Shown one piece after another: positions 1-39,107 of a stretch of 39,107 bases of DNA (the first letter of the stretch is position 1; each line of letters begins with the position of its first letter). Under the pieces are notes generated by a model that worked only from the letters and a program-made list of their open reading frames with translations, did not search any database and was not told where the DNA came from. The DNA lies in assembly GCA_016933615.1 (NCBI GenBank), contig JAFGAO010000025.1, positions 1-39,107 of the forward strand, given 5' to 3'. Origin of the DNA: Acidobacteriota bacterium (GTDB lineage Bacteria > Acidobacteriota > UBA6911). The position numbers and the translations under genes were made by a program.

Positions 1-610
1 ACTTTTTCAGGCTTACATCGGCCTTAGGCGCCGCCGGTTGGCTTGAAGGGGCGGCTGTTTTGACCGGTTCGGCGGATTTTTCGGGCGTGCCCGCGGGTTT
101 ATTCAGAGCGGACGCGACTTTTGCGGTTTTCGTCTTCGGGGCGGCGGCCGCTGGAACAGGTTCGGCGGTCTTGGCGGCGGCTGTCTTCGCAGGATAGAGC
201 GTGACCTGAACGGATGTATCGTTTTGGGTTATCTTGTGGCTTCCAAATTCTTTTTCCAGGTCGAACACGACCCGCGCAATCCGGGGATTGGACCTCTGAA
301 ACTGGCTGACGCGCAGTTGTTTTGCGGACGGGGCATTGAGCGGCAATTGCATGAAGGCGACTTTGTTGACGGCATTTTCGAAGTCGACAACCAGACGGGA
401 GGGATTCTCCAGCCTGAATGTCTGCGGCTTCATCAAACGGTCCGTTTTCACGGTTACCGTCAAGGTGCCGTTCTCGTTTGAAGCCGAAATGTCCTTCAGG
501 GCTCCAACGGGAGGAGCTTCCGCATCCCTGGGCGTCTCCTTTGCCGCTGAAAACAACGGAACGGATAACGCCAGAATGAACAGAAAAATACAGTAGGCAG
601 TATTCCTCAT
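1..610 (-). CDS. pilQ: PilQ secretin, N-terminal part (cut by window edge)
   Basis: The reading frame is open from an ATG at 610 to the window edge, giving 203 residues without a stop. Residues 1-22 form a signal peptide (basic start, hydrophobic core CIFLFILALSVPLFSA). Residues about 38-120 look like an AMIN domain (ENPSRLVVDFENA, then RVVFDLEK), the peptidoglycan-binding module at the front of PilQ. After it comes an Ala/Pro/Lys-rich linker with many KTA/AAP repeats. The secretin pore domain would lie beyond the window. An AGGA about 9 nt upstream supports the start. Its place directly after pilMNOP makes PilQ, the outer-membrane channel for type IV pili, the best call. An isolated AMIN-domain protein cannot be excluded because the C-terminus is not visible. 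Confidence 0.82.
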   Translation of the reverse strand, partial: MRNTAYCIFLFILALSVPLFSAAKETPRDAEAPPVGALKDISASNENGTLTVTVKTDRLMKPQTFRLENPSRLVVDFENAVNKVAFMQLPLNAPSAKQLRVSQFQRSNPRIARVVFDLEKEFGSHKITQNDTSVQVTLYPAKTAAAKTAEPVPAAAAPKTKTAKVASALNKPAGTPEKSAEPVKTAAPSSQPAAPKADVSLKK

Positions 611-665
611 TTTAATAGATCCTAAAATATTGTTTCCAGTGAGTCGAATTTTCATACCCGCCATC

Positions 666-1250
666 CTATGGTGTCCTGAGCCGCTTGGTCACTTCCTGGG
701 CGATAATTTTCCCAGATCTCATTTTTATTTCGCGGACCAATTTGATAGAGTCACGATAAATTTCCTTCAGGTATCCGTCGAAAAGCCTGTCGCCCTCTCT
801 GAGGAAGTAGGCTCGGTTTCCGGAACCCTGGACGATAGCAAGGCGCCCGTTTTCCTCCTTGATGGAGATTCCTTTAAGCACCGCTTCCTCTATGAACGTA
901 CCGGAAATGCCCGGCGGGGGAAGGCCGCGGTCCATTTCCTTGTCTCCATCGACCCCCTGTTTTTTAAGGAGCGGATTAAGAAATGGGTCGCCGAGATTCC
1001 CGGGATTGTAGGAGATCCCGGTATAGTCCAGACGGGGGCTCTTCGGGGAATCGGGCTGTTGCGATGCGGCGCCGGCGCGGTCCGCTGCCTGCGCCATTGA
1101 ATCCCGAACCGGCAGCGCCGATATCGCGAAGATTATGAGAAGACAACCCGCGGTTCCGAATGCGGAAGACCGTCTGCGCATTCGGCCCGGCGGGCCTGCA
1201 TGCCTTCTGAAATGCCTCGAGTAGTGATGATGGAAATATTTAAGGATCAA
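666..1250 (-). CDS. pilP: PilP, type IV pilus inner-membrane/periplasmic assembly protein
   Basis: A 194-residue protein with the PilP core. The motif DPFLNPLLK near residue 90 is followed by a beta-rich domain (GISGTFIEEAVLKGI, then AYFLREGDRLFDGYLKEI), which in PilP contacts PilNO and the PilQ secretin. The TTG start overlaps the pilO stop (TTGA) and has AAGGAG 8 nt upstream, so I keep it. An internal ATG at 1181 has no Shine-Dalgarno but would start a more typical signal peptide (MRRRSS, hydrophobic stretch, then a possible cut after SMAQA). Many PilP proteins are lipoproteins; here the only nearby Cys precedes the hydrophobic core, so there is no convincing lipobox and the protein may be anchored by an uncleaved or cleaved signal peptide instead. 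Confidence 0.88.
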   Translation of the reverse strand: MILKYFHHHYSRHFRRHAGPPGRMRRRSSAFGTAGCLLIIFAISALPVRDSMAQAADRAGAASQQPDSPKSPRLDYTGISYNPGNLGDPFLNPLLKKQGVDGDKEMDRGLPPPGISGTFIEEAVLKGISIKEENGRLAIVQGSGNRAYFLREGDRLFDGYLKEIYRDSIKLVREIKMRSGKIIAQEVTKRLRTP

Positions 1251-1870
1251 GGCGCTGTCTCCTTTGTGCCTGAAACATCGTTCCCGGCAGGATCCGGTTG
1301 ATTTTCTCTGTAAACAAATGTCGTTGCCGTGCAGGTTGCCTTCAGGGTCAATTTTGGATCGGTGGATCCTTCAATATTCTGAACGGAAATGGTTCCCACG
1401 TCGATGATCCTGGTCGCCCGTCCGATTTTTTCGAAAAAGTTGCCGAGTCCGTTGTAATTGCCCTGGACCTCGATATCGATCGGCCAGTCGGAATAAAAAT
1501 CCCTGGTAATTACCGGCTTCGGGGAAAATTTCAGGATCTTGAGGTTGCTGGAAACGGCCATGTTCTGAACGCTTCGCAAAATAGTAGGGGTTTCTTTCTG
1601 CGCGGGCAGCATGCTGCGAAGATCGGCCAGATATCGTTCCAGCCGGGCCAGCTCCTGTTCAAACTCTTTGAGCTGGCTTTCGACCGCGGTCATTTTCGCT
1701 ACCGAGGTTTCGAGATTCGCGATTTCCACCTTGAGCGCGTCCCGCTCCCTGATAAGCCCCTTCATAAAATAGATGTAAAAGACGACGGCAAGGCAGACAA
1801 CAAGGCCGGCCAGCAGCGCGTGCTGGACGGGCCGGGAAAGATTTTCTAAGCGTATATTCTTTAGATCCAT
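1247..1870 (-). CDS. pilO: PilO, type IV pilus inner-membrane alignment protein
   Basis: 207 residues with the classical PilO plan: a short cytoplasmic start, one transmembrane helix at about residues 17-36, a coiled coil at about 38-90 (ALKVEIANLETSVAKMTAV) and a ferredoxin-like periplasmic domain (YNGLGNFFEKIGRATRIIDV). PilO forms a heterodimer with PilN and links the PilM ring to PilP/PilQ. The ATG at 1870 has GAGGAG 7 nt upstream. The gene starts 4 nt after pilN ends and its stop overlaps the pilP start, so translation is probably coupled. Confidence 0.92.
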   Translation of the reverse strand: MDLKNIRLENLSRPVQHALLAGLVVCLAVVFYIYFMKGLIRERDALKVEIANLETSVAKMTAVESQLKEFEQELARLERYLADLRSMLPAQKETPTILRSVQNMAVSSNLKILKFSPKPVITRDFYSDWPIDIEVQGNYNGLGNFFEKIGRATRIIDVGTISVQNIEGSTDPKLTLKATCTATTFVYRENQPDPAGNDVSGTKETAP

Positions 1871-1874
1871 TTCT

Positions 1875-2438
1875 TCACTCCTCGGGTTGATACTGCGCGC
1901 TCATGCAAAGGAGCGAGAATTTCGAAGCCTCGTTCTGGGTGGATATCTCCTCGAGATCGACGCTTTGAAAGAAACCGGTTTCTGCAAGATTGGTCATAAA
2001 ATCCGGAATGGCCTCAATTTTTTGCGTCAAACCGACGATCTTGACCGTGTTGTCTTTCTGAATCAGCGAAGTCAGCCACAGCAGCCTGTTCTTGGGGATG
2101 CTGTGAAGCACGTGGTTGAGAAGAAGGACCGGGCCTGTCTGCTGTTCCTTAAGCTGCTCGATGAGGCGGATTCGGCTCTGAACGTGCTTTTTGTCTTCTT
2201 CATACTTCTCAAGTTTTGCCTTAAGCGCCTGAAGCCGCGCCTCTTCGGCTTTGAGTTCATTGCGGTATTCGGTCATGCCGTTCTTCTGATCGTTGACGAC
2301 ATAATACCAGGCACCCATGGACGCCGCGACCAGAACGAAAAAGACAACCAGCAGGACGCCCGTTTGGGACGAGGACGGCCTCACGGGGGTCCTGTGGGTC
2401 CGGACTGCCGCATTTTTCAGTAGATTTACTTTAATCAT
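1875..2438 (-). CDS. pilN: PilN, type IV pilus inner-membrane protein
   Basis: 187 residues from the ATG at 2438. The N-terminus MIKVNLLKNA is the conserved cytoplasmic segment that binds PilM. One membrane helix follows at about residues 26-47, then a coiled coil at about 50-95 (ELKAEEARLQALKAKLEKYEEDKK) and a periplasmic domain similar in plan to PilO. The frame stays open 17 codons further upstream, but that would overlap pilM and bury the conserved INLL/VNLL start, so I use the inner ATG, which lies 7 nt after the pilM stop. PilN with PilO forms the alignment subcomplex. Confidence 0.92.
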   Translation of the reverse strand: MIKVNLLKNAAVRTHRTPVRPSSSQTGVLLVVFFVLVAASMGAWYYVVNDQKNGMTEYRNELKAEEARLQALKAKLEKYEEDKKHVQSRIRLIEQLKEQQTGPVLLLNHVLHSIPKNRLLWLTSLIQKDNTVKIVGLTQKIEAIPDFMTNLAETGFFQSVDLEEISTQNEASKFSLLCMSAQYQPEE

Positions 2439-2445
2439 AGCCGCT

Positions 2446-3507
2446 CTATTCCTCAGGATTTCGGATTGCCAACCCGACCGCGATGGCAAAATCTGCGGCG
2501 CGGTCCGCTATCAATGAGGATGGGAATTTTCTCGGGTCGTATTTGATTTTTTTGAAAGCGTTGAATTTTTCCGCCGGGATTTCAAATTTCTGGGTCAGCG
2601 CTTCAATCAGACCGGTCGTATGCGCCGCGCCCCCGCTGACGATCATTCGGTCGATGTGCTCCACGGTCGTTGTGGACTTGAAGAAATCGTAGGTTTTCTG
2701 GATCTCGAGGCAAATGATTTCGGTGACGGATTCGATCACGCGTCTTACTTCAGACGCATCGATGGTTTCCGCTTCCTGGCCATGTTTCAGGGATTCGGCC
2801 TGTTCATAGTCGATGTTGAATTCCTTCTGCAGAAATTCCGTATAATGGTGGCCTCCGATGCCGACATCGCGAGTGAACAGAAATTCAGTGCCCGAAACGA
2901 TACTGATCGTCATGGTGCTCGCGCCTATATCGAGCAGGGCGACGGTGTCCTTGCCGGACGGCCCGTAATTGATTTCGTAGGCGTTTTGAAGCGCAAATGC
3001 ATCGACATCCACCAGGACGGGTGTTTTCCCGGCCATTTTCACGACACTGGAGAAGTCCGTAATTTTGTCTTTTTTTACCGCCACCAGCAGGATATCCAGG
3101 TTTCCCGTCGACGTATTCTCTCCCAGAACCTGATAGTCCAGATTGACGTCCGATATATCGAAGGGTATGTACTGCTCCGCTTCCCACTGTATGGATTCCG
3201 ACAATTCCGCCTCGCTCTGCGACGGTAAAGATATTTTTTTGACGATGACCGAGTGACCGGAAATGGATGTCATGACGCGTTCATTTTTTATTCCCTGTCC
3301 AGAGAAAATCCGGTCGATCGCTTCCGATACCGGCAGCTTCGAGATGATGACGCCGTCGACGATACAATCCGGGGAAACCTCCTCGATTCCCAGGCTGAGA
3401 AGTTCATAGCCGCCCTTGCGCAGAGGCCGGAGTTCCGCCTCCTTCAGAGCTCTGGATCCTATGTCCAGACCGACTGCCTGTTTGTTCCTATTCAAAAAAC
3501 TGAGCAT
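2446..3507 (-). CDS. pilM: PilM, actin-like ATPase of the type IV pilus
   Basis: 353 residues, cytoplasmic, of the PilM/FtsA actin-like fold. Visible nucleotide-site motifs are GLDIGSR (residues 13-19, phosphate 1), LLDIGAS (191-197, phosphate 2) and SGGAA (291-295, adenosine loop). PilM forms a cytoplasmic ring that binds the N-terminus of PilN. It is the first gene of the five-gene minus-strand operon. No strong Shine-Dalgarno precedes the ATG at 3507 and I could not find a convincing sigma-70 promoter in the upstream 340 bases; a CRP-like palindrome lies about 180 bp upstream. Confidence 0.94.
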   Translation of the reverse strand: MLSFLNRNKQAVGLDIGSRALKEAELRPLRKGGYELLSLGIEEVSPDCIVDGVIISKLPVSEAIDRIFSGQGIKNERVMTSISGHSVIVKKISLPSQSEAELSESIQWEAEQYIPFDISDVNLDYQVLGENTSTGNLDILLVAVKKDKITDFSSVVKMAGKTPVLVDVDAFALQNAYEINYGPSGKDTVALLDIGASTMTISIVSGTEFLFTRDVGIGGHHYTEFLQKEFNIDYEQAESLKHGQEAETIDASEVRRVIESVTEIICLEIQKTYDFFKSTTTVEHIDRMIVSGGAAHTTGLIEALTQKFEIPAEKFNAFKKIKYDPRKFPSSLIADRAADFAIAVGLAIRNPEE

Positions 3508-3681
3508 AGTGTTTGTGCCGGTTTCTTCGAATTTTTTCGAAAAGTTTTAATGGAATTATTCTTACTCAGAAAGTCGCGATTCATATTTGGTGTTCCCTTG
3601 AAACTGCAGGCTCTTGCCCGTTCCATGTATCCCTTATCGTCTCGTTGGAAATACGGATGCGTTTTTTTCTTAATTTATGAG

Positions 3682-3695
3682 GTGACCGGTGTCAC
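3682..3695. promoter_or_regulatory. CRP/FNR-like palindrome GTGA-N6-TCAC
   Basis: GTGACCGGTGTCAC is an exact inverted repeat with the half-sites and 6-bp spacing typical of CRP/FNR-family operators. It is about 175 bp from the pilM start and about 80 bp upstream of the rplM -35 box, so it could serve either side. Function is inference from the motif only. Confidence 0.33.
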
Positions 3696-3775
3696 GAATC
3701 CTGGAATCTCCAGTTTCTTCAAATAATTGTCGGGCTTCGTCTGTAAATCCCTACGTTTATTTAATATCATTCTAC

Positions 3776-3804
3776 TTGACACGTAAACGCGTCTTGGATA
3801 GCCT
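3776..3804 (+). promoter_or_regulatory. Sigma-70 type promoter for the rplM operon
   Basis: A perfect -35 TTGACA (3776-3781) is followed after 17 bp by TAGCCT (3799-3804), a weak -10 match. A start about 7 bp further leaves a leader of some 35 nt with GAGGGAG as Shine-Dalgarno before the rplM ATG. Confidence 0.5.
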
Positions 3805-3845
3805 AAAGGATTGTTCTACTTGGTAGTTAACAGAGGGAGAGCGCA

Positions 3846-4274
3846 ATGAAGAGTTTTATCCCCTGCAAAGAGGATATGCAGAAAAAATGGCACGTTATTG
3901 ATGCGGAAGGGCAGGTTCTCGGAAGGCTTGCCGCGCGTACCGCCAGGCTCCTGACCGGAAAGGACAAGCCGGTATACACGCCTTTTCTGGATACCGGAGA
4001 TCACGTTATTGTAATCAATGCCGAAAAGATCAAGCTCACGGGTAATAAATTAAAGGATAAAAAATACCGGCACCATAGCGGATATCCCGGTGGTTTGAAG
4101 GAAATTGCCGCCGACGTGCTTCTGCAAAAATACCCGGACAGGCTGGTGCGCGAGGCCATTTTCGGCATGTTGCCCAAAACCAAACTGGGAAGGGCCATGA
4201 AAAAGAAGCTGAAGGTATACAAAGGTCCGGAACATCCGCACCAGGCGCAGCAACCTGTCGAATTGGCCCTGTAA
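3846..4274 (+). CDS. rplM: 50S ribosomal protein L13
   Basis: 142 residues, the usual length for L13. Typical motifs are [22 protein letters not shown] near the N-terminus, [16 protein letters not shown] in the middle and [13 protein letters not shown] plus [13 protein letters not shown] at the C-terminus. L13 is an early assembly protein of the large subunit. GAGGGAGAGCGCA precedes the ATG. It leads the rplM-rpsI pair, which is co-directional with rpsB and the translation genes that follow. Confidence 0.98.
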
Positions 4275-4323
4275 TCATACGGGCCGATTCCTTTGTACAA
4301 TTAAAAGCAAGTTGAGGGTTTTG

Positions 4324-4716
4324 ATGGCGACAGCTGAATACTACGGAACTGGAAAAAGAAAAAGTTCGACCGCCCGCGTGCGCCTTGTTCCCGGTGAGGG
4401 GCAGGTGACCGTAAATAAACGCAGTCTGAGCGAATATTTCAAGGGCGAGACTCAGCGTACGATTATCCGGTACCCTCTGGCGGTTACGGATACGTTGGGC
4501 AAATTCGACATACGCGCCCTGGTGGACGGCGGAGGAACCTCCGGTCAGGCGGGGGCCCTTCGGCTTGGAATCGCGAACGCGTTGATGCAGTTTAATGCGG
4601 AATTCCGACCCAAGCTGAAAAAAGCCGGCCTGATACGCAGGGATTCACGCATAAAGGAAAGAAAGAAATACGGACAGAAAGGGGCTCGCAAGAGATTCCA
4701 ATTCTCGAAAAGGTAG
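4324..4716 (+). CDS. rpsI: 30S ribosomal protein S9
   Basis: 130 residues from the ATG at 4324, starting [20 protein letters not shown], the standard S9 opening. The C-terminus ends in the conserved basic tail ([17 protein letters not shown]) that reaches the P-site tRNA. An upstream in-frame TTG at 4312 overlaps the GAGGG Shine-Dalgarno and is not the start. It follows rplM by about 50 nt. Confidence 0.98.
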
Positions 4717-4732
4717 CCTGAGGAGGTTCTAT

Positions 4733-5824
4733 TTGGTTTCCATAACCATGAAGCAACTGCTGGAGGCGGGTGTCCATTTCGGCCACCAGACGAAACGCTG
4801 GAATCCGAAGATGAAGGAGTACATCTTCGGACAAAGAAACGGTATATACATTATCGATTTGCAGAAGAGTATCCGGCTCTTCAAGAACGCAATCCAATTC
4901 ATGTACGACCTGGGAAGCCAGGGGAAAACCATCTTGTTCCTGGGAACGAAACGGCAGGCCCAGGAATGCATTCAGGAGGCCGCGCAGAAAACGTCGACCT
5001 ACTACGTGAACCAGAGATGGTTGGGAGGACTTCTCACCAATTTCGTCACGATTCAGAAAAGCATCAAGCGTTTCCGCGAACTCGAGGCCATGCGCAGCAG
5101 CGGGCAGTATGATCTCTTTTCCAAAAAAGAGGTGGCGCGTTACGAGCGGGAACGCAAAAAGCTCGAAAAAAACCTCTCCGGTATAAAAGACATGACCGGG
5201 CTGCCGGACGCGCTTTTTGTGATCGATACCAGGCTGGAAACCATTGCGATCAAAGAGGCGGTCAAGCTGGGAATCCCGGTAGTCGGCGTGGCCGACACCA
5301 ACTGCGATCCGGATGAAATCGACTACATCATTCCGGGCAACGATGATGCTTTAAGGGCTATCCGTCTGATTACGGACACGATCGCCCAGGCCTACCTGGA
5401 CGGCAAGTCCGTATATGAAGCCCAGCAAAAGGAACTCGCGGAAAAAATGGAAAAACAGCGTCAGCTTTATGCGCAACAGGCAGCTGCCGCTCGTGAAGCT
5501 GCAGGAAAGGCGGCCGCCGCCAGGAACGCCGAAGCGCATGCGACGGATCAGGCCGGCGTCGCCGCTGAGGACGCTCAAGATTCCGCTGCAGACGAAAAGG
5601 CGGCCACTGCAGAATCCGCCGCGAAGCCAAAAACCACCGTTCGGAAAACGCTGCAGCGAAAGGCCAGAACCAGAAAGCCCGAGGCTGCAGCCGCCCCGGC
5701 GAAACCCGAGCCGACGGAACCACCCAGGGACGCAAAGTCCGATGAAGAGGCGACGCCGGTGGAGGCCGAAAAGGCAAAGGCAGGGGATCCGGAGTCCGTT
5801 CCGGCCGCCGGCTCCGATAACTGA
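4733..5824 (+). CDS. rpsB: 30S ribosomal protein S2 with long C-terminal extension
   Basis: 363 residues. Residues 1-230 are normal S2 ([56 protein letters not shown]). Residues about 231-363 are an added tail: first a charged, Ala-rich helix, then low-complexity Ala/Glu/Lys/Pro sequence with basic patches such as [12 protein letters not shown]. Standard S2 ends near residue 240. The TTG start at 4733 sits 6 nt after AGGAGG, whereas the first ATG (4748) is too far from it; the resulting N-terminus [13 protein letters not shown] matches S2. S2 joins the small subunit late, near the mRNA exit side. Confidence 0.97.
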
Positions 5825-5869
5825 CCGTTTTTACCGCAGGTATCTGTTAAGAATTTCCGCGGATTATCC

Positions 5870-5889
5870 ATGCTTCCGGGCGGAAGCAT
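5870..5889 (+). repeat. Hairpin in the rpsB-tsf intergenic region
   Basis: ATGCTTCC-GGGC-GGAAGCAT is a perfect 8-bp stem with a 4-nt loop, about 70 nt upstream of tsf. No T run follows, so it is not a standard terminator. It could partly attenuate transcription into tsf or mark an RNA processing site. Confidence 0.5.
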
Positions 5890-5959
5890 ATTCAGCATCC
5901 GGCCGAAACGGCAGATCCCGGGTTATTGATGCGAAGAAAAGAGAAGCGAGGAGATACCC

Positions 5960-6550
5960 ATGAGCGTGTCCGCTAGTCTGGTAAAGGAACTGAGAGAAAA
6001 AACCGGCGTCGGTTTTATGGAATGCAAAAGCGCTCTGCAGGAAGCGAACGGAGACCTGGAAGAAGCCGTAAAAATTCTTCGAAAGCGGGGACTCGCTTCT
6101 CTTGCAAAGAAATCCGGCAGGGAGACCAAAGACGGGCTGATCGGCACCTACGTCCATAACGGGAAGATCGGCGTTATGCTTGAATTGAACTGCGAAACCG
6201 ATTTTGTGGCCCGGAATCCTGATTTCCAGAACCTGGCTAAAGATCTGGCCATGCACATTGCCGCAAGCGAACCCAGATTCATCAGCAAGGAAGACGTCAC
6301 GGAAGATGTCCTGGCCTTCGAACGGGAAATATATATGGAGCAGGCGCGCAACAGCGGGAAACCGGAGAGCGTGCTGGGAAAAATCGTCGAGGGGCGTCTG
6401 TCGAAATATTATTCCGAAGCATGCCTTCTGGAACAGCCGTTTGTAAAGGACAGCTCCGTCAGTGTACGCGAGCACATCGCGGCTCACATACAGAAGATAG
6501 GAGAAAATATCCAGGTGCGCCGCTTCGTTCGATACAGACTCGGAGAATGA
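5960..6550 (+). CDS. tsf: Elongation factor Ts, short form
   Basis: 196 residues. EF-Ts exchanges GDP for GTP on EF-Tu. The N-terminal UBA-like domain (ASLVKELREKTGVGFMECKSAL) and the signature TDFVARN, which contacts EF-Tu, are clear. Length is that of the short Thermus-type EF-Ts rather than the 283 residues of E. coli; the second dimerisation subdomain and coiled-coil insertion are absent or reduced. GAGGAG precedes the ATG by about 8 nt. It follows rpsB, the nearly universal arrangement. Confidence 0.97.
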   Translation: MSVSASLVKELREKTGVGFMECKSALQEANGDLEEAVKILRKRGLASLAKKSGRETKDGLIGTYVHNGKIGVMLELNCETDFVARNPDFQNLAKDLAMHIAASEPRFISKEDVTEDVLAFEREIYMEQARNSGKPESVLGKIVEGRLSKYYSEACLLEQPFVKDSSVSVREHIAAHIQKIGENIQVRRFVRYRLGE

Positions 6551-6787
6551 CCTTCTTTTTTCTCGAATCGCCATTTCCGCCTGTATGCTGCGGGACGCCC
6601 CAACCGGTTTATGCTGAACGGCGGCTCGACGGCCGTAATCGACTCGAACGAGCGCATTGCAACCGTTCGGCCGCTGAACGCGGGTTCGGCGGTCTATTCG
6701 GGAAAAACCCGTCCGGACGCCGGGAACGCCATGGAACAACACGGGGCTCGATTGGGAAAGACGCCCACGGTTTGTGCAGGAGGTCGG

Positions 6788-7522
6788 ATGGAAGCAAATC
6801 GCCCCGATGAAAAACCAAAATACCGAAGAGTGCTGCTGAAACTGAGCGGGGAAGCCTTGATGGGAAACCAGGGCTTCGGATTCGACCCGGCAATGGCAGA
6901 CCGTATAGCCGGGGAAATTTCCGAGCTCCACGCAATCGGCGTCGAAGTCGCGGCAACCGTGGGCGGCGGGAATATCATCCGGGGGATATCCGTCAGCGAA
7001 GCGGGGATGGACCGCGTGAGCGGCGATTATATGGGCATGCTCGCTACCGTCATCAACGCACTGGCGCTTCAGAACGCTCTCGAAAAACGCTCCGTATTTA
7101 CCAGGGTTCAGTCCGCGATTGAAATGAAGGAAGTCGCGGAACCGTTCATAAGGCGCCGCGCCATAAGGCATCTCGAAAAAGGACGCGTTGTCATTTTCGC
7201 CGCCGGCACGGGAAATCCTTATTTCTCGACCGACACTGCCGCAGCACTGAGGGCGATGGAAATCGGTGCGGAGGCCATTTTTAAAGCCACCAAAGTGGAC
7301 GGAATTTACGATTCGGATCCCGTGGGCAATCCTTCGGCAAGGCGTTTGGAGCAGCTGACCTACCGGGAAGTGCTGGCCAAAGGATTAAAGGTCATGGATA
7401 CGACGGCGGTAAGCCTCTGCATGGAAAACAAAATGCCTATCGTAGTTTTCAATCTGCTGCGTCCCGGGAACATTAAAGATGCCGTGTTGGGACTGAAGGT
7501 TGGATCCGTGATACAACCATAG
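6788..7522 (+). CDS. pyrH: Uridylate kinase (UMP kinase)
   Basis: 244 residues from the ATG at 6788, the normal UMP kinase length. It converts UMP to UDP with ATP. Family motifs are [40 protein letters not shown] and [13 protein letters not shown]. The start has AGGAGG just upstream. The frame is open for 59 more codons upstream but that stretch has no similarity to the family. 237 nt separate it from tsf, with no gene visible there. Confidence 0.97.
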
Positions 7523-7573
7523 CGCGAACCTTATTTCCAGGGATTGCACTCCGCGAACAGGAGGGAAAATTTC

Positions 7574-8131
7574 ATGATCGGAGAAATACTCGAAACCGCG
7601 AGGAAGGGTATGGAGAAATGCGTGGACGACATGAACAGAAACCTGGCAACGATCCGGACGGGCCGGGCTTCCATCAGCATACTGGACCACATCCAAGCCA
7701 ATTATTACGGGACGCCGACGCCCCTGAATCAGATGGCTTCGCTGTCCACTCCGGAGCCCGCACTGATCGTGATCCAGCCTTGGGATCCTTCCACGATTTC
7801 GGCTATCGAAAAGTCGATTCTGACATCGGATCTCGGCCTGACTCCCACGAACGACGGAAAGATCGTAAGGCTTCCCATTCCGCCCCTTACCCAGGAACGG
7901 CGCCAGCAGCTGGCCAAATCGGTCGCGCAGATAGGAGAACAGCACAGAATTGCGGTTCGCCAAGTGCGGCACGAGGCGAATGACCAGCTGAAATCCTGTC
8001 TGAAAAAGAAAGAGATTTCCGAAGACGACGAACGGGACGGCCTGAAAAAAGTCCAGGAGATGACGGACAATTACATCGAAAAAATCGGTAAGCTTCAGAA
8101 AAAAAAGGAAAAAGAAATTATAGAGATTTGA
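7574..8131 (+). CDS. frr: Ribosome recycling factor
   Basis: 185 residues, exactly the usual RRF length, from the ATG at 7574 with GGAGGG upstream. RRF splits the post-termination ribosome with EF-G. Clear family stretches are NLATIRTGRASISILDHI, YYGTPTPLNQMAS, IQPWDPSTISAIEKSI and a Lys/Glu-rich C-terminal helix. An in-frame ATG at 7544 lacks a Shine-Dalgarno. In many bacteria uppS and cdsA follow frr; here efp does. Confidence 0.98.
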   Translation: MIGEILETARKGMEKCVDDMNRNLATIRTGRASISILDHIQANYYGTPTPLNQMASLSTPEPALIVIQPWDPSTISAIEKSILTSDLGLTPTNDGKIVRLPIPPLTQERRQQLAKSVAQIGEQHRIAVRQVRHEANDQLKSCLKKKEISEDDERDGLKKVQEMTDNYIEKIGKLQKKKEKEIIEI

Positions 8132-8196
8132 AGCGCCCTGCGCTTCCGGCATTCTTGAAACACACCAGCCCGCAAATTCAAAACGGGGTTATTAGA

Positions 8197-8760
8197 ATGA
8201 TTTCTGCGACACAAATCAAAAAAGGGATGACCATCAAACTGAACGGGGAACTGTACCGTGTTTTCAATTATCAGCACATCACGCCCGGAAACTGGCGCGG
8301 CATGGTGCAGGCCAAACTGAGATCGCTGAAGAGCGGTTCGATTATCGAACACCGGTTCCGTTCGGAGGATCGTGTCGAACAGGCATACCTGGAAAATCAT
8401 GAAGTGGAATTTCTCTACTCGGACGGCTCCGATTATTACTTTATGAATACGGAAACATTCGACCAGTTTCACCTTTCCGCCGAGATTCTTGAAGAGGCCA
8501 TCCCCTATTTGATCTCCAATATCAAGCTGCGCGTCGAATTCTTCGAAGGAACCGCGATCGGCGTGGAATTGCCTCCCTCCGTAGAACTCAGGGTCGTGTC
8601 CACGGAGCCCGCATTGAAAGGAGCCACCGTCAGCAACGTCAACAAGCCGGCCACTATGGAAAACGGCCTGGTGATTCAAGTGCCGCCCTTTATCAACGAG
8701 GGTGAGCTTATCCGCGTCGACACCGGCGAAGGAAAATACCTGGAGCGGGTAAAATCCTGA
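8197..8760 (+). CDS. efp: Elongation factor P with Asn at the tip position
   Basis: 187 residues from the ATG at 8197, matching the usual EF-P start (ISATQIKKGMTIKLNGELY). EF-P enters the E site and relieves stalling at poly-proline. All three domains are present: KOW-like N domain, OB domain 2 and C-terminal OB domain ending in IRVDTGEGKYLERV. The loop that carries the modified residue reads HITPGNWRGMVQ; the position of E. coli Lys34 (PGKG) is Asn32 here, two residues before an Arg. The lysylation (EpmA) and rhamnosylation (EarP) targets are therefore not in place. An upstream frame extension to 8128 is not supported by the family. Confidence 0.96.
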   Translation: MISATQIKKGMTIKLNGELYRVFNYQHITPGNWRGMVQAKLRSLKSGSIIEHRFRSEDRVEQAYLENHEVEFLYSDGSDYYFMNTETFDQFHLSAEILEEAIPYLISNIKLRVEFFEGTAIGVELPPSVELRVVSTEPALKGATVSNVNKPATMENGLVIQVPPFINEGELIRVDTGEGKYLERVKS

Positions 8761-8824
8761 ACGCTGCGCCGGCGAAGCGGCCATACCTTTCCCGCAGGTC
8801 GGCCAATGGAGGGTGCTTTAACAG

Positions 8825-10741
8825 ATGAAGGAATTTACGCAAAGCCTCCGACTTTCTCCCAGCGAAATTCCCAACCGCATTTACGGCGTGGACAATTGGG
8901 GCGGCGGCTATTTCGACGTCAGCGAACAAGGTTGCCTGACGGTGCACCCGACAAAAAATCCCCTGATGGGATTTGAGATTGCGGCGCTGGTAAAAGCCCT
9001 GCTGCAGCGCAAGGTCCCTCCGCCGTACCTGCTGCGTTTCCCCCAGATTCTCGACACACAGATTAAGGAACTGCATGAAGCCTTTCGGAATTCCATAGCG
9101 GAGTACAACTACTCCGCCCAGCATCGCGGCGTTTTTCCGATGAAGGTAAACCAGAAGCGCAGCGTCGTGGAACGCCTCATGGCCGCCGGTCACCGCTACG
9201 AATACGGGCTGGAAGTGGGAACGAAGGCGGAACTTGCCGCGTCGCTGACCATGCCCCTGCACCCGAAAGCGCTTTTGATCTGCAACGGCGTGAAAGACCG
9301 CAAATATCTGGAATGGGCGCTTCAGGCTTCGAAGGTCGGCAAGAATCCGATACTGATCCTGGAGGAAGCGAGCGATCTGAAAAAGGTCACCGAGGTCTCG
9401 GGCGCGATGGGATTGAGCCCGGAACTGGGTGTGCGCGTGAGGGTATTCTCGCGCGGGGCCGGAAAATGGGAGGAGTCGGGCGGAGAGACCTCCAAATTCG
9501 GAATAAACACCATCCAGCTCCTGGATTGCCTCAAGCTCGCCTCCGATCAAGGCCTGGACCGCAACCTCAAAATGCTGCACTTTCATATCGGATCCCAGAT
9601 CACCGATATAAGACGGATCAAGAATGCGATAAAAGAAGCGGCCCGGGTGTATGCCAAGGTCTTTAAAATGGGATTCCCGATAGGGTTTCTCAACGTGGGG
9701 GGAGGCCTCGGCGTGGATTACGACGGCAGCCGCACGGCTTCGGACTGCAGCGTAAACTACAGCATGCAGGAATTTGCCAACGACATCGTCTATACCATCA
9801 ACGAGATCTGCGAATCGGAAAATGTCCCGCCTCCCACGATCGTGACCGAAAGCGGGAGAGCCATAGCCGCCCATCACGCGATTTTCATCACCAATGTCAT
9901 CCGGACCCTCAACCCGGGGCTGGGCGGCACCCTGATCAATCCGTCAAAGGTCGACTCCGAAGTGGTCGAAGAGCTCACGGACCTCTACAAGGAGATCAAC
10001 CACAAGAATTTCCGTGAATTCTACCATGATGCCTTGCAGAACCGCGAGGAACTCCAATCGCTGTTCAATCTGGGATATTTGAACTTGCAAAACCGGGCTC
10101 AGGGCGAATGGCTGTTCTGGCAGATTTGCAGGAAAGCCATTAAATATTCCCGTTCCATGAAGGAGCGCCCCGAGGAGTTCATCGATCTGGAGAACATCCT
10201 GGCGAGCAAATATATATGCAACTTTTCCGTATTCCAGTCGGCTCCGGACAGTTGGGCGCTCGACCAGCTTTTCCCCATCATACCGATTACACGGCTCACG
10301 GAAGAGCCTACGGAAAGGGCGACTATCTGCGACATCACCTGCGATTCCGACGGACACATCGATAAGTTCATCGACCTGAGGGACGTCAAGCAGGCGCTGG
10401 AACTGCACGGCGTCAACGCCGAGACCTATTTTCTGGCGATCTTCCTGGTCGGAGCCTACCAGGAGTCGCTCGGCATGAACCACAACCTTCTGGGAAGCGT
10501 CAATGAGGCGCATTTCCTCATCGACAATTCCGGCAAGCCGCATATCGAGAAAATAATCCGCGGGGAAACCCTGGGACAGGTCCTCGACTCCGCGGGCTAC
10601 GGCACCCAGGAACTCGTCGAAAATTTCCGCACCATGGCCCAGAACGCGCAGAACCGATCCAAGATGACAAAGGAAGAGCTCGATGCCATCTGTGAATCGT
10701 TCAAGGACACTCTGGGAAGTTACACCTATCTTGAAGAGTAA
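8825..10741 (+). CDS. speA: Biosynthetic arginine decarboxylase
   Basis: 638 residues, the length of SpeA. It is a PLP enzyme of the alanine-racemase-like fold that makes agmatine from arginine, the first step of one putrescine/spermidine route. The PLP lysine is in FPMKVNQ (Lys107). EVGTKAEL, FHIGSQITDI, VGGGLGVDYDGSR and the TESGRA substrate/phosphate motif follow. Near the C-terminus ICDITCDSDG carries the active-site Cys of the family. GGAGGG lies 11 nt before the ATG. No agmatinase or agmatine deiminase gene is adjacent. Its only co-directional neighbour is efp; argH faces it, so arginine supply and use are side by side. Confidence 0.96.
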   Translation: MKEFTQSLRLSPSEIPNRIYGVDNWGGGYFDVSEQGCLTVHPTKNPLMGFEIAALVKALLQRKVPPPYLLRFPQILDTQIKELHEAFRNSIAEYNYSAQHRGVFPMKVNQKRSVVERLMAAGHRYEYGLEVGTKAELAASLTMPLHPKALLICNGVKDRKYLEWALQASKVGKNPILILEEASDLKKVTEVSGAMGLSPELGVRVRVFSRGAGKWEESGGETSKFGINTIQLLDCLKLASDQGLDRNLKMLHFHIGSQITDIRRIKNAIKEAARVYAKVFKMGFPIGFLNVGGGLGVDYDGSRTASDCSVNYSMQEFANDIVYTINEICESENVPPPTIVTESGRAIAAHHAIFITNVIRTLNPGLGGTLINPSKVDSEVVEELTDLYKEINHKNFREFYHDALQNREELQSLFNLGYLNLQNRAQGEWLFWQICRKAIKYSRSMKERPEEFIDLENILASKYICNFSVFQSAPDSWALDQLFPIIPITRLTEEPTERATICDITCDSDGHIDKFIDLRDVKQALELHGVNAETYFLAIFLVGAYQESLGMNHNLLGSVNEAHFLIDNSGKPHIEKIIRGETLGQVLDSAGYGTQELVENFRTMAQNAQNRSKMTKEELDAICESFKDTLGSYTYLEE

Positions 10742-10768
10742 AGCACGTTAGTACGTCAACACGTGAAG

Positions 10769-12154
10769 CTATTTCCGGATCTTCCTCCTTAAGGCGCGGA
10801 TTGCCTTTTTCACCGTTGCGGTGGAGGTTCCTCCCAGTTCCTTTCTGCGGTCGACGGCCTTTTGCAGGTCCAGGCACGCGTACAGGTCATCCGCAAAAAG
10901 AGGGGAGAAGTTCTGGTATTCGCGAATGGGCATTTCTTCGAGTGTGAGTCCAAGTTCGGAAGCGCGGACGACGATTTTTCCCACAAGGCTGTGCGCTTTA
11001 CGGAAGGGCATCCTTTTGGCGACCAGGTAGTCTGCAAGTTCGGTTGCATTCAGGTAGCCCAGTTTCGCCGATTCCCGCATCCGCTGCGGATTGATGCGCA
11101 CCCTCTCGAGAACAAGCTGCACCATGCGCAGGCAGTCCTCCGTCGTTTTGACGGCGTCGAACAATCCCTCTTTGTCCTCCTGCAGGTCCTTGTTATAGGT
11201 CATGGGAATGCCCTTGAGAACCGTCATGAGCGATACCAGATGGCCCAGTGTCCGGCCCGTTTTGGCGCGAACCAGTTCCAGGGAATCGGGATTCTTTTTC
11301 TGGGGCATCAGGCTGCTTCCTGAAGCGACGCTGTCGTCTAGCTGCAGAAAGGAAAATTCACCGGAGTTGTACAGGATAAAGTCCTCCGAGAGACGGCTCA
11401 GGTGCACCTGAAGGGTGCCGGCGAAAAACAGAAAATCGAGAACGAAATCCCGGTCGGAGACCGCGTCCATGCTGTTGGCCGAAACAGCCGAAAATCCCAG
11501 ATCCCGCGCCAGCGCTTCCCGGTCGATTTCGTAGACTGTCCCCGAGAGGGCGCCCGATCCCAGAGGGCAGACGTCAGTCCTGATTCGTGCTTCATTCAGG
11601 CGCCCGAGATCCCGAAGCAGCATTTCCGCGTAAGACAAAAGGTAATGGGAAAAAAGGACGGGTTGCGCCTTTTGCAAATGCGTGTACCCGGGCATGACGA
11701 TTCCGGCAGATTTTTCAGCGAGATCGCATAGCGTGTGAAGCAGGGAACGGATGCGCCCCTCAATTTTTTTCTCCTTCTCGAGCAGGTAGAGGCGAAGGTC
11801 GGTTGCCACTTGATCATTGCGGCTCCTGCCTGTGTGCAGCCGCAGCGCAAGGGCGCCGACCTTTTCGGCCAGAGCCTGCTCGACGTAGGTGTGCACGTCT
11901 TCAGCCGTGCTTTTATCCACGAGGCCTGGGTTCCGCCCGTGATCTTTCACTACGGCGCGCAGGCCTTTTTCCACCGACAATCTTTCGCGTTGGGAGAACA
12001 CTCCGGCTCGATGGAGCGCCCGTGCGTAGGCGACGCTGCCCCGGACATCCACTTCCAGCAACTCCCTGTCGAAAGGGAGAGAACGGTTAAAGGAGGAGAA
12101 AAAGGGATCCTCCTCCGAGGAAAAACGGCCTCCCCATAATTTTTTGATCGACAA
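10769..12154 (-). CDS. argH: Argininosuccinate lyase
   Basis: 461 residues, a full-length member of the fumarase/aspartase family. It cleaves argininosuccinate to arginine and fumarate, the last step of arginine synthesis. Visible are LWGGRFS at the start, HTGRSRNDQVATD, PGYTHLQKAQP (His159) and the signature GSSLMPQKKNPD (residues 279-290) that carries the catalytic Ser. The start is TTG with GGAGG 7 nt upstream. No other arg gene is nearby. It converges with speA across only 27 bp. Confidence 0.97.
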   Translation of the reverse strand: MSIKKLWGGRFSSEEDPFFSSFNRSLPFDRELLEVDVRGSVAYARALHRAGVFSQRERLSVEKGLRAVVKDHGRNPGLVDKSTAEDVHTYVEQALAEKVGALALRLHTGRSRNDQVATDLRLYLLEKEKKIEGRIRSLLHTLCDLAEKSAGIVMPGYTHLQKAQPVLFSHYLLSYAEMLLRDLGRLNEARIRTDVCPLGSGALSGTVYEIDREALARDLGFSAVSANSMDAVSDRDFVLDFLFFAGTLQVHLSRLSEDFILYNSGEFSFLQLDDSVASGSSLMPQKKNPDSLELVRAKTGRTLGHLVSLMTVLKGIPMTYNKDLQEDKEGLFDAVKTTEDCLRMVQLVLERVRINPQRMRESAKLGYLNATELADYLVAKRMPFRKAHSLVGKIVVRASELGLTLEEMPIREYQNFSPLFADDLYACLDLQKAVDRRKELGGTSTATVKKAIRALRRKIRK

Positions 12155-12179
12155 GCCTCACCTCCTTGAATCCGCCTGC

Positions 12180-12185
12180 ATTGTA
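12180..12185 (-). promoter_or_regulatory. Extended -10 element for argH
   Basis: On the minus strand TGATACAAT gives TG-N-TACAAT, an extended -10 with 5 of 6 matches to TATAAT. The -35 region (GTTTCC at 17 bp) is poor and lies in a small GCGGG-AAA-CCCGC hairpin. The transcript would have a leader of about 20 nt containing the argH Shine-Dalgarno. Confidence 0.4.
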
Positions 12186-12230
12186 TCAAAAGTGAAGCGG
12201 CGGGAAACCCGCTTAGAGGTGCGGACTCAA

Positions 12231-12271
12231 TAAAAAACCCGCGAAAGATTCTTTGCTTCCTCCGCGGGTTT
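12231..12271 (-). terminator. Rho-independent terminator of the FleQ-like regulator
   Basis: On the minus strand AAACCCGCG and CGCGGGTTT form a perfect 9-bp stem around a 19-nt loop that itself contains AAAGA/TCTTT complementarity, followed by a T run (TTTTTTA overlapping the stem end). It lies 30 nt after the regulator stop and separates it from argH. Confidence 0.8.
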
Positions 12272-12300
12272 GATCTTTCCGGCGTTTTTCCGGACGTGCT

Positions 12301-13713
12301 TTAAATTTCACACGTTTCGTCCGAAAAGGATTCCATTCCCATGCGGCGCAGTTTTTCCACGAAAGTGGTCCGTTTCAGGTGTAAAAGGGAAGCCGCCTTC
12401 TTTTTGTTGCCTCTGGCCACCTCCAGGCTTTGAAGAATAAGCCGCTTTTCGAGATCGGAAATCATGGTGTTGAAATGGATGCCGTCGTCCGGAATATCGA
12501 TGGCCTGAAGGGATTTTGGGGATTCGGCGGGCTTTGAAACTACGGGGAAATCCTCCATATCCAGGACAGCGCGGTCGCCCGAAAGCGCGACGGCCATTTC
12601 CACCGAGTTCGACAGCTGGCGAATGTTCCCGGGCCAGTCGTAAGCCATCAGGAATTTCATGGCATCGTTGGAGACGCACTTCGGTTCCAGATTCTGGTCC
12701 TTGCAGTATTTGTCCAGGAAATGCCGGACCAGCGGCGGGATGTCGTCGCGCCGGTTTTTCAGCGGCGGAACATGAATCGGTATTACGTTCAGGCGATAGT
12801 AGAGGTCTTCCCGGAAATCGCCTTTCTCAACAGCCTCGAGAAGATTGCTGTTCGTGGCGGCGACGATGCGGACATCCACCTTGATGGTGGTGGGGCTGCC
12901 CACTCTCTGAAATTCGCGTTCCTGAAGAACGCGCAACAGCTTCACCTGGAGGTCCATCGGCATGCTGGACACTTCGTCCAGGAAAAGCGTGCCATGGTTC
13001 GCCTCTTCGAACCTTCCAATTCTGTGCTGATGGGCACCGGTAAAAGCCCCCTTGACGTGTCCGAAAAGTTCGTCTTCAAGCAGGTTGGACGGGATCGCTC
13101 CGCAGTTGACGCTTACCAGGGGCTGTTCCCTTCGGGGGCCGTTGTAGTGAATGGCTCGCGCAATCAGTTCTTTGCCGGTTCCTGTTTCTCCCTCTATTAA
13201 AACCGTACTGTTTTTATTAGCTACGACTCCGATCAACCTGTACAGGTTCTGCATTGCGGAGCTGTTTCCAACCAGGTTGGAAAAATGATACCGGTTCTGC
13301 AGCTCTACACGCAGACGCCGGTTCTCGTTTTTGAGTTGCTGTTCCTCCAGCCCTTTTTCAACCCGGACCACAAGCTCGTCCAGCTGGAACGGTTTTGGAA
13401 GATAGTCGTAGGCGCCTTTACGCATGGCCTCTACGGCGGACTGTATGTTTCCGAATCCGGTCATTACGATTACGATCGTATCGGAAAACAGGGATAGGGC
13501 TTCCTCGAGGATTTTGTCTCCGGTAAGACCCGGCAGTCTTATGTCGGTGACGATCACGTTGTAGGGATACTGACGAAGCATCGCAAGCGCCATTTTACCG
13601 TCGGATGCTTCTTCGACTTCAAAACCGGCGCCCTCGAGAGCCTGTCGGATAACTTCCCGCATATAGTCTTCATCATCGACAATGAGAATCCTGGCGTCCT
13701 TTTTGCGTATCAT
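12301..13713 (-). CDS. FleQ/FlrA-like sigma-54 activator with intact receiver
   Basis: 470 residues in three parts. Receiver, residues 7-120, has the acidic pair Asp13/Asp14, phospho-acceptor Asp57, Thr85 and Lys107, so it looks phosphorylatable. AAA+ domain, about 145-380, has Walker A GETGTGKE (175-182), GAFTGA (222-227) for sigma-54 contact and LFLDE Walker B. The C-terminal Fis-type helix-turn-helix ends KRTTFVEKLRRMGM, very like the FleQ/FlrA tail (RRTTLVEKMRKYGM in FleQ, from memory). Pseudomonas FleQ has a degenerate receiver and an LFRS c-di-GMP motif; here that position reads HFSN. Orphan gene divergent from a kinase/regulator operon. A PilR- or general NtrC-type role is the alternative. 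Confidence 0.8.
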   Translation of the reverse strand: MIRKKDARILIVDDEDYMREVIRQALEGAGFEVEEASDGKMALAMLRQYPYNVIVTDIRLPGLTGDKILEEALSLFSDTIVIVMTGFGNIQSAVEAMRKGAYDYLPKPFQLDELVVRVEKGLEEQQLKNENRRLRVELQNRYHFSNLVGNSSAMQNLYRLIGVVANKNSTVLIEGETGTGKELIARAIHYNGPRREQPLVSVNCGAIPSNLLEDELFGHVKGAFTGAHQHRIGRFEEANHGTLFLDEVSSMPMDLQVKLLRVLQEREFQRVGSPTTIKVDVRIVAATNSNLLEAVEKGDFREDLYYRLNVIPIHVPPLKNRRDDIPPLVRHFLDKYCKDQNLEPKCVSNDAMKFLMAYDWPGNIRQLSNSVEMAVALSGDRAVLDMEDFPVVSKPAESPKSLQAIDIPDDGIHFNTMISDLEKRLILQSLEVARGNKKKAASLLHLKRTTFVEKLRRMGMESFSDETCEI

Positions 13714-13777
13714 GGATCCCTCGGCAAGATTTCGAATTGTAAGCCAACTGATGCTGAAAACTGCGAATCGGATTTTT

Positions 13778-13807
13778 TATATATCTCATGGTATTCATAT
13801 TTGTCAA
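13778..13807 (-). promoter_or_regulatory. Sigma-70 type promoter of the FleQ-like regulator
   Basis: Minus strand: -35 TTGACA (13802-13807), 18-bp spacer, -10 TATATA (13778-13783). The -35 overlaps GTCAACAAATT (13803-13813), a partial match to the FleQ box found 80 bp away, which would allow autoregulation. Leader of about 60 nt to the ATG at 13713. Confidence 0.55.
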
Positions 13808-13848
13808 CAAATTCCTGTTTGAAAAAAGAATTTTTTTGTTTTTAGATT

Positions 13849-13867
13849 CACTGACTGTACGTCAGTG
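13849..13867. repeat. Inverted repeat CACTGAC-N5-GTCAGTG
   Basis: A perfect 7-bp inverted repeat with a 5-nt centre (TGTAC). Neither side is followed by a T run in the right direction, so it is more like a protein-binding site than a terminator. It lies about 150-160 bp upstream of the sigma-54 -24 element, a usual distance for an enhancer. Confidence 0.6.
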
Positions 13868-13883
13868 CTACGGGCCAATTCCT

Positions 13884-13897
13884 GTCAATAAATTGAC
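13884..13897. promoter_or_regulatory. FleQ-type box GTCAATAAATTGAC
   Basis: This 14-mer matches the Pseudomonas FleQ consensus as I recall it, GTCaNTAAAtTGAC, at every conserved position. It lies 110 bp upstream of the -24 box of the kinase/regulator promoter and about 77 bp from the divergent regulator's -35. Since the divergent gene encodes a FleQ-like protein, this is probably its binding site. Confidence 0.65.
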
Positions 13898-14006
13898 TCC
13901 AGCGAATCGGAATACGCAAATTTCCGGTAAATAGCCTCAAGAATGGGCCGTTGTATCCTATTGATTTCATATGAATTATATAACATTTACTTTTCCCTAC
14001 GCGCCA

Positions 14007-14022
14007 TGGCATAGCGATTGCA
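14007..14022 (+). promoter_or_regulatory. Sigma-54 promoter of the kinase/regulator operon
   Basis: TGGCAT-AGCGA-TTGCA matches the -24/-12 consensus TGGCAC-N5-TTGCA in all but one position, with the required 10 bp between GG and GC. Expected start near 14033, giving a leader of about 70 nt with a hairpin close to the 5' end. Confidence 0.87.
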
Positions 14023-14101
14023 TTTTGATAAAACAGGCACCGCCCTGAATTGGGCGATCGTGTGGTAGAGTATGGCGATTGACGGTCCCTGGAGGGTTCT
14101 T

Positions 14102-15418
14102 ATGGCGCCGGATACTGAGATTCACAAAGAACGGATAGAAAACCCGGCGTTCCCGTCCTGTTCGAACAGAAAAATGGACCGGGGGGGAGAAACGGGATTG
14201 CTTATTGAAGCTTTTGAGATGTTTACGAAGGCTTCAAGTTCCCTGGAAACGGCATATAGCCAACTTCAGGCGAAGGCGCAGAAGCTCACCGAGGAACTGG
14301 AAGCCAAAAATAAGGAGCTGGGAAAAAGCCTGAGGGAAAAGGAGGAAGCCCAGAACTATTTGCACAACATTCTCGAAAGGCTCCCATGCGGGGTTCTGGT
14401 GCTGGATGACGAAGGGGACATAAACCTCTGCAATCCCGTTGCTGCCGAGGTGCTCATGAAGCCCGGAAAAAGCCGACGTCCCTGCCTCAACCCGGAAATA
14501 CGTTCCTATCTTGCCGCCTCTGCTGCTTCGGGGGGCGACAAGAACGAGATCGAAATCCCTCTGAAACGCGGCAAGAATAGAAAGTTTCTGGCTACCTCGG
14601 GCGCCCCGCTGACGGATGCAGCGGGCGAGCGCGTCGGTACTCTCCATATTGTCCGAGACATCACGGAAATGAAGGCTCTCCAGGACCGGAACAAGCGGGT
14701 CGAGCGGCTTTCGGCCATGGGTGAAATGGCAGTGGAACTCGCTCACGAGATTCGCAATCCCCTGGGAAGCGTCGAGCTGTTTGCCTCGCTCCTTGAAAAA
14801 GAGGTTTCAGGGGATTTGAAACGATGGGCCGAGAACATCCGGATCGGCACGCAATCGCTGGACACCATCGTTTCCAACATGCTTCATTTCGCCAATCCGT
14901 TGTCTCCGGCTTTCTCGGAAGTGAATATCCATCATGTCATAGAGGACGTTCTGGCGTTTGTCGATCCCATCATGAAACAGCGCAAAGTCTCGATCAATTG
15001 CCGGCTGGGGGCGGATCGACCGGTTCTTTATGCAGACGGCGAACTCTTGAAACAAATGATGCTGAATCTGATCATGAACGCCCTGAACGCAATGCCGTCC
15101 GAGGGCCTGCTCCTGGTCCGGACCCAAAATTATAATCAGGCCAAAGGCGGCCGGAAAGGGCTGGAGCTGAAAATTCGGGATTCGGGCGTCGGCATTCCGC
15201 CCGAAAACCTGGATCGTATTTTCGATCCTTTTTTCACGACCCATAAAAAAGGTACGGGACTGGGCCTTTCCGTCGTGCACAGGATTGTAGACCAGCATTC
15301 CGGGACCATCCGGGTATCCAGCGAAATCAACCGCGGCACCACCTTTACAATTCGTTTCGGCGCAGGGCCTTCCGGTAAACAAAATTTCCAGATTTCAGAG
15401 GAAACAAAGCATGCATGA
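14102..15418 (+). CDS. PAS-domain histidine kinase, FleS/FlrB-like
   Basis: 438 residues from the ATG at 14102, which has GGAGGG 5 nt upstream; an in-frame ATG at 14072 is weaker. There is no membrane segment, so it is cytosolic. Residues 45-85 form a coiled coil, 88-190 a PAS domain (ILERLPCGVLVLDDEG to LHIVRDITEMKAL). The phospho-acceptor is His215 in AHEIRNPLGSVELFASLL, wording typical of FleS/FlrB kinases. The ATP lid has N box LNLIMNALNA, DSGVGIPPENLDRIFDPFFTT and GTGLGLSVV. It overlaps the next regulator by 8 nt, so the pair is translationally coupled and almost certainly cognate. It probably senses a flagellar assembly or metabolic cue through PAS. Confidence 0.9.
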   Translation: MAPDTEIHKERIENPAFPSCSNRKMDRGGETGLLIEAFEMFTKASSSLETAYSQLQAKAQKLTEELEAKNKELGKSLREKEEAQNYLHNILERLPCGVLVLDDEGDINLCNPVAAEVLMKPGKSRRPCLNPEIRSYLAASAASGGDKNEIEIPLKRGKNRKFLATSGAPLTDAAGERVGTLHIVRDITEMKALQDRNKRVERLSAMGEMAVELAHEIRNPLGSVELFASLLEKEVSGDLKRWAENIRIGTQSLDTIVSNMLHFANPLSPAFSEVNIHHVIEDVLAFVDPIMKQRKVSINCRLGADRPVLYADGELLKQMMLNLIMNALNAMPSEGLLLVRTQNYNQAKGGRKGLELKIRDSGVGIPPENLDRIFDPFFTTHKKGTGLGLSVVHRIVDQHSGTIRVSSEINRGTTFTIRFGAGPSGKQNFQISEETKHA

Positions 15419-16802
15419 AGAAATACTGGTGGTGGACGACGAACCGCAAATGTTGATCGCGATTCAGGAAACATTGCGGCGCAAAGGTTACGGCATTACG
15501 ACGGCGGGAAGCGGAGTCGAAGCTCTATGCAAGCTGAAGGAAAAATTTTACCATCTGGTTCTTACCGACATGAGAATGCCTGAAGTCAGCGGGCTGGATC
15601 TACTGAAAAAGATCCGGTCCCTTTTGCCCCAGGCTCCCGTTGTGCTCATAACCGCCTACGGCACCATTCAGAACGCCGTGGATGCCATGCGGCACGGCGC
15701 CTTTGATTACCTCCTCAAGCCCTTTTCTTCGGAAGCCCTGGAGGGGGTTGTTCGGCGGGCGCTCGACGCCGGCCCGCAGAGAAACGAAAAGACGTCGCAC
15801 ACGATCCTGACCCAGGATCCGGGATTTTCGCGCACGCTGCAACTGGCGGGACAGGCGGCTTTGAGCGAGGCCACCGTTTTGATAGAAGCCGAAAGCGGAA
15901 CCGGCAAGGAACTGCTGGCCAGAATGCTGCATCAAAAAAGCGACAGATCGAAAAGTGCGTTCGTTGCCGTCAACTGCGCCGCGCTTCCGGAAAATCTGCT
16001 TGAAAGCGAGCTGTTCGGTTTCGAAAAAGGGGCTTTTACCGGAGCCGTCAGCTCCAAGCCGGGGAAATTCGAGCTTGCGCACGGAGGAACGCTGCTGCTG
16101 GATGAAATCGGTGAAATGGCTCCGATTCTGCAGGCAAAGCTGCTGCGCGTTTTACAGGAAAAGGAGGTGGACCGGATCGGGGGGCGGGCTCCGGTGCCCA
16201 TCGATGCGCGCATCGTTGCCACGACGAACCGGGATTTGCGGGAACTGGTGCGCAGCGGGAATTTCCGGCAGGATCTCTATTATCGACTGAACGTGGTACG
16301 TCTCACCATCCCTCCCCTGCGCGAGCGACGCGGCGACATTCCTCTGCTTGCGGACTTTTTTTGTAAAAAATACGGGAAATATCCGTCCGAAGCGGGTGTT
16401 TCTTTGGATCCGGACACTCTCGACCGGCTGATGGCATACTCATGGCCGGGTAATGTGCGCGAACTGGAAAATACGGTACAACGGGCTCTGGCCCTTTGCC
16501 CGGAGGAAATCCTTCGGACCCAAGATCTGCTGCTGCCGAATCCCCCGCCTGCCCCCTCCGCGAATGGAACGAAGGAAAGTGTTCGGGGGACGGGATTTTC
16601 CGCCGGGGTCACCATGCGGGAAATGGAACGCCGATTGATAAGCAGGACACTGGAAGATACCGGCGGCAACCGCACCCGGGCGGCTAAAAGTCTCGGCATA
16701 AGCCTGAGAACCCTGAGGAATAAATTGAATGAATTCGGTTTGCAGGACAGGGGCTTCGAGAACAGACAGGCAAAATCTGCCCACTCCCATGCGTCCCTGT
16801 AA
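15411..16802 (+). CDS. Sigma-54 response regulator, FleR/FlrC-like
   Basis: 463 residues. Receiver: Asp9/Asp10, phospho-acceptor Asp53, Thr81, Lys103. AAA+ domain: Walker A ESGTGKE (161-167), GAFTGA (207-212), LLLDEIGEM Walker B and a sensor region PGNVRELEN. Fis-type HTH near the end: GNRTRAAKSLGISLRTLRNKLNEFG, of the type seen in FlrC/FleR. It would activate sigma-54 flagellar promoters such as those before flgB, flgD and fliL. GAGG lies 9 nt before the ATG, inside the kinase gene. After its stop, 236 nt lead to flgB. Confidence 0.92.
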   Translation: MHEEILVVDDEPQMLIAIQETLRRKGYGITTAGSGVEALCKLKEKFYHLVLTDMRMPEVSGLDLLKKIRSLLPQAPVVLITAYGTIQNAVDAMRHGAFDYLLKPFSSEALEGVVRRALDAGPQRNEKTSHTILTQDPGFSRTLQLAGQAALSEATVLIEAESGTGKELLARMLHQKSDRSKSAFVAVNCAALPENLLESELFGFEKGAFTGAVSSKPGKFELAHGGTLLLDEIGEMAPILQAKLLRVLQEKEVDRIGGRAPVPIDARIVATTNRDLRELVRSGNFRQDLYYRLNVVRLTIPPLRERRGDIPLLADFFCKKYGKYPSEAGVSLDPDTLDRLMAYSWPGNVRELENTVQRALALCPEEILRTQDLLLPNPPPAPSANGTKESVRGTGFSAGVTMREMERRLISRTLEDTGGNRTRAAKSLGISLRTLRNKLNEFGLQDRGFENRQAKSAHSHASL

Positions 16803-16974
16803 ATTCATGCCGGGAATTGCCCTTTCATGCAGGACCTGCCGCTCATTGTCGTTATGGAAGGAGGCCGCTGATCGGTTTGATTCCGCAGCGCCGGCGCAAC
16901 CGGTGCGCGGAAATAGCGACCGGCAGTCGACCGGCTGCGGCTTTCTTTGATAAATAAATTGCTTATAGGATTTT

Positions 16975-16990
16975 TGGCACATAAGTTGCT
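16975..16990 (+). promoter_or_regulatory. Sigma-54 promoter of the flgB operon
   Basis: TGGCAC-ATAAG-TTGCT is a near-perfect -24/-12 element, 10 bp between GG and GC. Predicted start near 17001, about 38 nt before the flgB ATG. Upstream, 16803-16974 holds only GC-rich short repeats such as CGACCGGC-AGT-CGACCGGC, which might be activator sites. Confidence 0.92.
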
Positions 16991-17010
16991 TCGTATTCTT
17001 TGGGTCTCGA

Positions 17011-17030
17011 TCCGAAAAGAGACTTTCGGA
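17011..17030 (+). promoter_or_regulatory. Leader hairpin abutting the flgB Shine-Dalgarno
   Basis: TCCGAAA and TTTCGGA form a perfect 7-bp stem around a 6-nt loop. The 3' arm includes the first bases of GGAGG (17028-17032), so folding would partly hide the ribosome site. GTCTC (17004-17008) can instead pair with GAGAC (17019-17023), which lies across the loop; the two folds compete. Confidence 0.4.
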
Positions 17031-17038
17031 GGAATTTT

Positions 17039-17446
17039 ATGGAACTATTCCAGGATTCGACGCTGCAGGCGATAGGCCCATACATGAGCAGGCTTTCAAA
17101 GCGTCAGCAAATTGTCGCCTCCAACCTCGCAAATATTGACACTCCTGGATACAAAACACGGGACCTGTCCTTTCACGCAACGATTCAAGAACTTTTGAGC
17201 GAGACACCCGAGCCGCAGCGGACCAGCAGGCCGGAGCATATCGGGGGCGCCCTTCCGGGATCCTCGCCGGCGCAGCCGTACGAAGTGCCCGGATTGGTTT
17301 CCAGAATGGACCACAACAACGTCGACCTGGACAGGGAACTGCTGAAGCTGAGCGAGACATCGTTCGGATATTCCATGATGGCGGAGATATTAAAGGGAAA
17401 ATTCAGGACGCTGGCCATCAGCATAAACGAAGGGGGAAATAGATGA
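17039..17446 (+). CDS. flgB: FlgB, flagellar proximal rod protein
   Basis: 135 residues from the ATG at 17039 with GGAGG 6 nt upstream. The rod/hook N-terminal motif is clear (RQQIVASNLANIDTPGYK, residues about 21-38), and the C-terminal heptad region (LDRELLKLSETSFGYSMMAEILKGKF) matches FlgB. FlgB is exported by the flagellar type III system and builds the proximal rod next to FliE. Its stop overlaps the flgC start (ATGA). Confidence 0.97.
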   Translation: MELFQDSTLQAIGPYMSRLSKRQQIVASNLANIDTPGYKTRDLSFHATIQELLSETPEPQRTSRPEHIGGALPGSSPAQPYEVPGLVSRMDHNNVDLDRELLKLSETSFGYSMMAEILKGKFRTLAISINEGGNR

Positions 17447-17871
17447 GCTTATTGACCGCCATCGCAGTCAGCGCATCGGGGCTCAGCGCACAGCGCAGAA
17501 GGCTTGAAGTGCTTGTGAGCAATCTTGCGAACGCCAATACCACCCAGCCCGCGGGAGTGGAGCCCTATCGCAGAAAAGATGTCGTCTTCAGCTCCGTTGC
17601 GCCCGCGACATCCTTCGGCGCCGAGTTTGAAAACGCAGTCCGGGGAGTGGAGATTTCGGGAATCGTCACCGATCATCGCAGCGAACTGCGCAAGGTGTCC
17701 GATCCCGGTCACCCGCATGCGGATTCCGAGGGCTACGTCTACTACCCGAATGTGAAGCCCATGGAAGAGCTGGTAAACGTTCTGTCCGCCACGCGCTCCT
17801 ACGAAGCCAATCTGAAGGCCGTGAACTCGGCCAAGGAAATGGCCATGAAGACACTGGAAATACTGCAGTAG
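17443..17871 (+). CDS. flgC: FlgC, flagellar proximal rod protein
   Basis: 142 residues, normal for FlgC. Opening MSLLTAIAVSASGLSAQRRRLEVLVSNLANANTT is the rod motif; the C-terminal part GYVYYPNVKPMEELVNVLSATRSYEANLKAVNSAKEMAMKTLEI is the conserved FlgC tail. Overlaps flgB by 4 nt and is followed 10 nt later by fliE. Confidence 0.98.
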   Translation: MSLLTAIAVSASGLSAQRRRLEVLVSNLANANTTQPAGVEPYRRKDVVFSSVAPATSFGAEFENAVRGVEISGIVTDHRSELRKVSDPGHPHADSEGYVYYPNVKPMEELVNVLSATRSYEANLKAVNSAKEMAMKTLEILQ

Positions 17872-17881
17872 AGGAAATTCA

Positions 17882-18190
17882 ATGGACAAAGGCATAGTTG
17901 GACCCATCAGCCCCAAATTACAGGTTCCGGAAATAGGGACGGTCGGGCGTCCCGGCGCCGAAAAAAAAGATACGAACTTCGGGACGGTTTTAAAAGATGC
18001 GATTTCCACGGTCAACGAACTGCAGAAGCAGTCGGACCGGGAGATAGAAAAGCTGATGACCGGAGAATCACAGGATCTGCACAATACCGTCATCGCCATG
18101 CAAAAAGCCGGCCTGTCCTTTCAAATGATGATGCAGGTCCGCAACAAGATCGTCCAGGCGTATCAGGAAATCATACGGATGCAGGTTTGA
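17882..18190 (+). CDS. fliE: FliE, MS-ring/rod junction protein
   Basis: 102 residues with the FliE C-terminal region (LHNTVIAMQKAGLSFQMMMQVRNKIVQAYQEIIRMQV) that joins the MS ring to the rod and gates export. The N-terminal 35 residues are variable. GAGGAAATTCA precedes the ATG. Part of the flgBC-fliE start of the operon. Confidence 0.97.
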   Translation: MDKGIVGPISPKLQVPEIGTVGRPGAEKKDTNFGTVLKDAISTVNELQKQSDREIEKLMTGESQDLHNTVIAMQKAGLSFQMMMQVRNKIVQAYQEIIRMQV

Positions 18191-18235
18191 AAGCTTCTCA
18201 AACCGCCGAGCAATCGTTTTTATCCGGAGTAGAAA

Positions 18236-20017
18236 ATGCCCCAAAACCGGCCTCCCATCGTCAGTCAGCTTCTTGAAATCTGGGCGCGGCTGACCCATTC
18301 GCAGCGGATCACGATTTTCCTGTTCGGGTTTCTCGGAATGGCGTTGATCGGATCGCTGGTCTTTTTCATGAACCGGGTGGACTATGAAACTCTCTATTGG
18401 GACCTGAGCCCTGAAGACGCCTATGCCGTCAAGGAAAAGCTGCAGGAAGAGAAAAAAAATTTCATCGTCGAGGAAACCGGCTCGGGGATTACGATCAAAG
18501 TGGCCGGCAGTAAAAGTGAAAACGCGCTGCTGCGCATGGATATCGCCGCTTCCGGTCTGGCCGGAAGCGGAAGGGTCGGATTCGACATATTCGATAAAAG
18601 CCAGTTCGGGATGACCGATTTCACCGAACAGATCAACCATCAGAGGGCACTGGAAGGCGAGTTGAGCCGCACGATATCCAGCCTGAGCGAAGTCCTTCAG
18701 GCCAAGGTGCATATCGTTCTGCCGAATGAATCCGTTTTTGAGGAAAAAACCGAAGAAGCAAAAGCCAGCGTTCTTGTTACTCTCAGGAGAAATTCCGGGC
18801 TGTCCAAATCAAGCGTCGCGGGAATCACGGGACTTGTCGCCGGGGCGGTGCCGGGTTTGCGTTCGCGCAATGTTTCCATCGTGGATAACGACGGAAACCT
18901 TCTGACCCATGCGGTGGAATCCACGGAAGCGGAGCGGACCGAAATGGAGTCCGGTTACCGGGAGCAGCTGGAGAAGCAATTGGAATCGAAAGTGGTCGGC
19001 ATGCTGGAGCCGCTGGTCGGGAAAGAAAAAGTTCGTGTAACGGCGTCTCTGGATATGGACTTCAACCACACGGAACAGATGGAGGAGACTTACAATCCGA
19101 ATACGCCCGCGGTCTTGAGCCGTCAGAGAACCGAGGAACGATCCGGTCCGGACAACGGAACGGACGCCTCGGGTGTTCCCGGAACGCAGTCCAACCTGGC
19201 CCCCACGGAGATGCAACAGAGCGCTGGTTCCATCCTGGAGCGGATTCGTCAGAGCGAATCGACGAATTACGAGGTCAGCAAAACGATACGGCATACGGTG
19301 CAGCCCAAGGGATCGATCAACAGAATCTCCGTCGCCGTTCTGCTGGATCATAGAAGAATCCATGAACGGACGGAGGAGGGCGGGATCAAGACCATGCTGG
19401 AGCCGATTCCTAAAAAGGATCTGGACGCCTACAGGGAAATCGTGCTTGCCGCCGTGGGCTACGTCGAAGACAGGGGCGATGTCGTTACCATCGAAAATGT
19501 GCCCTTCTTTACGGAAACAATGCCGGAGGAACCTTCAAGCGAAGGATCTTTCTACAATAAGTGGCGGGAATATTTAATCCCAGGAATGAAGTATCTGGCC
19601 TTCCTGATTCTTTTCCTCCTGGCCTATTTGATTTTCCTGCGCCCGATCCGGAAACGCGTTTCTCATGCGTTATCCTTTGCGACGGCCGGGATTGGAGAAG
19701 CGACCGAGGCAAGATTGCCCGCCGGGGAGGGACCGGCCGCCCTAGAGGACAGGAAGAATGCCGGCTCCATTGAAGGGTCTTCCGAAACGGGAAATGAGGG
19801 AGCTTTACAGTCAGGCTCCCCGGGAGCGGGCGGCAGGTTGCTGTCCCTGGAACCCAGTGACGAACAGATCGAGCAGGAACTGCTGAAAGAGGCCAGTTTG
19901 GTAAGCCAGGGGAACCGGAAAGTCGTTGCCTTAAAAAAGAAACTCGTTGAAAAAGCGAATAAGGACCCTGAAATGGTTTCGCAGCTAATCCGTTCCGTTT
20001 TGCGGGAGGGGACGTAG
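18236..20017 (+). CDS. fliF: FliF, flagellar MS-ring protein
   Basis: 593 residues. Two membrane helices, about 24-45 (ITIFLFGFLGMALIGSLVFFM) and about 449-467 (YLAFLILFLLAYLIFLRPI), flank the periplasmic ring-building domains. Visible are YETLYWDLSPEDA, FDKSQFGMTDFTEQINHQRALEGELSRTI and the YEVSKTIRHTVQPKGSINRISVAVLLD segment of RBM3. The cytoplasmic tail ends in the FliG-binding segment (ANKDPEMVSQLIRSVLRE). The linker after the second helix is long and Gly/Glu-rich. GGAGT precedes the ATG. Confidence 0.98.
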   Translation: MPQNRPPIVSQLLEIWARLTHSQRITIFLFGFLGMALIGSLVFFMNRVDYETLYWDLSPEDAYAVKEKLQEEKKNFIVEETGSGITIKVAGSKSENALLRMDIAASGLAGSGRVGFDIFDKSQFGMTDFTEQINHQRALEGELSRTISSLSEVLQAKVHIVLPNESVFEEKTEEAKASVLVTLRRNSGLSKSSVAGITGLVAGAVPGLRSRNVSIVDNDGNLLTHAVESTEAERTEMESGYREQLEKQLESKVVGMLEPLVGKEKVRVTASLDMDFNHTEQMEETYNPNTPAVLSRQRTEERSGPDNGTDASGVPGTQSNLAPTEMQQSAGSILERIRQSESTNYEVSKTIRHTVQPKGSINRISVAVLLDHRRIHERTEEGGIKTMLEPIPKKDLDAYREIVLAAVGYVEDRGDVVTIENVPFFTETMPEEPSSEGSFYNKWREYLIPGMKYLAFLILFLLAYLIFLRPIRKRVSHALSFATAGIGEATEARLPAGEGPAALEDRKNAGSIEGSSETGNEGALQSGSPGAGGRLLSLEPSDEQIEQELLKEASLVSQGNRKVVALKKKLVEKANKDPEMVSQLIRSVLREGT

Positions 20018-20020
20018 AAC

Positions 20021-21034
20021 GTGTCACATTCTCAAATGCAAGGGGTAAGGAAAGCCGCGATCGTACTCGTGCTGCTCGGGGATGAGGCCAGCGCGAACAT
20101 TTTCCGGTATATGCAGGAAGACGAAATCCAGGATATAAGCAAGGAGATATCCCGGCTGGGTGAAATCAACCCGGAGGTCGCGGATGAAGTTATGGAAGAA
20201 TTTTACCGGCTGACGCTGGCCCAGTCTTTCCTGGCGCGCGGCGGCCCTGAATACGCCAAGAGAATTCTGGTCAAGGCGTTCGGGAAGGATTCTTCAAAGA
20301 AACTTTTGGATTACCTCAATATCTCGCTCCAGAGCGAACTGGTCGGATTCGATAACCTGCAAAAGGCGGATCCGCTGCAGCTCTCAAAATTCATTCAATC
20401 GGAGCAGCCGCAGACGATCGCGCTTGTCCTGGCCCATCTGAATTCTTCCCAGGCGGCCGCGCTCCTTGGGTCCTTGCCCAACGCGCTCCGGGCCGAAGTG
20501 GTGATGCGCATGGCCAATCTGGAGCAGATATCCCCGGACGTCATCAATAAGATCACCTCGATTCTCGAGCAGAAGCTGAGATCTCTCGGGGACTTCAGCC
20601 GGGAATCCTACGGCGGTATCCGGGCGGTTGCGGAGTTGATAAACAGGATGGAGACCAAGTCGGCAGGCGCGATTCTCGAAAAAATCGAGGGCGAAAACCC
20701 CGCCCTGGCCCTGAGTATACGTAATTTGATGTTTGTTTTTGACGACGTCATGCTCATCGACGACGCCGGCATGCGCGAGATCCTGCAGCGGATCGATAAA
20801 AAAACTCTGACGATCGCGCTGAAAGGAACGAGCGAAGAACTGCGGAACCAGTTCTTCAGAAACATGTCCGGACGGGCGGTGGAGATGATGCGGGAGGATA
20901 TGGAAGTACTCGGGCCCGTCAAGGTGCGGGACGTGGAAACCTCCCAGCAGCAGATTGTCAGCATTATCCGGAAACTCGACGAGAGCGGAGTCGTCAACCT
21001 CAAGGGCGGCAGCGGCGACGAATATATCTCCTAG
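20021..21034 (+). CDS. fliG: FliG, flagellar motor switch protein
   Basis: 337 residues, typical length. N-terminal domain (GVRKAAIVLVLLGDEASANIF) binds FliF; middle domain contains SEQPQTIALVLAHL, the EHPQ-type segment that binds FliM; the C-terminal torque helix region is MFVFDDVMLIDDAGMREILQRIDKKTLTIALKG with the charged residues that face the stator. Start is GTG at 20021 with GGAGGGG upstream, 3 nt after fliF; an ATG 15 nt later is possible. The FliM-binding segment is kept although fliM is not next to these genes. Confidence 0.98.
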   Translation: MSHSQMQGVRKAAIVLVLLGDEASANIFRYMQEDEIQDISKEISRLGEINPEVADEVMEEFYRLTLAQSFLARGGPEYAKRILVKAFGKDSSKKLLDYLNISLQSELVGFDNLQKADPLQLSKFIQSEQPQTIALVLAHLNSSQAAALLGSLPNALRAEVVMRMANLEQISPDVINKITSILEQKLRSLGDFSRESYGGIRAVAELINRMETKSAGAILEKIEGENPALALSIRNLMFVFDDVMLIDDAGMREILQRIDKKTLTIALKGTSEELRNQFFRNMSGRAVEMMREDMEVLGPVKVRDVETSQQQIVSIIRKLDESGVVNLKGGSGDEYIS

Positions 21035-21131
21035 CCCCGCCGCGCGAAACGCATTCCCTTTGTACGCAGCCGAAAGGGAGCGATCCGCGGAGCGTTTTTT
21101 TACAAAGCATGCATCCAATAAACCGGTTCCA

Positions 21132-21821
21132 ATGACATCAAGACTTATCAAGCTGGGAACGAGACGGGCTCTGGGCATTCAGCACTTCCAGTACAAGGAG
21201 GATTCCCCGGAGTATGCACCCGGCATCGAGACGGCGCCCCCGATGCATTTCCCCGGCCTCCGGAAATCCGGAGGCGAGTCGGGCGGCCCCGAAATGGAGA
21301 AGGAGGTTGCGGCCGTCGAAACGGATGAAATTGAGAGGGACGCCTATCAGCGTGGTTTCGAGCAGGGCGAAATCGCCGCAAGGGAATGCGCCGAACGGGA
21401 AATGGAATCCATCATGAAAAGATACGCGGACTCTTTTCGGGAAATCAGCGGATTGAGGTCCGCCCTATATTCCAGCGCGGAGAAAGAAGTCGTCCGGTTG
21501 GCCGTGGAGATCGCCAAAAAAATCGTCCATCGCGAGATCAAGGCGGATCCGAACATTCTGCATACGCTCGTTCGTGTCGCCCTTTCCCGCGTTACCGACA
21601 GAAGCTCCGCAATCGTGCGCCTGAATCCGGTGGATTACCAGTTTCTGACGGCACGGAAGGACGCGGCGGCGCAGGCGCTCGAGGGGGACGTTTCCTTCCG
21701 GTCGGACAATTCCATCGAGCAGGGAGGCTGCCTGGTGCAAACAAGTTGCGGCGATATCGACGCGCGGTTTGGGGAGAGATTCCGCGAAGTGGAAAATGCC
21801 TTCTTCGAGGACCTGGAATAG
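21132..21821 (+). CDS. fliH: FliH, regulator of the flagellar export ATPase
   Basis: About 229 residues from the ATG at 21132. The central part (RDAYQRGFEQGEIAARECAEREMESIMKRY) is the Gly-spaced helix and coiled coil of FliH, and the C-terminal part (VVRLAVEIAKKIVHREIKADP, then GGCLVQTSCGDIDARF) is the FliI-binding domain. The start is uncertain: no Shine-Dalgarno is visible, and the frame remains open into fliG. About 97 nt separate it from fliG, including a run of seven T after GC-rich sequence that does not form a clean hairpin. Confidence 0.93.
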   Translation: MTSRLIKLGTRRALGIQHFQYKEDSPEYAPGIETAPPMHFPGLRKSGGESGGPEMEKEVAAVETDEIERDAYQRGFEQGEIAARECAEREMESIMKRYADSFREISGLRSALYSSAEKEVVRLAVEIAKKIVHREIKADPNILHTLVRVALSRVTDRSSAIVRLNPVDYQFLTARKDAAAQALEGDVSFRSDNSIEQGGCLVQTSCGDIDARFGERFREVENAFFEDLE

Positions 21822-21825
21822 TCTT

Positions 21826-23154
21826 ATGGAAAGCGGCGGCCTGAATCTCGGGAAATATTTCCGCAAACTTGAAAATTGCAGCCCGATAAAGACGATCGGT
21901 ACCGTCAGACATGCGGTCGGGCTCGTGGTGGAGTCCGTCGGCCCCCCTGTTTCCGTCGGAGAACTGTGCGAGATTTCCGGCACCGGATCCCGGTGCGGGG
22001 GAATTCCGGCGGAAGTGATCGGATTTCGCGACAATCATGTCATTTCCATGCCTCTGTTCAAGGTGGACGGCGTAAAGCTGGGGGACAGGGTCTACAGCCG
22101 CAAGACCAGAGCCGCCATCCCCGTCTCCGATTCCTTTCTGGGAAGAGTCGTGAACGCTCTCGGGGAACCGATTGACGGCAAAGGCAGAATTGAAAGCAGC
22201 GAATCGTATCCGGTGCGCCCGAAGGAGACCAATCCCCTGGAGCGCAAAAACATCGACGAATCCCTGGGCACGGGCGTCCGGGCCATCGACGGCCTGTTGA
22301 CCTGCGGCAAGGGGCAGCGCGTCGGCATTTTCGGAGGGAGCGGAGTAGGCAAAAGCACCCTGTTGGGCATGATGGCCCGCTATACTTCGGCCGACGTAAT
22401 CGTAATCGGTCTCGTGGGAGAGCGGGGCCGTGAGGTCCGCGGATTCATCGAAAAAGATCTGGGAGAGGATGGATTGAAACGATCCGTGGTCGTCGTCTCT
22501 ACCTCCGACCAGCCGCCACTTTTGAGGATTCGCGCAGCACTGGCCGCGACCACCATGGCCGAATACTTTCGAGACCGGGGTAAAAACGTACTTCTGGTCA
22601 TGGATTCCGTGACGCGGTTTGCGATGGCCCAGCGCGAAGTCGGTCTCGCCGCGGGCGAGCCGCCGGCATCGAAAGGATACACCCCGTCGGTTTTTTCCAT
22701 GCTCCCGAAACTGCTGGAGCGGGCCGGCAATTTCATTTCCGGCGGGAGCATTACCGGGTTTTATACCGTGCTGGTCGAAGGGGACGATATGTCGGAGCCG
22801 GTATCCGACGCCGTCCGCTCCCTTCTGGACGGGCATATCGTCCTGAGCCGGGAGCTTGCCTGGAAAAACCATTATCCCTGCATTGATGTGCTGTCCAGCA
22901 TAAGCCGCCTGATGCCGGAACTCGTTTCTCCGGCATACTTGCAGAGGGCGGGAAAAGTGCGGGAGTGGCTGGCGACCTACAACAAGGCCGAGGACATGAT
23001 CAATATAGGGGCTTACGCCAAGGGGAGCAATCCCAGGATTGACGAGGCGCTGGAGAAGATCGAGGGCATCAATTCTTATCTCGTTCAAAGGAGCGACGAG
23101 CGGGAAAACATCGATAATGCGTTTATGGCACTGGAAGAAATAGCAAAGGATTGA
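21826..23154 (+). CDS. fliI: FliI, flagellar export ATPase
   Basis: 442 residues from the ATG at 21826, 4 nt after the fliH stop. Walker A is GGSGVGKST (170-178), Walker B lies in NVLLVMDSVTRFAMAQREV, and GLVGERGREVRGFI is the family catalytic segment. The N-terminal beta barrel (GLVVESVGPPVSVGELCEI) is typical of F-type/FliI subunits. It forms a hexamer at the base of the export gate and is controlled by FliH and FliJ. The frame continues 19 codons upstream inside fliH without support. Confidence 0.98.
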   Translation: MESGGLNLGKYFRKLENCSPIKTIGTVRHAVGLVVESVGPPVSVGELCEISGTGSRCGGIPAEVIGFRDNHVISMPLFKVDGVKLGDRVYSRKTRAAIPVSDSFLGRVVNALGEPIDGKGRIESSESYPVRPKETNPLERKNIDESLGTGVRAIDGLLTCGKGQRVGIFGGSGVGKSTLLGMMARYTSADVIVIGLVGERGREVRGFIEKDLGEDGLKRSVVVVSTSDQPPLLRIRAALAATTMAEYFRDRGKNVLLVMDSVTRFAMAQREVGLAAGEPPASKGYTPSVFSMLPKLLERAGNFISGGSITGFYTVLVEGDDMSEPVSDAVRSLLDGHIVLSRELAWKNHYPCIDVLSSISRLMPELVSPAYLQRAGKVREWLATYNKAEDMINIGAYAKGSNPRIDEALEKIEGINSYLVQRSDERENIDNAFMALEEIAKD

Positions 23155-23158
23155 TGCC

Positions 23159-23626
23159 TTGGCAAAATTCAAATTCAGCCTGCAGGCTCTGCTGAAACAC
23201 GTGGAGGAAATGGAGCGAAGAGAGCGGGATGTCCTTTTGCGGCTTTCCTATTCCTACCAGGTCGCTTTCCGTCACCGCGAAACTCTGGAGAGGAAACGCA
23301 GGGAAACGGCGACGCAGCTTTGCCGGAGACAGGCCGAGAACATCCGGGCCGGCGAACTCGACTGCTACAGGCTCTATTTAAGAAGGCTGGCGGACGAGAT
23401 TGAAGAAAGCGAAAAAAAGCTGAGGAAGCTGGATTCCGAGATCCGGCGGCAGAAGGCGGCGGTTATGGAAATTATGAAGAGGCGGAAAGTGATTTCCGCC
23501 CTGAGGGCGAAACGGGAAAAAGAATTTTATAACGCCCTGGAGAAAAAAGAACAGAAGGAAGTGGAGGAATGGGTTGCGGCCAGGTACGCGGCACTACGGC
23601 AATCCATGCAACAGCAAATACCATAA
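23159..23626 (+). CDS. fliJ: FliJ, export chaperone/stalk protein
   Basis: 155 residues, nearly all heptad coiled coil rich in Arg, Glu and Lys, with the opening FKFSLQALLKHVEEMERRERD typical of FliJ. It is the central stalk of the FliI hexamer and links it to FlhA. The TTG start follows AAGGA by 8 nt and lies 4 nt after the fliI stop. Confidence 0.93.
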   Translation: MAKFKFSLQALLKHVEEMERRERDVLLRLSYSYQVAFRHRETLERKRRETATQLCRRQAENIRAGELDCYRLYLRRLADEIEESEKKLRKLDSEIRRQKAAVMEIMKRRKVISALRAKREKEFYNALEKKEQKEVEEWVAARYAALRQSMQQQIP

Positions 23627-23641
23627 CAAGGTGCATATTTT

Positions 23642-25585
23642 ATGAGAGTCAACCTTCCGACCAATATGGCCCAGACCTTTATCGACGCTCCCGCCAAGTC
23701 CGCGGGTAAACAGGACGCGGAAGCCGCCAGCCCGTTTTCTTTTCAGATGAGCCGGGCTCTCGACAGCAACGATGAAAACGAGAGCGTCGACGACGGAGAA
23801 TCCCGGGCCGATACCTGCGAGTCCGCAAACGACGGGAGAGAAGCCGTATCGAATGCCGATGCCCCGGAAACCGATTCCGGAATTGCCGGTCCGAAAATCC
23901 CGGATCCCGACGGGAATGCCCGGCCGGGGAAGAACGTCCATGCCCGGCAAGGGAATTCCGAGTCGGGATCGGATGGAATCCCGAACAGGGCAGGTGGGGG
24001 TGAGGCACCGGAAGAAATGGAAAATTTTTCCGGACGGAAGCCGAGGACCGCGCAAGATCGGGCCGGAGGCAACGGCATAGGGGCCGCCGATAATGCCGTT
24101 GTCGAAACAAAGGATGCCCCGCATGCCTCCGGCGCCGCGCACAGGAATCCTGTTCCGTCGAAGAAGAAGGCGGAAGCCCCGGAGACGGCATACCGGGATC
24201 GCTTGGTTCGTAAGGACGCGCAATCTAGGCGGATCAGTCCTCAGGCGCCAGACGTTCCTGAAGAAGCGCCTGCGACCAAAATGGAAACCGGGAATTCGCT
24301 GCAGGGACACCGATCCCTTCGAATATCGGACGGAGCCGGGTTCTCACAGCCGATCCCTGACAGCTTGGCGAAAGGATATCCCGCTCCGGGCCCCGATGCA
24401 CGGGGGCATTTTGGAACAACGGTGCCGCCGACCGGCAACCCCCGGACCGGGGCACGGATTCCCGGCAGCTCCGGAGACGGACCGATCCTTCCTGGAGGGG
24501 ATACGTCGATTTCTGACGTTGAAAGCGGGCATCCGGCCCCGCATGCGAGCCAGGGCGAAACGGAAGGAAAACAGGGAATCCAGCTTATACATCCGGCGCC
24601 GAAAAACGCGCGGCCCGAAGATCCGGGGGCCGGCAAGATGCTCCGGCCTGGAGCCGATCCTGCCGGAGAGCCGTTGAGACAATCGAATCCGGAGCGCAGC
24701 ATCGGCAAGTCCCTCATAGACGAATCCGGCACGGGCGTAACTGAGACAAAGACAGCGCAAGAAAATGGGACGACAAGGGGGCGATGGAGAACTGCCGGGG
24801 AGGATCCGGCTCTTAAACTGAATGGGAGCGCGATTCGGGGCGAACGGAATTCTTCCAGGACACTATCCGGAGGGGATCTGCTCGAGATAAAAGATTTTCA
24901 CGATGAGGAAACGGCCGGATTGACCGACCGCCCTCCGGCGGAAACGAAGAATAAAACGGAATCCGGCCTTCCTTCGGAAAACGTCATGGAAAGGCCGTCC
25001 GTACCCCATCAGAATCAATCTCCGCCCCGCACCTCCGAGCGGATTCAGTTTACGGTACAGGCTCCGGCAAATTCGACTCCTGCGGCGGGCTCCGGTGCGC
25101 CGGCGCGTCCGGACGCCGCTAAGCCGGCAGCGCTAGTGCAGAACGAATTTCTGTCCCAGGTTTCCGAACGGATTCATTTCCTGATTCGGGACGGGGGCAA
25201 TTCCGTGCGCATTCGGCTGGAGCCCGATCAATTCGGCCACATGGAGATTCGGGCTGAATCCACGGCCCGGGGAATGATGGTGCGCATTTCGGCTGAAACG
25301 GAAGGCGCCAAAAGCATACTGGAAAACAACCTGACCACGCTGCAGCAGAATCTTCAGGAATCGGGCGTGAAAGTGGATCGAATTCAGGTGGTGCTCCAGG
25401 ATTTCTTCGATGCCCAATCCAGTACCGGGCATTCTTCCAAATCGGGTCACTTCCACTCGGGCCAGAACGAAAGCCGGCCCCACAGGAATTACCCCGGGAA
25501 GAGCAGTCCGGCTGAAGAGACGGACCCCGACGATGCCGACGTGCGCCGCTACGGCCACCGGGCCCGTTTTTACACCGTTGCATGA
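23642..25585 (+). CDS. fliK: FliK, hook-length control protein
   Basis: 647 residues. Residues 1 to about 500 are low-complexity (Gly, Pro, Ser, Glu, Asp), the molecular-ruler part. Residues about 500-600 are the conserved C-terminal switch domain: SVRIRLEPDQFGHMEIRAE, ISAETEGAKSILENNLTTLQQNLQESGVKV. FliK is exported, measures the hook and flips FlhB specificity through that domain. AAGGTG precedes the ATG by 8 nt. The ruler is longer than the 405 residues of Salmonella FliK. A GNESRPHRNYPG type basic/Gly tail follows the switch domain. Confidence 0.93.
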   Translation: MRVNLPTNMAQTFIDAPAKSAGKQDAEAASPFSFQMSRALDSNDENESVDDGESRADTCESANDGREAVSNADAPETDSGIAGPKIPDPDGNARPGKNVHARQGNSESGSDGIPNRAGGGEAPEEMENFSGRKPRTAQDRAGGNGIGAADNAVVETKDAPHASGAAHRNPVPSKKKAEAPETAYRDRLVRKDAQSRRISPQAPDVPEEAPATKMETGNSLQGHRSLRISDGAGFSQPIPDSLAKGYPAPGPDARGHFGTTVPPTGNPRTGARIPGSSGDGPILPGGDTSISDVESGHPAPHASQGETEGKQGIQLIHPAPKNARPEDPGAGKMLRPGADPAGEPLRQSNPERSIGKSLIDESGTGVTETKTAQENGTTRGRWRTAGEDPALKLNGSAIRGERNSSRTLSGGDLLEIKDFHDEETAGLTDRPPAETKNKTESGLPSENVMERPSVPHQNQSPPRTSERIQFTVQAPANSTPAAGSGAPARPDAAKPAALVQNEFLSQVSERIHFLIRDGGNSVRIRLEPDQFGHMEIRAESTARGMMVRISAETEGAKSILENNLTTLQQNLQESGVKVDRIQVVLQDFFDAQSSTGHSSKSGHFHSGQNESRPHRNYPGKSSPAEETDPDDADVRRYGHRARFYTVA

Positions 25586-25697
25586 TTTTCCCATGGGTAA
25601 TTTTTGCATGGACATTCCCATGGCTGAAGCGGAAGCCGAGAAGGCATATCTGCTGTAAATAAAAGAGATGGCATTTTCTATTGCAAATCGCGGACTT

Positions 25698-25713
25698 TGG
25701 CACGGAATATGCT
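25698..25713 (+). promoter_or_regulatory. Sigma-54 promoter of flgD-flgE
   Basis: TGGCAC-GGAAT-ATGCT has a perfect -24 and one mismatch in -12 (A for T), with 10 bp between GG and GC. It lies about 110 nt after fliK. Predicted start near 25724, leaving a 95-nt leader that holds two hairpins (25727-25748 and 25754-25782). Confidence 0.85.
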
Positions 25714-25726
25714 AGAAGGAATCCGG

Positions 25727-25748
25727 GATCCGAACGCAGGTTCGGATC
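25727..25748 (+). repeat. 5'-proximal hairpin of the flgD transcript
   Basis: GATCCGAAC-GCAG-GTTCGGATC is a perfect 9-bp stem with a 4-nt loop, beginning about 3 nt after the predicted sigma-54 start. A second stem, AGCGGGC (25754-25760) with GCCCGCT (25776-25782), follows. They may protect the 5' end of the transcript or act as a binding site in DNA. Confidence 0.55.
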
Positions 25749-25818
25749 GCGCGAGCGGGCCGGCTCCGGTGGATCGCCCGCTGAAATTCGGAACCTCTCG
25801 AATTAAAGGATATAATAA

Positions 25819-26094
25819 ATGAGCTCCATGAGTGCTGTATCCCCGCTGGGCCCCCAGTTTCCCGGCACCGAACAGGAAAACCCGTCCAGCTCGGATGTAA
25901 GGAAGGACGAGTTTTTAAAGCTTTTGGTCGCGCAGCTCCAGAATCAGGATCCAATGAATCCAATGGACAACCAGCAGTTCCTTGCGCAACTGGCAACGTT
26001 CAGTTCTCTCGAACAGCTCATGTCCATCAACGAAGGCATAGCGGAATTGACGGTCGCCCTGAAAGGCGCAGGCGTTGAAAACACAACCGATTGA
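25819..26094 (+). CDS. flgD: FlgD, hook-cap scaffolding protein, minimal form
   Basis: 91 residues only. The whole protein is the conserved FlgD N-terminal segment: DEFLKLLVAQLQNQDPMNPMDNQQFLAQLATFSSLEQLMSINE. FlgD forms the cap under which FlgE polymerises. Enterobacterial FlgD has about 230 residues with C-terminal Tudor-like and Ig-like domains; these are absent here and the downstream bases in other frames do not restore them, so it looks genuinely short rather than frameshifted. It follows its own sigma-54 promoter and precedes flgE. Confidence 0.93.
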   Translation: MSSMSAVSPLGPQFPGTEQENPSSSDVRKDEFLKLLVAQLQNQDPMNPMDNQQFLAQLATFSSLEQLMSINEGIAELTVALKGAGVENTTD

Positions 26095-26099
26095 GCATC

Positions 26100-26123
26100 C
26101 AAGGGACGTCCGAACGTCCCTTG
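26100..26123 (+). terminator. Strong hairpin between flgD and flgE
   Basis: CAAGGGACGT-CCGA-ACGTCCCTTG is a perfect 10-bp stem with a tetraloop, 6 nt after the flgD stop. Only GTTT follows, so termination would be partial. It could set the flgD to flgE ratio or shield the flgE message from 3' decay. Confidence 0.55.
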
Positions 26124-26174
26124 TTTCAACCCAAAAAACACAACAACCCGGTCGATCCGGGCCAGGAGAACAAA

Positions 26175-27422
26175 ATGGCTTTGACTTCTTTTTACACGGC
26201 CTTGACCAGCATCAACAACAACAGTACGGCAATCAACGTGATCGGGGACAACCTGGCCAATATGAACACGGTGGGATTTAAGGCCAGTAAGGTCAATTTC
26301 AGCGAGTTGCTGGCGGGCGTTCAGGGGACCAGCGAAACGGGAAATCCCATTTCGATCGGACTCGGTAGCACCCTGAGCGGACTCACCAGAATGAACAACC
26401 AGGGCACGATCGTCAGTACCGGAAACTCCACCGACGCCGCCATCAACCAAAACGGGTTTTTCGTGGTGTCGACCGATGGAGGCATGGGCTTTACGCGTGC
26501 AGGAAAATTCGAATGGGATCAGGACGGGGGCCTTGTGCACTCGGACGGATTCCGGATACTGGGCTATATGGCCCGCAACGGCACGGTGAACAGCTCCGGC
26601 GCCCTGGAGCCCATTGAAATACAGAAAGGACAGATCATGCCGGCCAGCTCCACAACGAGTCTGCAGATACTCGCGAACCTGGATTCGGGAGCCCAGGTCG
26701 GGGAAACATACGGGACGACGGTGCATGTGTACGATTCGCTGGGAGCCGCCCACCCCATCACGCTTGAATTCACCAAAACGGCCGCGCTTACCTGGGATTG
26801 GCAGGCGACCATCCCCGCCGTTGACGTTGGTGGCGGCGCTGCGGATCCGCCGGTGGGCATTGGAAACGGGATCATGAACTTCGACAGCGATGCCAACCTG
26901 ATTGCGCCGGCGGCGAATCCGACCCTGAACATCAACGGCCTCGACAACGGGGCTTCCAATATGGCCCTTGAGTTCGGATTGTGGGACGCCGACGGAAACG
27001 GTCTTTTTACAAGCTTCGACCGGGAATCGGGCGTTTCGACGACCAGGCAGAACGGGAATGCAGCCAGCGTTCTCATGGGAATAACCATCGACAGCAGCGG
27101 GCTGATAGTCGGGAAATCGGAAACAGGCGAATCGGCCACACTGGCGCAGTTGGCTCTGGCGGATTTCCCCAATGTCGAAGGGCTTCAGAAATACAAGGGA
27201 AGTACCTTCATTGCGTTCCCCAGTTCGGGGGAGCCTTCCATCGGAGTTGCGGGGACCGGAGGCAGAGGAACAATTTCCGGTGCGGCGCTGGAACAATCCA
27301 ATGTGGATATGGCGCAGGAGTTCGTCAATCTGATCACGGCCCAAAGGGCCTACCAGGCCAACACGAGAATCATCACCACGACGGATGAACTGTACCAGGA
27401 ATCCATCAACCTCAAACGATAG
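26175..27422 (+). CDS. flgE: FlgE, flagellar hook protein
   Basis: 415 residues from the ATG at 26175 with AGGAG 6 nt upstream. N-terminus ALTSFYTALTSINNNSTAINVIGDNLANMNTVGFKASKV and C-terminus NVDMAQEFVNLITAQRAYQANTRIITTTDELYQESINL are the paired D0 helices of hook proteins. The middle is the variable hook surface. The frame is open upstream to 26091, but that part encodes the hairpin and has no similarity. Confidence 0.97.
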   Translation: MALTSFYTALTSINNNSTAINVIGDNLANMNTVGFKASKVNFSELLAGVQGTSETGNPISIGLGSTLSGLTRMNNQGTIVSTGNSTDAAINQNGFFVVSTDGGMGFTRAGKFEWDQDGGLVHSDGFRILGYMARNGTVNSSGALEPIEIQKGQIMPASSTTSLQILANLDSGAQVGETYGTTVHVYDSLGAAHPITLEFTKTAALTWDWQATIPAVDVGGGAADPPVGIGNGIMNFDSDANLIAPAANPTLNINGLDNGASNMALEFGLWDADGNGLFTSFDRESGVSTTRQNGNAASVLMGITIDSSGLIVGKSETGESATLAQLALADFPNVEGLQKYKGSTFIAFPSSGEPSIGVAGTGGRGTISGAALEQSNVDMAQEFVNLITAQRAYQANTRIITTTDELYQESINLKR

Positions 27423-27510
27423 TTCCCAGGAAACCGGACGGGGAATAACCCTGTGCCCTGAATACCGGGAGGGAGGGAACGCTTTACCGTAAAGGTGCAA
27501 AGAGAAATCC

Positions 27511-28704
27511 ATGGCCATTGCAGCGACGCCCATCGCACAGGGGAAAAGCCTCCTTGAACTGCTGGAGCAGAAGGTGCCGCCACAGGAGCGGGCGATAGAT
27601 CTTTATCGCCGCCTCCTGGCCATCAATACCCTTTCCGGACTGATGGGCTCGGCAGAGACTATTGCCCAGCTACAAAATTTTCTGAGCGAATATTTCCGGG
27701 AATGCCTGGGCGACGGCGCGGCGCGGCTCTACGTCCTCGAAGGATCGTGCTACAGAAGAATCCGTCTTTCGGGAGTTCCGGTCCCCGAAAGGGAAAGTTT
27801 CCTGCCGGGCGTAAAAGGCCTGGCCGGCGGCGTACTGAAATCCGGGAGGCACTTGTGGATACCCGACACACAGGCGTCCGATAGGGAGCGAAAACTTTTC
27901 CGCAACGGCCGCCGAAGTTTTCCGGGATCTCTGCTCATTATACCCTTCCGGGCCAAAGACAAGGTGATCGGCTGCCTAGAGTTGACTTCGAGCCGTCCCA
28001 ATCGTCTGGATGAAATAGAATACCATTTCGGAAAAATCGTGGCGACGCACCTGTCGGCTTCCCTGGAAAACATCCTTACCAGGCAGGAGCTTGCATCGGC
28101 GAATGCCCGCCTGAAAGACAATGACGAGCGCCTGTCCCAGTTGAATGAAAAATTACGGCAGTTGGCCAACAGCGACGAATGCACCGGCCTTTTCAACAAG
28201 CGGAGACTGCTGGAGCAGCTCGATATGGAAATTGCCCGGGCGAAACGCTACGGGGAAGTTTTCAGCTGTTTCATGATCGATATTGATGATTTTAAAAAGG
28301 TCAACGACCGCTACGGCCATCTGGCCGGAGACGAGGTGCTCAGACAGACAGGGAGACTGTTCCGTCAATCCCTGAGAAAATCGGATTTCATAGCCCGATA
28401 CGGCGGGGAGGAATTCACGGTTCTTTTGCCCAGAACCAACGGCGCCGGGGCGTATCGCGCGGCCGAAAATCTTCGTTCCAAATACATGTCGCACCGTTTT
28501 ACACTGCCTCCCGTAGAAGTGAGCCTTACCCTCAGCATAGGCATCACTTCCTGCTCCATATTCGATAGCCTGGACGCGCCTGCCATAATCCGCAGGGCGG
28601 ACGATGCGCTGTACAGGGCAAAGCGGTCCGGGAAAAACCAAGCCTGCTTCAACGAAGAGAATGATGCCGGGGCCAAAATAGTCAGGATTCCGTCAAACGT
28701 TTGA
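27511..28704 (+). CDS. GAF-GGDEF diguanylate cyclase
   Basis: 397 residues, cytosolic. Residues about 35-190 resemble a GAF sensor domain (ARLYVLEGSCYRRIRLSGVP, LLIIPFRAKDKVIGCLELTS), then a short coiled coil (195-218), then a GGDEF domain. The active-site loop is GGEEF (298-302), with DECTGLFNKR (222-231) and MIDIDDFKKVND. An RxxD inhibitory site (Arg289 to Asp292) is five residues before GGEEF. It should make c-di-GMP, subject to product inhibition, in response to whatever the GAF domain senses. It sits between flgE and fliL, 88 nt after flgE, so it is probably transcribed with the hook genes. Confidence 0.92.
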   Translation: MAIAATPIAQGKSLLELLEQKVPPQERAIDLYRRLLAINTLSGLMGSAETIAQLQNFLSEYFRECLGDGAARLYVLEGSCYRRIRLSGVPVPERESFLPGVKGLAGGVLKSGRHLWIPDTQASDRERKLFRNGRRSFPGSLLIIPFRAKDKVIGCLELTSSRPNRLDEIEYHFGKIVATHLSASLENILTRQELASANARLKDNDERLSQLNEKLRQLANSDECTGLFNKRRLLEQLDMEIARAKRYGEVFSCFMIDIDDFKKVNDRYGHLAGDEVLRQTGRLFRQSLRKSDFIARYGGEEFTVLLPRTNGAGAYRAAENLRSKYMSHRFTLPPVEVSLTLSIGITSCSIFDSLDAPAIIRRADDALYRAKRSGKNQACFNEENDAGAKIVRIPSNV

Positions 28705-28705
28705 C
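28692..28705. promoter_or_regulatory. Palindrome GTCAAACGTTTGAC (FleQ-box-like)
   Basis: A perfect 14-bp palindrome over the diguanylate cyclase stop codon. Its half-sites and spacing, GTCAA-N4-TTGAC, are the same as in the FleQ-type box at 13884-13897. It is about 340 bp upstream of the fliL sigma-54 promoter. Confidence 0.4.
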
Positions 28706-28981
28706 ATAATTGGACACGGAAGCACCGTCTTCGGAACTGTTTTCCACTCTCTGCATTTCTCCTGTCGTCCCGGTTTCCGGCTTCCGGAATCTGCTTCCGC
28801 GGGCCAAAGGCTGTCTATCCCCCCAGAGCCCCCGTTCTTACCCCACGCTTCATGACCCCCCACAAATTCTATAAGGGCAATAATATCAGTAATATAGGCG
28901 CATCCATGCCAGCCGGCCGCCCGATTTATTCCGGATTCGGATTCAACCCATCCTTCAGGAAAAGAGGAATAAAGTGCAAAA

Positions 28982-29000
28982 GGCCGCTTCAGACGCGGCC
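28982..29000. repeat. Inverted repeat GGCCGC-TTCAGAC-GCGGCC
   Basis: Perfect 6-bp arms around 7 nt. It is flanked by A-rich sequence on the left and ATTT on the right, so it could act as a weak terminator of the upstream unit or as an activator site 45 bp before the -24 box of fliL. Confidence 0.4.
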
Positions 29001-29043
29001 ATTTGCCGGGAACGCTTCCTTTCGATAGAAATTGTTTCACAAG

Positions 29044-29059
29044 TGGCATATGAGTTGCA
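29044..29059 (+). promoter_or_regulatory. Sigma-54 promoter of the fliL-fliNOPQR-flhB operon
   Basis: TGGCAT-ATGAG-TTGCA matches the -24/-12 consensus except for T in place of the last C of the -24. Spacing between GG and GC is 10 bp. Predicted start near 29070, about 39 nt before fliL. Confidence 0.88.
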
Positions 29060-29108
29060 TTAACCCTTTTCCCGAAAGGAAGTTTACGTTCAATGGAGGA
29101 TTCGAAAA

Positions 29109-29681
29109 ATGGCTGCGCCGGATGAAAAAAACGGACTGACGTCGGCACAGAAACAACAGGCAGACAGCAATCCTGTCATCGAAAACAAGAAGGGGAAAAC
29201 CGGTAAGGGAACAATGAAAAAACTTTGGATTATTATCGCGATCCTGGTTGTGCTGACGGCCGTTGGGTTGACCCTGGGGCTCTCGCATTTCAAAGGCGTC
29301 CATCTGGCGGTCACGGATCCGGAGTCCGCCGGAGGGCTGGAAGCGGAACAGACGGCATCGGGAAAACCCAAGCCCGTAACGGCCACTCTGGCGCTGGATT
29401 CTTTTCTGGTTAACCTGGCGGACGAGGACAGCGCGCGGTTCGTGAAGGCCTCCTTTCGATTGGGTCTTGCGGAGGAACCGGATGAGAAAAAAATCGAAGT
29501 GACCGTACCCGCTATTCGGGACTCCATTATCACCCTGCTCAGCTCGAAAACGGCTGAACAGATACGAACCCCCCAGGGCAAAGACAAACTGAGGGAACAG
29601 ATTCGAACAAGAGTGAACTCGATACTGACGGAAGTTGAAGTCGTAGAGGTCTACATCGTGGATTTTGTGGTCCAGCTTTAG
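29109..29681 (+). CDS. fliL: FliL, flagellar basal-body/stator associated protein
   Basis: 190 residues: a charged cytoplasmic start, one membrane helix at about 39-58 (LWIIIAILVVLTAVGLTLGL), a linker, then the FliL domain (FLVNLADEDSARFVKASFRLGLAEEPDEK and IRDSIITLLSSKTAEQIRTPQGKDKLREQI). FliL rings the stator units and aids torque. GGAGG lies 8 nt before the ATG. Confidence 0.96.
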   Translation: MAAPDEKNGLTSAQKQQADSNPVIENKKGKTGKGTMKKLWIIIAILVVLTAVGLTLGLSHFKGVHLAVTDPESAGGLEAEQTASGKPKPVTATLALDSFLVNLADEDSARFVKASFRLGLAEEPDEKKIEVTVPAIRDSIITLLSSKTAEQIRTPQGKDKLREQIRTRVNSILTEVEVVEVYIVDFVVQL

Positions 29682-29688
29682 GGAACCC

Positions 29689-29718
29689 GGACGGGAATAG
29701 AGTTGTGGCTTCCCGTCC
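29689..29718 (+). repeat. Inverted repeat between fliL and fliN
   Basis: GGACGGGAA and TTCCCGTCC form a perfect 9-bp stem around a 12-nt loop, 8 nt after the fliL stop, without a T run. It occupies the place where fliM normally lies. Confidence 0.55.
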
Positions 29719-29757
29719 CGACGGCAAATTTACAGCACGGGAAATACGGGTGAGAGT

Positions 29758-30045
29758 ATGTCGGAATCCGATAAAGATACCAAGCCGGAAGTTGCGGGCT
29801 CCTTGGCGGAGGAAGCGAAGGATTTTCTGGACGTGCCTGTCGTGGTCGATGTCGAGTTGGCCCGCTGCAATCTGAAAATAAAGGATATCCTTCAACTCCG
29901 CAGAAGTTCCATCGTGGAGCTGCCCAAATCTGCCGGCGAAAACGTCGACGTTCTCGTAAACAACCGTCTGATCGCTGGCGGCGAAGTGCTCGAAATGGAA
30001 GGCACTACCGGAGTGCGGTTGACGGATTTCAACGCAATTCTCTAG
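29758..30045 (+). CDS. fliN: FliN, flagellar motor switch protein
   Basis: 95 residues: a short acidic start and a single SpoA domain (residues about 24-95: DVPVVVDVELARCNLKIKDILQL, GENVDVLVNNRLIAGGEVLEM). FliN builds the bottom of the C-ring and binds FliH. Here it follows fliL directly; fliM, the partner that bridges FliG and FliN and is usually just upstream, is absent from the window. The protein is far too short to be a FliM-FliN fusion. Confidence 0.95.
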   Translation: MSESDKDTKPEVAGSLAEEAKDFLDVPVVVDVELARCNLKIKDILQLRRSSIVELPKSAGENVDVLVNNRLIAGGEVLEMEGTTGVRLTDFNAIL

Positions 30046-30058
30046 GAGATTGGTAAAG

Positions 30059-30841
30059 ATGATGAAGTCTGTCCGTTCAGCCCTCATGGTCCTTTCGATG
30101 ATTGCCGCAGCCGGCGGCGTCCTGTGCGCCGATGCGCCCGCAACGGCGGCCGACGGGATAGAGTCCGAAAATACAGTTGAAAATGATAACCGGATGCCCG
30201 CCCCTCTTCCGAAAACCACCGGATTCGAGTCCGGACAAACCGGGACGGCGGAAGGCACGGGCCCGGTTGCGCCCCAAGGGCCGGTCGAATTCGAGCCTGA
30301 AGAACCCGCGGCAACTAAGAGCGGGATTCCGGCGGCGTCGCAACAGGCATCCGTTGAGCCGCAGCAGGCTCCCGCTGCAGGCATCGCCGGCGGATCTATA
30401 CAATATCCTATATTCAGGGCCGTCGGCGGTCTGGGCCTGGTGCTTTGCCTGATGGCGATGCTGTTTTTTGCCGCCAGGAAATTTCTTCCGCATTATTTTA
30501 AAAAGGACGCTTCCGAACAGCATCTGAAGATACTGGAGACTCTGCCGGTGGGAGACCGGCGGTCCATCGCTTTGATCCAGGTTGCGGACAAACGCTTTCT
30601 TATAGGCAGCACCCAGCAACAGATAAATCTACTGTCGACGATCGACGAACCGGCGCCATTGGCTTCCGGGGCCGGGCAATACTCCGGGCATTCAAAAGGC
30701 GGGGAACTGAAAAAATCGGGAGATTCTTTCAGGAACCTTTTCGAACTGGAGAAAAAGCGCCCTGCGCCGAAGTCAGGAAACCCTCTGCCCGAGGACATTC
30801 GCGCCAAAATGCGCCTATTACGAGAGGCGCTGGAACGTTAA
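30059..30841 (+). CDS. fliO: FliO, flagellar export assembly protein
   Basis: 260 residues. An N-terminal signal peptide (MMKSVRSALMVLSMIAAAGGVLCADA) is followed by a disordered Pro/Glu/Ala-rich periplasmic part of about 85 residues, one membrane helix at about 120-140 (AVGGLGLVLCLMAMLFFAAR) and a cytoplasmic FliO domain (LKILETLPVGDRRSIALIQVADKRFLIGSTQQQINLL). FliO helps FliP assemble. AGGAG is 10 nt before this ATG; a TTG at 30050 is too close to it. The periplasmic insert is longer than in enteric FliO. Confidence 0.92.
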   Translation: MMKSVRSALMVLSMIAAAGGVLCADAPATAADGIESENTVENDNRMPAPLPKTTGFESGQTGTAEGTGPVAPQGPVEFEPEEPAATKSGIPAASQQASVEPQQAPAAGIAGGSIQYPIFRAVGGLGLVLCLMAMLFFAARKFLPHYFKKDASEQHLKILETLPVGDRRSIALIQVADKRFLIGSTQQQINLLSTIDEPAPLASGAGQYSGHSKGGELKKSGDSFRNLFELEKKRPAPKSGNPLPEDIRAKMRLLREALER

Positions 30842-30946
30842 TTCCATTCAAAAAGCGATTCAGCGCATGCAATGACTGCCGCGAAAAAGAATCCCAAGGT
30901 TGCCGAAATGAATCGGCACGAACCACGTATCCAAGAGAGGAATACG

Positions 30947-31714
30947 GTGGCGGTGAAACCCAGCATCCATAGACTCATTCCCATAGCCGGGCTCCTTATT
31001 TTACTTTCGACGGCACAACCGGTGCTGGCTGCGGGGGATGATTTTTCGGGCCTGGAATTACGTATCGGCGGGGACGACCAGGAAGGGGGCCTGAGCACTC
31101 CCATCCGGATCCTTCTGCTGCTGACGCTGCTGTCCTTTATTCCCGCAATCCTGATTTCCGTTACATCTTTCACGCGCCTGATCATCGTGTCTCATTTTCT
31201 CCGGCAGGCTCTCGGGACTCAAACGATGCCTCCGAACCAGGTGCTGGTCGGACTCTCCCTCTTCCTTACATTTTTTATTATGCAGCCTGTCTTGGAGCGC
31301 ATAAACCAGGACGCGCTGCAGCCGATGCTCGACGGGAAGATGACGGAGATGCAGGCGCTCGACGGCGCCTGCAATCCGCTGCGCGAGTTCATGCTCCGAT
31401 ACACGAGGGAAAAGGATATCGCCCTCTTCCTGGATATCGCGGGGGAATCGAAACCTCAGGATGCGCAGGATCTTCCCATGAGGGTTGTAATCCCCAGTTA
31501 CATGATCTCGGAGCTGAAAACCGCCTTCCAGATCGGATTTGCGATTTTCCTGCCTTTCCTGGTCATTGATATGGTCGTGGCGTCGGTTTTACTGTCCATG
31601 GGCATGATGCAGCTTCCTCCGATCATGATATCCACGCCTTTTAAAATTCTTCTTTTTGTCATGGTGGACGGGTGGAACCTGGTTATCGGCTCGCTCGTCA
31701 AGAGCTTTTATTAG
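30947..31714 (+). CDS. fliP: FliP, flagellar export gate protein
   Basis: 255 residues from a GTG at 30947, chosen because AGAGAGG lies 6 nt upstream and it gives a proper cleavable signal peptide (HRLIPIAGLLILLSTAQPVLA), a known FliP trait. An ATG at 30872 would add 25 charged residues before the signal. The core has four membrane helices with the signature FTRLIIVSHFLRQALGTQTMPPNQVLVGLSLFLTFFIMQPV and VIPSYMISELKTAFQIGFAIFLPFLVIDMVV. FliP forms the export pore with FliQ and FliR. Confidence 0.96.
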   Translation: MAVKPSIHRLIPIAGLLILLSTAQPVLAAGDDFSGLELRIGGDDQEGGLSTPIRILLLLTLLSFIPAILISVTSFTRLIIVSHFLRQALGTQTMPPNQVLVGLSLFLTFFIMQPVLERINQDALQPMLDGKMTEMQALDGACNPLREFMLRYTREKDIALFLDIAGESKPQDAQDLPMRVVIPSYMISELKTAFQIGFAIFLPFLVIDMVVASVLLSMGMMQLPPIMISTPFKILLFVMVDGWNLVIGSLVKSFY

Positions 31715-31734
31715 TCCTACCGGAGATCTTTTCT

Positions 31735-32004
31735 ATGAATCAGGCCATGATTCTGAAGCTTGCGAAAGACACGCTCGAGGTTACGCTGATGGTCAGCGGT
31801 CCGTTGCTCGTCACCGCCCTGGTGGTCGGTCTGGTCGTCAGCATCACGCAGGTCGTGACATCCATACAGGACATGACGCTGTCTTTTGTCCCCAGAATTA
31901 TTGCAGTTCTGGTTGTTTTTCTGCTGGCGCTTCCCTGGATGATGAATGCCCTGCTGTCATTCACTACCCAGCTTTTCAGTCAACTGGGGCGCTATGCGTA
32001 TTGA
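31735..32004 (+). CDS. fliQ: FliQ, flagellar export gate protein
   Basis: 89 residues, the standard FliQ length, from the ATG at 31735 with GGAGA 8 nt upstream. Two membrane helices with the conserved segment GLVVSITQVVTSIQDMTLSFVPRI. The frame is open upstream into fliP without support. It sits between fliP and fliR as usual. Confidence 0.97.
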   Translation: MNQAMILKLAKDTLEVTLMVSGPLLVTALVVGLVVSITQVVTSIQDMTLSFVPRIIAVLVVFLLALPWMMNALLSFTTQLFSQLGRYAY

Positions 32005-32074
32005 TGCATAGGATGCGCCGAAACGAACCCGCTTTCTCCAAGGCTTGCAGGCGCGGGTTACGGCTTCATGAACA

Positions 32075-32854
32075 ATGCCCGCCATTGCCATCACCCAAAC
32101 AGAAATTCTTCAATTTGTCGCGGTACTGTTGCGGGTTTCCGGAGTCGTCGTCTTCGCTCCGTTTTTCGGAAGCTCGTCGTTTCCCTACCAGGTTCGCATA
32201 GCGTTCGCCCTGGTGACATCCTTTCTTCTCGCCCGCCTGCCGCCTCACAACTTTGTCCCCGACGGCCTCGGGCTTACCGGCGCCGCCCTGATTATTGCCG
32301 GAGAAATCGTTTCGGGATTGATACTGGGCCTTGCGGCGAACCTGGTTTTTGCGGGGATACAATACGCGGGGCAATTGATCTCGCTCCAGATGGGTTTCTC
32401 CCTCATCAACCTGATCGATCCGCAGACAAACGTGGAGTCTCCGGTATTTTCATTCATTCACAACTACATAGCTCTCCTGTTTTTTGTCCTCCTGGACGGG
32501 CACCACTGGTTTTTGAAGGCCGTCAGCGAGAGTTTCCACACCATGCCCCTCGGCGGCATACGGATTGAAGCGCCGCTCGTGGAATACGTCGTCCGCCTGT
32601 CGTCGCAGATATTCGTCATAGGTCTGCAGATTGCCGGGCCGGTCATCGTGGTGACTATAATAACGGATATTGTCGTGGGCATCATCGGTCGGGCGGCGCC
32701 CCAGCTGCACATCCTGATACTGGGGCTGCCCCTGAAAATACTGGTGGGTTTCGGCTGCCTCAGTATTTCCCTGTATTTCATTCCGCGCTATCTGGAAACC
32801 CTTTTTGCTTCCATGTATGAAGCCGTCTTTTTGCTGATACGCGGGTTGAGCTGA
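32075..32854 (+). CDS. fliR: FliR, flagellar export gate protein
   Basis: 259 residues with about six membrane helices. The start ILQFVAVLLRVSGVVVFAPFFGSSSFPYQVRIAFAL and the central GLAANLVFAGIQYAGQLISLQMGFSL are typical. FliR completes the FliP5Q4R1 pore. No clear Shine-Dalgarno; a nearby ATG at 32068 is in another frame. Followed by flhB 9 nt later. Confidence 0.97.
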   Translation: MPAIAITQTEILQFVAVLLRVSGVVVFAPFFGSSSFPYQVRIAFALVTSFLLARLPPHNFVPDGLGLTGAALIIAGEIVSGLILGLAANLVFAGIQYAGQLISLQMGFSLINLIDPQTNVESPVFSFIHNYIALLFFVLLDGHHWFLKAVSESFHTMPLGGIRIEAPLVEYVVRLSSQIFVIGLQIAGPVIVVTIITDIVVGIIGRAAPQLHILILGLPLKILVGFGCLSISLYFIPRYLETLFASMYEAVFLLIRGLS

Positions 32855-32863
32855 GGAGCGCCC

Positions 32864-33931
32864 ATGGCTGGCGGAACGGACAAAAAAACAGAACAACCCA
32901 CTAGAAGAAAGCTGAAAAAGGCGCGCGAAAAAGGTCAGGTCGCCAGAAGCCGCGAGGTCCCCGCCGCCGCCGTCCTGATGGGCGTTATCTTGATTTTCTA
33001 CTATTTCGGCCAAAATTTCTTCCACGCGCTTGAGAATGAAATGGCTTCTCTGCTCGACCTTCAAGTACCCCAGGAAATCAACCTGTCCTATCTCTCAACC
33101 ATGATCCGTGGAGTCACGGTACGCACGGCCGCCGTTTTGGCTCCCATCCTGATTGGAGTGCTCGGCTTTTCCGTCCTATCAAACGTTCTGCAGGGAGGGC
33201 TGGCGTTTTCAACCCACGCCCTGAAGCTGAAGCCAGAGAAGCTCAATCCCAAGAACGGATTCAAGAAAATTTTTTCAAAAAACGGCCTCGTGGAACTTGT
33301 TAAAAGCCTCGTTGTCGTCAGCGCCCTTTCTTTCATAACCTACCAGGTGCTCATGAGCCATCTTCCCCTGTATCCCAAGCTGGTGTTGATGAATCCGGGG
33401 AAAATTCTCTACTGGACCGCTTCGATAAGTTTCAGCGTTCTGATCCGAATTGCGTTTTTGATGCTGGTCGTCGCGATCCTGGACTTCTGCTTCCAGAAAT
33501 ACCGTTTTAGAGAGCAGATGAAGATGAGCAAAAAGGAAGTAAGGGAAGAATACAAGGAAATGGAGGGGGATCCGACCACGAAAGGCCGCATCCGGCGGAT
33601 CCAGCGCGCAATGGCCCGAAGGCGGATGATGGCGGATGTCCCGAAGGCGGATGTCGTCGTCACCAACCCCACACATTATGCCGTGGCCCTCTCTTACAAA
33701 ACGGACGAAATGGAAGCCCCCAAAGTCGTTGCCAAGGGTGTCGGATTTTTGGCGCAGAAAATAAAAGAGTTGGCACAGCAGCACGCAATACCCCTGGTGG
33801 AAAACAAACCGCTGGCCCAGGCTTTATACAAATCCGTCGAAATCGGCGCCTATATTCCGGCGCATCTCTACCGAGCCGTAGCTGAAATACTTGCTTATAT
33901 TTACAAGGCCAAAACCATTCTGTACCGGTAG
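32864..33931 (+). CDS. flhB: FlhB, export switch protein
   Basis: 355 residues. Four membrane helices (about 33-50, 88-110, 143-163, 186-208) followed by the cytoplasmic domain with the autocleavage motif NPTH (268-271). Cleavage there and contact with FliK switch export from hook to filament proteins. The C-terminus ends without an added domain. GAGGAG precedes the ATG. Confidence 0.98.
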   Translation: MAGGTDKKTEQPTRRKLKKAREKGQVARSREVPAAAVLMGVILIFYYFGQNFFHALENEMASLLDLQVPQEINLSYLSTMIRGVTVRTAAVLAPILIGVLGFSVLSNVLQGGLAFSTHALKLKPEKLNPKNGFKKIFSKNGLVELVKSLVVVSALSFITYQVLMSHLPLYPKLVLMNPGKILYWTASISFSVLIRIAFLMLVVAILDFCFQKYRFREQMKMSKKEVREEYKEMEGDPTTKGRIRRIQRAMARRRMMADVPKADVVVTNPTHYAVALSYKTDEMEAPKVVAKGVGFLAQKIKELAQQHAIPLVENKPLAQALYKSVEIGAYIPAHLYRAVAEILAYIYKAKTILYR

Positions 33932-33956
33932 GAAGGCTTTTCCGACAGGGCCTTCC
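33931..33956 (+). terminator. Hairpin after flhB
   Basis: GGAAGGC and GCCTTCC form a 7-bp stem around 12 nt, overlapping the last base of the flhB stop. No T run follows, so at most a weak terminator before the flhA unit. Confidence 0.3.
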
Positions 33957-33986
33957 CGAATGAAAAGAGGCATTGGATGAATAGAC

Positions 33987-34002
33987 TGGAATGCAAATTG
34001 CG
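33987..34002 (+). promoter_or_regulatory. Possible sigma-54 promoter of flhA-flhF-flhG-fliA
   Basis: TGGAAT-GCAAA-TTGCG keeps the invariant GG and GC with 10 bp between them and has a good -12 (TTGC), but the -24 has two mismatches. Position about 50 bp before flhA and after the flhB hairpin is right for a separate unit, as in Pseudomonas where flhA has its own promoter. Confidence 0.5.
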
Positions 34003-34052
34003 TCTTCATCCGGCCGAGCGAAAGATTGAGATCGGGAGATTCACAGAAAAAA

Positions 34053-36137
34053 ATGAGTGTTGAGTCCACAGCCACACTTGCCAGCCTTACAAAAGCCTTC
34101 GGAAAACTCCACATGGTTATCCCCGTCGGCGTAATGGGGATCCTGCTTGTCATGGTTATGCCCATGCCCACCATGATCATGGATCTCCTGATCAGCCTTA
34201 ATATTACATGCTCCCTTCTTGTTCTGCTGGTTTCGATGTACATCAAGCAGCCGGTAAGCTTTTCCGTATTTCCTTCGCTCCTTCTCATCATCACGCTGTT
34301 TCGACTTTCACTGAATATCGCTTCCACGCGGCTCATACTGCTCCGCGGTTCCGGAGGGGAGGATGCGGCAGGCAAGGTCATCCAGTCTTTCGGTCAGTTT
34401 GTCGTCGGGGGCAATTATTTAGTCGGCATCATCGTATTTCTTGTTCTCGTCGCCATACAGTACATTGTAATCAACCACGGTGCCACGCGCATTTCCGAAG
34501 TCACGGCACGCTTCACCCTGGATGCAATGCCCGGCAAACAGATGGCCATCGATGCCGATATGAATGCCGGCATCATCAATGAATCCGAAGCGCGGGAACG
34601 CAGGACTCAGATCTCCAGGGAATCGGAATTTTACGGGGCCATGGACGGGGCCATCCGCTTCACGGCCCGCGACGCCATTGCAAGCATCATTATCCTGACA
34701 ATCAACATCATCGGCGGATTTCTGATCGGCGTCCTCCAATTCGACATGGAACTGGTGGATGCGGCGAAAAGATTCACCATCCTGACGGTAGGCGACGGTT
34801 TGGTAACGGCGATTCCGTCGCTGCTGATTTCCGTTGCCGGCGGCATCATCACGACCCGCGCCGCCTCGGAAACGAACCTCGGCGAGGAGGTCGCCACCCA
34901 GTTATTCAGTAATCCGGTGCCGGTTTCCATCGGCGCCGGTTTTCTTTTCGTCTTCGGATTGATCCCGGGCCTTCCCATGATGCCTTTTTTCGTGCTCGGA
35001 ACCGCGACCGGGATTCTGGCTTACCGGAGAAGCATGAAGCAGAAGGAAGAAAAGCTGTTTCTTGAGAAAACGAAGCTGGAAAAGGACGCTGCGGAGAAGA
35101 CCAAGGACAGGATAGAAGGACTGCTCAAGGTGGATATGCTGGGGATAGAAATGGGATACGGACTGATACGGTACGTGGATGCGAGCCAGGGCGGAGATTT
35201 CCTGGAACGGATCAAATCAATCCGGCGCCAGATCGCGCTGGATTTGGGGGTGATCGTCCCTCCCGTTCATATCACCGACAACCTGCAGTTGAATCCGAGG
35301 CAGTACGCCATTCTTCTGAAGGGCGTGCAGATTGCGCGGGGGGAACTGGTTCAGGACCACCTGCTGGCCATCAATCCCGGCACCGCACACGAGGAAATTA
35401 CCGGCATGGAAACCGTGGAACCCGCCTTCGGGCTGCAGGCGAAGTGGATTAAGGCCAAGGAACGGGAAACGGCCCAGGCCGCCGGCTATACGCTGGTGGA
35501 TCCGGCTACGGTACTGGCGACCCATTTAACCGAAATCATCAAGTCCCATGCATACGAACTCCTGGGGCGGCAAGAGACCAAGAGCCTGCTGGACATGGTG
35601 GCCGAAACCCACCCGAAGGTCGTGGAGGAACTGGTCCCCAAGGTGCTTTCCCTGGGAGATGTGCAGAAGGTACTGCAGAACCTGCTGAAGGAAAGAGTGA
35701 GCATCCGGGATACCGTGACGATTCTGGAAACGCTGGCTGATTTCGGAGCTTACACAAAAAATACGGCACTGCTGACGGAATATTGCCGGCAGACTCTCGG
35801 TCGATCCCTGTGCAAACCCTATCAGACCGATGGCGGGGACCTTCAGGTCTTCACCGTCAGTCCGGACCTGGAAAAGAACATACAGGATGCCGTCGTGAAT
35901 TCGGACACGGGATCGTACCTGGCCATGGAGCCTAAGGAGGCGAAGGACATCATGGACCGTTTCCGACGCATTGTGGAAACGGCGGGTTCTTCGGGCGGCC
36001 CTGTGGTTCTCTGTTCCCCAAACGTCCGGATGTATGTCCGGCAGCTTTTGGAGCGGGTTTTACCGAACGTCGCCATTCTGTCCCACAGTGAAATCCCGCA
36101 CAGCATTCGAATTCTTTCTCTGGGCATGGTGACCTAG
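34053..36137 (+). CDS. flhA: FlhA, flagellar export gate and receptor protein
   Basis: 694 residues from the ATG at 34053. About eight membrane helices in the first 340 residues with the FHIPEP signature (TLFRLSLNIASTRLILL) and the conserved cytoplasmic loop (ATRISEVTARFTLDAMPGKQMAIDADMNAGIINESEARERR). The C-terminal half is the docking domain for chaperone-substrate complexes. An upstream in-frame TTG at 34026 is possible; the ATG has GGGAG 14 nt upstream, slightly far, so the start is not certain. Confidence 0.97.
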   Translation: MSVESTATLASLTKAFGKLHMVIPVGVMGILLVMVMPMPTMIMDLLISLNITCSLLVLLVSMYIKQPVSFSVFPSLLLIITLFRLSLNIASTRLILLRGSGGEDAAGKVIQSFGQFVVGGNYLVGIIVFLVLVAIQYIVINHGATRISEVTARFTLDAMPGKQMAIDADMNAGIINESEARERRTQISRESEFYGAMDGAIRFTARDAIASIIILTINIIGGFLIGVLQFDMELVDAAKRFTILTVGDGLVTAIPSLLISVAGGIITTRAASETNLGEEVATQLFSNPVPVSIGAGFLFVFGLIPGLPMMPFFVLGTATGILAYRRSMKQKEEKLFLEKTKLEKDAAEKTKDRIEGLLKVDMLGIEMGYGLIRYVDASQGGDFLERIKSIRRQIALDLGVIVPPVHITDNLQLNPRQYAILLKGVQIARGELVQDHLLAINPGTAHEEITGMETVEPAFGLQAKWIKAKERETAQAAGYTLVDPATVLATHLTEIIKSHAYELLGRQETKSLLDMVAETHPKVVEELVPKVLSLGDVQKVLQNLLKERVSIRDTVTILETLADFGAYTKNTALLTEYCRQTLGRSLCKPYQTDGGDLQVFTVSPDLEKNIQDAVVNSDTGSYLAMEPKEAKDIMDRFRRIVETAGSSGGPVVLCSPNVRMYVRQLLERVLPNVAILSHSEIPHSIRILSLGMVT

Positions 36138-36138
36138 G

Positions 36139-37353
36139 ATGAAGATAAAGACCTTCTATTCCAAAACCATGGCGGAAGCGTTCAAAGAAATCAAAACCCA
36201 CCTGGGGCCCAATGCCATCCTGCTGTCGACGAAAGAGATCCCCCGGAGGTCGGGAGTATGGGGACAGGTATCCGGATTTGAGGTGGTCGCGGCCTGCGAC
36301 GACGCAGGGGCCGTCGACTTTTTCTCAGAGGCCGAAGGCGGCGACGGTTCCGCGGGATCAGCACGGCGTCCCGAAACCGGGGCCCGGAAAGACCTGGCGC
36401 ATATCCTCGCCACCGGCACCTACACGCCGGCAAGGCTGGCGGCGCAGCAGGCTGTGGCGCACCACAGGCGTTCCCCGGCCGGAACAGCCAGCCTCTCCGG
36501 GGGAATAACGGAATTCCCGGAACGATCCGAGAATGAGGACCCGCTTTCGATGGGCAGGATCGCCGGCCGCGTACGCCTCGATCTGATCGGCAGCGGTATC
36601 GACGCCGAACTCGCAGACAGACTGGTCTCCACGGCGTGCGAAGGGTTGACACCCAGCCAATGCCGGAATCGCGGGCTCCTGCTCGGCGCCGTTGCCCGCG
36701 CCGCTCTGAAAATGGTTCCCGCAATATCGGACCGGGACGGGATCCCCGGGAAAAGGATCGTGGCGTTCGTCGGCCCTACTGGGGTCGGAAAGACCACATC
36801 CATCGCCAAACTCGCGGCGCACCTTGCCTTGAGGAAAAAGAAGAAGGTGCTTCTAGTGACAACGGACGGATACCGTATCGGGGCCATCGATCAGCTGCGC
36901 GCGTATGCGGGCTTCATGGGCATCCCGTTCCGGTTCGCCGACCAGGTGCCCGACCTGGCGCGCACAATAGAGGAACACAGGCAGCGCGATTTCATCCTTG
37001 TCGATACCGCGGGGCGCAGTCCGCGGGACATGAACGCCATCCGTCCCATCGCCGAATTCCTCGGAAAATCCGGGGATACGGAGCGGCACCTGGTTCTGAG
37101 CGTCACGACAAACTCAAGGGATCTGCGCGCGGCAATGGATGCATTCGAAATCTGCGCCCCGGATCACCTGTTGTTTACCAAACTGGACGAGACAGCGGCT
37201 GCCGGGCCGATATTGAACGAAATTATTCGAACCCGGAAATCATTCTCTTTTTACAGCGACGGACAGAAAGTGCCCGAGGACCTGCACGCGGTAACGGGAG
37301 AATTCATTTCGGATCTGATACTCAACCGAAAAGAAGTTTCATTTAAGGAATGA
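36139..37353 (+). CDS. flhF: FlhF, SRP-like GTPase for flagellar placement
   Basis: 404 residues. The basic N-terminus (MKIKTFYSKTMAEAFKEIKTHLGPNAILLST) is the FlhF B domain; residues 55-140 are a poorly conserved linker; the NG GTPase part begins near 140 with G1 VGPTGVGKTT (211-220), then TTDGYRIGAIDQLRAYA, LVDTAGRSPRD and a late TKLDE. It dimerises with GTP, marks the cell pole and is switched off by FlhG. It starts 1 nt after flhA and its stop is followed at once by flhG. Confidence 0.97.
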   Translation: MKIKTFYSKTMAEAFKEIKTHLGPNAILLSTKEIPRRSGVWGQVSGFEVVAACDDAGAVDFFSEAEGGDGSAGSARRPETGARKDLAHILATGTYTPARLAAQQAVAHHRRSPAGTASLSGGITEFPERSENEDPLSMGRIAGRVRLDLIGSGIDAELADRLVSTACEGLTPSQCRNRGLLLGAVARAALKMVPAISDRDGIPGKRIVAFVGPTGVGKTTSIAKLAAHLALRKKKKVLLVTTDGYRIGAIDQLRAYAGFMGIPFRFADQVPDLARTIEEHRQRDFILVDTAGRSPRDMNAIRPIAEFLGKSGDTERHLVLSVTTNSRDLRAAMDAFEICAPDHLLFTKLDETAAAGPILNEIIRTRKSFSFYSDGQKVPEDLHAVTGEFISDLILNRKEVSFKE

Positions 37354-37355
37354 TT

Positions 37356-38267
37356 ATGAAGCCTGATTTCAATCGACAGCACGGTGCAGCCGGGCACCAA
37401 AGCCACAAGACCCGAGCGTCCCGTATCGCTTCATCCGAGGATTCTTTTTTGAAGGTCGATGCTGCGGGGCCCAAGGTCCTGGCCGTGACCAGCGGTAAGG
37501 GAGGGGTCGGGAAGACGAACGTGGTTGCGAATCTGGCTTTCAGCCTTTCGGAACTGGGCAGCAAAGTTGTGGTCCTGGATGCCGATTTCGGGCTGGCCAA
37601 TATCGACGTGCTGCTCGGCCTGACTCCGCGTTTCCATCTCGGGCACGTGCTCTTCGGCAACAAGTCCCTGGCGGAAATAATGGTTCAGGGCCCGAAAGGA
37701 ATTCGGATCATACCCGCCAGCTCGGGACTTCAGCGCATGTCGGAATTGACCCCGGCGCAGCGCAATCACCTGGTGGAATGCTTCTCCAACCTGGATGGAG
37801 ACGCGGATTATTTCCTGATTGATACGGCGGCGGGCATTTCACGCAACGTGATCCACTTTCTTCTGTCGGCCCAGGAAGTCATTGTCGTCAGCGCTCCCGA
37901 ACCGACCGCCATCGTGGACGCCTACGCTGTTATCAAGATCATTCTTGCCGCCGACCACAAAAAGAAGATTCAGGTTCTTATCAACTCAGTGGAGAGCGCG
38001 GATGACGCCCACGAGGTTTACTGTCAGATCAACTCGGTCGTCAAAAGATTTCTGCGCCGGGAAGTGGATTATCTCGGGCACGTGCAGCGCGACTCCTGTG
38101 TGACGCAAGCCGTCCGCAGCCAGACGCTGGTGACGCAACGATACCCGGACGCGTCTTCGAGCCGATGTTTCCGCAGTTTGGCCCGGCGTTTGGGAATGCA
38201 GGGGCGAGGGGACCCGTTCGGCGGAGGCCTTGTCTGGAAAAAACTGCTGAATGACTGGATTAATTGA
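37356..38267 (+). CDS. flhG: FlhG/FleN, MinD-like ATPase for flagellar number
   Basis: 303 residues from the ATG at 37356, which has AGGA 6 nt upstream; an ATG at 37350 overlaps the flhF stop but has no room for a ribosome site. The deviant Walker A is KGGVGKTN (48-55), then LDADFGLANIDVLLGL and FLIDTAAGIS. The tail (QTLVTQRYPDASSSRCFRSLARRL) matches FlhG. Usual FlhG proteins have an N-terminal DQAxxLR helix that activates FlhF; the 38 residues before the ATPase domain here show no such motif. FleN in Pseudomonas also represses FleQ, so it may act on the FleQ-like protein of this window. Confidence 0.95.
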   Translation: MKPDFNRQHGAAGHQSHKTRASRIASSEDSFLKVDAAGPKVLAVTSGKGGVGKTNVVANLAFSLSELGSKVVVLDADFGLANIDVLLGLTPRFHLGHVLFGNKSLAEIMVQGPKGIRIIPASSGLQRMSELTPAQRNHLVECFSNLDGDADYFLIDTAAGISRNVIHFLLSAQEVIVVSAPEPTAIVDAYAVIKIILAADHKKKIQVLINSVESADDAHEVYCQINSVVKRFLRREVDYLGHVQRDSCVTQAVRSQTLVTQRYPDASSSRCFRSLARRLGMQGRGDPFGGGLVWKKLLNDWIN

Positions 38268-38370
38268 GAAAACGTTCTTCTGATCCTCTTCAGTGAGAAC
38301 GAAACAATGCTTTTTGAATAGCCACCCGGACTGCCGTTGGTGAAGCAGTCCCGCGTAAGAGGATAAAAAC

Positions 38371-39107
38371 ATGCAGGAATTGGTCAGCCGTTCCAGAGTA
38401 TACGAATCAGCGGTTCCATCGAATCCCGAACGGGATGAACTGATCCTCGAGCATCTGCCCCAGATCAAGTACATCGCCCAGCGGATTTCGACCAAGCTGC
38501 CGTCTCATGTCGAACTGAACGACCTCGTGAGCGCCGGTGTGCTCGGACTGCTGGACGCCATCGACAAATTCGATGCGAACCGCGGCGTAAAATTCAAAAC
38601 CTACGCAGAACTCCGGATCAAGGGAGCCATTTTAGACAGCCTGCGCAATTTGGACTGGGCGCCGCGCTCGCTTCGTAAAAAAAGCAAGGACCTTGAAAAA
38701 GTCTATCGGGAGCTGGAGCAGCGACTGGGGCGTCCCGCCACGGACAAGGAAGTCTGCGAATATATGGGGATCCCCCTGGAAGAATTCTACGGACTTGTGG
38801 ATCAGATCAAAGGATTGAACCTGGGCAGCTTTCAGGAACTTTCTTCCCAAGACGATGATCCGAACGGCGAACCGCTCGTCAAGTATGTGCCGGATGCGCC
38901 CCAGATGGACCCGTTTTTCGTATTCCACAAGTCGGAAATTCAAGGCATTCTCAGCACGGCCATCGATACGCTCCCCAAGAAGGAACGCCTGGTCGTTTCC
39001 CTTTATTACTTCGATGAATTGACGATGAAAGAGATAGGCAAGGTTCTCGGCGTGAACGAATCCCGCGTGTCGCAACTGCATACCAAGGCCATGCTGCGGC
39101 TGCGCAC
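38371..39107 (+). CDS. fliA: FliA, flagellar sigma factor 28 (3' end beyond window)
   Basis: The frame is open from the ATG at 38371 to the window end, 245 complete codons, so only the last few residues can be missing. Region 2 is clear (IKYIAQRISTKLPSHVELNDLVSAGVLGLLDAIDKFD and FKTYAELRIKGAILDSLRNLDWAPRSLR), region 3 follows (LEQRLGRPATDKEVCEYMGI), and region 4 has LPKKERLVVSLYYFDELTMKEIGKVLGVNESRVSQL. It directs late genes such as flagellin and is held by FlgM until the hook is complete. AGAGGATAAAAAC precedes the start. It follows flhF-flhG as in many polar flagellates. Confidence 0.96.
   Translation, partial: MQELVSRSRVYESAVPSNPERDELILEHLPQIKYIAQRISTKLPSHVELNDLVSAGVLGLLDAIDKFDANRGVKFKTYAELRIKGAILDSLRNLDWAPRSLRKKSKDLEKVYRELEQRLGRPATDKEVCEYMGIPLEEFYGLVDQIKGLNLGSFQELSSQDDDPNGEPLVKYVPDAPQMDPFFVFHKSEIQGILSTAIDTLPKKERLVVSLYYFDELTMKEIGKVLGVNESRVSQLHTKAMLRLR

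Follow-up and report, generated by a model that had tools for sequence, protein, structure and literature searches.

We consider it likely that a soluble, product-inhibited diguanylate cyclase (DGC), an enzyme for c-di-GMP, the signal by which bacteria settle, was gained by one lineage within a single genus as the last gene of a sigma-54 hook operon. The window, which denotes the whole analysed stretch of 39,107 nucleotides, carries this gene between flgE and fliL, and from the arrangement of the locus the enzyme is probably produced at the same time as the parts of the hook. The features on which this reading is based are compiled in Table 1.

Table 1. Features of the hook operon, the DGC gene and the neighbouring units, with positions in the window.
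Feature	Position	Strand	Evidence
Histidine kinase with PAS domain and response regulator of the sigma-54-activating type, at the start of the flagellar cluster	14072..16802	+	sigma-54-type site at 14007
Sigma-54-type site TGGCACGGAATATGCT, 121 bp 5' of flgD; predicted flgD-flgE-DGC promoter	25698..25713	+	1 mismatch
flgD, hook cap protein, 91 aa	25819..26094	+	PF03963, E 5.2e-24
flgE, hook protein	26175..27422	+	four FlgE/F/G Pfam domains; NCBIfam FlgEFG_subfam, 282 bits
flgE-DGC gap, 88 bp	27423..27510	+	no scanned promoter- or terminator-like site; fold z-score -0.31
GAF-GGDEF DGC gene, 397 aa, ATG start	27511..28704	+	exact ORF, Pfam, NCBIfam, 5 orthologs aligned
GAF domain, residues 49-186	27655..28068	+	Pfam GAF_2 PF13185, E 2.9e-10, over cut-off
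GGDEF domain, residues 219-377	28165..28641	+	PF00990, E 3.8e-43, 147.5 bits vs cut-off 23.8
RKSD, putative I-site RxxD, residues 289-292	28375..28386	+	R289 and D292 invariant in 5/5 orthologs
GGEEF active-site motif, residues 298-302	28402..28416	+	invariant in 5/5 orthologs
Hairpin GGCCGC-loop-GCGGCC, weak transcript-end candidate	28981..29001	+	z -1.85 for 28965-29020; only three T after
Sigma-54-type site TGGCATATGAGTTGCA, 65 bp 5' of fliL; export unit predicted to start here	29044..29059	+	0 mismatches
fliL, first gene of the next unit	29109..29681	+	PF03748, E 6.3e-25

The diguanylate cyclase and its domains

The product had been described in the first-pass annotation as a GAF-GGDEF protein with intact GGEEF and RxxD motifs, and both the Pfam domains and the invariance of the motifs in five orthologs bear this out. 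The protein matches TIGR00254 with a score of 166.9 as opposed to a cut-off of 37.4, and of the 22 NCBIfam models that match, the general one for the GGDEF domain is alone in exceeding its cut-off. In the active-site region, D257, F261-K262, N265-D266, G269-H270 and G273-D274, whose roles we take from the PleD and WspR literature, are likewise invariant in all five orthologs. The RxxD motif lies five residues before the GGDEF motif and by its sequence qualifies as a putative I-site; the distance between RKSD and GGEEF is the usual I-site spacing. Neither the domains nor the motifs nor the alignment of five orthologs contain a sign of a degenerate enzyme, and the gene product is most likely a predicted soluble DGC that is putatively product-inhibited.

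Among solved structures, DgcR and WspR gave the two best profile matches. PleD, WspR and DgcR carry receiver domains. The window protein shares with these three (PDB 1w25, 3bre, 6zxm) a GGDEF domain with GGEEF and RxxD, but differs from them in its N-terminal GAF domain and in the lack of a receiver domain match in Pfam. The structure model of the protein is weak, with a mean pLDDT of 62.6 and a pTM of 0.42, and its fold matches added little beyond the GGDEF domain.

Layout of the hook operon and its promoters

The window was scanned with the sigma-54 consensus pattern TGGCAYRNNNNTTGCW, allowing up to one mismatch. Four sites were found as opposed to 0.80 expected from shuffles, a number reached by 2 of 100 shuffles, whereas a looser pattern gave 25 sites against 19.97 expected and is not above chance. 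Each of the four sites lies just 5' of a unit of the flagellar cluster: the site at 14007 precedes the kinase gene at 14072, the site at 16975 precedes a rod-protein gene at 17000, behind which come another gene of the rod type and then fliE, fliF and fliG, and the sites at 25698 and 29044 precede flgD and fliL, respectively. The PAS kinase and its response regulator are a candidate activator pair of the hook operon, and the cluster also holds flhF and an adjacent ParA-type (flhG-like) gene.

Between flgE and the DGC gene, which lie a short distance apart on the same strand, the scan of the forward strand revealed no convincing promoter- or terminator-like site, and the 88-bp gap does not fold better than its shuffles. 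No sigma-54 site with up to two mismatches occurs in this gap, nor in the corresponding gaps of the relatives G008, G009 and G001. The gap of 404 bp between the DGC gene and fliL, in contrast, holds the perfect site at 29044. The hairpin located in the same gap is not among the sites reported by the terminator scan. Since the flgE-DGC gap contains no site and fliL has one of its own, the most fitting reading is a predicted unit of three genes, flgD-flgE-DGC, which the DGC gene closes and after which fliL starts the next. As the gap is short, no other promoter is seen and fliL has a site to itself, the gene would be co-transcribed with flgD and flgE from the site at 25698. This agrees with the first-pass annotation, which had placed the gene between flgE and fliL, without a visible promoter of its own and under the flgD sigma-54 promoter. 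With 91 aa, FlgD itself is unusually small, and its Pfam match is confined to the N-terminal FlgD domain.

All eight genomes that show this stretch, DGC carriers and non-carriers alike, have the fliL site without a mismatch, with G001 counted although its contig ends before fliL. An assignment of the DGC gene to the fliL-flhA export unit was rejected on account of this perfect and conserved site, and the earlier description of the gene as lying inside one hook/export cluster unit has to be corrected, since the wording blurs the boundary at which fliL starts a separate unit. For flgD, a site no more than 260 bp from the projected start of the gene was found in eight of nine genomes, the sole miss being G014, where the nearest candidate lies about 775 bp upstream. 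The promoters on both sides of the DGC gene are older than the gene. The flgD sites of the window and of seven other genomes are without the first T of TTGC, while the fliL sites keep TTGC, which may point to two classes of sigma-54 promoters with different activators.

Distribution and position of the orthologs

At E <= 1e-40, the DGC was matched in 5 of the 15 genomes of the family set, namely in the window's own genome and in four of nine further genomes from its genus, with identities to the window protein of 75, 63, 60 and 53%. According to tblastn with the flagellar proteins of the window, flgE and the DGC gene are adjacent in G008 (87 bp apart), G009 (91 bp) and G001 (60 bp), and the DGC gene and fliL are adjacent in G008, G009 and G003. 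The contig of G001 is cut on the fliL side and that of G003 on the flgE side, where it ends at DGC residue 39, so that this N-terminus is missing from the alignment. Conservation of the position in relatives, which the first-pass annotation had named as a check on its reading, is thus observed directly 3' of flgE in three further genomes. A strain-specific insertion was rejected, with orthologs at the corresponding place in the window's species and in four others of the genus.

In G005 from the same genus, and in G012 and G014 from a sibling genus, flgE is followed by fliL at an estimated 300-408 bp with no DGC gene between them. G005 has no DGC match at E <= 1e-40 anywhere in its genome; as it is a flagellate, flagella can be had without the gene. 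In G004, G006 and G007 flgE was not matched at E <= 1e-60, and G002 and G013 are uninformative on the position because their contigs end within or just after the flgE match.

Beyond the family, no further orthologs were detected among 38 genomes of the class at 1e-42. A profile search of 297 genomes of the phylum, in which up to six candidates per genome were scored, gave matches in 63 genomes at 1e-48; outside the five genomes of the genus they score no higher than 199 bits, and the majority are limited to the GGDEF part. Flagellar neighbours within about 1.5 kb on each side were found only at the three loci of the genus among 28 loci from this search. Conversely, no DGC was hit 3' of flgE in the best 23 of 64 flgE-matching genomes outside the family, for which about 1.5 kb of downstream DNA was covered in 21 cases, 771 bp at L167 and 43 bp at L166. 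A contig scan for relatives, in which one of the two patterns is a general GGDEF stretch and from which records near the window's genome may be absent, yielded at least 80 loci with 30-47% identity in the best segment and no ortholog among the matches listed. Of the 80 listed loci and 12 others, two had tblastn hits to flagellar proteins of the window, L005 to a FleN-like and L058 to an FlhF-like protein, neither of which is the flagellar locus of the window. On this distribution in family, class and phylum, the gene appears to have been added in this lineage to a flgE-fliL junction that is older than itself, and it is most likely a DGC recruited as the distal gene of the predicted sigma-54 hook operon.

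Phylogeny and selection

The window genome (G000) and G008 group with a bootstrap support of 100 in the trees of FlgE, of the DGC and of the joined export proteins. In both rooted trees G005 falls outside the DGC carriers, with weak support of 37/38 for the joined proteins and 71/64 for FlgE. A single gain of the gene after the split from G005 is likely from these topologies, short of proof because the deeper branches are poorly supported (bootstrap 32-78). Between G000 and G008 the DGC gene has a dN/dS of 0.142, compared with 0.064-0.489 for 12 other genes of the flagellar cluster, values that are rough since the synonymous sites are near saturation. FliK (23642-25585) is the fastest of the 13 genes in this comparison, with 40% identity and a dN/dS of 0.49. 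A chance origin of the arrangement is excluded by conservation, as the gene follows flgE in three other species and has this ratio against the closest of them; a chance ORF was rejected by the domains and the constraint. As judged from these alignments, the placement is conserved and the gene is under purifying selection.

Within the four full-length orthologs, conservation amounts to 81% for the N-terminal 45 residues, 79% for the linker, 73% for the GGDEF domain and 52% for the GAF domain. The extreme N-terminus is not supported as an unusually conserved signal, as residues 1-24 rank 118th of 374 windows of the protein. The best N-terminal windows, starting at residues 14-16, reach 87.5% identity, level with one window of the catalytic domain, so that no stretch of 24 residues in the protein is more conserved than residues 14-37. 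An N-terminal helix for dimerisation and signal transfer is common in DGC-type proteins. The conserved N-terminal helix and linker of the window protein may be such a dimer or signal helix, or a docking site.

Comparison with known systems

A literature search with partial coverage found no report of a DGC in a flgD-flgE operon, and excerpts of a study on Rhodobacterales (PMC11974857) and of a review (PMC13432727) describe none in a flgE operon. By analogy the nearest precedent is HsbD (PA3343) of P. aeruginosa, which the DGC resembles in kind only. HsbD is linked in the excerpted text of PMC5085249 to swimming, swarming, twitching and biofilm, and its gene, as here, was gained in one lineage beside flagellar genes. 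It is located upstream of flagellar region III, however, and wired through HptB/HsbA, while the gene in the window is predicted to close the flgD-flgE operon. The position is comparable to that of LafV from V. parahaemolyticus, a c-di-GMP-type protein whose gene stands last in the lateral flagellar operon (PMC9303241), but the domain of LafV is a degenerate EAL and that of the window protein an intact GGDEF.

Proposed function and alternative explanations

The proposed function begins with the catalytic and inhibitory motifs, which are intact by sequence, and with the retained placement under purifying selection. Transcription of the gene would start at the flgD site, and c-di-GMP would be made in step with the synthesis of hook and basal body, with the I-site limiting and the GAF domain tuning the output. 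More speculatively, c-di-GMP could act on receptors such as the four PilZ proteins of the genome and, while a new flagellum is built, set the speed of the motor, the output of flagellar genes or the attachment to surfaces. Which of the several DGCs of a cell speaks to which output is a general open question, and a DGC whose production is restricted to that of the hook proteins would offer a clear example from nature of c-di-GMP synthesis tied to a stage of flagellar building. An extension of this model, in which the conserved N-terminal helix anchors the DGC to the growing flagellum and the enzyme gives a hook-timed, local and self-limited pulse of c-di-GMP, strikes us as quite improbable; if true, the enzyme would be a timer through which the building of flagella is coupled to the control of brake, pilus or attachment.

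An alternative is that the gene was inserted where two conserved sigma-54 units leave a tolerant gap and has a general, non-flagellar role, in which case the linkage would be positional and the enzyme an ordinary lineage-specific DGC. The gene-free flgE-fliL interval in G005, G012 and G014 is consistent with such an origin, as is the finding that the DGC gene breaks neither promoter, and its GGDEF part is common to many unrelated DGCs. However, the gene is under purifying selection and has been retained beside flgE in four species and beside fliL in a fifth, and the 15 genomes of the family contained no ortholog without a flagellar link, for which reason we regard this explanation as unlikely, though it deserves to be kept in mind. 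Regulation apart from the hook, by a weak promoter of its own inside flgE or in the 88-bp gap, is a long shot in our view: the best sigma-70-like matches over the 3' end of flgE and the gap reach 7-8 of 12 in four genomes, and a sigma-54 site with two mismatches lies inside flgE of G001, but the sigma-70-like matches are weak and occur at no one conserved place, the gaps hardly align, and the promoter scan found no site there.

The first-pass annotation had also suggested a checkpoint feedback from hook construction to motility or pilus use, in which c-di-GMP from the hook stage would in turn affect motility genes or type IV pili. Excerpts of PMC7064773 describe that in other polar flagellates flagellum-linked two-component systems respond to the formation of the export apparatus and activate the rod and hook genes thereafter, and according to PMC7098655 the loss of the flagellum in V. 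cholerae raises c-di-GMP through at least three DGCs. With this precedent, and with the kinase/regulator pair, flhF and the flhG-like gene in the cluster as well as the sigma-54-type site before the hook operon, a checkpoint-linked DGC is plausible. Sigma-54-type sites are, however, also carried by the MS-ring unit (fliE-fliF-fliG) and by the export unit from fliL to flhA, so that no separate gate for the hook operon is evident. Moreover, no c-di-GMP receptor domain was found in those window genes that were scanned with Pfam, a part of the ORFs. The pilus operon, placed 25 kb off in the earlier annotation, was confirmed as pilM-pilN-pilO at about 1250-3507, but it lies on the opposite (-) strand, about 24 kb from the DGC gene, and the link consists of presence in the same 39 kb alone. 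We consider a feedback of this kind rather improbable and prefer the lineage-specific gain of a DGC that would be made with the hook.

Receptors and related genes elsewhere in the genome

The genome, which is 82% complete, contains seven GGDEF, one EAL and four PilZ matches, and the stator (motA-motB) and FliM genes are located on another contig, C265. With PilZ, stator and FliM genes present, possible receivers of c-di-GMP exist in the genome, none of them linked to the DGC gene. fliM is absent between fliL and fliN (29682-29757), the only FliM match of the genome being the one on C265 together with motA-motB. At L005, on contig C109 of the window's genome, a second small GGDEF protein is encoded, followed by an overlapping gene for a ParA/FleN-like ATPase, and a PilZ protein is found about 9 kb further along this contig.
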